Shown in pieces: positions 1-64,000 of a DNA stretch of 64,000 nucleotides. The notes below the pieces were generated by a model that was not told the origin of the DNA, searched no databases, and was given only the letters and a program-made list of their open reading frames with translations. The stretch lies in NCBI GenBank assembly GCA_030272155.1, contig CP126191.1:2254501-2318500 (forward strand), in the 5' to 3' direction. The DNA is from Tetradesmus obliquus (lineage: Eukaryota > Chlorophyta > Chlorophyceae > Sphaeropleales > Scenedesmaceae). The position numbers were made by a program, and so were the translations under genes. Within the stretch, counting starts at the first letter, position 1; every line of letters begins with the position of its first letter.

Positions 1-149
1 GTGAGGTGAGCAGTGAGGTGATGGTAACAATGCGGTTTCCAGCGTGTCGCACAGCATCTTGGCAGGTGTGCAGCTGCTGCTTGCGTTTGGTGTGTGTCAA
101 TGTCGACACTGATGCGATGGTGACTGCCGCTCCCGTATGCCACTTGCAG

Positions 150-2198
150 GAGCCGCTGCTCAATGCCACTAATGGGCCAGACGGCAACCCATTCGCTGGT
201 TTGCTGCCACAGGCAGGCAGCGGTGCAGCAGCTGGTGCGGGTGCTGGCAGTGCAGGCGGCAGCGCGGCAGCAGACCAGCCGAGCTCGCAGCCGCTGCCAA
301 ACCCGTGGGCGCCACAGGGAGGTGCAGCAGGTGAGGCGTGCAAAGTGTTCTCAACAAGGGAATCAGCAGGGAACACTTACAGGGTATGCCTGGCTTGCAC
401 GCAGTGGTGTACCTCTTAGCATCCTGCCTAGATTCCTTGCTGCCATTGTGCCTACTGCGTAGTGCTGACGCTGCTGTTGCTGCTGCTGCTGGTGCCGCTG
501 CAGCTGGTGCAGGTGCAGCAGCAGGCGGCGCAGCAGCTGGAGGCAGGGGCGGCATGCCAGACCTTGCAGCGCTGCTGGGAGGGGGCGGTGCTGGCGGCCT
601 GGGCAGCATGATGGGAGGTCTGGGCGGTGCTGGCGGCGCTGGCATGGGCAACATGTCTGAGATGACTGCGCGCATGCTGGAGGACCCTGCGATGCGCGAG
701 AGCATGATCAGCATGATCAGCCAGCCGGGCATGATGGACATGATTGCCAACAGCAACCCGCAGCTGAACCAGATGCTGAATGCTATGCCTGGCTTCCGGG
801 AGACGATGTCCAACCCTGAGGTGCTGCGCACGGTGCTCAACCCAGACATGATGCGCATGGCGATGAACATGGTGAGTGGGCAGAGGGGGCTGCAGGGGTT
901 GGCCAAGCCCCTATACATGCAGCGCTTGTCATTGGTGTTCATGCGTGGCTTGCGCACAGAGGCCAAGCCCCTATACATGCAGCGCTTGTCATTGGTGTTC
1001 ATGCGTGGCTTGCGCACAGAGTTGGGTGTGGGTGTGCGTGCGGGGGCATGCTTGCCCAGCGAGCGCATAAGGAAGGGTAGTCAGCACAGACATTGCTGCA
1101 CCTCAACCTAAAAGCTCGCCAGGCGGTGCAGGTGGGCTTGGCACCGTGCTTTCAAGCGCTGACGCGCGCACTGGTTGTGCTTGCAGGGCGGTGGCGCTGG
1201 TGGCGCAGCAGCTGGTGGCGATGCAGCAGCAGGCGCAGGTGGGATGTTCAACCCGGCGATGCTGGCATCTATGCTGTCTGGGGCGGGTGGAGCAGGCGGC
1301 CCCAGCGGCGCTGGTGGTGCTGGTGGCGGCATGGAAGGGCTGATGGGCATGCTGAACCAGATGCAGATGGGAGGCCTGGGCGGCATGGGTGGCATGGGTG
1401 GCTTTGGCGGCCCAGCGCCTGTGGCAGACCCAGCAACGACGTATGCCACGCAGATACAGCAGCTGCAGGTGGGTTTGGGTAGGGGCTGTGGCATGCAGCA
1501 GCGCACGCACCGCGTGATTTGGTTTGTTTAGGATTGCTGGGTTGCAGAACTTCTGGCTGGCAACCCACCTATGTGTTGCTGCAAGTGTATCTGAAGGGCA
1601 CAGCAGAATGGTAAGCTGGACTGTTCATCATCATAGGGTTGAGTCCAGAATGCCCATCAGCAGCACAACATGTTTGCATGCTTACATGCGAATGTGATTA
1701 CATGTGTTTTGTCGACAACATGCACGTCATCATCATAATCATCATGTTTGGCACGCTGAGGGGGCGGTTTAGTTGAAGCTGAGACACCCAGTTCGTTTGT
1801 ACGGGGGGTAAGCGACCAGCGAGGGCGGGTCTTGCTGTGCTTCAGGGGGGTTAAGCGGAAAGCGGACTGGTCACTGCCAGTCAATACACTGAACAGTACA
1901 GTGAAAGCCTCACAGGGGAGGGGGGTGAAGCGGCAAGCGACTTTTCAAGGCACCACGTGTTGCCTAGCGGACCCCCGGTAAGCGATTGTTACCCCTCCAC
2001 AGACGAACTGGGTGTCTCAGCTTGCCAAAACCGCCCCATGATATAGACTGCTGTATGCATGAACCACCTTCAACACATTGTGTTACATTGCTGCAGGACA
2101 TGGGCTTCTACGACCAGGAACAAAACATCAGGGCCCTGCAGGCAAGCGGCGGCAACGTCAACGCAGCAGTAGAGCGGTTGCTGCAGGGCTTCCCTTGA
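150..2198 (+). CDS. Ubiquilin/DSK2-type ubiquitin receptor, 3' part (N-terminus lies before the window)
   Basis: Shuttle factor that brings ubiquitinated clients to the proteasome in cytosol and nucleus. Exons by splice sites and phase: 150-330, 504-871 (acceptor could also be at 518, same phase), 1187-1468 and 2097-2198, ending in TGA; about 310 codons are visible. The middle exons carry STI1-type segments rich in Met/Asn/Pro/Gly ([27 protein letters not shown]). The last two exons join at [10 protein letters not shown] and [10 protein letters not shown] to make a C-terminal UBA domain with the [20 protein letters not shown] core, the typical end of ubiquilins. The N-terminal ubiquitin-like domain is not in the window; bases 1-149 read as the preceding intron. 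Long Ala/Gly linkers are typical of algal proteins. Introns are TG-rich and hold two odd elements, listed separately. Family assignment is firm. Confidence 0.93.
901..1020. repeat. Exact 60-bp tandem duplication inside a ubiquilin intron
   Basis: Bases 901-960 and 961-1020 are identical at every position. Both copies lie in the intron 872-1186, just after its GTGAGT donor. A 60-bp insertion leaves the coding exons untouched. Zero divergence in non-coding DNA points to a recent event or an assembly duplicate. Confidence 0.97.
1761..2037. mobile_element. MITE-like element with ~35-bp terminal inverted repeats in a ubiquilin intron
   Basis: Left arm 1761-1796 and right arm 2003-2037 are inverted copies. 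A 10-bp outer block (GGGGCGGTTT) and a 21-bp inner block (AAGCTGAGACACCCAGTTCGT without its last base is 20 bp) match exactly; between them are a few mismatches and one 1-base gap. The ~200-bp interior has no coding capacity and holds degenerate motifs of the type GGGGTAAGCGAC (near 1804, 1846, 1921 and 1973). This is the architecture of a non-autonomous DNA transposon. I could not identify a clean target-site duplication, so an old insertion or simple foldback sequence is also possible. It lies inside intron 1469-2096. Confidence 0.6.
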
Positions 2199-3025
2199 GC
2201 AACGGACTTCCAGCAGCTTTTGCGCCATTGTGGATCATTGGCAAGTGCGCGTGTCACAAATGTACTGGCATGTGTGCTGGCTTGAGCACTAGCTTTTGCA
2301 ACGTGCAGATTTGTGTCTTTACTGCATGTTGGTGCTGCGTGGGTGCATGTGCAGCTGCAGAGCATGATTGTGGCTTCAAGAGTGCAGTGTAGTGGGTGGT
2401 ATGCCATGGCGATAGCTTTTGACACTGCCAGGCAGTGGCCTGTCCTTGGCTTGTATCTCGCGACACAGCTGCTTTACATAGCTGTGCACGGTTTCAATTG
2501 TCTTTTTCTTTTCAAGCGAGATATTAAGTTTCGTTGGCACCGCAGTGCAGTGCTGAAGTTTCAAATGTTGTTGGTCAACATGTTGGTCAGTGCTGGTCAA
2601 ACAACTGTGACAGCACGTGGGTTTTGCCAACGTTTCGTTTTCATGGAAATGACATACACAAACGCTGCGATCGCGTTAGTCTCCGCTTTCACGTTGCCAG
2701 TTCGCGCTCTTGGTGAAGGTAGAACACTTCTGCACCTGCGCAAATTGGCTGATCGATTCCGCAGAACATTGAAACATGCGAAAACGGTAAATTTGAGTCT
2801 CAAGCCTTTAAACCTGTACATCCGGGCGTTGCACACATGGGCCAAGCACAGTGCTGCCAGCTGTGAGGGGATAGCTGTGTCATAGCTTGGCCTCAGGCTG
2901 TCAAAGCCAGTATAATCGGTTGATTTCAGCGTGGAGACACTGTTGGTGCTTTGGTTACAGAGCCGGGCAAGACAAGTGGCTGGGAACAGCAGCATGTGCC
3001 TATAGCTAGCCTGAGATCCGGCGTG
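2199..3025. other. Intergenic region: ubiquilin 3' UTR and TmcB-like 5' region
   Basis: The part to about 2480 is TG-rich like the 3' UTRs of other plus-strand genes here. No TGTAA was seen. An open frame at 2313-2885 has no ATG at its start and no recognisable motif; I treat it as chance. Confidence 0.5.
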
Positions 3026-6000
3026 ATGGAGCGCCAGTCAAGCTTTGGCTCCACCTCCAGTGCTGGGTCTGCCTTCACCAGCCGTTCAGCTACAACAAAG
3101 TACGTGTCAGCACCTGCTCAGCTGTTCTCCTGCAGCTGGTGTCAGTTACTGCAATGGTTGCAGGAAGCAAAGCAGCAGGCAGAGCAACATGCACCCTGCA
3201 GCAACGCTTATGCTACAGCTGGCAGGCTGCCCACAGCACATGCGTAACGTTCTTAACGGTTGTTTTGCATCAGTCCTCAGAGGAGAGAGCACTGCAGCCT
3301 CTCAGGCATCAGAACACTGAGGTGCATGCTCAACATGCAGGTTGGTTAATGAAGCGGAGAAGGAGCAAGGCATTGACAACAATGGCCACAGCCTGCTCAC
3401 GGCGCTGTTCGGTGCACTGTACACCCTTGCCAAGGAAAAGATCAATGACAGCGCCAACGTGGCCATGCTGGCCATCTGGGTGGACTTCCTCATGATCTTC
3501 ACACTCTTACTCATGCCTGAGTACCCCTGGCTGGTGCAGTCGGATCTGTGGTAAGCTTCCAGCACAGGCTCAGGAGCAAGTCTGCAACATGACATGCAGC
3601 AACTGTGCGGCAGTGTGCATACCTGCCGCAGCTGTTCTTTGGCAACACATGCCAGTAACAGCACAAACCACCAGCAGCTGGATACACCTGCTGTGACTAA
3701 CTGAACAGCCGATTCTTTCCATGCTTGTGCACCTGTAACTTGCAGGCTGTACAAGGTGTTCTATTACATTCAGATCCACTTGCCAATTGCCAACGCGGTG
3801 AGGGTCTGTTGTACTCTGCTTATATCAGTGATGGCAGCAGCACTGGATGGCAGAGATGCATGTCTCAGCTATCTCCTGCAAGCATCGATGCTCGACTCTG
3901 GCGTTGCTGGCCGCAGCAGCAGGTTTGGCAGGCTCAGCAAGTGCGGCAGTGATAACAATATGCGTACAAAGCTTAGCAGCAACAGCGGCAGCAGCACTGG
4001 GTGAGCAGCAGCGCTCACGTTCTTTTGCACATGGATCCATGCAGGGCTACAAGTTCTACTTGGTGGTCTTCTACATCCTGGCGGGCATCTTGTTCATCTC
4101 AGTGGCCATCTGCATATGGGTCGGCTGGTGCTTCATGAATGACAACTTCCCCTTCCTGTGGCCCATCAAAGTGGCACGCGTGGTGGTCAGCTTGTTTGTC
4201 AGCATGTTCTACATCGCCTCGCTCAACATATTCTTGATGGCCTGTGCATGCAAAAAGGACGAGTACACACACAAATGGCTCCACTTGGTGTGGCACAACG
4301 GTGCGTGTTGCGCTGGTTGAAAGGGGTTGTGTGCTGCTATTGCTGTTGCTGCAACGGCTGCTGCTGCTGCTTTGTGCACACATGATTGCCTGCAGGAGCA
4401 CTGCACACCGCACACAGCAGGCAACAGCTGAAACCTGCACTTGTTGGTTTGGTTTGTGTATGGCAGTCGTCGGCAAGGCACTCTGCACGTTACTCAAGTG
4501 TTTCCTGCAGCGTAGCGCTGATTTGCTGGCCGTGCCTACTGCTGCTGCCGCTGCCACTCAACAGAGTGTTTCAGCCTTCCACACCTGATCCATGTTGCTT
4601 TCAGCATAACCAGCGGGGTGGTGTTCTTTACAGTCGCCTTGCTGCTGGTGAGCGAATGTTGCAGCAGCTTTCCGTCCTTGGCAGCATGCTTGCTTGTAGT
4701 TCCACTTTGCAAGTAACGGGGCTGACCAAACCTTTGCTTGCTCAGCAACATACCGCCTCCAGAGCATCACTGCTGGCGGCAGCACGAGAAGCACAGTCCG
4801 ACATTGCTTTGCTACCTGGCTTAGGCCGTTTTCACTGCCTCATGCACAGCTAGCATGACCGCTGAAAGCCACGTGTGCCTGCCTGCAGGTGCTGGGTGAC
4901 CACGAGTTGGAGCCTATGAGCAAGAGTTTGCTGGCTGCACCCCACAGCATGTGCGAGCTGCGCGCACTGCTCTGCAAGACGCTGATCACCATAGCAGACA
5001 TCATCTTCAAGCCTGCGCCCCACATCCAAGTCGTGATGTACTGCATCGCCTGCGGCCTGCTGTTCTACTACCATGCACGCATGGTGAGCAGCAGCATGCA
5101 ACTGCAGCGGTCAAATACGCCATGGATGGCAAGCGGATCGAACAGAATATACGCAGAAAGTCAGTACATAGGAACGAGCATGCTGCAGCTATACAAGGGC
5201 TGATGGCGACACACACATGTGACTCCTGCCTGCCATTGCCGCAGGTGCCTCACTACGTGCCATGGATCAACGTCTTGAGGGGAGGCTTGAATGCTGTCCT
5301 GGCGTGGGTGGCGCTGCTGGCCTGCATCCTGTCATACACTGTGGAGTGGGAGTATGACCACGGCCATCCTGTGTGGCACGCTGAGGAGTACCGCCGCACC
5401 ATGACAGTGGTGAGCAGTGCTCTGTGTGGTGTGCCCACACCTCGGTGTTTTGCAGCCACATGCTTGGTGTTTTGTGCGCCTGGCATGCAGAGGAGCCTTT
5501 CTTAGGTACAGCAGTGCCAGCTGGCTTTTTTCGGCTGCAGTGTCTCATCCAGGCCCTTTCCCTGTCCGAGAATTGCACATTACCTCCATATCAACTGCCA
5601 TGCTGTTGTTGGCCGTTCTTGCGCAGGTGATGGCCGTAGGCGTGCCAGTCATGTTCATTGTCGGCGCCGGCATCTGCTGGCTGCGCCTCGTGTATGCCTG
5701 GCGCACAGCGCTCAAGTTCAAGCAGCTGCCAGCAGGCGTGAAGCCGCGCAGCATCCACCGCTTCACCAGCGAGTTTGATGTTGAGGTTGCCAGCCGCATC
5801 GGGCGTGTCTGGGATGAGGACGGCGTGCTGGATGCAGCGGCAACAGAGATCGCAGAGAATGTGCTCAAGGTGGGGACACTATGTTGGGTGGTTAATCAGA
5901 TAGCATATGCGGGCTTTGGCAGCATAACATCCTGCGACATGATGCACCACGAGAAGACAGACAGCTTGCTGTTGCCCGCAGGTTTTTAGTGCTCCACGAC

Positions 6001-9000
6001 AAGCAGATGACCATGCAGCAAGCAGAACAGCTTTATTCTTGGCTCACGCAGGAGCTATACCTGCCGCCGGAGCACAAGTGCTGACTGACGGCTGGCTATG
6101 TACTCCTGCTCCGTTGTGTGGGTGTTCTGTGCTGGCCGCAGGCTGGAGTGGCTATGAAGCCCAACAGTGTGTTCCTGCATATTGTCTACTCCAACTACCT
6201 GATCGATGTGCGGCACAACCACCAGCTGGGCTGGAACCACCTGGAGCAGGCGAAGAAGCTGGAGCCCAACCTCAGCTACCAGTTCAGCATCTTCACGCGC
6301 GGGCAGGAGCACAAGCAGAAGGCTGCTGGAGGAGGCAGCGGCAACAATGAGAGTGTGGACCTGGTGTCCTATGTGGAGTTCCAGAAGAACTACAGGTGAT
6401 TGCGCTGACAAACACGGCTGAGATGCGGGCTTGGAAGCAAGTTTGCTCTCGCAGGAACACTTTGCACATGGTACCATGGGAGTCCACGTAGACGCCGCAG
6501 CTGCTACCTGAAGCACTCGGCCAATGTACACGCACGGCACTGACCCACGCCTGTGCTGTGCCGCTGCCTGCACGGCTGCGCAGGGCGCTGCTGGTGTACC
6601 ACAAGGCCTCGCTGGTGGCCACGCGCGACTTCTGGCGGCTGCTGACGCGCGAGGTCATCCCCATGGAGCGCCTGGGCCACAGCTTCAAGCGCATCGACGA
6701 GATGGAGCTCATGGCTGAGAAGACCTACAAGCTGGTGCTGGACCGCTACCCCACCAACGCCAAGCTGCTGAAGAGCTACGGCAAGTTCCTGGAGCACGTC
6801 AAGGTGAGCCGCCTGCAGCTGGGCGCCAGGATGCCCTGTTGGTGTGGCAGAACTCAATGCAGGAGATGCGGGGCGTGAGGCTGACGGGCTTTCAGGGGCT
6901 TCGCTAGAGACAAGGCACAGTGGCGCGACAGCATGTGTGCCTGTGTTGGCAGCCTTTGCGTCCGACTTTGTTTGAATGGAGATGTTGGAGCAGGAAAGAA
7001 GCCTTGAACCCCACGCCCTGATTTGCACAGTTGTTAACAGCACCCCATGGGTCGTTCTGTAACAGCTTAACATGTTTGGTTGCAGAACGACCCATGGGGT
7101 GCTGCCCGCTACTATGCTGAGGCTGAAAAGCAGGAGGAGCTGGCAGAGAGCAATGCCACAGAGCTGAACGTGAGCAGAAATGGCGACAACTTGTGTAGAG
7201 CAGCAGCCGTGCACCACTTGAAGTGCTTGGGGCATACAGGCATGTGAAACACTGGAGTACTGCATGTTGTTGCCACCACCTGTGTATGATGAACATCACA
7301 CGACAACCAGAACACTACGTGTAGTTGCAGTTGCTGCACTTGTACAGGTAGAATTTGACTGCCGGCGTGCATGTATGCCAGACTGAAGCATGCGGCTGCT
7401 TGCACCATGCCCCTTGTGCATTCTTGTTTGTGCAGATTGGGGACGGTGAAATCACAGTGGACGACAAGTCTGCAATTGTCACCATCAACGCCCAGGGTAT
7501 CATTCAGCTGGCGAACAAGGTTGCATGCGCCATGTTTGGGTGAGCAGCCAGCAGCTCTAATGCACAGAGCGCTGCATACTTAGTATGTGCCAGCCTGCTG
7601 TGTTGTGCCATAGTTGCTAGGTTGCAGTCAGCATGCCTGCCGTGTACGTTGGCTGTTGCTCAGTTAGATAGAAACGTGTGCTGCATATTTTGATGGTGCC
7701 AGGTACAACAAAGGGGAGCTGGAAGGCAAGAACGTCAACTGCCTGATGCCCCAGCCATTCAGCATGCGCCACAACTCATACCTTAACAACTACATCACCA
7801 CTGGCCATGCCAAGCTGCTGGACGTCACACGCGAGGTGAGCAGCAGGCAACCAGCTTACTCCGCCAATGCATGAACAACAAGCAGCTCATCAGGTGATGC
7901 CATGGCTCACACTGCCAAAGCTGCACCGCAGGTGTAAGATTGTCTAAAACAATGTGAAAGTAAGGAACGTCAAATATTGCAAACAAACTTTGCCAATGCG
8001 CAGGTCGTGGCGCTGCACAAGGACCGCTATGTGTTCCCTGTGACCCTCACAGTCAGCAAGCTGAGCGGCTCGGGAGCTGAGACCACGTTCATGTCTGTGC
8101 TCAAGGTGAGTGAAGGATGATGCGAACTGTCTGTTGATGATGCTGTCTTGCAATGCGTTCTGCATCCACATCGCTTATGCAAGCTAGACAGCATGCTCAC
8201 CTTGGCGTCCTTGAGAAACCAAGTTGTAGCAAAGCCGCTATCATGAGCAGGACATTACACGCAATCACTGCATGTTGGACTTTGCTTGCAGGAAGCTGCT
8301 GAGGGGGACACTGACACCATCAGGGCCTGGCTGCTAATCAGCGGCACCATGCTGTGCGCGGACCAGTCCTTCCTGGACTATGCCGGCTGGTCGCCAGGGG
8401 AGCTGGTGGGCAGGGCCTTCAGCAGCTTGGGGGCAGACAGCAGCGAGCTAGACGAGTGAGTGGCTGAGGTGGTGAAAGAAACTAACAATAACTAACACCT
8501 GCTGTGTTTGTGCTCCTTGGTGTAGCTTTTCCTCATGTGCTTACATAGTCCAGGTAGTCCAGCACGTGTTGGTGCACTCGTTCTGCAGTTGAGCAGCTCA
8601 TCGACAGGTCTTGTGTAGCCTTGAGTTGAGAGGGTGGCTGTTGCACCTGCTGCTCCTCTGTTCTGCAGCTTGGTCGCCAGCTGTGCCAACTGCACTGAGC
8701 AGGAGCTCAAGGCAGGGGCAGTGCAGATCAAGACAACCATCAGGCACAAGTATGCACAGGACGTGCCAGTCAGCATCAAGTTTGAGATGGGAGGTGAGCC
8801 AGCACAGAATGCTTATGTATGCATGTAGTTCTGCAATATTTGTCAGTCCAGCACGCAGTGGACTCAACATAGTGTTTGCACTTCATGATTTGCAGTACAG
8901 CACAGCCCCACTCTGTATCAGAGTAACACCAGTTTCTCTGCAGTAATGTCCAGGCTGGCTGACTCACGTATGCTTTGTGCATGTCATCAGGCACGGAGAG

Positions 9001-12000
9001 CCAGCGTGTGCTGGTGGCTGTGATGAAGAAGCTGTCGGAGACGGTGCCCATGGCTGCCTTTGACCACAAGGGCCGCTGCGTGTTTGCCAACACGCCGCTG
9101 GCCTCCATGCTGGGCTTCAAGCTCAGCGTGCTGCGCACCAAGGAGATCAGCCAGCTGCTGCCGCAGCCGTATGGCCGCCTGCACATGAAGTGGATCACGG
9201 TGAGGATGCCAGGCAAAGGGCAGGCCGGGAGGTGCTTGGTTGGTCCATATTGTTGTATGGCAGAGATGCAGCAGTGGTACAATGCTGGCGTCTGTTGTTC
9301 CCGTGCGGTCACTACACACTGATTGCCACTTAGCCGCTTTGAAAGCTGCTGCTGTATGTCACAACACAGCATGAAGTTGTTGCAACTCCTGATGATGAAC
9401 GTGAGTTGGGATGAACTTGCTAAGACTTGTTGCACTGCAGGAAGCTGGCAGCATGAGCGCCAGGCAGACACCCAACAGCTGCAGGAACAGCAACACCAGC
9501 ATCATGCTGTCGTCAAACGGTACCCCAGTGTACTTCAAGACAGACATCATTGCGCAGAACGCCTCGGCAGCGGCACACAGCCAGGTTGATGGCAGCAGTG
9601 AAAGTGTGTGGGCAGTGAAGGTCACACGCAGCACAAAAGAAGCCATGCTGGGCGAGCGGCGCATGCAGCTGCTGGTAGCGTCAGATGGCCGCATCCTGTG
9701 GGCTACCCCTGCTTCCCCTGCAGCACTGTTTGGCTTGGAGCCAGCAGCGCTGGTGGGCCAGAAGCTGCAGGGCATCATCGACCTGTTTGCTGAGTACTGC
9801 TTAGGTGAGGCAGCTGTTGCTTGCACTGCCTGTATATGGGCTGGGTTGACGGGTGTGTCTGGCGTTGCAGGCAACAGCTGCATGCGTGTGCTTGCACGCT
9901 GCTTGCTGAATCATCACCACGCTTTTGTGATACTGTCGCGCTTGTGTTTTGATCGCTGCCAACGTGTGTTTAATCCTTGAACAACATGCACATGCAGGCC
10001 TGGTGTCTGGCGACATAGCAGCTGCACTGGCTGCGCTGCTGAGCCGCACTGCCAACAGACCTGGCAGCTCCTGGAGGGTGGGTGTAGGCGCAACTGCAGC
10101 TGCAGCTGTGGAGCAGCAGCAGGCGCGTGAGGCTGACCTGCTGTCGCTGACAGCGAAGTCAGCGCTGACAAGCACCGCAGACTCGAAGCGGCTCATGGTG
10201 CGGCAGGTGTCCGCCAGGAGCAGGCTGAAGGCTGCCATCATGACGGTGAGGGGAGCTGTGATTGTCACTCTGTAATGTCATGGAGCATGGTGCATGCGCC
10301 TGCAGCTTTCCAGGTACTTGAACCAGGTCACTAACGTTACCCTGGCAGCTATGAAACTCAGCGAAGTGGGTGACGCAGAGCAGCTCTGCATGCCAGCAGC
10401 CAAGAGCGCAAGTGTATGTTATGCTACCAAGCACTCTAAAACCTTGCGCCAACGTACAGCCACTCATGATGCTTGACTGTCAGGTTGTCACATCTCGCGC
10501 ATGCACTTCTGCTGTCTTGCTCTCTGTGAGCAGGTGTCCATGCCCACAGATGATGTGGTGCCTGAGGAGGTGCTCATTGCAGCAGGCGAGGAGGCTGCAG
10601 TGGTGCTGGACCTGTGGCGGGCTGACATGCTGCTGGGAGTGGCAGAAGTGGTTGAGGGCTGCACTCTGGTGCGCGTGGAGCCCAGTGTGGGCCTGCTGCT
10701 GGGCGTCAACAGCAGCAGGATGCTCAACTCCACGCTGAACAAGTGAGTGTGAACAGCTGCTTGACCTCAATGCAGCAGGAACGGGATGGTGTGTTCATAC
10801 TCGACTGTCCAATCTGCCCCGTTAGGTGCACACAGATCATGTTTGGGTCCGGCTTTTGCAAAACCAAGCCAGCTGGATCGCTGTGAGGGATTGATCAAAC
10901 AGCATGTGACTAGGCTGCGCTGACCAGGGCTCTGCTGGCTGTGGATCTTGGGCCTTCTTTGCAAACAAAATGCCTCACAGCTGCTCTGCCTACTGGTGTG
11001 TTGCTGCGTCACAGGTGGCTGAGCCTGCCTGCTGACAGCACCACGGATGACCTCATGGGCACAAAGGGCACCAAGAAGGGCGGCCTCAAGAGCAGCCGCG
11101 TGCGCTAGATCGGCCCACGCTTGATGGTCAACAGCGTGCACGAAGACAGGCGCCCAGTGACCATTGTGGTGCAGGTGCGTGTACTATGGCGGCTGTCATC
11201 AGCATGACTGCTTGCTGCTACTGGAAACATGTGCTGGCAGGCCAAATCGTGCTAGTTGTTGCAGCTGTTGTTGTGTCAACTGGCGATGCGCAATGCAGAA
11301 GGCCAGCAATTCGTGACCTCTAAGGGGTGTTCAATGCCACTGCCATGTCCACTACCCAACCTCGCTACTGCTGCCTCTAACCCACCAAACCAGGCCTGCA
11401 TGAAAGAGGGCTCACATGACGACAGGCTGATGCTGGCCCTCAAGGTGTCTAAGCCGCTCACAGGCGCCCCTGGCGTACTGGCAGCCCTCATCACCTCAGA
11501 GGCAGCAGGCCTCTCTGCAGCTGGCTGGTCTGGTGGCCCTGTGGATGGCATGGGCACTGTGGGCGAGCTGGTGAACCTGTCTGGTGCAGGCGGCCTAGGG
11601 GGACCATTGCCAGAGGGAGTGCCAGCACTGAACATGAGGCGGGTGGGTGGCAGCACCATGTGCGGCAGTGCTATGAGTCAGGCTATGTGTGTTTACTGGT
11701 TTGGGAAGGCCTTTATGGGTGAATAGTTCCCCACTGCACTTTTGTTTAACACACTGCTTCAACCATGTCATTCATCACTTTCTAGTTCATCACTTCTTGT
11801 GTTCAACTGTCACATATGCAGGTGGGCTTGGGCAGCGCGCCTGAAGAGATGGACCTGCTGGGCACGAACACGCACAGGGCCACACACAGGAGCAACGCAG
11901 ACAGCACCATGATGGCCACTGCACGCATGGTGGAAGTGGACCTGAATGAGACCGGCGGCTCCAAGTCGCCGCGCAAGAAAGGCAGGGCGCCGGCGGTGCT

Positions 12001-15000
12001 GGTGGGCGATGCATCCGATGACGAGGGGGAGGTGAGATGCATGCGGGCTGTGTAATACATGTTCAGTCAGTGATGCGCGTGCAGAGTGTGCCAACACAAC
12101 GCTGCTTTTGGGTGGCTTGCTTCTCGTGCCAAGGTGGTGCTGCAGCAAGCGTGTGCTGCACTTTTGCTGCTGCTGCGCATGTCATCCAGCAAGACCGCAT
12201 TGACAATCCGCTTATTATCATGATTGCACACCCATTTCTCCTGCGTGTGTGCACATGCAGATGGGCTTGATGGCGCGCACGCCTGCTGCGCGCGAGATGG
12301 CCGTCAGCAGCGGCAGCGAGCAGGAGGAGGAGGGCGCCAGGAGCCCGCGCAAGGGCGGCAGCAGCAAGAAGAAGAAGAAGGGCAAGCACATGACTGAGGA
12401 GGAGATGGAGGCCATGCAGGGGGCCAAGGGAGCCAGGAAGGCGAAGGAGTGGCTGGACTCCGGCTTTGGAGGCTACAAGAGGGTGAGCGTACTGTATAGC
12501 TGGAGCCCAGCAGGCTGCAATTGGCAGGGGTGCCTGCCTCGTGCAGTGCTGCACCACGCCAGATTACGTATGGTGTCTGCCCCTGCAGCTGCAGGATGCG
12601 TAACTGCACATGAGTTCCAGCAGCGCTGCTTGTTCATCAATAGCTCTGCACTACGTGCGCTAAGTCCTGGCTGGCTATTCCAGACGCGCAGCAGCAGCAA
12701 AGGGCCGCATTCTGTGTATACTGCCACCTGATCGGCTGCTGTGTTGCGGCCTGCAGGAGCCTGATGAGGGCGGGCTGGCGCTGCCTGGCGCTGTGGATGA
12801 CGGCGACGGGCCCATCCAGCTGGTTCGTGGCCGGCACTCAGAGGACGACAACGGGCAGTCAGATGCAGCCAGCGAGCCAGGCCAGGGCAAGCCTGGCGCA
12901 GCGGGCGGGGCACCTGCAGGCGAGGCTGCGTCAGCAAGCGAGGCCAGCGCGAGCATTGTGGGTGACGGCGGCGCAGTCAGCGACTACAGCAGGGGCAAGC
13001 GCCTGCGCAAGCTGGCGCGGCTGCTGAGCAGCAAGGCCGCAACGCAGGTAGGCAGAGACGACGGCGTGAACAAAAAGCATGCGCTTGACTGTGTTCAGCT
13101 GATGGCCGGCGCTGCTTGTAAGTGGATGCAGCACTGGCATGCCCTGAGGCGTGGTGTGCAGCAGCAGCACCTGGCAAAAGCGACAAAAGCCATGGGCATG
13201 AGTGGTACCAGGACACTGGTGCTTGAGCTGCGGCTGGAGCTACGTGCTGCTTGTACAGCCCGTTGAGCCTGAGTTCAAGGTTTGCCAGCGCCATTATCTC
13301 GTTATCCTAGTGCGGCAGCGCCAGTCTTGAAGCCAACCTGTCGTGGCTGCTGCTGCAGGTGGTGACTGGCTTCCGAGTGAAGATGGTGCTGCTGGCAGCC
13401 TTCATCCTGGTGCTGCATACGGGCAGCTTTGCTGCGCTGATGGGCCTGGTGCGCTCCCAGGTGGCATACGAAACAGACATGGGCGCTGCAGGGGAGGTGA
13501 TGGATGCGCTGCACCGTGTGCTCACGTACGCGACTGTGCTGGAGGCTGCGGAGCGCGGGTACGGCTTCACCCAGGCAGACATACCTGCGCTGGCAGAAGA
13601 GATGAGGACATCCATCAACAGGTGGGCAAAGCTTGTGTCGGGCATTTGTGATAGCTGGGAATGCTTCTCTTGCACGCGGTTATTGCCAGCAGTTGTGTGC
13701 TGCTGGGTGATGCAGCACACCCACACACACTTACAACATCCTGCAGTACTATTTGAAGCTGCAGCAAGAAGGTCTTGCTTGTTCCAGGCAGGCTGCCTTG
13801 TTTCCTGCAACTAGACTGGGTGGCATGGGGTTGGTCCAGCTGCAGTACCAGAACGGCGTATGACTGCGCAGCACCCTGCATTACATGCAGCTTGCGACCT
13901 CCACGTTCAGCATTAAAGCACTGCATAGGGCCTAAACAGCACGCAAGCCTGACTTCTTGATTTAACATTGCTGCTGATGTCATGGCGATGCCGCTTCCGT
14001 ATGCATTGACAACAGGTTCCAGACAGTGCACCAGGGCCTGTACCTGGGCTTCAATGGGCTGCGCAGCATCAAGTCCAAGGAGATGCATGCGCTGTGGCAC
14101 AACCCCGGCCTGCCAGTGACCCTCTACAACCACGCAACAGACCCTACACGCCCCAGCAACGACACAATGAGCCTCTTCAACCTCGGCTCAGTGTTTGTGG
14201 ATGCTGCCACAGCAGTGGAGTATGCGGCACTGCACCCAGACAGCGTGCAGGCACAGGGCGTGCCGCTTGCGCTGAACAGGCAGTGGAACTTCCTGCAGAC
14301 AAATGGGCCGGGCATCATGGCGGAGAGCTACCTGCGCAGCCTTGACTACACGGTGAGCCTTTACGGTGATTTGTCGCATCCAGAGATGCTGTGTCATGGA
14401 CGTCTGTACAAGCCTGCAAGTAAAGTATCGTTAGTGGACTGAAAGTGCTGCACCAGGGATTGCTTAGCGTCCTGTGTTGACAGCAACCTTGAGTGATCTC
14501 ACCACTGGCAGGCCAAGCTTCTGTCTAAATCTAGGCATGGTGTTTTCCGTGTGTTGCTGTGCTGTGCAGATCCTTCAGGGCCAGAAGAGCATCTCCCAGT
14601 TGCAGATGGCTGAGCTCACCCTTCTAGTCATTGAGGGCGCATGCGTCACCCTCATTGCTGTGTCCTATGTGGTGCGGCTGCTGAGCACCATCAGCATGCA
14701 CCGCCAGGCGCTCTTCAGCGTGTTCCTGGCGATCCCACACGGCTACTTGCGCACACTGGCCAGCAAGAGCGTCAGCATTGGCGACGACGATGAGGAAGAT
14801 GAAGGTGCGAGATCATATGATCAGCAGCATGCATGCTGCAAGCGCATGTCGGAGCGTCTGCCTGCATGTGCACAAGAGTGGCTGCAATCAAGTGCACTGC
14901 GTGACTGTTAGCTCCGCTTGATACATGTTGCATGGCAGTGCGGCAGTTGTCCAAGCTGCAAAGGCAATGCAGCTGTACTCGTGCTGCTGAACATGTGGTG

Positions 15001-18000
15001 GTCTGGCTTGACGTGCCCTGCAGACGACAAGGTGATGCAGGCAGCTGAAGCAAAACGGCAGAAGAAGAAGAAGCAGGGTGCTGAGGACAATGCGCGGGAG
15101 GAGGGCAACTTGTCGATAGCAGGCAAGGGCCCAGGCACAGATGGTGGCCCGCCCACCGCATCAAAGAGGAACCGCAAGGCCAGCTTTGCACTGGAGGGTG
15201 GCGACGCTACCGTGGTGGTCAACGCTACGCAGGGCGGTGCCTCAAGCTTCACTGCCAAAGGACTCAAGGTGACTGAAACCCCACACCAAATTATGAAACA
15301 GCTCTCTGCAACTGCGATATGGTGGGGTATGTTGCAGACCATGCACTGCTCCAGTGTTGACTAGCAGTACTATTGCGAAGGATAGTTTAAGCGTGGTCTC
15401 AGCTGCACAGCTGCGTACTCAGCCATCGGCACAACCATCACCTGCCTGCTGCTTCTCTGCTGGGTGCTGCTCCTGCTGCAAATGCATCCTGCACCAGGGC
15501 ACCCAGGAAGACAAGGAGAAGCTCTTCAATGGCAAGCAGCTGACCACCAGCGCTGCCTCAGCCTACAAGCTGTCCACGCCGTTTGTGCTGTGGGGCATCC
15601 TTGTTGTGATCCTCTACGCCGTCAGCTACGCGCAATTCAACGGTGTGAGCGACCACATGGTCGTCATTAAGCTGATGCAGCGCAGCTTGGCGCAGTCCAC
15701 TCGGCTCACCTACTTTGCCACGCGGGCTTCGCTGGAGCCGGTGAGTCGCAGCGCTGTACCCACAGCCACAGCTGGCAGCTGCTGCTCAGGTGGTGGGATA
15801 TGCTGCCAATAGCGTGTGCTTTGTGTGCAATACTATGCTCCCAGCTGCAGACACATGACATATTGTGCACAGCACATATGCGTGCTGCCTGGCAGCAGTG
15901 ACATATAGTCTGTGATCTTTTCAGTATCAACTGCCTTGCTCATTCTGTGCTATGGCTCCTATTCTCTGTGCTGAACGTATGTGTCGTGCGCCTTTGTTCT
16001 TTGTCAACAGAACCCCGCCAAGGTTGCAGCGCTGCAGCCTGTGCTGGAGCACGAGTCAGCGCTGCTTGATGACGTGTACGTTGCTGCGCTGTATGGCGGC
16101 ACCACGCTGCCCGACAGCCTGCTCGATGGCGCCCATGATGTCACTGCAGGCGGCCTGTTTGAGAACAGCCCGTGAGTATCCGGCTAGGCCCAAGGCTGTG
16201 GCATGGTGACTTACGTATGCAAGCAGGGTCCGCCGTGCGGCAGCTGCAGCTCCTGCCTTTGCGCCTGATGTTCCTGTCGTGGCCATGCAGGATGTTGGCA
16301 TGGGTATGTGCATGCGCTGGCTCGTGCAACAGTGGAGAAGTTAACAGTCCCTGGCGCTTCTGGCATTGCCTGTCTTCAATTCCTTGTGTCGTGCCTGTAC
16401 ATGGTGCCTTGCTGTGCAGGCATAAGAAGTACCTCTTCCAGTACGTGGGCTGCATGCGCACGGACAAGGCCACCTGCCTGCCGGAGGGCAGCCCCTTCTA
16501 TGCGGTCAGCACGCATGGCCTTGACCCGATGGTGCAGCGGCTGCGCATGGAGGCAGAGCTCATGAGCATGGAGCCGCCAGCAAACGTGACCCCCAGCAGC
16601 CCCAGGTGCGCAACACACATACAGCAGCGCAGCAGCGCTGGCAGGATAGACAGATGCATGCACCCACCAGCAGCAGCAGCAGCTGTACTACATAGTCTGT
16701 TGTCGGCTCTCCGCATGCTTTCCATGGTGATGTTGTCTCAGGTGCATGCCATCACACCTGTACAGGCTGCTGTCGGGCAAACCTGTGGGCCTGCCATTCA
16801 TAAGTTCATCACACCCAGATGTGTGCGTCGTGCTGGCACACCTACAGCTGCTGCTGCTACTACTGCTGCTAACGCCGCAGGTTTGACTTTGTCTGGAAAG
16901 TGGCCTTCAACGACATGCATGACGGGATGACCCAGCTGACGTCGCTGATCCTGCACCAGATTGGCCAGAAGTACGACTCGCAGCGCAACACACACGTCAT
17001 CCTGTTGCTCGTCATGGTGAGCGTGCAGCGAGTGTGACGTACTAGTGCCAGCACAACCAGCACTTTATTTGTGCTTCAGCTGCATTTGTGGTGCATTGCC
17101 GCAGTTGCTGTGCCCTTGTCACCTGCCTACTTTGTTAAGGCTGCACCTGCCCACCTGTCTGCCACTGCACTTGATGCCACTGCCCGCTGCTCCATTTAAG
17201 CACTCCTAAGCGTTACTAAGCCGGCTGGCATGCCGTGCCTGCTGCTGCTGCTGCTGCTGCTGCAGCTTGTTGCTGGCGGCGTGTTCCTGGTGATGATGCT
17301 GCGGCCCTTCCTCAAGCACATCTCCAAGGAGAGCAGGCGCTGCGCGGAGCTGCTGGCGCAGCTGCCGCCAGACATGGACGTGGAGGGCATGGTGGCGGCT
17401 ACGTGGAGCGTGGTCAAGCAGGTGCGGCAGCAAACAGGATCGCCTGGACACACGCAAGGATGAACTGACTGCTGCCGTTGGCCTCATTTGCTGCGCAAGC
17501 AACTGTCGCGTGCCCTGGCTTGTAACAACACAGCATGCGCAACACATGCACTGAATGGAGCCTTCACGCGCTACCTGCCGCTGTTTTTGCTGCAACCCTG
17601 TGCTGCGATGCTGCGTCTGTTGTGCCGCAGGAGCGCATTCTGGCTGAGCGCAGCGGCAAATCTTTCATCAATGCCATCGGTGGCAGCACACTGCTCAATC
17701 GCCTGAGCTTCATCGGAGGGCCGCGGCCGATCTTCAGCCAGCCACAGCTCGGCCCGCCGCCGCTGCTTGGCGGCAAGAGCAACAGGTGGGCGGTGCAGCA
17801 ACTGACGAATGTTGGTGTATTTCACGGCAGCAGGCAGCATTTAAGGCCTTTACTGCTGCAGCGGAGGATTTGTACACACAAGAACGTGCGTTGCTGTGTG
17901 CTTTGATGCCGCTGCATGCTTGCACGGTGAGTGGCTGTGGTAGTTACTGCCTCGTATGCTGGTGTGCTCCTGTTGCTCCACACACGCCTGAGCATGACAC

Positions 18001-18340
18001 CTGTGCTGCCGTGGCGCTGCTGGTATGGACCGCTTGCAGGATGCTGGGCAGTGCTGCTGGCGGCGAGGACGAGGAGGACCGCCTGTTCAGCCCGCGGCAG
18101 CAGACCAGCAGTGGTGCCTTCAAGGCCAGGGCTGGGCCCGGTGGCCCCTTCAGGGGCAGCAGCAGCGGCCCTGCTGCTGCCCGCGGCAGGGGCAGCGAGC
18201 TGGCTCTTGCTAGCGGCAGCAGCGGCCCCGGGGCGGAGGGCGGCGGCATGCGGCGCAGGAATGTGCAGGCTGGATACAGCAGCAGGAGCGGCAAGTCGCC
18301 GTCCAAGCATGCCGTGTTTCCGGTTGAGGATGACGAGTGA
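3026..18340 (+). CDS. TmcB/TmcC-like giant membrane protein with PAS-like domain (36 exons; one in-frame TAG)
   Basis: Member of the 'tiny macrocysts' TmcB/TmcC-like family, expanded in green algae and of unknown function. Exons: 3026-3099, 3341-3550, 3746-3797, 4045-~4304, 4605-4647, 4889-5083, 5245-5409, 5627-5869, 6142-6395, 6584-6803, 7086-7169, 7436-7539, 7703-7835, 8004-8105, 8292-8455, 8669-8793, 8991-9199, 9441-9804, 9998-10245, 10534-10742, 11015-11174, 11394-11642, 11822-12031, 12261-12482, 12757-13047, 13359-13621, 14016-14352, 14570-14804, 15024-15268, 15498-15740, 16011-16171, 16420-16605, 16881-17016, 17266-17421, 17631-17785, 18040-18340 (TGA). They sum to 7,008 nt, a multiple of 3. 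Layout: several membrane segments (residues ~50-340), TPR-like helices (~400-600; HIVYSNYLIDVRH, YGKFLEHVK), a PAS-like region (~600-790; NAQGIIQLANKVACAMFG), an acidic/Lys-rich linker, then more membrane segments (~1535, 1745, 1920, 2130). The ATG at 3026 is the first in frame. Oddities: codon ~1184 is TAG (11106-11108), and the 4304/4605 junction needs a weak donor. Confidence 0.85.
7038..7104. repeat. Perfect 22-bp inverted repeat enclosing a 3' splice site
   Basis: Bases 7038-7059 are the exact reverse complement of 7083-7104, with a 23-base loop. The right arm contains the acceptor AG (7084-7085) of the TmcB-like gene and the first 19 bases of the next exon (encoding NDPWGA). The left arm lies wholly in the intron. 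In pre-mRNA this would form a long GC-rich stem that hides the splice acceptor. Confidence 0.97.
11106..11108 (+). other. In-frame TAG inside a conserved exon of the TmcB-like gene
   Basis: Exon 11015-11174 keeps one frame across a Lys/Gly-rich stretch, then TAG, then IGPRLMVNSVHEDRRPVTIVVQ in part (first residues IGPRLMVN), which resembles the family's usual continuation. Both flanking splice phases fit this frame. A second donor, GTGCGC at 11100, would also join in phase 0 to the exon at 11394 and skip the TAG with 25 codons. Confidence 0.7.
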
Positions 18341-19323
18341 GGCTTCACAGGTGCATGTGTCTGGATGCGCATGTGGCACGCTGCACCTGCCGCCGCTAGC
18401 CGCCAGCATCAACCGTGCTGCGTTGCCGTGTCTGCGCCGGCAGACAGCCAGCTGTTGCTGTAGCAGATAGCAGACACGGCTACCGCAGATGGGCAGGGTG
18501 TGCTGGCCTGGCGGCGGGGGAGAGGCGCACGCGTGCCAGTGTTGCCCCAGAGTTAGCTGCTGGTAACATCAGCAACCCAACTATGTGGAGCATTGGGTGT
18601 GTGGGGTGCGCAACTTCTGGGTGGCCACAATGCACTGTGCAACCTGCGATTTGGGATGCAGTGAGTGAGCATTATATTGCACTGCGCTTCTGCAGCATGT
18701 GCTTCCTGCAACTCATTGCCATGCAGTGGCGGCTGCTCATTGGCAGTGCTGCCCATTTGCAGCGCAGGTCCCTGTGAAGCTTGAGCTCTTTATGTGGGTG
18801 GCTCCTGCAAAAGCTGCTGGCGAGCAGCACACAGAGCATTCTTATGGCTATCTTTTTACACACCCACAGACGTCATAGCCAAGCACTGAAAGTCGATGCA
18901 CTTATTACCAGCTTGCAGCATTGTAGTACTTTAGTTCAGGTGGATTGTAGTATTCAACGCCAAGTTTGGCATCTTGGGTCGCATGTTGTGCGCGCTCACG
19001 CTTCGATGGCTGCAGAAACAATGTGGGCATTCACCAGCAAGTGGTTATAGGTGGGGCAGACTATCAGGGCAAGCCAGGAGGCTGCCTCTAACCAGCTGGT
19101 TGTGATTCCTGCGCGCCAACGTATGTGTGGATTTCTGGCAAGCGTTCTGCAATTGCAAGCGCTGAGGTTTGTTTTGCTGATGAACTGCAGACTGATGCAC
19201 GATGGCATATAGCCTATATGATGTAGGTGCTTGTGGCATTTGGCATTTGCTGCCGCAGCTTTGTCGGTCGGTACCCTGCATGCATGTGCCCTGCCGGGCC
19301 ATGCCAGCCTGCACGTCACTGCA

Positions 19324-19460
19324 CAGTGCACCACCATCGGCACTATACGTATAGGGCACCATATGCGTGTACGCATGTGGACGGCTCGTGGACGGACAGT
19401 GCACGGCTGTGGATGGACAGTGCACCGCCATGGGCACTGTATGCATGTGGACGGCTCGTG
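19324..19460. repeat. Imperfect direct repeat in the TmcB-like 3' region
   Basis: The block 19324-19390 recurs at 19418-19460 with a ~24-base internal deletion. Both copies end in the same 18 bases (GCATGTGGACGGCTCGTG; 19373-19390 and 19443-19460). The segment between them repeats GGACAGTGCAC motifs. No open frame is maintained. Confidence 0.75.
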
Positions 19461-19826
19461 CTGCCGCAGGACGCAGCTATGATGCAGCTGTCCGAGGCCA
19501 ACAGCTTTGTGGTTGGTAGCACTGCTACCGCGGCGTGCAGGTGCACTCGAGTCTCTTTCAGACCCATACCAGTTGCCACTGCCATGGCAGGGCAGCTGGA
19601 CACCAGCCAATTGACGACAGCGGTGCAACGTTGCATGTGGTGCACCACGTGACACACCTTGATTTAAGGGTGTTTTAACTCTGCCAGTAAGAAGTGCGCG
19701 GCTTTGAGGTCACTGCAGAGCAGGTTGAGGAAAGTTATGCACAGCCGACCTCCCCGCCTGCGCCAAACTATGTTGTTGACGTCATTAACGCATTGTAGTA
19801 CCAGCATGTCTCTTGGATCTGCACCT

Positions 19827-19831
19827 TGTAA
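19827..19831 (+). terminator. TGTAA poly(A) element, TmcB-like gene
   Basis: TGTAA is the usual chlorophyte poly(A) signal. This copy is 1.49 kb after the stop and faces a minus-strand copy at 19846-19850. Confidence 0.45.
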
Positions 19832-19845
19832 TTGTAGGGTAAAGG

Positions 19846-19850
19846 TTACA
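19846..19850 (-). terminator. TGTAA (TTACA on +) poly(A) element, Ala/Gln-rich gene
   Basis: This is the only minus-strand TGTAA I found between the stop at 21548 and the TmcB-like 3' region. It would give a ~1.7-kb 3' UTR. Confidence 0.4.
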
Positions 19851-21547
19851 TGACCGACGTTGCCACTAAGAGTGACAATGCTTGAATATCGTGCTGGTTG
19901 CTGCATAGCTGCAGCTGCAACATGGACTACTACTAGTAGCTCCAAAGCACTGCTGCTAGTAGCTCCAAAACAATACCCCGTGCTGTTCCCCCTGTGATAT
20001 ATCTGACCATGCAACTGGCCAGATAAAGAAGCTGTGACTGACATGGTGCTCCACAAGCTGTGTCAGAGTGTGCCCACAGACATCATGTCAGAGTCGGTTT
20101 CCAGTGACCAGTACTACTAGTCAACAGTGCATAACAGACAAGCTGCACTCTGCCTCATCACCAGCCTCTCCAGTGCTGTGCGCAGTGCATCTACAGGGAA
20201 CACCTGCTGGATTTTGCAGAGCAGCCAGCAAGCGCCAACAGCCACATGCCGTGCCTATCAATGAGATCATGCTGACTGTGCCGCACAGCGGCTGTCGTCA
20301 AGGCCTACAAGCACACACACGTCTGCACAACATGTACAGAGCATACACCAGCACAGCTTGACACTGCAGCTGATGCCTTGCATGTCTGCAACAGCTCTAC
20401 GCATACTCCTCATACAGCACTGAATTGCTGCACAGGGTGAGCTACTGCTTCCTGCCACGGATGCAAAAGAAAACCCCCTATGGTTCATCCCGGCCCCAGG
20501 TGCAAATGTGCACCATGGCTGCTGCACGCACTGTCAGCCCTGCCACTGCACTCCACAGCAGGAGCACCCAGTCAATGCACGAACCTGCCAGCAGCCCAGG
20601 CTGGCTGGCCTAGCAATGCTGTGTTTCAGGACCACCGACAGCTGCTGCACAATGCGCAAGACAGACACGCGGGCGCAATGCAGCTCTGATCTCAGACACC
20701 TCGCCCTTTCCAGTCAAATGTACAGACACTTCCCTGCAGCACTCTCTCAGTACCCACGCAGCTCCGCCAACAGACGTGTGTGCACTCCCTCGCCAGTGAC
20801 ACGGCTACACCACATCTCACCAGACACTCGCAGGCACATAACTTGAAACCTAGATCAACTTGCTTGTGATGCGCGGCACCAATGCACAGAAGGAACCCAA
20901 GTTGTGGCTGCACTTATAGCAGTGGCACTGCAACACATAGGCACTGCAATCAAGATGCAGCCATAGTGGAATGAAAGCCAGTCTTCTTAGCAGCACACCG
21001 GGGTGTTGCCATGTCTTTCGCGCAAATCAGAGGCACACAGCCTGTCATGCCAGCAAGGGGCTGACGCAATGTAGCAAGTCTGCACGAGCTGCTTGCAGGT
21101 TGAGCATGCCGGCAACGCACAACAGAGGCCAATCGCGCACACATGCTCAGCTGCATGGTCAAATGTACATCGAAGACTGCACCCGACTGGTGTGCACTAT
21201 CATAACAGTGCAGAACCGTCTTGTTGCTGTAATGCCGCAGCAGCCGGCAACACACTGCACGAGCCATGCTCACCAGCATTTGTACAATATGCATGCTCGG
21301 CAAATGCTACACATCCCACACACCCGCCTGGGTACATGCCAAGCAACAGCTCAAGCCTTTCCCGATGATCACGCCGCCCAAGCAACGGAGACAGGCTGCC
21401 GCATCTGCCCCTGGATATATCCACTACATCCACACTACATACATGCACACAGAGCAATACTGGCAATCTTCCAAGGTATCACTAGGCGCCAAGCTTCCAG
21501 CTGAACACACGGCAGCACACCATCCAGCGTCATCAACACAGCAGCCC
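19851..21547 (-). other. Probable long 3' UTR of the Ala/Gln-rich gene
   Basis: From about 20060 to the stop codon the + strand is CA-rich, the mirror image of plus-strand genes. Open frames here carry no recognisable motif. Confidence 0.45.
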
Positions 21548-23128
21548 TCACGCGTCCATTGCAGCCACGCCGCCGCCTGCTGCAGCCGCTGCTGCCTGCC
21601 TAGCAAGGCGGATCTCTGCCAGTGCCGCCTGCAGTGGTGAGGCAGCTGAGACATAGCCCGCAGCACCACTCAAGGCAGCCGGCGGGGACACTGGCCGTCC
21701 ACCGCTGCTCGCCCGTGCTGCCCGCCGCTCCCTGTACTTGTCTGCCTTGCTGCCTGCCTTGCTGCTGCCACCGTCCTGCGCTGCTGCTGCAGCAGGTGCA
21801 GCAGCTGCTGCCGCCTGAAGCGCTGTCAGCAGTGCCAGAGGGGAGGGTGCGCCGCCTGATGCTGCTGCTGCTGCTGCCACAGCTGCTGCGAGTGCTGCAG
21901 GGTCAGCCTGGCCGCCTGAGGCTGCTGCCATTGCTGCTGCAAGCAGCGCAGGGTCCAGAGCAGCAGCAGGATGTGCGGAAGCTGGCGTGGGCAGGCCGCT
22001 GCTGCCTTGCTGCTGCAAGGCAGCAGCAGCAGCTGCGTCAGGATAGCCTCCTGTTGCTGTTGCCAGCAGCTGTTGCAGCTGAGCAGCACTGGCAGCATCA
22101 CTCCAGCCCGCTGCGCTGCTCTGCGCAATGTGCAGGCTGCTGAGCTCAGGAGCAGGCGGCAGGGTAGCCGCTGCAGCCTCTGCTGCTGCAGCGGCAGCTG
22201 CCGCGGCCGCTGCTGTGGTGCTGGCATCGCTGCCGCCAGCAGCCAGGCGGGCAGCCAGCGCCAGGGCCGCTGCTGGGTCTGCTGCCATTGCTGCTGGGTC
22301 TGCTGACTGCAGAATCTTCCTGAGTATGCTGGCAGCATCGCCTGCACCAGCGAGCGCTGCGACACCAGCTGCTGCTGCTGCATCATCACATGGGCTGGCA
22401 TCCACAGCACTGGGGCCCCTGGCAGAGGCTTGACATGGCGAGGACGGCAGCACAAGCTGCGGCTGCACGTCTAAAGCAGCTGCACCTGCGCCTGCCCTGC
22501 CCATACCTGCCGCAGCTGCCGCTGCAGCTGCTGCTGCGGCTGCAGCTGCTGCTTGGCCAGGCAGGGCTGTTTCACTGCTCAGGTTGCTGCTGCTGCCATG
22601 GTGGTGTGCCAGGTGCAGCGCCTGCTGCTGTGGCTGCTGCTGTGGCTGTGGAGGTTCCTGTTGGCTGTTGAGCAGCTTAACTAGCACATCCATCATTTCC
22701 AAGTCAGGTGCCAGTGACAGCTGCCCGCCCTGCTGCACCCGCTGTTTCACAAGGTTGCAGCATGCCAGCGCTGTCGCCAGCAATAAAGCACTAGGCACTA
22801 TTACATTGCCAGATGGAGCTGAGCGCACGACATACTGCTCGATCGCCCCGACTGCTGCGCTAGCGAGCTGCTGCTCCTGTTCGGGAGAAAGACCGTTGTT
22901 GCCGCCCGCAGCAGCTGGCGCTTGAACATCTGGAGCTACATGAGTTTCCGCCTCTGCCACTGCAGCCTCAGCAAGCAAGTCCAGGTGCGACACCGCTTTC
23001 TGCATTCTGGCAGTCGTGGCCACGGCGGACACGTATGCGGAATATTGATCGAAGCTGGAACAGAGGATAGCAAATAGAGGGGACTTGATGCTGTAGGTGC
23101 TGGGCCGCACACCACCACCGGTGCTGAC
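21548..23128 (-). CDS. Ala/Gln-rich low-complexity protein of unknown function
   Basis: I do not recognise this protein. One exon of up to 527 codons ends in TGA at 21548. The first ~60 residues look like ordinary folded sequence (PSTYSIKSPLFAILCSSFDQ, then YSAYVSAVATTARMQKAVSHL). The middle holds Gln- and His-rich tracts and many 8-14-residue Ala runs. The C-terminus has a short basic patch (DKYRERRAARASSGGRP) and an amphipathic helix-like end (LQAALAEIRLARQ). The start is unresolved: an in-frame TAG lies at 23141-23143, and the first in-frame ATG is 23005. Because the sequence before it looks coding, an upstream exon joined at the acceptor CTACCAG|GTCAGC (exon start 23128) is more likely. 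Ala/Gln-rich algal proteins with small basic patches are often transcriptional or RNA-binding regulators, but nothing here proves that. Long antisense frames are shadows of the triplet repeats. Confidence 0.65.
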   Translation of the reverse strand, partial: VSTGGGVRPSTYSIKSPLFAILCSSFDQYSAYVSAVATTARMQKAVSHLDLLAEAAVAEAETHVAPDVQAPAAAGGNNGLSPEQEQQLASAAVGAIEQYVVRSAPSGNVIVPSALLLATALACCNLVKQRVQQGGQLSLAPDLEMMDVLVKLLNSQQEPPQPQQQPQQQALHLAHHHGSSSNLSSETALPGQAAAAAAAAAAAAAAAGMGRAGAGAAALDVQPQLVLPSSPCQASARGPSAVDASPCDDAAAAAGVAALAGAGDAASILRKILQSADPAAMAADPAAALALAARLAAGGSDASTTAAAAAAAAAAAEAAAATLPPAPELSSLHIAQSSAAGWSDAASAAQLQQLLATATGGYPDAAAAAALQQQGSSGLPTPASAHPAAALDPALLAAAMAAASGGQADPAALAAAVAAAAAASGGAPSPLALLTALQAAAAAAPAAAAAQDGGSSKAGSKADKYRERRAARASSGGRPVSPPAALSGAAGYVSAASPLQAALAEIRLARQAAAAAAGGGVAAMDA

Positions 23129-23926
23129 CTGGTAGCATCCCTATGGCGCTGAGGGCTGACGCGGCAGGGTTAGGGCTTGCGGCGTCAATGTCAGCGCAAT
23201 GTGTGTCGATGGACAGCTCAAAACCCTTCTACTCCAATCCGTTTTGACTCTCACAAATGGTGTTGTATCTTTTTCGCCGCCCCGCACAGATGCAACTGTA
23301 GTTACACCCGGGTGGTTGACTGTAGCATGTTGAGACGGCAAGGTGCATGATGCAGGCTACAAGGCTTGATCAACAACGGCTATACTGACATATACAATGC
23401 TACCTATAAATTCGTCGCCATCTATGTCATGCAAGCAGCAATGCTGCGACAGAATCGCCAGCTGGCTATGCTGTGCATGCACTGGCCATGCCATGGCCAT
23501 GATGGAGTCATATGTAAACAGCAACATCAGGCTATGCCATATGCAGTGCATGCCACTATGGTTAGCAGGTAAATATTCTGACGACTTGTGTTCCTTTGTA
23601 CAGCCGCCAGTACCAGAGCATTTCTGTGTGTAGTCCTTCCCAGGGCCTGGCCAGCAGGTGTTAGACCAGCAGCCTGCTGAGCAGCACTTTCGGCCCATCA
23701 CACACTTCATTTCAGTCAGTGCTACTTGTAAGGGTCGCATGGTGGCTTCCACTGCCGACGTCAGCGTCTGCCTAACGCCATACGTCGCTTGCTTCCCAGG
23801 TTAGATGTCCACACTATTTGTGTGTCTACACTGGCAGCAGCAGCCTGCTGGCCCAGCACCAGGGTGGCACCTCAAGCGTCTCGGCACCTTGAGGCGCCCA
23901 AAGCTTGGGTCGGCAAGGGAGCGCAC

Positions 23927-23961
<35 letters not shown>

Positions 23962-24867
23962 TTAGTGCTACCTGGTAGTGGCTGCTTGCCAGAGCAAGTT
24001 TCACAGCAACGCTCACATGCCAGCTGCCAGTGTACACACTACAAAGTGCAACGTATTCCGTAGGGGACGTCTGTGTACAGACGTTGGACCGCCCTTCAGG
24101 GCATGCAATTGAGCACAAGTGGTTTGCCTTGCTGGAGGGCCTTGGGAGCACCATACTCTTTACAGAGCCAACACATTGTTACACAGAAAATGCGGACCTC
24201 TGGCAAACAGTAGCAAGGCAGTGCTCAGCAAGTTGATGGGGACGTGTGTTGCTGTTTGGCACAACACATGACCAGAGCAGCAAAGCCGCAATCCGCAGCA
24301 CCACACATCTGCTCTGCATACTGCTTTGACACATGCTGCATCACACAACAAACCCATGCCTGGACCACAGCTCATAGCTGCCGGGCAAGGTACCAGTTGT
24401 GACTGTTGTAAAGTTGGACAGTCTAGCATGAAAAAAGCAAAGCTGCGCACCTTCAATTGTAGCTGCAGCCTGGTACGCTTGCGTTGTGAGTTCCTGCACG
24501 TGTGTTAAGTCCCTTTGTACTGCAGCCACGACATGACAACGTTATCACACCAGGGCTTGGTGACATGCCACCACCGCCTAATGCCCTACTATTTGTACCC
24601 TACAACATGATAACCAGACCCAACAGCAGCAGTTGGACAGCTGCAAACAAAGCTGGCACAGCACAACCCCGGCCAGAAATGCATGATGCTAACTAGCTAC
24701 CTGTTTCTCGCTACGGAAGTTATGGAAAAGCCCCACACGCTAAACATAGCATAGCTGCAAGGTCAGCAGGGCCATTACCGTTGCTTGCAACAAGGACACT
24801 GCATGCAGCGCTGCGCAAGCCGCCACGACACACCACACACCCCGCGTGCTAACACCAACCCTGCTAC
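23129..24867. other. Intergenic: 5' region of the Ala/Gln-rich gene and distal 3' region of the Cys-rich gene
   Basis: Bases 23129-23340 are probably promoter or 5' UTR. The rest is CA-rich on the + strand, as expected for 3' UTR of the minus-strand Cys-rich gene, and includes the (TGC)10 tract at 23931-23960. No gene seen. Confidence 0.45.
23931..23960. repeat. (TGC)10 microsatellite
   Basis: Ten perfect TGC units outside any coding exon I can support. Confidence 0.98.
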
Positions 24868-24872
24868 TTACA
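24868..24872 (-). terminator. TGTAA (TTACA on +) poly(A) element, Cys-rich gene
   Basis: Located 52 bases after the TAG stop. A second minus-strand copy at 24179-24183 could give a longer alternative 3' UTR. Confidence 0.5.
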
Positions 24873-24923
24873 ACGCACTACCTGCTGCGCGCCACATGCC
24901 AACCGAATGCACGCTACTACCTC

Positions 24924-26796
24924 CTAAGCATTCTTCTCAAGCTCAGCCACAATGTCCTCAAACTTCTCGCCCCTCGCCAGGCCCTCGGCCGCCAGCTTGT
25001 TGGCCTGTGCGATCTTATCCTTGTTCTCATACACATACTGGTCGTCGGTCTGGATGGGGTCCTCGGTAGTGCCAAATCGGCCAGGCAGGCTGAGTGAGCC
25101 ACCGCTCTTGGAAGCAGGCTTGTCTGGGTTGTTCGTGGCGATCTTCTTGGCTGGAGCCATGAACTGCTGGGGCTGGTACGCCTTCCACGCTTCATCATTT
25201 GGCTGCGCATTCAGCGCTGCCACCTGCTTTGCGTGCTCCAAGTCCTCGTCACATGTTGATGTAACTGTGTTCCAGGCCAGGCCGGGCATGCAGCCGTTGC
25301 ACTTGAGGTCCTCGCCACTGTCCGAGGTCTGGGTGTAACCCGTGATGCAGGCGTCACACTTGGTGCGGTCGGGTGACGCCATGGTGTTGTCAGTGCAGGG
25401 GCTGCAGGTGCCGCCGCGGCGGTAGTTGAAGCTGTGCTCATCGCACAGCTCGCAGCTGCCGTCAGCCTTGGCCTGAGTGCCAGGGGGGCACAGCGGGGCG
25501 ACTGCAGGGGAGCACAGCAGGCAGGGCAGCAGCAGGGAAAGCAGCAGGGGAAGCAGGGAAGGTGAGTGGCATGTGTGGTGGAGGACGCAGCAGCTGCTGT
25601 TTGCGGCATGCCAGCTGTTGTTGAGGCTGCCGCCTGGCAGTAATGCTGCGGAGGTGCTGGCTGCTGCTGCGCACTGCTCGCTGCTGTTGTACGCTTGGCA
25701 GGCGTAGCAACAGTTGCTAGTGACGCCAACATCAATGTAGGTGCTTCGTCATCACTGGCGGCTGTACTGGTAAATACATCCCTGCGGTGCAACATAAAGT
25801 GCAGCAACCCTCTTTGTACTAGACAGGCAAGCAGTAAAGCGTCATACATGCGCTGGCCGCGCGCCACTCACCGCAAGACTTGGCAGATCCGCTTGGCTCC
25901 AGGCCTGCAGGGCAGGCAATGCATGCATCAAGGCCGCCATTGCCCGCCTCAGCCTTGTAGGTGCCAGACGGGCAGCGCCTGCAGCGCACGGGCTGCACTG
26001 CGGGGTTCTCCGCATAGTACCCGCCGCTGCACTCGCAGGCGGTGTGCTCAGCGTTGGCGTAGCTGAAGGGCTGGCACTGCTTGCACATCATCAGGCGGTT
26101 GGACTCTGTGGTGTACTCGAACACAGACTGGCAGGCTGTGCACTTGATGGGCTCGCCGTCTGCTGCCAGGCGAGTCTCCATGCGGGTGCCTGGCTGGCAG
26201 CCACAGAAGTCTCCGGCCTCCATTGGGATGGTGCCACCTGTGCAGGTGCTGCAAGTGTCGCTGAGGCCACCTGGGCTGACTGTGCCCTCAGCGCACTTGG
26301 TGCAGCCAGTGACGCCGAATATGTTTATGCCGGTTGCCTTGAAGCCGGTCGGGCAGGAGCAGAGGTTGTTCTTGCCGGCGATTGCGCCGGCAGGGCAGGC
26401 GACGCAGCTGGCAGCGTTGCGGGTGGTGCTGACTGCGTTGGGCCCGCATGACGTGCAGGCGCGCTGCACGCTGGTGGACGATGTCTCTGCGCTGACATAC
26501 GCGCCTGGTAGGCACTCACAGCTGGTCTGCTGCGAGTTGGGTGCTGATAGGAGTGGCACACACAGCTCACACTTTGCGTCGAGGCCTCCCTTGGATGCCT
26601 CCCAAGCACCGCATGGCTTGCAAGTTGCTGAACCTGTGTTGCTGCTGCCGCCAACAATGCCACCCAGGAAGCCGAAGAAATCGAAGTTCTTCAAGCCTGT
26701 GCCGGGTGCGCACATCGTTGCTGCCTGTGAACCGGTGCAGGCGAGCAGCACCAGGGCCAGGGCCAGGGCGCAGCCAGCCATGCTGGCCATCTTCAT
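24924..26796 (-). CDS. Secreted Cys-rich repeat protein (growth-factor-receptor / ephrin-receptor-like cysteine repeats)
   Basis: Two exons: 26796-25872 and 25501-24924, with a 370-base intron and TAG stop; about 500 residues. The ATG at 26796 begins a clear signal peptide (basic start, then AGCALALALVLLACTGSQA). The mature protein has about ten repeats of the form CxxCPxGxxxxxG...CxxC (CRRCPSGTYKAEAGNGGLD, CELCDEHSFNYRRGG), the pattern of GCC2/GCC3 and ephrin-receptor-like domains in extracellular proteins. No transmembrane segment or GPI signal follows. The last ~100 residues lack Cys and are charged and helix-forming (NKDKIAQANKLAAEGLARGE). It is therefore probably secreted or held in the endomembrane lumen or cell wall. 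Ligand and role are unknown. Exon joining is phase-consistent (phase 1). Confidence 0.85.
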
Positions 26797-27297
26797 CGAA
26801 AGTCTGCAGACATCAAAAAACAAGGTAAGCTTCTGGCCAAATTAAACATTACTCATGCGCTGCTTGGGGTCCTCCTGCACTACACACGCATGTACTGCGC
26901 CATCTCCCGCCCTTCGTCGAGGGGTCCGCATTATACTCCACCGCTGCTTGATAAACGTGTCTATAATATTGATCACTCACATGTTGCTCAGACCCAGCGT
27001 TGCGCTGAGGATGTCGGCTCCTCTACTGCGCGCAATCGCGACTGTGCACTAATCAAGTGGCCCTCTTGTGTTTAAAGCCTTGATCAAAACCCAAACTCGA
27101 CTAGAGATGTATTTGTGGTTTCTATTGCAAAGCGATACGTAGGTTGCTGGGCGTAGGCAGCTAGCATGTGCTTGTACTGCTGGTCACACCATGGTAGTGA
27201 CACCTGTTGGTGAGACCCGAAGGAACAAGCATCAAGGATCTGCCGTTCCATGCTGACAAGTACAAACATGTGCCAAGAACGAGCACCACACGGCAAT
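26797..27297. other. Intergenic between two minus-strand genes
   Basis: Contains the 3' region of the DNA glycosylase gene and the promoter side of the Cys-rich gene. The part near 26850-27060 is AT-richer. No gene or clear TTACA element seen. Confidence 0.45.
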
Positions 27298-27448
27298 TCA
27301 TACGTCAATCTCCCGCTTGACACAAACAAGCACTCCTGCTGCGTCGTCTGGTTCTGCTTTGATGTGCAGGCCTGGTGCTGCTGTTGTCCCTGCTGCTGCA
27401 AGAGCCGAAAGGCATGGCTTTTGCTCTGCTTCCTGCATCACCTGCATG

Positions 27449-27485
<37 letters not shown>

Positions 27486-29602
27486 ACTGACAGCTGCGCC
27501 GCCGGGTGTCTGCAGCTGGCTCTTCAAGCTTAACAGTAGCCGCCACTGCTGCTGCTGCCGCTGCCGCTGGTGCCCCCACTGCTACTCCTGCAGCGGCTGC
27601 TTTGGCAGCTACCTGCTTCTTGGCAACCTTGCTGCTGCTGCTTCCCTTACTGCCTTTGCTGCTGCCAGCAGCCGCCATACTGCTGTTGCTGCTGCTGTAG
27701 CCTTTTCTGCCCTTGAATGGTGCCAGGGGGCAGGGCACATCAGGCGCCTTGCGCTTCTGGCCGCTGCCTCGCTTGCCGCATGCTGCGCAAACCTTGCCAT
27801 GCTGCACCATCAGCACATGCAGGTCATACCTGCAGGCCCAGCAGGCATACACAGCAGCAGCAGCTTCCTTGTCAGCATCAACACTCGCCGTGCACAGCTG
27901 CGGCAGATGATAGTGCTGCACCTGCGGCATGCTTGAGCGTTTGCTGCACCATACTACGCTGCAGTTAGGGACTGCACAACGCTTTGGGTGCATGCGCACA
28001 CATGGCACGCTGCGTGCTGCTTGGCCTCCAGCTTTGAGCATTGCTTGTTGAAACACACTGACTGTCATGCACATGCACATTGTCAACGCAGCTATTTGGC
28101 CCTACAACGCAGCCACTTCTTGCGGTTGCTGCACTCACTTTATGTCGTCAGGCACCCGCGCATTAAGGTGCTCGTACGTCTGCTCCCTGCTGGCGCCAGC
28201 CGCCACCCAGCCCAGCTGCTTGCTGATCTCCCACACATGCGTGTCCACAGGAAACTCTGCGCGGCCTAGGCAGAACATCAGCACGCAGGCGATGGTCTTG
28301 GGCCCCACGCCTTTGTAGCTGCCCAGCTGAGCCTTGATGAGCTCTGCTGGCTGCTGCCGCAGGTGCTCTAGGCTGAGGCTGCCTTGCTGCTGCAGCAGCG
28401 AGTCCAGAATGGCCTGGCAAGCACATGCAGCGCAGGAGAGAGAAGGAAGAATAAGAAGATGAAGTGAGCACGGCATGCAGCAGGATTGTGTCAGTGTTTG
28501 TGCACTGCTGGCAATACATGTGTAGGCTGGCCTAGTCTGCACAACGGCCATGGGATGTGCTGCAGTGGCAACTAATGCTGTTGATGGGTTGGCAGTGTTT
28601 GCGAAACCAACTCTGTGTGCTCTTGCCACAATTGTGAGTATGGACATGCATCGGCTGCTGCTGCTGCTGCTGCTGTATGTGTGTGTTAGATGCTCTTGCA
28701 AGGTCCTGTTGCTGCCATCACCTTGATCCTGGCCGCTTTGATGTCTGCCAGCCCACCCACTTTGATGGCAGCTTCCACAATGCCTGTGCATGGCACAACA
28801 GCAGAAGCATGTGCAGCATCTGAACATCATCCTCTTCAAATGAACGCAGCTGCTGTTGCGAGCCAGGAACAACAGCTGCTTGCCGACCATGCAGGCCTAA
28901 CATGTTGCGCACGATGCACGCACGCTGCCCGCCACAGCAGCCTCCTACAGTGTGCACTGCACTGCACTCAAATCAACACACAACAGTGGAGGCAGGAGTG
29001 TACGCGGTGCTTTCTGCATTGCTGTTCATGCTGGCGCCTGCTGTGCTCACCTGGTGCCGCTGTCCTCACTGCCTCCCATGTTGGGAAGGCTGCCTTGAGC
29101 TGTGAAAAGGCGCGCTGGCTGGTGATGTCTGTGGTGTTCTGAGACAGAATGGTGCGCACCTGCCAGCAGCAGCAGCAGCAGCAACGTTAGCAGCAGCAAC
29201 GTTAGCAGCAGCAGCAGCAGCACCCAAGGCCACCAACTGACCATAATTGCACGCACAGATAAGCACGGACAGCGTAAGCGGTGGTGCAATGCTGTGATGC
29301 TGATGCTGCCTGGCCGATGTTTGCGTCCCGATTCAAGCTGCATGGCACTGCATGTATGAGTACCAGCATGATAAGTGCGGCAGTGTCTTCAGAAGCCACG
29401 AGCTGTGTTGTGCAACATGCATAGGACCTACCAGGGAGTCCAGCACACTATGTGGCTCCTGTATTTCACAGCCGTCCCTTGGCTGATCACGTTTCAAGCT
29501 GGGCCGTCCGTGCAGGTTGGCCAAGGCATCACACACAGCCACACACTCTTGTGGTAGCGGCCTGCTGCTGCTGCTCTTGCTGCTACTGCTGCTGCCCTTC
29601 AT
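27298..29602 (-). CDS. Endonuclease III-like HhH-GPD DNA glycosylase/AP lyase
   Basis: Base-excision repair glycosylase of the plant HhH-GPD branch (At3g47830-like). Five exons, all phase-consistent: 29602-29432, 29159-29051, 28783-28722, 28413-28139 and 27829-27298 (TGA); 382 residues. ATG at 29602. Conserved order: VLDSL+VRTILSQNTTDITSQRAF, AIKVGGLADIKAARIK, the helix-hairpin-helix SYKGVGPKTIACVLM with catalytic Lys (~153), and FPVDTHVWEI with catalytic Asp (~171). After the fold, Cys occur as CAAC and a later CPL; this does not make the C-x6-C-x2-C-x5-C iron-sulphur loop of E. coli Nth. A ~150-residue Lys/Ala/Gln tail follows, with a Q10 run encoded by (CTG)10 at 27451-27480. The tail ends IKREIDV-like (VKREIDV). 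Substrate specificity cannot be read from sequence. Confidence 0.92.
27451..27482. repeat. (CTG)10 tract coding for poly-Gln in the glycosylase tail
   Basis: Ten perfect CTG units on +, read as CAG codons on the minus strand. Confidence 0.97.
29161..29222. repeat. AGC-rich repeat with duplicated CAACGTTAG motif in a glycosylase intron
   Basis: Runs of AGC units separated by two copies of CAACGTTAG. It directly precedes, in the sense of transcription, the acceptor of the exon at 29159 and takes the place of a pyrimidine tract. Confidence 0.85.
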
Positions 29603-30349
29603 GCTGTGTGATGCTAGTCCTGTCTTTGAGATTTTGAGGGTAATTCAAGATGCTCCACGAAGTAAGCCAAGTTGCAAACACGGAGCAAAGATGCGAACAG
29701 CAGACGCAAAGGCACTAGTACTAGTGACTGTCTTTCAAGCAGGGCAAGCTGCAAGCAAACTGCTGGGCTGATCGCAATTTGAAAAGACCGGAATGTTTCT
29801 GGTCATGCTCAGATACAGGAAGCAGCAGCGACAGATCGTGCACGCGCAAACCGAGTGACAGGTGGATAGTTGGCATGACAACCTGGTCCAGCACCCAACA
29901 CGGGGCAGCGATCTTCCGCTGTTAGTGCCACATCTGTATATTTCAAATCACCAACTATCGTTTCACCATTTGACATTGTGCCCGCAGCTTTGGAAAGGGC
30001 GGCAAAGAGACAGCCGGCTGCACCGCGATTGGCTACGAATGCCAGTGTTGTAATTTGTAACACAACAGGATTACTGTATTAATACAGTCATCAAGTTTGA
30101 TTAAGGCTCGCTTGCAGTGCGAGCTGGCATAGGTGCGCCACGCGCACCACGTCGGGGCTCTGGGCACCGGCAGGCATCCTGCTAGCTTTGACACCGACAG
30201 GCCTAGACGGCAACTTAACAAGCCTTCAGCAAAGATAAGATATATATATATCGTAAAAAACAACTCTGGTGATCTCAATGATCGCGGCACGTACTGGAGA
30301 GAGGGGAGGCTCACCCTGGTTGGGCTGGCTGGCTGTCGCAGGTGCAAGG
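29603..30349. promoter_or_regulatory. Divergent intergenic region between glycosylase (-) and silk-like gene (+)
   Basis: Start codons are 747 bases apart. An (AT) run at about 30239-30251 lies ~100 bases before the + start and could act as a TATA-like element, but no transcript start can be placed. Confidence 0.4.
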
Positions 30350-32000
30350 ATGAGGCCCCTACTGGCTCCTGTGTTCTTGATGGTGCTGTATTTGGCAGGT
30401 AAGATTTCCAGACGTTGAAGTGGCCTTGCCTTGCTATCTGCTTGCCTGTGCATGACGCCACTTCTGGTTCTTCTTGCTTGCTGCAGCAACCAGTGCCCGC
30501 ACACTGGAGCGTCGTCACTGGCAGCAGCATGCTGCAGGAGCACGGCAACTGAAGGAGGCAGAAATGTTTGGTTTCAATCCATTAACAGGCTTGAAACCAT
30601 CCATAACTCTGCCTAACCCAGTAGCAGCAGTGACAGGCCTGGCCAGCAGAGCAGCAGAAGGTGTGCAGCTGCCACCTATGCCAGCCCCTGTCAAGCCACT
30701 TGCCGGCCTTGCAAAGTTGTTGAAGAAAGCAGAATCAGGCCTAACAGCCGGCCAAACCATGCAAGAGGCACCCTCTTCATCAGAATCTGCGCAGCTAATG
30801 GCTGAAGCAGTTGTCAGCGCCAAGCTTGCTGCCGCCGCAGACGTCTTGTCAAAAAGCAGTGCCAGCCAGAACAGCATGTCCCCGCAGGCAAGCTCTGCTA
30901 CAGCCCTGGGCTTTGCATTCAACGGAGGCAAGGCAACAGCGCATGCTTCAGCAAGCGCTCAAGACGCAGGCGGCTCTGCATCTCAGGCCAGCGCGATCGC
31001 TCTTGCGGACCATACAGCAGCATCGCTTGCCCAAGCTGCGTCAGATGCCAGCAACCCTGCACATCAAGGTGCAAGTGCAGCCGTCACAAAATCAACTGCA
31101 ATAGCAGACAAGAGTGCGCTGGTTATTGCCAAGGGTGGTTCCACATCTGCTGGCCTGGGAGGGCACCTATCACAGGCAGAAACAGTCAGCAGCAGCGCAG
31201 GCACAGGGGGCTCTGTGGCATATGTTGGTGGCACGGCAGTGGCATCAGCAGGCCCAGGAAGCAGCGCTAACACAACCTCGCAGGCTACAGCAGCTGCAGA
31301 GAAGGGCTCAGTTGCAGCCACACGCGCAGACTCCATTTCGCTGGGGCAGCTGCAGGGGAGTAACGCGCAGGGGACCGCATCTGCCAATGCGCAGGCAAGT
31401 AACAAGGGCGTTGCAGCTTCTCAGTCGCTGATGGAGTCCTTTGGCATTGTGGCGGGAACGACAGATGCCACATCTGTGGCCGATGCAACGGCTAAGAGTG
31501 GAGCCAGCTTCGTGAGGGACAAGGCTGTCGGCATTGGTTTGAACGGCGCTGCAGGGGAGGCCCATACAGGGTCTACCGGCGCAGCAGGGTACCTAGGCCT
31601 GACGGTCATTGACAGTGTTGCACGCGCCATCACAGCCGGCCAGCAGAAGGCATGTGCCGAGGCAGTGACGAAGACGTATTCGGACCTCTCCACAGGCCCA
31701 CAGATCAGCCTCGACACTTTCATCTTGACGCTGCAGCAGCGCGCTGACAACGCCTGCGTGACGAGCTTCAAGGACCAGGCTGCAGCACATGCTGGCAAGG
31801 CGGCAGAGCAGCAGGCGCGCCTGCCTACCTTTGACGGCATCGGGGAGGCGCTGTCCCAGCAGACCAAGGGCGTGATAAAGGCCGCAAGCAATGCTGTGGG
31901 GCAGGTGCAGGACTTTGTTGGTGCAGCGCTTGAGGAATTGCCTGTGATGCTGCACAAGGCCACATGGGGGGCGACTGTCGGCAGCAAGGTGCTCGGCTAG
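30350..32000 (+). CDS. Secreted Ala/Ser/Gly-rich (silk-like) protein of unknown function
   Basis: Exon 1 (30350-30398) encodes a signal peptide (MRPLLAPVFLMVLYLA). Exon 2 (30487-32000, TAG) continues in phase with ATSARTLERRHWQQHA, giving about 520 residues. Residues ~100-350 are strikingly low in charge and rich in Ala, Ser, Gly and Thr, in irregular SAS/AAS/GGS units (ATAHASASAQDAGGSASQAS), like silk, sericin or cell-wall structural proteins. The last ~150 residues are more ordinary, with two Cys (QKACAEAVTKTY, NACVTSFKDQ) and amphipathic helices near the end (VIKAASNAVGQVQDFVGAAL). There is no transmembrane or GPI signal. I recognise no family. A structural role in the cell wall or extracellular matrix is an inference from secretion and composition. 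It lies beside another surface-protein gene on the same strand. Confidence 0.8.
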
Positions 32001-32861
32001 GCTGCAGCAATTGAGGGCCAGCTATGCACACAGACCAACGGCTTTTCAGCGCACTTTACAGCTCTTTCACCCTTACAACACCACCTGGATGCTGTTAGTA
32101 ATTGGTGTGCGGCCATTTCTGAGCTGCCTGTGATGGCGACAGCAAATATGCTGTGGCTCCCACCCGCTGGGGATGGCTGTCTGTGGGTGTTGGCAGACGC
32201 AGTTGTGCACCGTGTGGCGTCTACTGTGCAACCGCGTTATATGCTTGCTACAACTGCGACCACTGGACTTTTTATGTTGGGTTGTATCTGCCAAATGGAC
32301 CCAGGTTCGCCTGAATGCATCCCTTGGATCGGGTGCATGCATCGCCAGGGTGCTGCTGCTGGAAAATGCAGCTCTTTATCGTTATGGATCTGAATCATCG
32401 AACAAACGCATGCAATTTTGGAGTCTCAAGTGGCTGAAAATGCCACTGATGTGGTGTTTATGTTCATGGTTGTGTTCAGCCTGAGGTTGAGAGGCAGCTT
32501 TCTTCCTCAGCTGTGGCCAGCTGTGGGTTCTGGACACTGTAAATCGTACAATCTGCTGCTCACCAACATAATTGTAAAAGCTCATATGTTGATGGTGCTG
32601 CCACCAATGTATGAGCAAGCTGCGACAGAGCTGATTTGATCTGCCGCCTTCCGTAGCTGCACTTTCAAGATTAGCTCATCGGCTGGTTCCGCTTAGCGAG
32701 CCGCGATTCGACAGTACATAGTTTATCAGTCCACTCACATACTCTGCTCCGTTCAAGTCGGGCCCCTTGGCTATTTCACCTCTTCCCGTGCATGCTTTTC
32801 TGGCGGGACCGCCGAACCCACCCACCCTCTCCCTCCTGCACATCCGTGGCAGCCCTGAACA
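32001..32861. other. 3' UTR of silk-like gene and promoter of the Ly6-like gene
   Basis: TG-rich to about 32600. TGTAA elements lie at 32538-32542 and 32573-32577. Bases 32640-32861 are probably promoter and 5' UTR of the next gene. No further gene seen. Confidence 0.55.
32538..32542 (+). terminator. TGTAA poly(A) element, silk-like gene
   Basis: First TGTAA after the stop at 32000; a second copy follows at 32573-32577. Confidence 0.5.
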
Positions 32862-33942
32862 ATGTCTAGAATGGGACTTCTGTTTATCGCGTGCGCTGTC
32901 TTTGGAGCCTGTGCTCAAGCCGCGATTTCGCCCACCGCTCCAGTAGCCATGGCCACAGCTGCGCCTGTCGCGACCACCCCAGCCCCAGCAGCGACGCCAG
33001 CAGGCATGATCGCTTGCTACAACGGCCCGGTGGCTCCCAGCAACACGGCCTACTCCATGCTCTTCCCCGCACTGCAAGATGGCGCGCCAAGCGTCTGTGC
33101 CAGCTACCAGTACAAGTGCAGCAAAGGCGACACCAGCTGCACAGCTGCTGAGGCTGCTCAGGGGACAAGCAAGTATGCCTACATCTGGACCCTTGCCTCC
33201 ACCTGCAGCACCATGGAGACCATGGAGGACGTCTACTCGGATGTGCTGTGCTGCTCGGGTGACCTGTGCAATGCGCCTGATGCAACCCTGGATCCCACCA
33301 CCAAGGTGAGCAACATCTCACAGCCAGATGCATGGTGTCAATGTAATGGCTTGTTTGACAAATAAGAAGCAGGATTTCAGTCAGCTGCAATCATTGCAGG
33401 TATTATACCTTGGCTATGTGCAGCAGCAGCAATTTTGCAGTAGCCTGGCAGCAGCATCGCTACTGCACATGCCTGTGCATGGCTTTCTGGCGCATCAATG
33501 CTGGTGGTCCCCGGCTGGCCTCTCACGCCGCTGTTGCTGCTCTGTGTTGCAGATTGTAAAGACATCGCAGGCCGTCAGCGTTGCTACCGCCGCGCCCACG
33601 CAGCCTGCTGCTGCAGTTGAGAAGGCTGCTGCAGTAGCGGCTGGTACAGACCAGCCAGCTGCAACTGCCCCAACAGACAGCAGCCAGCCTGCAGAGGCTG
33701 TGCAGATGGACCCAAATGCTGGGGGCCTACCCACAGACGGTGTGACGCCAGGCCAGGCAAGCACGCCAGGCAGCTCCACTGTCTCTCTGGATGGCCTGTC
33801 TATTGCGCCAGTCTACAGCTACAGGAAGGACGGTGCCGGAGGTGCCACCCTTGAGCGGGCGAAGAGTGTGAATGCGGCAGACACTGAGAGTGTGAGCATG
33901 CTCATGTTTGTTTTCATTGGATTGCTGGCCCTGGCGCTGTGA
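32862..33942 (+). CDS. Probable GPI-anchored surface protein with Ly6/uPAR-like cysteine pattern
   Basis: Two exons, 32862-33305 and 33553-33942 (TGA), phase 0; 277 residues. ATG at 32862 starts a signal peptide (GLLFIACAVFGACAQA). A Pro/Ala/Thr linker follows. Residues 52-137 hold eight Cys (52, 79, 86, 93, 115, 130, 131, 136) and end in CCSGDLCN, the hallmark C-terminal CCxxDxCN motif of Ly6/uPAR three-finger domains. Exon 2 encodes an Ala/Thr/Pro/Gln stalk. The C-terminus is a hydrophobic tail (MLMFVFIGLLALAL) with no following charge, typical of a GPI-attachment signal. The likely location is the outer plasma membrane; partner unknown. Ly6-type folds are mainly described in animals, so this may be convergent or an under-annotated algal family. 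Confidence 0.82.
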
Positions 33943-34080
33943 CCGGCGTCGTGCCCTTTGCGGATGCTGGTAGATTGTGGGGGCACGTGATTGAGAGCTG
34001 CAATAGACCTTCTGCAAGGGGAAGGTTGCGCGGCTGGCAAGTAATCGCCTGAGCATGCTGGGATTGCATGTCATACTCAT

Positions 34081-34085
34081 TGTAA
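34081..34085 (+). terminator. TGTAA poly(A) element, Ly6-like gene
   Basis: Lies 139 bases after the stop and faces a minus-strand copy 100 bases further on. Confidence 0.6.
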
Positions 34086-34183
34086 TGCACCAAGTGGTAT
34101 CGGCACATTGCAGCACGCTGCAGCAGTGGGCATTGCAATGACAGACTCACAGCTTTGTCGCGAGCACACACAGCAGTGTTAGC

Positions 34184-34188
34184 TTACA
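34184..34188 (-). terminator. TGTAA (TTACA on +) poly(A) element, CDC14 gene
   Basis: CA-rich + strand sequence runs unbroken from here to the CDC14 stop at 35812, consistent with a ~1.6-kb 3' UTR. Confidence 0.5.
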
Positions 34189-35811
34189 TATTATGCTCAT
34201 ACCGTTGGCTTGCGGGATGGCTGCCCCGACAAGCAGAACCAGCTGCTTCACTAGCTACACATGCTTAAGAGGCCAGAACTGGACCTTGTTCTGCAGTCAG
34301 CAGTCGGCCGCCAAGAAACCTGCACTCCTAGCCTGTCACAGTCCTGCTGAATCCATCACCAACACATCAGCTGTTTTGAATTTCTTGTCAGTGCAAAAAA
34401 AGGAAACCTCCAGCCCACGCTGCCACGGCTTGGCATCCCACCTCCATCACAACCAAAAGCATGGAATTGCACCTGATGTGGTCACCAACCTGAACAACAG
34501 CAGGCACACTGCAGAGCACCCTGCCTAGATGCCTTGCCCTGCCCAGTAACTCACCAGTCCAACCACTGTGTGTCTGGGCGGACACCCGTGCATGGCGTGC
34601 CACCAATGTCAGTTCACACCAACTGTGCTGGCCCTGGCTGCCTGACTACATGCCCCCAGAGGTTGAATGCGGTGTATGAAGTGGCTGGTGGTAGAGAGGA
34701 CAAACCACGCATGGGCGCTGGCATCTGTACAGCTGCCGGTGCCTTTCATCTCATGCCATTGCGGACAATGACACAAGACACACTTGCGCGCCCACAACAA
34801 AAAAAAACCGCAGTTCTCTCCAATACAAAGCACTGTGCGTGCTGCTATGCTGTACCACTGTACTGGCCTGACTCAGCCTCAATGGATGCGCACTCGTGGC
34901 TGCCAGATACCTGCAAGCTGTACCATGCAGGCATTCACATCAAACATACATACCACTTCGCTTAATGCGTAACATGCGCGCAACGTACATCCTGACGTAC
35001 TAGTGCTCCCGCCAACCGCACCACAGATGGTGGCACATCAGCACAGCGCAGGCTTGCTGCTCTGCTCCATGCATGCATCAGAACAGAAGGAGAGTGCCCC
35101 GAAGAGTCACCATCACAGAGAAGGGCTCCACACCAAAGTCAGACAGGAGCCACCATATCTCAATTCAAAGGAATGCCACCCATATGCTCTCTGTACAAAT
35201 GCGTTACGAGTGCCAACAGTGCTGGTGGTTGAGCAAGGTGTATGAACACAGAAGCATCAGAGATCACAAAACACAAAGGCAAAGCAGCATGTATGAATGC
35301 TTTGCAGCAGGCAGGCTGAGATCTCTGCCTGATGTAGGGTTGCTAAGCTGGAGCAGCAATGCCCGTGTATGCGCGCAGCGGTATCTGGCCCGTGAAAGAC
35401 GCTTCAGGCGCGCTGTTTGCAGGCACCGTGCATACAACAGCAGCAGGCGGGCAGTCGCGTACAGAAGCCGAACCAATCACAGCCCGCACACCCCATACAG
35501 CATGCTTCAAGCGGCACACATGTTGTGCGTGCAGCACCTCCTAGCCAGCGCACTGGCGCACCAAACAAAACAACACACAACCAACCAAACTTTTCATTAT
35601 CACACCCAACACTTGTGGAGGTGTACGACTGTGTCTGTAGGTCAGCAAATTGGAGACCATCATCAGTTGGCGCTCTGCTGCGAGCAGCCAACCCACGCAT
35701 ACATGCAAGGCAGCCTTGAAACCACCCCTCTCCTGCTAGTCTTGTCTGCTGTGTCTGTCTTTCAGTCTGATATTCTCCATCCTACCAGCCATTCTGTACT
35801 GAGCAATGCCC
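34189..35811 (-). other. Probable ~1.6-kb 3' UTR of CDC14
   Basis: No coding motif on either strand. Composition is CA-rich on +. The 274-codon frame 35073-35897 is not supported by any motif or ATG-led domain. Confidence 0.5.
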
Positions 35812-38800
35812 CTAGCTGTAGTATGCTGACAGCCTGCTGGAGTTGGCCTGCTGCTGCTGTGGCGTTGCAGGGCTCAGCGCTGTGCCCTTCACCATAGCTG
35901 GACCTGTTGCTGCAGCTGCAGGGGGTGCAAGTGCGGCCGCCAGTGCTGCTGCTGGCAGCTTGCGGGGCTGCCCATTGGGTGCCAGCACCCGGGCAATGGT
36001 ACTGGATGGCCTGCTGTTGATGGCCACAGTGCCTGGTGTCAGAGGCGTGCGCCAGCCAGAGCCTGCAAAGTCGCTGCTCTGGCTGATCACCACATCTGGC
36101 TGTGCCTTGGCCCTGCTTGCAGCGCCGACTGTGTCTGTGTGCAGGGTGGCACGCAGGCTGGCCAAGCTGCTGTTGAGCAGCATGCCTATTGAGTGCTGCT
36201 GCTGCTGCGACACGCTGCCTGGCCTCTCTTTGGTTGCAGATGAACTACGACCAAGCTGCTGTTGGCTGCTGCTGCTGCTGCTGCTGCTGCCTACTGGTGT
36301 TGAACACATCACCACCTGCTGGCTGCCAGGCCTGCTTGCCAGCAAGCCACCCATCAGAGGTCCTGCTGCTGCTGTTGTTGCTGCTGCCGGTGGGCTGCTG
36401 AATAGCCGCTGTGGGGTCACCACGCCGACTGCCCTGCTGCTCCCAAAGCTGGCGCTGGTGCCTACTGCACCCCTTGTGCTGCTGCCACCGCTGCTGCCGC
36501 CACTGCTGCTGCCACCGCCGCTGCTGCTGGGGGTTCTGAGTACGCCTGCACGCAGTGTAGTGTTGGCTGCCAATGTGCTGGCCAGTGTGCCGCTGCCTAT
36601 GCGTTCCTGCAGCTGCTTCAGTGACAGGTCTGTCAGGCTCTTGTCCAGAGCTGTTGGCGTTGCTGGGGCTGCAGGGGCTGGAGAGCCGGAGCCTGCGCAG
36701 GGATGTCAGGTCAACACAGGCAGCACACACAGGAATTTGTTGAGCTGCTGCCTGATGGGTTAGAGGGACAGATCTGGCGAGAAGCGTCTCAAGCCATGCA
36801 AATGCACTTAACAAGAAAACAATATTGTTGCACGTGACGTGGGTGGGTGGTGCCTGTCAGAGCTGTACACGTACCGTAGCTGGAGATGGGCGCTGCCGGC
36901 CTGATGTTCATCTCGGCTGCTGCCGCTGCCGCCTTGTTGGCTGCTGCTGCTGCAAGAGCTGCCGCCATAGGTGTTACGCCCCACATGAGTGGGGGCGGGT
37001 GCGGCCCGTGCACCGCCTTGTATGCGTCACCCTCCATCCACATGATGCGCTGGATGTCCTTGATGAAGCCCTGCTGGGGGCCGATCACGGAGCCAGGCCT
37101 GCAGATGCGGATGTAGCCAATGACCTCCTGCAAGCAGCAGAGGCGCAGCGGCAACAGCAGGTGTGCAGGCAGTCAAGAAAGAGCCAGCTGTTTGCCTACT
37201 GGCTGCCCACCACCGCGATGAGCAGCAGACGGCTTTCCTGCAAGCAATGCTGCTGTTCTTGTACATCACACAGGACTGCCTGCCAGCCAACTGAAGCCAG
37301 ACAGCTGCTATATGCCCAATCGCCACTCTTCTGGGCCTGCGACCACTGCCCTCAGCACCCACCTCGGCGGTGAACTTGTAGTGCTTCATGATGTAGGAGC
37401 AGATCAACACGCCGGTGCGGCCCAGGCCTGCCTTGCAGTGGATTGCCAGTGCGCCGGGTGTGGCCTCGGCGATGGCCAGGAAGCGCAGCAGGATCTCCTG
37501 GCTGGGGCAGGAGCCGTCGGGGAAGTACAGCTCATGGTGCTGGAAGCCGCCATCCAGGAAGCGCTTGCGGTCATACACCTGCAGTGCGGCACAGCAGCGG
37601 CAATAGTTTTGTGACCATAGGCCCCTGGTTTACAGCACAGCTGCTTGCAGGAAGCCAGAAGCAAGTCCATTGGTGTGTTGAAGGTCAATGTATGGGTGAC
37701 CTGGCAGCTGCTGCACATACTTCATGCCTGCCAGGCTACCTGGATGGAGGCCAACGTTTGTGCTGCAGCTACTGGTTCCACAACCTGTTCCGCCCCTTTC
37801 ATAACAGTCCAACCCGTCTGCACAACCAAGCATCACATTGCGCTTGTGCACGCTGTTCCCACCTTCTTGTTGAGACGCACGACAGCCTGCACGCCACGCT
37901 TGTGCCAGTAGTCCCAGTAATCCTCGGGCACCATGGCGCGGAATCCCACGTAGTCGGTGGGGCGCACTGCAGGTCCACTGAAGGCCACCAGCTTTCCTGG
38001 CACGATCCAGTTCAGGTCGCCGTTCTCAACCTGAGGATGTTTGAACAGCAGCAGCGGGAGCTGTTGAGCAAGTTGAGCAAGTGGAGCAAGTTGCACATGC
38101 CGCTTGCAGGACAGTGCAGGGCTGACACAGTAAATGCTGGCATGGTTGCTGCTGAGCCTTCCCTATGCCATGCAGCAGCAAGGCGCCAGTCCTGCAGGCA
38201 CATCCTTATGAGCCCTGCAGCGGCTTACATGCTTGCAGGAATCGCTGTGACTGCACAACCGCGCCTGGGTGCATGCGCACCTGCTCGTAGTGCTCGTACT
38301 CTGCCAGGTCGAACCTCCAGACGCCGTTGCTGGCGTCAATGAAGCCGCAGTCGCGCGCCTTGGCGATACCCTAGCAGGCAGGTCAAACAAGTGTGTTCAG
38401 GCATTGGCCAGTAGAAGTCAAAACACTTAAGAGCCCAACAAGAGGCAGCCTTGCTTTATCTTCTATGTGCTTGCCAGGTGCCTTTGCTAGTGCCCTCTAC
38501 ACCCGCCTCACCCTGATGCAGTCAATTGGCTGCAGGTTGAAGGTTGGCACTCCGCAGGATGCATCCCTGAAGGGCATGTAGGGCGCCTGGCTGGCCAGCG
38601 GTGCATAGGCATCATCAGGGCTGCGGTTGAGGTACAGAACCTGAAATATGCCCACCTGCATCGTTCAAGAGTTCAAAGTTCAGGATTGTGCATGCACATG
38701 GCAGCAGGGAGGCAGCTGAGACGGCACTGGAGCACTGCTTGCTGTTGCTACCCCCTCTGCCAGTACTGCTGTGTGGCCACAGTTGCTTGATAAAGAAGCA

Positions 38801-39594
38801 GAGAAGCTGGCTTCTGTTGCTGAAGCTCTGTGCTGGCGCCCGACCTTGATTGCTGAGTTGCTGACTATGGGTTTGGTGCTGAAACCAAGCAACCCAGCAT
38901 CAAACAGCAAAGCAGGTTTTTCCCTGACATACACTTTGGGTGCTTGCAGAGAGCAGCCACCTCCAAACCACATTGCAGACTGATAGCTGCTGCTTGTGTT
39001 GCTTGCTGTTGCTACTGCATCTGGCAGCATTGCTCTGCACGTGTTCCCTTTTGGCTCACCAGCACTGCTGCATTGGCCTTGTGCTGTGGCTGCGGCCCTG
39101 CGTACAGGTAGAGCTTCTTGCCGAGCCTGTCTGCCTCCTGCAATTGCAATGCATCACGTTCTGTGAGCCGTGTAGCTCAGGCCATGCTGGTCACTGCAAG
39201 TCCCAGCCGCTGTCTACACTCACCTGCAGTAGCTGCCTTGTGTGCTCGCAGAAGCGGTAGGTTTTGCCCAGGTTCAGCGGCCCAAAGTCAGCGTAGAATG
39301 GCTCATATAGCTGCGAGAAAGAGAGCAAGGGTGAGACATGGCTGGCATGGCGCGAGCGCGTCACGCATTACTACTGCCGACCACCTCACCAGTTCATTGT
39401 CAATGCAGTAGCTGATGTTCGTGTTAGCGATAGCTGAGTAAATTGGACTGTCTGCCCTCTTTACAAAGCACACGTAGTAGCGTCCAGGGACAAGCTCTAT
39501 GGCCTGCACGCAGTACTGGGAGTGTAAGATAAGTCCTTGTTGCACAGTGCCTTCCAAGCTGCACCAGCTTCACCTCTCTAAACTCGTCTGCCAT
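35812..39594 (-). CDS. CDC14: CDC14 dual-specificity protein phosphatase
   Basis: Cys-based phosphatase that removes CDK-type pSer-Pro marks at mitotic exit, also linked to basal bodies. Ten phase-consistent exons: 39594-39574, 39503-39390, 39310-39224, 39137-39060, 38655-38512, 38370-38281, 38030-37863, 37578-37363, 37127-36875 and 36692-35812 (TAG); 683 residues. The N-terminal DSP-like domain shows [36 protein letters not shown] and [12 protein letters not shown]. The linker [20 protein letters not shown] precedes the catalytic domain: YFPDGS with general acid Asp255, [10 protein letters not shown] with Cys282 and Arg288, and [14 protein letters not shown]. The 27-residue Asp-Cys spacing matches CDC14. 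The ~290-residue tail is Ser/Gly/Gln-rich and probably disordered. First exon is only 21 bases. Known: CDC14 is missing from well-studied land plants. Confidence 0.96.
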
Positions 39595-40911
39595 TTTCTT
39601 GTTTTGTGCACGGCGTGTGAGCTGGCAGCCACCCACAACACTGCAAGCACTACTTGTAGTGTAGTGTACAGCAGCACCGTCTCGACTAAGATTCAAGCGT
39701 TCAATACATGTAAACAAACAACTCAACTTCAACGTGTTTTCCAAAGGCAGAAGAACGGCTTATAAGTGGGCGGAGGCAGTAGAGGTCGAAAGAATTGTGG
39801 TATTAAACTACTAGTGACACCAAGAACGCCCTGTAAAAACGCCCCCGCTTCGTACTTAAAGTTTAACTGTGTTTGGTTTGATTATCACGACAAAGTGCCT
39901 GACACACAAGGGACACCATGACCCACAGTTCGCACTTGTCTTCCAACCCACTGACCAGCTTTCAAACTCACACGGCTGCCATGTTGGAAGGCGAAGGAAG
40001 AGAAGTCATTGCGAGCGCTGCTCCATTCCACGATACTGATAGAGGCGACAGTTTCCAGACCTTGCCAGCCAGCCACACCCAGATCCTACCCTCACTGTGC
40101 CGTTGCAGCTGCACTCTCACAACACCAAATTTGAGCCAGCAAACAACAAACATCCTGCGAGCCATATCATGATGTGCACCTCATTGCTGTGCCTCCTGCA
40201 TTTGTGCTGAAACAAAAGACAACAAGCATGTCAACGATATCAACACCGCACAACAGCGGCCCAATGACAACATAGCTGCGGAGCCGTCACAGCCAAGAAG
40301 ATGCGCTTGGAAACCAGCCTGTCTGAAACAGCAGCTATTGAAGACTGAAACTGACGAACAAGTACTGCAACTGCACAAATCTGGGCCGTCATGTCACAAT
40401 GCTCACTAGCCAGCTGCTTGCTGGCTGAAAATGCTGCAGCAGCTGATGCCACAGGCTTGCAAAGCATGCACGTGACGCTACATGGCACCAGCAATATGTG
40501 CTATAACAACACATGGCACCTGAACAGGATCAAGCATGCACACAGTGAATACTTGCCCCAGCATTTTGACAGCATAATGCCACCGCTGATACAAAAGCAA
40601 CTAGGTCACTTTCCTTTCCCGCGACAGATGTGGGCGCTGGACATGCAAAGTATGTGCCTGCACAGCTTCCACCGCACATGCTGCTCACACACCAGCACGG
40701 AATCCTCGTCATTGGCACGCTGCTGCGACTGCTGCGACGGCACCAGTGGGCACATGCCTCTGGTTCCGCCACATCCTGCAACTGCTTATCATGCCAGGCA
40801 CACACTGAGGCTATTCCTTCTCTGTATGCTGCCTTGCACCCTGCAGCTGGTGCTGCCCGCTGCTTCCACTATCATCCTGCTGCTGCTGACGCCGCTGCAC
40901 TGCTGCTGTGC
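39595..40911. other. Intergenic: CDC14 promoter and uS19m 3' region
   Basis: Bases 39595-39900 are AT-richer and probably promoter. From about 39900 the + strand is CA-rich as in other minus-strand 3' regions. No gene seen. Confidence 0.45.
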
Positions 40912-41226
40912 CTACTTCTTCTTCTTATCCTTGTGCTGTGGATATTTGCGTGTAGGTGCAAACTCCCCAAACTTGTGGCCTACCATGTTCTCAGCCACTT
41001 CGATGCGAGTCATACGCCTGTTGCCATTGTGCACGAAGAAGACGCACTTGAGGAAGTCAGGCAGTATGACGCTAGCTCTGCTCTGTGTGCGGATGATGGC
41101 GGGTGCTGGCGCCCCCTGGAAGCGCGTCTTGCTCCACCAGTCTGGGTGCGCACGTGCCATAGCAATCACATCCTTCAGCAGTGACACAGCCACATAAGGG
41201 CCTTTCCAGGCAGCACGGCCGCCCAT
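40912..41226 (-). CDS. Mitochondrial-type ribosomal protein uS19 (S19)
   Basis: Small-subunit protein of the mitoribosome, near the decoding region. Single exon, ATG at 41226 to TAG at 40912, 104 residues, close to family length. Diagnostic stretches: AWKGPYVAVSLL at the start, RASVILPDFLKCVFFVHNGN in the middle, and IEVAENMVGHKFGEFAPTRK near the end, the mitochondrial rather than plastid or cytosolic form. The tail is basic (YPQHKDKKKK). No separate N-terminal presequence is visible: the protein begins almost at the conserved WKGP, so targeting must use the basic/aromatic N-terminal region itself, or an upstream exon was missed. Many chlorophycean mitochondrial genomes lack rps19, so a nuclear copy is expected. 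Divergently paired with MYCBP. Confidence 0.92.
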   Translation of the reverse strand: MGGRAAWKGPYVAVSLLKDVIAMARAHPDWWSKTRFQGAPAPAIIRTQSRASVILPDFLKCVFFVHNGNRRMTRIEVAENMVGHKFGEFAPTRKYPQHKDKKKK

Positions 41227-41417
41227 GCTGGCGCGCCGGCTGCTGCTTGGCGTGCTGTTGTAGCAGCACTACTGCTACTGCTGCTCCAGTTGCTGCTGCC
41301 TATGTCTGCTGCTGATGTGCCGGTGGCTGGAGCGCTGTAGGGAACTGGTACACACTTCCCACTGGCAACAACGATTAGAGTTCTACAGAATGTACACTTA
41401 TGTGTGTACGCCAACTA

Positions 41418-41453
<36 letters not shown>

Positions 41454-41906
41454 GGCAGTAGCACAGAGACCACTAGACAACAGAGCTGTTGCTGTGCGAT
41501 GTCACGCGGCGTGTAACGTACTCGCAAGCGTTGATTATATGTAAAGTACCAAGCGGCACGCCAAGAGTAATGCTTCTCAAATCGCAGTTTGTGTGACTCA
41601 GACACCCAGCGACACAGGGCGTTGATCGACTACACGAAACACTGACGACCGTTTATACAAATTCATCCATTCAACAAGCTTTGCCTTGTCCTTGGCATAG
41701 AGGGTTCTGTCATGACAAGTGAGTCAAATGGAGACTGAGGCCCGCTGACGGCAGCACCTGATGCGAGAAGGACAAAGGTGATTTGAAGTGTCACCGTATA
41801 CCTTGAACAACAATCAGACGTCAGCTAAAAGCCTCTCACCTTCTGGCGGGAACTGCTCCCTTCACTCTGCTGCTTCCTTTGTTTCGTAAATCACAGCAAC
41901 ACACTG
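41227..41906. promoter_or_regulatory. Divergent intergenic region between uS19m (-) and MYCBP (+)
   Basis: 680 bases between start codons. Contains a (GCA)11 tract at 41419-41452 and AT-richer sequence near 41500-41700. Transcription starts cannot be placed. Confidence 0.45.
41419..41452. repeat. (GCA)11 microsatellite in the uS19m/MYCBP intergenic region
   Basis: Eleven perfect units, not in a coding exon; it could fall in either 5' UTR. Confidence 0.96.
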
Positions 41907-42827
41907 ATGGATACCCAGAAGGAATGTTACAGAAAGTATCTGGAATCTGCTGGGGTGATTGATGCCCTCACCAAAGGTGGGCACACCTGGCACCTGCTGT
42001 CGGTGCCAAGCTGTCTTGTGGCCAGACCTTTACAGTTTGCCCCGCAAAAGCATCCACACATGCACATGGCTGGTTCTCGCTGCATAATATGTCATTCAGC
42101 ACCATCCATGTGTGGCACACTGACATATGACTGCGCCTCCATCACTTTCCTGCTCCTGCAGTGCTTGTGTCGCTGTATGAAGAGCCAGACAAGCCCAAGT
42201 CAGCCATCGAGTAAGTACCAGTGCAGCTGCATCATAGGGACCAGCCACAGCATACACTTCTGATGTTGAACAGCATGCGGTGTCAAGTTGCATGCATGGT
42301 GCTGATGACCTGTCACCATCCAAAACACCAACGTGATTATCTGGCTACTGCTTTGCTATCTGCTGTAGCTATGTAAAGGCCTGCTTGGGTGGTCCGACTC
42401 CAGCAGAGTACGACGCACTGATTGCTGAGCGCGAGTCCTTGAAGAAAGAGCTAGAAGATGCCAGGCAGCAAATTGCTGAGTTGCAAGCAAAGGTAAGCAG
42501 TGACCATCAGTGCATGACTACAAGCTCTGGCGGCTTTCCTGCAAGAACTTATGCACCTCTGCAGTCTTGACCTGCGCTCCTACACACCAGCATGCGCTGA
42601 CCTAGGGTGGCAGTGGCTTGATGGCAGCAGCTGCTCAACACCATCGCCTGCAGGACATGGCCGAACTGCCAGCAGCCAGCTGCAGAGATAGTGCACCAGC
42701 AAGGGGACGATGCTGTTGACAGTGTTGCTGATTGTCATGTGCGAATGCGAGCGCTGTGCTTCTGCTGCTAGCAACCCAACTACACAGTGTTGTGCCCATG
42801 CCCGTGCAGGTGCAGGCGCAGCAATAA
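41907..42827 (+). CDS. MYCBP (c-Myc-binding protein / AMY-1), FAP174-like ciliary protein
   Basis: Small adaptor that binds AKAP-type anchors; the Chlamydomonas homologue FAP174 is a central-apparatus flagellar protein. Exons 41907-41976, 42162-42210, 42369-42492 and 42810-42827 (TAA); 86 residues, near the family's usual ~90-100. The joined exons read YRKYLESAGVIDALTK, VLVSLYEEPDKPKSAIDYVK and a coiled coil (AERESLKKELEDARQQIAELQ), colinear with animal MYCBP (RRYLEKSGVLDTLTKVLVALYEEPEKP). The last exon adds only VQAQQ. Two short exons (49 and 18 bases) are easily missed by gene finders. A ciliary role is inferred from orthology and fits an alga that makes, or once made, motile cells. Confidence 0.93.
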
Positions 42828-43460
42828 CTCAGTTTGCTGAACTGAGCTTCAGGAGACCGTCTGCAGCAGCATCCTTCACTGCTCAGGGCTCATGGCAGAG
42901 CTCTGTTTCGGTAAGGCCGCATTGCGGCATGGAGAACACCAACCTGAAAAGCGGGTGTTGGCATGAGGTGGTTGCTGATGGTGGTAACAGCACAGGCACA
43001 TGGAACACAGTGTTGTACTAATTCAACAAGGGCCTCACATTGCATGTGCATCATCTGTCACAGGCGCATGGCAAGGGCATAGTCAGCAACAGCTGCTGCT
43101 GCTGCTGCGTCATGCAACAAGACCACTGTTGAGTGGCGCAACATGACTATTGCAGCCGTTTGGCATGTTTGGTGGTTGTGTGGGCGTCATGTCCACAAGC
43201 AGCACGGCATTCCCATTCAACTGGATTGGGCATGCAAGGCTGCATGGTGGAGCAGGTAGTTTTCAACTTCATGCATAACTCAGCCAGCTCGAGGGCAGTA
43301 TCGTGACAAATGCCCTTGGCACTGCTGCTCGTGATACTACATAGAGGTTATTGCGGAGCAATGCTGCTGTGCTGCCCCTGCAAGAAGAGCCAAGTTTTTT
43401 TGTCAGGCCCACGTGCTTTTTTGTAGCATAGCTGTAGCTGGTTGCGGCACGCATCGGCTG

Positions 43461-43465
43461 TTACA
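43461..43465 (-). terminator. TGTAA (TTACA on +) poly(A) element, GGCT-like gene
   Basis: First minus-strand TGTAA after the stop at 43726, 261 bases downstream. Confidence 0.4.
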
Positions 43466-43562
43466 CATGGTAATAAATCTTATTGCAGATAAGGGACCCA
43501 ACTGGTGATCATTGAATTTCAGGGCCAACTGGCGAGTCACGTTACGTGACCCAGCAAGATAA

Positions 43563-43567
43563 TGTAA
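43563..43567 (+). terminator. TGTAA poly(A) element, MYCBP
   Basis: First plus-strand TGTAA I see after the MYCBP stop, ~735 bases downstream. Confidence 0.4.
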
Positions 43568-43725
43568 CAATTACCACAACACTGACCGGCGGTCTATGGC
43601 GCAACCACCCAAGCATTCACATTGCTCATGGTGAGCAACACGCTCAGCCGGCATACCGTATGTTTGTGTGACACAAACACAAAGAACGGCGGAGGGGCCT
43701 GGCAACTGCACTCGCAAGCTTTGAA

Positions 43726-43882
43726 TCACGCTTCCTGTTCATTGCTGCAGCCGCTGCCCAGCACTGGCTTGATAGCAGCGTCATGCACAAACCACGTCCA
43801 GCTCTGTGCCTGGTTCATGTACCAACTCATGAATGGCAGCAAGCCGCCGTCCCTGCTGCTGCTGCTTTCGTCGTCAACACCT

Positions 43883-43914
<32 letters not shown>

Positions 43915-45279
43915 GACAGCGGACGTCTGAGTGCTGCTGGTGCTTGCTTCCTGCAAGCCGCTGTCCTGCGAGGCTCGTCGCTGAGCACCGCCTAGACCTG
44001 CACCCCGCTCAGGGCCAGGCAGCACTCCCATAGCGCGGCCTGCCACATACACTGGCACAGCTGGTGCAGCAGCAGCCAGCAGCACTGCACCCGACACCGC
44101 TGTGCCCAGCATCTTCTGCATGCTGCTGGGGCGGTAAGGCTGCAGGGTTGCCAGCCACTGCTGGTATCCCGTGTCCAGCTGGTGGTGCCGCGCCCCTGGC
44201 AGCAGCATGTGAACAGGCAGCTACGGGTTGGCTAAACAGACTTGCTGTGAAAATGACTTAGTACACTTGATGAAAGCGCATCGCGCCACAAAACCGCACG
44301 GCTACTGTCATGCAAACTGAGGCACCAGGTGCGTCATCAGAGCCAGGCAGCTGCTGCAACAAAAGAACCAGCAGCAGACCATCGTAACACTGGTGGCGTC
44401 TGCCTCACCTTCTTGCAACAAGTTCAGGTAGCGCTGCGAGGGCAGCACTCTTCGCTCCATGTGCAATGACGCAGCTGCAGCCTGCAGGGTGAGTGCCTGG
44501 ACAACTGTCCCATCATACAAGTGGCAGTCTACCGGGATCACCTGCGAGCAGAGGAGGTGACTCAAGCTTCAGGCATCTGAGCAGTATTACATTGCTCAGC
44601 AGCACCAGGCATGACAAGCATGATGACAGCCCAGCTTATGCAGTATATCAAAGCACGGCCTGTTTCCCTTGGGTAGCCACTGTACACGCACCTGGTAGCC
44701 TATGCGTTTGCTGCCAACACCCTCTGTGGCCTTCACGTAAGCCCACTCACGCCGGGTAATCCTGTGTATCACCCCGTGTACACAGGGCTGCTGCTGCTGC
44801 TGCTGCTGCTGCTGCGGGCTGAGTTGCTGCCTTTGCCATTGCTGCTGCTGCTGCTCCTGCTGTGGAACTTCCACGATGGTGGCAAAGCCTGGCTCCGAGT
44901 ACGGCAAGCCCTGCACACCAAAGCTGAGCCGGTGCGAAGGCACGCAGCACGGCCAAGACTGCCTCGGCTGCACCATTCGCCTGCCCGTCAGCACTGATGG
45001 GTTCATGTTGCTTCCGAAAGCAAAGTAGTACACCTCATCCGGCTTCAATGACTCCAACCTGTTCCTGCAAACCAATGTTGAATGTATAGTTGAACGCGCT
45101 GCAGGAAACCAAGAGCTGCTGCAATGTGAGTGGTGTGTGCATCACCTGCTCATGCCAGCAGCGGCAGCAGTGTAACTGCTGAATTGCTTCGAGGACACCA
45201 CCCTTGTCATCATGGCCTTTTTAACAGCTACTAGACGCTGTACATCCCTTGTTCCTGCAAGGCCATGCTCTGTATGCAT
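43726..45279 (-). CDS. Gamma-glutamylcyclotransferase (AIG2-like) family protein with C-terminal membrane segment
   Basis: Predicted to act on gamma-glutamyl peptides or amines, releasing 5-oxoproline; natural substrate unknown. Exons 45279-45146, 45064-44692, 44541-44409 and 44195-43726 (TGA), phase-consistent; 369 residues. ATG at 45279 is the first convincing one; the ~45-residue lead may be a targeting sequence. The core has YYFAFGSNMNPSVLTGRR (substrate-binding YxxGSN motif), LSFGVQGLPYSEPGFATIVE, and ATEGVGSKRIGYQ with the likely catalytic Glu (~159). Exon 3 (VIPVDCHLYDGTVVQALTL, then LPSQRYLNLLQEG) matches plant relatives. A Gln-rich insertion (~113-137) interrupts the barrel. The tail has a hydrophobic segment (AVSGAVLLAAAAPAVPVYVA) and a Ser-rich stretch. 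Plant relatives also seem to carry a similar membrane tail. Confidence 0.9.
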
Positions 45280-45908
45280 GGATTGATGCTTCAGAGGTGC
45301 AGAACTGTGTGTGGTGTGTGGTGTGTGGTGCAGGTTGCATGTGTCTGCTTGAAAGTAGCTGCTCAGCCGCAGGTCGGTCACCGCCAATCAGGAAGCTAAA
45401 ATATAGCTGAAAACAATCCTTTATGCGACAGCAAGGCGATTGTAGCGGAGGTTGCTGCTCAGGCGTCCTGTCATCGAAGCCCTAGCTCACAACTGTTACA
45501 GATGGTATGCCAGCTGTGCCTGGCACTGCCACAGCGGAACGTCTGACGTTGTATGCAAGAAAACTTGCAATCTGTGAGTGCATCTCTTAACCTTGAAGGA
45601 ACGCATATAACTTGGCTTGGCGCCCTCTTTGCCTGTGCTCTCAGGGGCTCTTCGCTCTTTCGAATCTGATTTATTAGACCGAATTGCACTTCAAAAACCT
45701 TTGTTTGCTACAGTAGCTGCTGCACGTGCTCCAACTGGCAGCCATGTCAGCACTGCTCAGCAGTACAGGCTGGCCTCCCTGGTGCACCCAATTGCACGCA
45801 GCAGGGACTAGAGTGCACTGCTAGCATGACAGAAACGATATTTGAACAGTAGCAGGGTAGATTGTAGCTAGCAACAGGACACCAGCAGCAGCCTACAGTG
45901 CCAGCGCG
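45280..45908. promoter_or_regulatory. Divergent intergenic region between GGCT-like (-) and kinesin (+)
   Basis: 630 bases between start codons. AT-richer around 45390-45700, consistent with a shared or back-to-back promoter. No motif is decisive. Confidence 0.4.
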
Positions 45909-48900
45909 ATGGACTTGCAGCAGACCCCTCCAAGTCCCAGGGGCGCCTTTGCACCATCACCAGCAGCATCGCCGCCACCTGGAAGGCCAGCACATCTGCA
46001 GCCGTTGGATGGGCAGCCATACCGTAATGGCAGTGCACCTCCCACCCCACCTGGCAAGTCGAGCCAGTGGCCTGCAGGAAGTGCACGTGCCGCGACAGCG
46101 GGAGCAAGCTTGCAGAAAAGCAACTCTGACCTCTCAGTAGCGTCAATGCATGTGAGTCTGCAGTCTGCTGGTGCTCACAGGACCTTGCAAATAAGACCTG
46201 CCTCACCGCATCAATCTCGAAGTTGGTAGCGGAGTTGCAATGCCGCACAGCAACACAACAGCAAGGCAGCTGTAGACATGCCTCATATGAGACAGCATGC
46301 CTTGGAAGGGAAGGGCACCTGGGTTGCACATCCAGCATACATTTGCTGTTTCATACTGCACTTCATTCGACTGCTTACAAGCAAGCTGCAAAGCCACTGT
46401 TAACAGCGCGTACTGTTGGGATCGCCTGCCACTGCTGGGTTGATTGTATGAGAACAAAATTATGACTGTGCTAACGAGTTCCCTGCTGCTTGTTTCGCCT
46501 GCTGTAGTCTTTGCAGCAGCAGCTACAGCAGCAACAGCAGCAGCAACAGCAGTCAGATGCAGACAACATCAAGGTGGTGGTGCGGTTAAGGCCGCTGTTC
46601 CCTCACGAGCAGAGCAAAGGCGCAGCGGAGGTGGCCCATGTGTCAGAAGACTACAGCTCACTCAAGGTGCTCACCAGAGAACTGCTTGGGGCTGAACTGG
46701 CACATGCTTGTGCACACACCAGAACCAACTATTCACTAGGCGATGGTTGTGCAGAGAATCAACCAGCACAGCTGCAGCAGCACACTCAAAGCTAACCCAG
46801 CAAGTGAACATGCCCTGTTCCAGGATGCTTGTGTGTGCCATCCTCAGGACGTGCTGCAGCTGGCTGAGCAGCAGTAGGGGGGCTGTTGGTGCTGAGGTGC
46901 TTACATACGGCACGTTGCAAAACCACTTCTGCCCCTCCTGTTGCTGCAGGTGGTGGTGCCTGGGCCAGCAGGTGCCACCATGCAGAAGGAGTTCTCCTTC
47001 CATGCTTGCCTGGGTCCTGAGACCAGCCAGGCTGATGTGATGGCGCTGTGTGGTATCCAGCAGCTGCTGGACGCAGCGCTTGCAGGATACCACGTCACCA
47101 TATTTGCTTATGGACAGACAGGTGAGGGGCGGGCCTAGTTTACAATAGTAACTTGTATGTACGCAAGTACAGCACAGCAATGGACACCTGCTCTGGCAAC
47201 TATGTTTTGTATGGATGCCGCTGCCCAGCAGCAGCAGCAATAGCAGCAGCAGCAGCAGCAGCAGCAACAATGGCAGCAGCAGCAGCAGCAGCAACATCAA
47301 TGTCAGCAGCAGCGGCAGCAGCTGGAGCATCAACACCAATGGCAACACCAGCTGTGTGTTTTGTCTGGCATGCCTGCTGCGCAGGCTCCGGCAAGACGCA
47401 CACCATGTCTGGCAAGGAGGACATCATCAGCGACGACGCCTACAACGGCCACGAGCATGACGGCATCATCAGCAGGGCAGTACATTACCTTTTCCAGCAG
47501 GTGCGGCGTGGCTGATGTCAACACACAGCAGCGGTGCCAGTAAGCTGGCAAGGGCAGCACACGTATTGTGCGTTCAACAGCAAACATGCCAGGCTGGCAC
47601 AGAACATCATGTGTTTGTTGCCTTGCATGCTTGCCCGTGCACTGCAGACAGGATGGCAGCTGTTCATGGCTGCGCCACTGCAACTGCCACAGACATCAGT
47701 AACAACTTTCCCAGTGCATGCGTGCACACCGTGTGTGGAGAGCAACTCCTCACTCCACGTCATGCTGCAACTTGCAGATGTGCATGCAGTCCCCGCTCAC
47801 ACTTGGTGCATGCTGGCCGCTGGCGCTGCAGGTGCACACGCGCAAGGATGCCAAGTACTCGCTGAAGGCCAGCTACCTGGAGATCTACAACGAGGGCGTG
47901 TACGACCTGGTGCACTTCAACCCCAAGGCCAAGAGCCTGCCCGTGAAGTGGGATGCCAGCTACGGCTTCTACGTGCAGGGGCTCAAGGTGGTGCCCTGCA
48001 GCCAGCAGCGCACCATGATGGAGGTGCGGCGCCGCGCTTGCAGGAGCGCTGCAGGGAGCAGCTGCACAGATGGCGTGCTGGTGCCAGAGTTGCTGCTGCG
48101 GCTGCGAAGCATCTGCACCTGCATTGTGCAAGCAGGGCAGAGGCCACCGCCTGCAGGTGCCTAGGCACCTGTTGCACTCGTGATGGGGAAGCACTGCAGC
48201 TGCCGCATGCGCATGTGGGCTGAGTGATTCAGCTTGCTGGCCCTGCATGCTGCTGATGTGTCGTGTTGCAGGTCATCCGCACGGGCATGAAGCACCGTAA
48301 GGTGGGGAGCCACAGGCTCAACATGGAGTCCAGCAGGAGCCACGCCATCATGACCATCTACTGCGATGCAACACCCACAGGTGCGGCTGGAGCCAGCGGC
48401 CAGCCAGCCCCGCTGGCCTGGCACCATGTGTGGTTGATGTGCTTGCCAGCACAAAGGTTGTGCCTGCAGGACCTTTGCAACATTACCAGCCGCTTTGCAG
48501 TCAGCACACATTGTATGCTGCTAACGTCTGTTCTGGGAGTACAGGTTGGAACGCTTGGCATCAACCATGCCGTGCTGCTGTGCTGTGCTGTGGTGCGGTG
48601 CATGCAGACCCAAACAGCTATGACTTTGGCACCATCCGCTACGGCAAGCTATCGTTTGTTGACCTGGCCGGCAGCGAGCGTGTGAAGGACAGCATGAGCG
48701 AGGGCACCATGCTCAAGGAGACCATCAACATCAACAAGTCGCTCAGCGCCCTGGGCAAGGTGCGGCGGCTGTCCTGGCAGCCTTCCTTTTGATGTGTTGC
48801 TGTGCCCTGGATGCTGACGACTGCTAGCAGCACTTAGCTGTGTTTTGTTTACGCAGATAAGTGCAGGAATGTGTACCTGGGTGCCATTGAGTGTCTTGTG

Positions 48901-51900
48901 TGTCATCATGCGATCTGATTTGCATGCTCACTGTCTGGCTGGCATGCTGTGTGCGTATGCAGGTGATTTCCACACTGGCAGAGCACGATGCGGCAGGCAC
49001 CACAGCCCACGTGCCGTACCGGGACTCCAAGCTCACCAAGCTGCTGATGGACAGCCTGGGCGGCAGCGCACTGACGCTGATGATTGCGTGCTGCTCGCCA
49101 TCTAGCCTTCAGGTGCGCAGCTGGCACAGGGGGTGTCTGCCCTGCATGCAAGATAGTCGAAACAGCTGCTGCAACATTCATTGTGTAGGAAATGCACCAA
49201 CCATGACCTGCTTACATTCTCTGAGGATCTGCCTGCATCATGAAGCTACTGTGCTGATGTGAGTGTTGCTGGCAACATCTTTATGTCCTTGCAGGTTGAG
49301 GAGACGCTGAGCACCCTCAGCTACGCAACACGCGCCAAGAACATCCACAACCGCCCAACCGTGCAGTACGACCCGCGCGAGGCGCAGATCTCGCTGCTGC
49401 GGCGAGAGATTGAGCTGCTGCGGCAGGAGAACGGCCTGCTGCGGGAGCAGCTGAGGGCAGGGGGCGCTGCTTCAGGTGCGCAAGCATGTCGCTGTGCTCT
49501 ATGCATGACAAATGACGTCTGTTTGCATCGACTGCAGCTGGACTTGCTGCGGTGCTTATCTTGGCACTGTGCCAGCACAACTCGCATGTCCTGCAGCCTC
49601 TTGTGTGTTATGGGGTGGCACCAACTCATGTGTGGGCTTGTTTTGCAGGTTCAGCGCACAACAGCTTGCCAACCACGCCAAAAGCGGCACAACTGGCTGG
49701 AAGGCCGTCAGGTGGGCAGGGTTACCTGCATGATTGTTTTGAACGGCTGTGCATGCCTGCACGATTAGTGCGTTGTGAAGTGCACGGTTGTCCAGCTGCA
49801 GCAACGGTAACTGGCGCCCTCATGCAGCGCAATGCTTGTCAATGTGGCACTGTTACACAACACGCTTCTGCATGCGGTTGACGTACGTGATGTGCTATGT
49901 ATGCCACACGTTTGTTTCATTTGCAGTGCTTGGCATTCCCCAGCAGATGGGCAGCCCTGGCAGCAGCGTTGCCAGCAGCCCCATTGCAGGCTTGGCAGCA
50001 CCTGGTGCGCTGTCCAGCAGCCCCGTACCACATGCAGCAGACGAGCAGGCTGCTGCTGCTGGCATGCCACGCGCAAACAGCACAGGCGGCCTGGCGCCGC
50101 ACAGTGCCTCAACAGAGCAGCAGCTGCGGGCGTCTTTGAACGAGCTAGGTGAGGCTGACTATACAAGTGTGGGAACATGCCGGTGTTGATTGGGCGCACA
50201 CTAGCTTGAGTGGCAAATACTGGCTTGCCAATGTTTGCTCTGTGGAACACGCACATCTTGTGCTTGAGCTGTGCGCCAATTGCTTACCTACATGTGGCGC
50301 TGCCGCTGTGCCATGCAGACTTGAGGTCCAACGCGGCGCGGCACGCCGCAGGTGTCAGCAGCAGCGGCAGCCCCATCAACAACTCGGAGCTGCTGCGGCG
50401 GCTGCGTGAGACGCAGGCGCTGCTGGTGAAGTTCAGTGAGGAGAACGGCAGGCTGGCACGGGACAACGAGAAGCTGCAGGTGTGTGGCATGCTTGCTGGA
50501 GTGTGCCCCGTGTTGGGGTTAGTAGTTGACCCTGCAATGAGTGTAATCAGCGCACCGTTGAATGCATGTGTTAGGCACGCATATTCTGCTGTGGTCTTGT
50601 GAATGGGCCTCGGCTCTTCTATGCACGCCTCTGGCAATTCGCTGAAGTGATGTGGACTACACACCTTCGCACAATGGTCTGCAGGCTGGCAGGAATGTGC
50701 TGAGTGCCGAGCACGCAACCGTGCTGGATGAGATCGACCTGCTGCGGGGCAAGCTCAGCCAGCTGGAGCGCAACGTGCTCACAGCTGCTGCCATGGCCAC
50801 GACCACAAACGGCAGCCAGCCACAGGCCCAGCAGCAGCAGCAGGCACCAGGCAGCGCAGCAGCGCAAGGGGCAGCAGGTGGCGTGGCAGGTGGCGGCATG
50901 ATCAACATCCAGGCGCTGCTGGCGAGCCTGGGGCTAGGGGGTGACGTTGCCGCAGACCTGCCAGCTGTTGGTATTGGGCCGCAGGGGGCAGAGATGGGCG
51001 GGCCTGGCCAGGACTGGAGCGGCACTGCTGATGCTGAGTTCTCGCTGAGGTAAGGAACAGGGGCGCAGTGCAATGAATGCTAAGTTGCCACTAGGTTGAT
51101 GCTGGTGCATGTGGCGGCTGCACTCAAGTCTTTGAAACAGGCCACCAACAGTGCGGACGCCTGGTGCCCAGGGAATTGTTATGCTGCTGTTTTGCTCACT
51201 GTATTTTTGCTGATGCGCGTTTGCTTGCAGGCCCAGTATGCAGATGCCTAGCGGCAGCAGCAGCAGCAGTCCTGCTGCAGCAGCTGCTGAGATCTCACCT
51301 GGCAGGTCGGTGCTGGTGTCCCCTGGTGGCTCTTCAAGGCTTGGCATGAAGAGCCGTAGCAACCTGTCCAGCGCAAGCAGCCCCGGTCCCAGCAGCATCG
51401 CCACTGCAGCCAAGAGCATAATCAACAGGACGCCGCTGCGGCCCTCTAATGCAGACACAGGTGTGGACGACTCCATCATAGTGTCCAACGCGCCTGGCCT
51501 TGCGCTGCTGCTGGGGCCTGGCAGCGGCAGCATCAATGCTGCAGCTCCTGTTGAAGCTGGCCTTGCACCAGGTCAGCTGGGTCCCCCTGGCAGCAGCAGC
51601 AGCAGCAGTGCGGCCGCAGGAGGAGCCAGCATCCACGTGCAGCAGCAAGCACATGGGGTGCCGGCGCCGCTCAGAGTGCCGGGCTATGCTGGTGCTGCTG
51701 GTGCTGCACCTCCTAGCCCCAAGGCAGTGAGCTTTGGCGCGAGTCAGCAGCTGGAAGTGTACAGCCAGCTGCCCAGCAGTGCCACATCAACTTCGTCAGC
51801 CATCAACCGACCGCTGCCGTTCAAGCCACAGGACAAGGCAGCAGGCTTCTTGGCAAGGAAGGTGAGCAGAGCACAGTCGACCCTGCCGTATTGCAATGCT

Positions 51901-52083
51901 TGATTTATTCCCTTTTGTGTTGAGCTTGCATGGGTTGTCTGCTTAATGTGTTGCACGTTCACAGGTGTTGCAAGGCGTTGAGCATATGTCATGCTGACTT
52001 TGCCGCTGCCTGTGCAGGATGGCCAGCAGCAGCAACAGCAGCAGCGACTGGCAGCAGCCAGGTCGCCACCTCCAAGGGGCTGA
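45909..52083 (+). CDS. Kinesin with N-terminal motor domain, subfamily uncertain
   Basis: ATP-driven microtubule motor. Fifteen phase-consistent exons: 45909-46151, 46508-46666, 46950-47121, 47385-47500, 47832-48023, 48272-48380, 48608-48759, 48963-49112, 49295-49475, 49649-49711, 49927-50148, 50319-50479, 50685-51049, 51231-51861 and 52018-52083 (TGA); 993 residues. Motor spans about residues 98-450: [14 protein letters not shown]-loop GQTGSGKT (189-196), switch I NMESSRSH (311-318), switch II DLAGSE (349-354), and [12 protein letters not shown] at the end. A short coiled coil follows ([22 protein letters not shown]), then another helical segment ([22 protein letters not shown]). The rest is Ser/Pro/Gly/Ala-rich and probably disordered. 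The N-terminal ~80 residues are Pro/Ser-rich, followed by a Gln tract. The motor-proximal neck resembles orphan or KIF12-like kinesins, but I cannot assign a subfamily. Plus-end direction is likely for an N-terminal motor. Confidence 0.95.
47226..47323. repeat. AGC/CAG-rich repeat in a kinesin intron
   Basis: About 100 bases of AGC units with AAC, ATGGC and ATCAATGTC interruptions, in intron 47122-47384 upstream of the P-loop exon. Confidence 0.9.
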
Positions 52084-53413
52084 GCAGTGAGCCAGCTGCC
52101 ACCGAATTATCGCTGTGCACAGCAGGGTGCTATGCGCAAGTACTGGTGACGCTGTTGACTCCTTGCTGTGCATTTGTGTCAGGGCTGGGCGCAGCCAGCA
52201 AGTGCTGCAATATGACAGTTTTAGGCATGGTAAATGCTGCGCTGCAGGAAAGCTGGTAGCACACAGGGGCATGACGTGCATTGTGGTTGATGGCCTGGTG
52301 GATGCCAGTCAAGTACTTGTGCCAGCTCAATGCTGTTTTGAACGTGCAAACAAACTGTACCTGTCACTGCGCACAGCTCAGTGGGTGTTGCGCAATCTGT
52401 ACTGCTGATAGTCTGATCCAAATAAGGCCCTTGGTTGAAGCGGCTTCACAGAACAAGCAGCTTGTCAACTTGCTGCAATGCCTGCTGCAGTGCGGCATAG
52501 TGCCGCAGGTTAAGCTTATATTGACTGTGGCCTACCACCTGTCGTTGCCAGTGCATGCAAGGCAGCTGCTGGGCTCACAGTGAGGTTCCAACTGTCTTTT
52601 GTCAGAGTGGCAACCAGTGAGTTCTACTCTGCAGATGGTGTGAATTTGACCCAAGTCAGCACAGCAATGACTGTTACGTAACGTGCTGTGTATACACAGC
52701 AGGAAGCGCTGTCATTGCAACCGGTGGTATGCTTGCAATGGTGCCTGGTGACCTGCCAGCTTCTGGCACTGGCTTCCAGGAAGTCTGTCGGGTTGTCACA
52801 ACCCTTTAGTGGCCTGGTTCTATTGTTGAAATGGTTCTAATGTAGTAAAATCATCCCTGCGTGCTGTCTTGAGTGTGCTATGGTAAATGGTACAGTATAG
52901 TCAAGCCTGGTGACGCTCCAGAGGGACGCATGACGTGTCTGTGTGGTTCAGTCCATATGTGGCCCAGGGTCTATTGCAGGGCCTGTGGTACAAGGTACCG
53001 CCGCCAACGAGACGCAACAGCAGCTGTAGTTGCGGGTCAATGGCAACTCCGGGGGCAATGCTGTAGCACGTGCTACTGCACTGCAGTGCACTGCAGTGTA
53101 GCTTCTGCACAGCTTCTTCTGAACCATTGACACACTAACCACAAACCATCTGCTGGCACCCAGCCTAGTCAGACATGGCGAACCGATGTATATGAGTGTG
53201 ACAATAGCACGGTATCGCATGTACAGGAGTGATCACCACCCGAGAGTACAGCGGAACAGCTGGGACCTGCTGGCAAGAGACAGCTGAGAGGCTCTGGTCA
53301 ACAGGCCCGTACAAGAGAATTGGAAGATGACAAAGCACGTAAATGACGCGTGTTGACTCTTGATCGACATGATTGACCGCAGGGCATGCCGGCAGTTTCC
53401 GCTGTCGACAGTA
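52084..53413. other. Kinesin 3' region and subtilase promoter
   Basis: TG-rich to about 52600, then mixed. I see no TGTAA after the kinesin stop. The part 53160-53413 is probably the subtilase 5' region. No gene seen. Confidence 0.45.
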
Positions 53414-56400
53414 ATGCTCAACCGAAAGCCATGCGCAGCTGCCGGACGCTGCTTGGTGATTGTAGCATGCCTGATAAACTGCCTTATCACTACAGCATTG
53501 CCTGGCCCGTTGCCCGGAGACAGCACCCGGCAGGGTGACACCACAAGCCGATTTGTAGTCAGCTTTGCTGAGGAACACAAGCAGGCAGTCAGGCAGCACC
53601 TCACACAGATGGGCTACAAGATTATATCGGAGGGTATTGGGTTCTATGCCATCACCAACCACGGCACAGTGAGGACAACTCCCACAACAGCAGGAGTGAC
53701 ACAAGCACCTGCAGCAGCAGCAGCAGCTGGAGCATCTAGTCAATCAGCTGCATCCTACGCCTCTAAGGAAACGCCAAGAGGCAGGAAGCTCATACAGCAG
53801 AGGCAACAGCAGCATGTGCAGGCCCTGCTTGCTCTTCGAGGAGTCCCAGGTGCGGCACATGTGCAGTGTTGTGTGCTCGCAGCAGACGCCAGGTGTTGGC
53901 TCTGCGCATCTTTGGGTGTCCTGGTGTGTTATGCCAGCTCTTGGATGCAAGTACTGCCTGTCAGCATGCACCAGTCGCTTGCCACAGAGCGCGCTGTGTG
54001 GTGCATGCCAGCTTGTTGCCAGCTTGTTGCCAGCAATGAAGTAAACACACAAACGCCCACTCAAGAAAGGTGTGCCACCAGCAATGCATATACAACACGA
54101 TCAGCAAGGTCTTCCGACTTTCGGCGCTTGGCTGGCAATGCGCATGCAGGTGTCAGCAGCAGCGAGCAGGATGTGCGCCGCTTCTTGCACTTGCAGCCAT
54201 CACGTGGGCACAGCCTCAGCAGCGCAGCATCAGCGGCCAGGCGACGCCTGCGCGCAGCCTCCATCAGCAGCATGAATGCTGGCGCAGCAGCAGCTGCAAG
54301 CCCAGCTTCAAAGCTGGCAGGTCATTGGCACACTAGCAGCAGCTTCCGGCCGTCGCAGTATGACATTTGGGGCAACAGCATTGGGGACCAGCAGTGTGCA
54401 AGCAGTGACACTCAGCTCGCAGATGCTGCTGGCGCGGAGGTATTACCCTGGGGCATAAAAGTAATTGGCGCCACAAATGAGACGCTGCTGAAAGCGCAGC
54501 CAAAAGGCCGCGCGATTGTGTGTATCATTGACAGCGGCTTGGCAAGGGATCATCCTGAGTACAAGAACTTTCCAGGGCAGCTGAGTGGCTGCCAGGTTGG
54601 CACAAACTGCCCGTTCGAGTGGAGCAAAGACATTGTCGGACACGGGACGCATGTGGCAGGTGGGTTGCATGTACTCGACTGCTCTGCAAATCAGCTGCAC
54701 GTCAAAGTTGACAGGTGTGATGGTTGCAGCCGTCACTGTGTTGGTGGGTCCACGCTGCAGCAACATGGCAGCGGCTGTCATTTGTCAGACTGCAGCAGCA
54801 CAGCTTCTGATCCAGCATCTGATCAGCAGGTGTACAAGGCAGCAACAGACTTTGAGATGTGTGCACGACCTTTGGGGCTGTGAGCTGCACACCATGTCTA
54901 AATTCAAACCACATCCCTTCACGCAGCACAGCTCAGCAAAGCACCAGCACCTGTTGCACCTGCGCATGAATCTCATGTTTATGCTGTGCCTGCAGGCACC
55001 ATTGGCGCAGCACGCAATGGCGTAGGGGTGCTAGGGGTGATGCCTAGTGGCGCTGACATCCACGTAGTCCGCATTTGGAACGACTCGGGCGACGTCAGCC
55101 AGGGCCAAGGGCCCTACGCAACAGACCTGGTGCTAGCATACGACAACTGCCTAACATACCTGATTGAGCAGCAAAAGACGGACAAGAACGCGAAAATGGT
55201 GATCAATATAAGCTACGGCAGCGCAGGTCCCTTGACGGTGGAGCGCCTGTGGATAAAGCGCGCTGCCAAGCGCGGGGACATGCTGTTTGTGGGCAGCGCT
55301 GGCAATAACGGCACTTACCTGACCTCCACAGTACCCTACAAGTCAGAGCAGCAGCTGTCAGACCCTGGCCAATACCTGAGCTATCCTGCAAGCTACAACC
55401 TAGATGAGGTGAGAAGTGCGGTCAGTGTGGAAGCGCAGCTGCGCTGTGCTGTTGCAGGCTTGCATGTTTTGTTGTGCATGCTTTTTTGTCGAGGACGTGC
55501 ATCACCACCCTGCTGGCAGTTGCAGCATATAAGGCACGTTCATCTGCACTCAGCACTCACCACGTGATGAGGCATTGCAGCGGCACTTAAATGCAGCCTC
55601 AGCTTCCGGCAGCTTGGTTTCTGCCTGGCCAGCGGGTAGCGACTGCTATTGCTCACATGCCTGCTGTGCCGTGCTGCCTGCCTGCGGCAGATGCTGAGCG
55701 TCGCCAACATGCGCTGCGACGGCACGATAGACTACTCCAGCCAAAAGAATAAGGCAGTCAGCATCGCAGCGCCGGGCATGGCCATCTTATCGAGTGTGCC
55801 TCGGGAGTATGGTGCAGTGCGCGCGTACATCACAACCAGCAAGGCGCTGCCCCCGCAGATGCAGCCGGTGGATACCCAGGTTTACACCACTGGCATTGAC
55901 ACCTGGAACCCTGACAGCAGCTTGCGCAGCACCGGCAGCAGCAGCAGCAGCAGCCGTGCCCAGGGCACTGGGCTGCCTAAGCAGCAGGTGCTTAGCGGGG
56001 TGGGCTACCTGCCAAACGGCTACAGGGAGCCGCGTGCTGTGCAGGGCACTGCCGTGGGCAGCTCTGGCATGCTGCGCATTGCTGCTTGCAACGTGGCCAG
56101 TGAGATCAGGGCAGCAGCGTTCTACAGGCCGCCGGAGCAGCAGGCGCAGCAGCCGGCAGTGCCAGCTTGCGCTGGTGTGAAGGACGCGGTGTGCGTGGTG
56201 CAGCTGCCGGGTATCATTGACTGGTATCACGAGACGTGCCTGGCGATGCTGCGCTGCGTGAGGGGCGGCGGCAAGGGCCTGATCCTGTGGCGCAATGACA
56301 CGATGGCGACAGACGCTGGCGGCGTTATTGCTGGAGGTAGCTCAGACGGCGCGAGTGTGTATGCTGGGTACGAGCCGGACGAGTACCTGCTGGGCACCCA

Positions 56401-57077
56401 GGTCAACTGCGGCAGCCGCTGTGCGTGCTGGGGTGACTTGAGGAAGAAGCTGGGCTGTATGGACGGCAACTGCGGCAGCAAGGCGCCCCCTGGCATTGTG
56501 GTGTCAGCCAGGCATGCACAGGTGAGACCTGCAAGTACCTGCAGCAGGAGCAGCAGCAGCAGCAGCACAGCGGCAAGAACACCACGGCCAGTGCTAGCTT
56601 TGCCGTGCATGCAGACAACAAGCAGAACACCATAATGCGCGCTGCTAGGATGTAGGCAGAGGGACTGCAATAGCCCTGTAAGGGCCGTGCCTAGTATGTC
56701 ACACGGCGTGCCAGCCATGGTGCTGTGTTGCAGCGTCACTGACCATAGTAAGCTGATTCCCACATGCATCGTGACGGTTGCAGGCGCTGCTTCAGGCCAA
56801 CGCCACGTCGCCAGACCTGCGTGTCAACGTAACAAACTACGAGTACAGCTACCGCCACTATGACGGCACCTCCATGTCTGCACCGCACGTGACTGGCGCT
56901 GCCGCGCTGCTGTGGCGGCTGTTCCCCTCCTGCAAGGCAGCAGACATCAGCCAGGCCATCAAGCAGTCAGCACAGAAGCTGCCAGACCAGCCGCAGCTTG
57001 CAGCGGGTGCTGGGCTGCTGCGGGTTGACCTGGCATACGATTGGATGAGCAGGAACAAGGCGTGTGCTAGGAGCTAA
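53414..57077 (+). CDS. Secreted subtilisin-like serine protease (S8 family) with inserted domain
   Basis: Exons 53414-53849, 54150-54659, 54996-55408, 55691-56521 and 56784-57077 (TAA); 827 residues. The ATG at 53414 puts a signal anchor at once (CLVIVACLINCLITTALPG); an in-frame ATG at 53369 would add 15 residues. An I9-like prodomain follows (RFVVSFAEEHKQAVRQHLTQ, then IISEGIGFYAITN). Catalytic residues: Asp273 in VCIIDSG, His310 in GHGTHVAG, oxyanion Asn419 in GSAGNNG, and Ser760 in DGTSMSAPHV. Between Asn and Ser, ~300 residues include Cys-containing sequence that resembles a protease-associated-type insertion (VCVVQLPGIIDWYHETCLAMLR, then GGKGLILWRND, VIAGG, and CGSRCACWGDLRKKLGCMDG). 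Exon joints are phase-consistent. Substrate unknown; in chlorophytes such proteases act in the cell wall (for example hatching or gamete-release enzymes). Confidence 0.94.
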
Positions 57078-58531
57078 GCCGCTCATTTGCTTGCGCCTGT
57101 CGCTGATTTCGTAACAGCAGCAGCTGCCACCGAGTGGTGTTCACCGTGGCCAGAGAAGCGGATGAAGTACTCTGACGGTAGTTTTTTTTGTTGACGGTAG
57201 CTTCACCGCTGTCACAGGCAACGGTTGCCTGAAGCACTTGGTTTTCAAGGGACGCAAATTCCAACTGGCTGGGCCCAGGCCCTGCTCCGAGAGCAACAAT
57301 GTGGCTGGGGCAACTGTGGGCGGCGGCCATCACTGGCTCACCAGTGTCACGGCAGCTCGAGGCTGTGCCCAAGGTATTGGCCAGGTCTGCTAGTCTTCTG
57401 GACCTGCTATAGCGCCAGATACGCAGAGGAATCATGAAGTTACATAAGTTCTTGTGCCTTGTAACACTTCAGCCCTGACCTGAAGCTAAAGTTTGTCACT
57501 GCACGTCTTCTATTAGTCCTTGTCTGGAGGCGTCACAGAGAGCAGCAGGGCACGGCCCGTGGATCTACCCCGCACCAGTGAAGTTCACCCCGCACCAGTG
57601 GCTCCTGGCTTGCACAGCTTGTTAAACTGCAAACTCTCTCTTGACAACCCTTGACACCGCTGCCGTCATTTTAAATGAAGCTACAGCTTTTGCGGAAAGG
57701 CACCACATCAGCCCCCACAAAGTCCGGACTCACGTGTTGCAAGGAATGCTGCTGACAGACGGCTGCGGCCACATAAGCTTTTCATGGCGTGGCAGTCATT
57801 TGTGAAGGTGTAAGAGGCTGCCTTGAGCTATTGTCCATACACTCACAGCTTACACATTTGCGCTACATGTTTGGTCAAGACCGTGTTGAGGCTCAGTCAC
57901 TGAGTGTAGGCAGCGCCATGCCCGTTGTTCCCTCTGAATCAACTTTAAACCAACAGCCACACATGATGAGCTGCAGTTTCCTGGAGGGCTGTTGATGGCT
58001 GGACGTTGCAACCCTTCACCTGCAACTGTACAAACTCTTGATACTGCACTGCATCTGGCAGTGTGCACTGCAGGCGGGAGCATTGGATGGTGAGTTGCCT
58101 TGGCGTGCGTTCAGTCCGCAAACCAGTCGAAGTACTCAAGGATCGAAAAGCGTTTCGTGTGAACCAGTGCAACAGTACAGGCCGCCCACAGGCATCCACG
58201 TGGGATCAAGGGACCACCTAGTGTATAGCTAGTGATACAGTGCCGGTTGACGGGTCTTTGAGCAGACCCGCCTAGGAAACATTCGGTTGTACTTTTGTTG
58301 CTTCGATCCCATCAGCAAACATGCTACACCAACGCAGATGCGACCACTGGTTGTGACAGTTTTGCTTGTGACACAGGTCAAGGTCTGCAGCAGCAGCCGT
58401 TCACGTTTCAATCCGCGTCTTCCTCTGTTTGCACAAAGAACTGACCTTGCGAGTTCTAAAAGAACTGTGAACTGGGCATTGGTTGGTGGACGCGCACTGC
58501 CTTTTCGCCTCTGATTGCATAGTTCGCCAAA
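57078..58531. other. Subtilase 3' UTR and KH-protein promoter
   Basis: TGTAA at 57460-57464 marks the likely 3' end. The remaining ~1 kb is intergenic or 5' UTR, with a duplicated CCCCGCACCAGTG near 57567-57600 and a 7-bp hairpin (CGGGTCT/AGACCCG) near 58250. No gene seen. Confidence 0.5.
57460..57464 (+). terminator. TGTAA poly(A) element, subtilase
   Basis: 383 bases after the TAA stop, in sense orientation. Confidence 0.55.
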
Positions 58532-60844
58532 ATGGCCACGGCAACAGCACCGGGGGCCTCTCAAAATGTATTGAAGCGACAGACAGCCACAGTTGATTGT
58601 CCCAAGAGTATGGTGGGCAGGGTGATTGGAAAATCTGGAGAGACAATCAAGGCGCTGCAGACATACACAGGAGCGCTGATCCAGATCGATCAAACTGTGG
58701 AGCCAACCAGTTGAGTGCGAGGCGCCTGGCGAGAAGCAGCATAGGCCGAGCAAGGGCCCCTGCCAGGGCCCAAAGTTTGCAGCATGCATGTGTACCGCCC
58801 GTGGCTGGCAAGGCTGTCGTTTATGAAGTCCAGATTGTTTCAAGGTGCATTTCAGGCCAAGAGTGGCGCGTGCAGCGTCGGTTCGCTGCGCATGCTGCTC
58901 AAACTTCACACATGTCTCTGCTCTTGCAGAGGTCACGATCAGCGGCACGCCACACAGCTTGTCACTGGCAGTGTCAATGGTTACAGACATCGTGAAGGGC
59001 ACCTTCAAGGGCTTCGCCCTGCTGCGGCAGATAACCAACCCAGGGGGAGCGCGACCAGGGCCAGTGGCCAACCCCATGGCCCAGCCTCGACCCGTGTACG
59101 CCCCTGGCTATGGGTTGATCCCACCCTCGCAGGTGAGGCGCGCTGAGCGGTGCCAACGCTGGCATGGCGCCATCCTAGGCCTACCACTCGCTTCGTACAG
59201 GCCCACGGCGGCCAGGACTTCGATCAGGAACTTTGCAGCATTTAAGTAAATACCTTTGTCTATCTTGCAAATTTTGTAACGGTTGTGATCGGCATCAGGG
59301 CTACGACGACTTGACCGCCTAGATACACTGTGATTTGCTGCTGACCTGCTCCCCTGCGTGTACTCTTGCAGCTGTACGGTGCAGATGAGCGCACAGCAGG
59401 CGTTGTGCCCGTCAACTACGGCGGTAGGAGCACACAGGCAGCAGTGGGCTGGGCCCCAGGGCAGGTTACACCATCGCAGATGATCCTGGTGAGCAGCAGT
59501 ACCCCTTGTGCGTTGCAGTGCGTGCAGCAGCTGCTGAGACATCAGGGAGCATCTAGACAGCCACATCGATCATCAGCGACAGGCTCTTGGCTGTTGGTGC
59601 AGTGGGCAAGCGGGCATGGCCGCATGCTGCACAGCTGTACAGCAGTCGGGTCCCAACTGCGTCTTGAGCATTGTTGTGACAGCCCCCCAACCTCTTGCGT
59701 GCAACTTTTTGCTTGTGCAGAACATGCCGCCAGCTGGAGTGGTGCGCCCCATGGGCCAGCCAGGCATGCTGGGAGGTGCGCTTGCACAGCAGCAGGCACA
59801 GCAGCAGAAGCAGCAGCAACACAATGGCAGCCCTGTCCGTGCAGCGCTGCAGCTCCAGCCAGCTGCTGGCGGCGTGCATTGCCAAGAGCTGTGCACTGGC
59901 ACGTGCACCTGTGCAGCTGCAGAGTGCCGTCTTGCAGGAGTTGCAAGAGTTGCGGGAGTTTTGTAATGTGTAGCAGTGGCAGCAGCAGCAGCAGCAGTGA
60001 AACTGCAAGGGTACTGCTGCTGCGCAATGGATCGTTGCTGCTGCCTTAACGCGCATATCACGCGAAACCCAGCAGCAGGTCAGTTTAGTTGCAGGCTGCG
60101 GCACTTCCGCTGGCTGGAGAGTCGCATCATCACTGCTTTGGTGTGCCAGCGCGCGTTCATTCCGATTGGCTGACATGCTGCTGCTGCTGCTGCTGCTGCA
60201 GGCGAGGAGGCCATGATGGGTCCTATGCCTGGCTACGCAGCAGGCATGGCTCCAATGTATGCGTACCCGCCAGAGTACGGCATGCCAGGTGCGCAGCTGG
60301 CGGTGTTGCAGATGTAGGAGGGCGGGAGCAGCCTGCAGCGCCCGAGGCGTGGCTGGTGCCTGGATGCAGTACGTTGTGTGTGGTCCCTCTGGCCCTGTGT
60401 GAGGAGGCCGTGCATGTCAGCAGCTGGCCACCCACCCAACAGGAGACACCATACAGGATGTTCACCTGCTGTTGGTGCGCTGCACCACGCAGTGGTGTCT
60501 TCTGCTGCTGACAGCAACCATTGGCGTGCTGCTGCTGCTGCTGCTGCTGTCGCCGCGCAGGCATGATGCAGGCGCCGGAGGTCATGTACGGCGACCCCAA
60601 CGGCATGATGGGCGGCGGCGGCCTGGCAGGCAGCCAGGCGCGGCTGTACCACGCAGCGGGCGGGCCCAAGGCCGCGGGCGGGCCGGGCGGCCAGGGCCGC
60701 AGCAACGGCCCCGCCAAGAGCAGCAGCGCGGGCGACATGGCGGGAGACGTGATGGGCAGCGGCGCGCCGCTGCAGGGCGGCAACTGGGTGCAGGTGATGG
60801 ACCCGGACGGCAAGGTGTACTACTTGAACCAGGGGCAGCAGTAG
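58532..60844 (+). CDS. Single-KH-domain RNA-binding protein with Gly/Met-rich tail
   Basis: Probably binds single-stranded RNA. Exons 58532-58709, 58930-59132, 59372-59488, 59721-59775, 60202-60288 and 60561-60844 (TAG); 307 residues. ATG at 58532. The KH domain spans ~19-85: ATVDCPKSMVGRVIGKSGET carries the GxxG loop (GKSG, 33-36), followed by TGALIQIDQTVEPTK and VTISGTPHSLSLAVSMVTDI. The exon 1 donor is GTTGAG, weaker than usual, but gives the exact phase and the expected Lys. The exon 4 end is uncertain: GTGCGC at 59776 fits phase, but a longer exon including a Gln-rich stretch is possible. The tail is Gly/Pro/Met/Tyr-rich (MMGPMPGYAAGMAPMYAYPP) and ends NWVQVMDPDGKVYYLNQGQQ, like the first half of a WW domain. 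Confidence 0.88.
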
Positions 60845-63800
60845 GGCAGCAGCGCGGCGGGGCGTGCTTGGCGCTGACGCTGCTGCTGGCGGAGGTGCTG
60901 CGCGGCTGGGCTGCTTGCAGGAAGAGCGCGTATGGGAGTGGCGCAGCGCGTGTGGAGCGCAGCGCGCTTCGCATGCTGCTTGCCGCTTCGCGTCGGCGTG
61001 CAGCGTGAGCAATGCAGCAGCGGCGGTGCGTGGTGCTCCTGCAGTAGCAGGCCGTGCACAGTCATTGTGCTGCTGTTGGCAGCACGCGGGATTGCTGCGG
61101 CGTGTGTTTAGTGTCTGCGCTGCCTGGTTGCTTTTTGACTGCCTTGTGTCGCCAATGCCTGGTGACTGCTGCATTCCATCATGAGGCACAGCGGCATATC
61201 GTATGCTTTCTCCGCTTGACCAGTTCGGGAGCAAGCCTTAGCCATGCTGTCGAGTGCAGTTGCTGGGGTAGTAATGCATGTGTTGCTTACGGCGTGCAAT
61301 GGGGACGGAAAAGGTGTGATACTAGGCAGGCCTGCAGCTGCTCAGTTTGTGCAAGGGGGGTCCTCGCATCCTGTGTATCCTGTGTAGTGTGTCGGCAGGT
61401 ACTGTTGTGGTGTCTGGAGCGGGCATTTGGAAAAAGAGTACTGTGTTGCCGTCACAGCCCAGCTCCAAGGCAGGCCAGCTGATTGCGCCGATTGCTTGAC
61501 CTGCTGCCGCTGCTGCTGCCGCTGCTGCTGCTGCCGCTTGATGCATGGTGTGTCGACTGTGTTCCCGTGCCCTGTTCAGGGGTGTGTGTGTGCGCAGCCT
61601 GCTACGAACACTATCGTGGTGCTTTGGTGTCGCGTGTGTTGTGTGCATTAGCCCTGGCCATGCTTCGCATGCAGCTGGCCTCAGCGGCGACATGGGTTTC
61701 AGCCCGTATAACTACACATGTGGCTGCGCTGTGCACTGTTACGGCGACTGTCGCTGTTGTTGTTTTGGACTTGGGACTCACCCCTGCACGGTACTTGTGG
61801 CACACACATTGTGTAGGGTATCATGACATAGCTGCAAGGTAGGGCTGTATGGGGAGCATGTGCTGCTTCAATGGTAGTGCTTTTCATCCTGCACTCGCTT
61901 GTTGATGATGTACGCTCTCTGTTGGAGTGAGTGTTGGAGTGAGTGAAGCATGGTTTGCCGCTTCTACGTTACGCTTTGTCTACAACACCACCTGGGGAGG
62001 ATGCTGCCTCGTCTGCTGCTCCTGCTCTCGTTGATGCACCCTTGCCGCTGATTAGTACAGCTAGAGCTAGCAGCAGTTGTCTATGCAGTGGCAGCGCAAC
62101 CTGCGCCGCTGCGCGGCCATTACTAATGCATCTCATACGCGAAGCGCGCACTGCCGCACTGGTCAAACCATGCATCGCATTGTGGTGTGCGAATTGCGAT
62201 TGCTGGCGGCAGACGCATGTATGCCAAGTTCCAGAAGTTGTTGGTTTTGTGGATGTTACTGCTCTGTGCCAATGTCCGGTGCAGCATACGCACGCTTTGT
62301 CTGTTGTCTGTTGGGTGTGCCTGACTCTGCTGAGATAGTTGAACCCCAGTCTCTGGGGCGTTTCAGGGGACAACAGCACACAGCTTCTGTTGTGTGCTGT
62401 GTTGGCTGTCTGCAGCAGGCCTAGGCATGCTTTGCACTGCACAACCTGGCCTTTCGCGCCGGTGCGTGGATCTCCACAAAAGTGTGCATGGTGAGTATGT
62501 GGGACACACTGCTCACCTCTGCTGCTGCCAGTAGCTCGCTTCCAAACAGCTGAGGATGCCTGCTGAAGTACAGCTCAGGAGCATGGCGGCTGGAAGGCCC
62601 GTGTATGTGTTACGTGCCTTGAGCTGCCGTGCCTGCGTGTGTTGGGTGGGGTGGGTGGGCGGGCGCGTGCCTTCTGGCTGGGTTGGGTGCGTGGCGGCTT
62701 GCGTATTACTGACAGCACTTCCTCAGGCTTTGATCCATACACAGGCGCGCACTGCCTCCTGCACTGCTGCTTCTCCAGTACGCGGACATGTTTGTTGCAC
62801 GTTTGCATGGGCTGCTGACACTCTGCTCCCTGGGCCTGGCCGGGGGTGGCAGTGTTGGTGGGGTGTGTTGGCGGCTGGTGTGCAGACTGGAATGTTGGGG
62901 CCAGGTGCTGACGCTGCATTGCATCTGCGCAGCTGTCGGCTGTGTGGGTGTGCCTCACTCAAGACTTGAGGCTGGGAGTGGCAGAGGGGCCAAACGGCGT
63001 GCAGTGCAGCAATCAGCTGCGAGGTTGACTTCTGATACAAATCAATCGAGTTCCATTTGGCTGGTGCGCGTGTGCGCAGCACGGCAGCCAGCACGACGAG
63101 TATGCAGCAAAGTGTATCAGCATGCTGTTGCTGTTGCACACATGCAGACAAAGGCACACACTAACCGCTGGGTGTGGTTGATTTGTCAGGGTGATGGCTA
63201 TATATGTGTGTCAGGGGCTGACTTTAATGCCTGCTTACCCGTTCAAGCATAAGCATACATGGTGTTGAGCTTCGTTGTTATTGTGTGTGTGCGGAGTTGG
63301 GCGCTTCTGTGAGTGCGCTCGGGTACCGTGGTCGACTTGAGCTGCGCACCTTGTTGCTTGGTTCATCTGGCTTCCACAGTGTGTCCTCACACTGTGTTGC
63401 CTGTGGACCAAAGCACACATTGCATACCAGGCTGATGTTATTGCTTGCATGTGTGGCGCGGCCTGCTTACAGGCTGCAGTGGCCATTCAGCAACTTGCAA
63501 CCTGCTATGTCAAAAGGCGTCCCTGTGCCAGGGCTACGCCGTAATGCAACGTAACGTGTATGTGGCGGCAGTTTTTGCTCTCAGTGCAGGGGCATGGTGG
63601 TTTGAATTTGTATCGACGGTATGCATGCGCTGGCTGTTGTTTCATGTGAATCCCGGATGATCTGTGACACACTGGAGTGCAAGCTTGTGTCATGCAGGGG
63701 CAGATGAATCGCCAGTGGTGCAGGGTTGGGGTTGCTCTTGATGGCTGGGTGCTGCTTTGTTGCCTGGTTGCGGGGCTGGTTTGCGGCCCACTCTTGCCTG

Positions 63801-64000
63801 TTCCTGTTGCTGCGCAAGGGGGGTTGATCATGCTCTGCCAGCGCAGCTGCTGGCTCAGAGGTGTGAACGTTGTGGTCCCGCATGTGGTGCCGTATGTCAA
63901 GGGGGCACACTGCTTCAGTGGCCAGCTGGTTGTGGGCTGCTGTGTGCATTGCGTAGTTTTGGGTAGGCGTGCTGAAACACCATCCAAGGCTAGCGTGTAG
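60845..64000. other. 3.1-kb gene-poor stretch after the KH gene
   Basis: TG-rich on +, like 3' UTRs and introns of plus-strand genes. No open frame has a recognisable motif, no convincing exon with conserved residues, and no TGTAA was noticed. It may be a very long 3' UTR, introns of a gene beginning beyond the window, or intergenic DNA. Confidence 0.4.

Follow-up and report, generated by a model that had tools for sequence, protein, structure and literature searches.

A probable local template-switch insertion places a 3' splice site of a TmcB-like gene in a predicted 26-pair hairpin

A predicted intron of a TmcB-like gene of Tetradesmus obliquus ends in a perfect inverted repeat that takes in its own 3' splice site. 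The question raised by this locus is how such a repeat arose, and whether the hairpin it could form controls the splicing of the exon that follows or is a scar left by mutation. The sequence-only reading of the window, by which we mean the whole stretch of 64,000 nt that was analysed, had reported that 7038–7059 is the perfect reverse complement of 7083–7104 across a loop of 23 nt, and both the arms and the loop proved to be exact (Table 1). The right arm divides at the predicted splice junction into the acceptor CAG (7083–7085) and 19 exon bases (7086–7104).

Table 1. Features of the hairpin and its host gene, in window positions.
Feature	Position	Strand	Description or basis
TmcB-like gene (TPR + PAS), modelled part	5630..8457	+	8 exons, 7 GT-AG introns, open frame
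Host intron (predicted), 282 nt, GT-AG	6804..7085	+	gene model
Phase-0 exon (predicted), 84 nt, end of TPR_TmcB match	7086..7169	+	gene model, domain match
Left (intronic) arm, CAGCACCCCATGGGTCGTTCTG, presumptive inverted copy	7038..7059	+	exact reverse complement of 7083-7104; pair table, fold
Right arm, presumptive source: acceptor CAG + first 19 bases of exon 7086-7169	7083..7104	+	codes NDPWGA
Loop between perfect arms	7060..7082	+	7060-7063/7079-7082 also pair, leaving 15 nt
Direct repeat TAACAGC, copy 1	7035..7041	+	last four bases = entry microhomology CAGC
Direct repeat TAACAGC, copy 2	7060..7066	+	AAC in repeat = exit microhomology

All splice sites of the host gene were predicted from the reading frame, GT-AG ends and homology. 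The eight modelled exons join without a stop codon, and the gene extends past the modelled part. Since the eight-exon model is open, we rejected the idea of a broken gene, which a suspected missing donor near 6080 had raised. When a 181-aa part of the protein was searched, a TPR_TmcB domain (PF25474; E 1.1e-25, 90.5 bits against a cut-off of 27) was found followed by a PAS domain (PAS_9: E 1.5e-6, 28.9 against 27; PAS: E 2.3e-6, 28 against 22.6), which places the gene among TmcB-like genes. The exon at 7086–7169 codes NDPWGAARYYAEAEKQEELAESNATELN, and the TPR_TmcB match, which spans query residues 6–96, finishes on the first 22 of these residues (75–96). A protein search outside the source genome returned five bacterial loci only, with none confirmed in viral contigs, and a 20-mer from the exon had no match in viral contigs. 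These relatives of the PAS half, 37–45% identical, come from Magnetococcales, Methylomonas, a betaproteobacterium, Hahella and a Methylococcaceae bacterium (loci L042–L046).

The repeat had been judged very unlikely to occur by chance, and this judgement held, as the 22-mer had no match with up to three mismatches in any of 100 dinucleotide shuffles of the window. Perfect inverted repeats of at least 12 bp within about 150 nt were scanned for in the window and in 20 samples of the source genome, each 10 kb long. The samples were taken near 0.3 Mb on 12 of the 17 contigs and near 0.6 Mb on 8 of those 12; two of them, from C2, consisted wholly of N, so that 244 kb could be read. CAG/CTG-type repeats aside, no perfect inverted repeat with arms of 14 bp or longer was found at short range in these 244 kb other than the 7038–7104 hairpin, a rate that is rough because the sample is small and the window was picked on account of its hairpin. 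All other arms of at least 14 bp were low-complexity by a triplet filter and of CAG/CTG type, and six unflagged 13-bp arms were listed in the scan. Order-2 Markov copies of all 21 sequences, generated in five rounds, contained arms of 12 to 15 bp only (two of 14 and one of 15). Across the whole genome (104,662,953 bases in 17 contigs), in a DNA search that skips very common words, the 22-mer was found only as these two arms at up to two mismatches, with a control count of 0. Within its own intron, the last 10 intron bases being left out, the longest inverted match to the acceptor was 22 nt here versus 5–7 nt for the six other modelled acceptors. The shuffles, the Markov copies and the pairing of the arms together rule out a simple chance origin.

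Nearly all of the longer inverted repeats in the window and the samples are CAG/CTG triplet runs lying close together in opposite orientation. Such runs occur at 59979–60199, 21860–22033 and 16669–16858 in the window and in the sampled stretches L021, L035, L019 and L029.

As RNA, the stem is predicted to be longer than the perfect arms: 7038–7063 pairs with 7079–7104 in 26 consecutive pairs, which are also present in the minimum free energy structure; a single one of them is G-U (the T-G wobble 7060/7082), followed inward by three more pairs. The RNA fold of 7015–7125 had an energy of −63.4 kcal/mol versus a shuffle mean of −32.35 (z = −9.86), with 0 of 200 shuffles as stable, and the same region folded as DNA gave −33.7 (z = −8.84). 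Within the loop lies a branch-point-like CTTAAC (7066–7071), which we take to be a plausible branch site; loop bases 7069–7071, including its adenines at 7069–7070, had pairing probabilities of 0.00–0.02.

To decide which arm is the original, we turned to related genes. A protein search of the source genome gave at least 16 matches, of which four lie at the host gene and the remaining 12 are spread over eight further loci (four on C5 and one each on C8, C9, C11 and C12), and tblastn on 11 of 18 loci covered all eight of these paralogous loci. At every one of the eight loci found, the frame runs uninterrupted, with no intron, across the junction between the preceding exon and 7086, and at five of them (the four on C5 and that on C11) the next junction (7169/7436) is read through as well. 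The motif at the first junction varies, being NDPW at three loci (one on C5, C8 and C12), NEPG at three C5 loci, NDPE at C11 and HDPP at C9, and the C8 paralog has a stop 11 residues past the junction. In the paralog L004, an exon ending in ...VLK is followed directly by an exon that aligns to the AGVAMKPNS exon of the window gene, which also speaks against a broken host gene. Since the frame is continuous at all eight loci, the exon start is old coding sequence and the intronic arm is derived; on this comparison the exon arm is the presumptive source and the intron arm its copy.

Between 4.30 and 4.40 Mb on C5, four TmcB-like paralogs lie within about 90 kb, 49–55% identical to the window gene over the matched region. 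The C8 paralog holds short exon pieces in several similar copies (AGLARFPHSGHMVLVY..., MFGYRKGELEGKNV), a pattern that tandem duplication of exon-intron units could give (L015 120–203 and 248–376; L011 about 1040–1570).

There is good support for the earlier suggestion that the start of the exon underwent a templated inverted duplication, in the uniqueness of the 22-mer, the coding source arm and the copied intronic CAG, and the suggestion is further backed by short matches at both ends of the copy and a 7-bp direct repeat around it. The left arm lies in a 25-nt unit, equal to the repeat spacing, between the TAACAGC copies, and the original and copied strands have CAGC in common at the entry and AAC at the exit. 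Besides the 19 exon bases, the left arm reproduces the intronic CAG and also GTTG, the latter with one base altered. Beyond the junction, the copy agrees at 6 of 7 bases with the end of the intron as it stands before splicing (CTG exactly, then TAAC for CAAC), versus 3 of 6 for a spliced template ending in the preceding exon. This makes DNA the better template, and a copy made from spliced RNA is disfavoured. In the window, 7-mers repeated at exactly 25 nt occur at 18 of 63,968 positions, and 7-mers repeated at any spacing of 15–40 nt are not rare (771 positions, 1.2%).

A short-range template switch, or fold-back, very likely inserted the hairpin arm. Insertions of this kind are expected to show microhomology at the switch points and possibly a flanking direct repeat. 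Both are found here (CAGC, AAC and TAACAGC), as is the hallmark local reverse-complement copy, matched at 22 of 22 bases before the one G-U and three further pairs; against this reading, the two joints are only 4 and 3 nt long and overlap in part with the arm. In such an event, a DNA strand ending in ...TTAACAGC would have used the 4-nt CAGC to pair with a GCTG of the exon start (today 7101–7104), which in the putative ancestor lay some 35 bases downstream. The strand would then have copied ACCCCATGGGTCGTTCTG, inverted, across the exon/intron junction and returned to its own template through AAC, and the outcome would be a 25-nt insertion between 7-bp direct repeats together with a perfect hairpin. 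Quasi-palindromes are the classic trigger of these events, and we saw no sign of a pre-existing one in the outer flank, which pairs at 7 of 12 positions, no better than chance (P = 0.13). On the same count, an older and longer inverted repeat with a decayed outer part is unsupported. A mobile element, MITE or introner is likewise unsupported, as the 22-mer pair and intron bases 6804–7034 are each found at one place in the genome and no introner-like copies were seen there.

The 18 copied bases between the anchors do not differ between the arms, which puts a 95% upper bound, calculated by hand, of about 0.17 substitutions per site on their separation if neutral. The absence of change over these bases suggests that the insertion is young. 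We infer the mechanism, the ancestor (the present sequence with one 25-nt unit removed) and the fairly young age of the event from these features, and regard the hairpin as real, probably young and probably in the main a mutational scar.

The four-point model of template-switch mutation is reportedly due to Loytynoja and Goldman, and the present case resembles mutations of that type in its short microhomologies, net insertion and stable hairpin. The inverted local copy and the perfect arms are likewise features that it has in common with the short-range events treated in the relevant parts of PMC8794818 and PMC7954356. As presented there, template switching makes perfect stems in one event (PMC8794818), and templated inserts in great apes have a median of 12 and a maximum of 128 nt, with 65.0% of events lengthening the sequence (PMC7954356). 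Unlike those cases, the piece copied here spans a splice acceptor and the first exon bases, and the ancestor is a reconstruction. The hairpin is a fresh example of a known mutation class, the local template-switch insertion, in an unusual place.

We then considered what the hairpin might do to splicing. It had been proposed that the stem would hide the acceptor, and as a prediction of folding this is supported: in local folds the acceptor AG was paired with a probability of about 1.00 in all three contexts tried. With the 25-nt unit removed in silico, the probability was 0.66–0.68 in the one context used, so the insertion is predicted to raise the burial of the acceptor from a level that was not low. 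Among eight other acceptor-like sites in the gene, those at 5626, 6141, 8291 and 8668 (the last outside the modelled exons) have both A and G paired at P ≥0.62 in both contexts, and those at 6583, 7435, 7702 and 8003 do not. As half of these sites are mostly paired, a paired AG is by itself weak evidence of a hidden acceptor. The stem is exceptional, but pairing of the AG appears to be common in the host gene and is presumably tolerated. In the pre-mRNA the stem would fold locally, burying the acceptor and leaving the branch-point-like site free, and on the predicted fold weaker splicing is plausible. We think it most likely that the exon is spliced constitutively and that efficiency falls modestly if at all, which would make the insertion, in our judgement, a tolerated mutation and not a regulator.

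The main alternative is that the hairpin is a working switch, in which the hidden acceptor causes the exon to be skipped (6803 joined to 7436) or the intron to be retained unless the stem is opened by some factor or condition. Such a switch would gain from the rise in predicted AG pairing over the sequence lacking the 25-nt unit, and from the exon itself, which is 84 nt long, so that skipping keeps the frame, as the sequence-only reading had noted; it is in phase 0 on both sides, and the skipped form has no stop. It also has precedents: in the part of PMC11802352 concerned with them, structures masking splicing signals are described for MAPT exon 10 and SMN2 exon 7, at 5' splice sites, and for F8 intron 15, near the 3' splice site, and PMC4615370, in the portion relevant here, gives one tested exon whose inclusion was inversely correlated with hairpin stability. 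The present locus is like the former in that a splicing signal is covered in the predicted fold; unlike them, as they are described with functional evidence in that part of PMC11802352, it is a prediction, with a stem of 26 consecutive pairs. The further claim that regulated skipping is plausible found no support. If the exon were skipped, 28 codons would be lost, and the final 22 residues of the TPR_TmcB match with them; the eight paralogous loci, all uninterrupted at the junction, give no sign of conserved skipping and carry neither a conserved structure nor an alternative exon there. Pairing as common as that at the other acceptor-like sites does not predict failure. Stops would follow from retention of the intron or from use of the cryptic AGs at 7040 and 7065. 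Of the 10 AGs within the exon, 7 would preserve an open reading frame, so in-frame alternatives to skipping exist. We consider a working switch unlikely. The fuller proposal, that one template switch put the acceptor in the 26-pair stem and the branch site in its loop and so created a structure-gated exon in a TPR/PAS sensor-like gene, is somewhat less likely again.

A different role would be that a Dicer-like enzyme cuts the stem to yield a left-arm RNA perfectly antisense to its own exon, a nascent self-targeting MIRNA formed by inverted duplication. The 26-pair stem would suit such a role, and miRNA hairpins have been inferred to arise through template switching (PMC8794818). According to PMC4817775, many Chlamydomonas miRNAs come from introns and UTRs through DCL3, splicing was not needed for the one that was tested, and the tested intronic miRNA stem, lying inside the intron, did not prevent splicing. 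The long stem-loop in an intron is like those treated there, but the present stem crosses into the exon, and splicing would break it. Similarity to miRNA precursors was seen in Rfam (best E 1.2e-5, minus strand); the five matches at E up to 1, on either strand, are however all to miRNA models from animals or viruses, of a sort that any long stem might produce, and none reached the gathering score (best 35.6 bits against 80), so no curated RNA family applies. On balance we regard a MIRNA as very improbable. An artefact of assembly or library preparation is hardly credible as the source of the inverted copy: although the locus is known from a single assembly, that assembly consists of 17 large contigs, the genome has the 22-mer pair at a single place, and the 25-nt insert differs at one base (7060) and is bounded by a clean direct repeat.

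The reading that we favour, a local template-switch insertion that copied a splice acceptor onto itself, makes this locus a clean natural case of such an event. A narrow search of the open-licence literature found no report of a template-switch mutation at a splice site, and we make no claim that none is in print. If the exon were structure-gated after all, alternative splicing would here have been born at once and not via the gradual weakening of splice sites. If the gene is expressed, it amounts to a natural experiment on the strength of co-transcriptional hairpin that a spliceosome will accept over a 3' splice site, and if it is spliced normally, it would limit the use of fold predictions for calling regulated exons.
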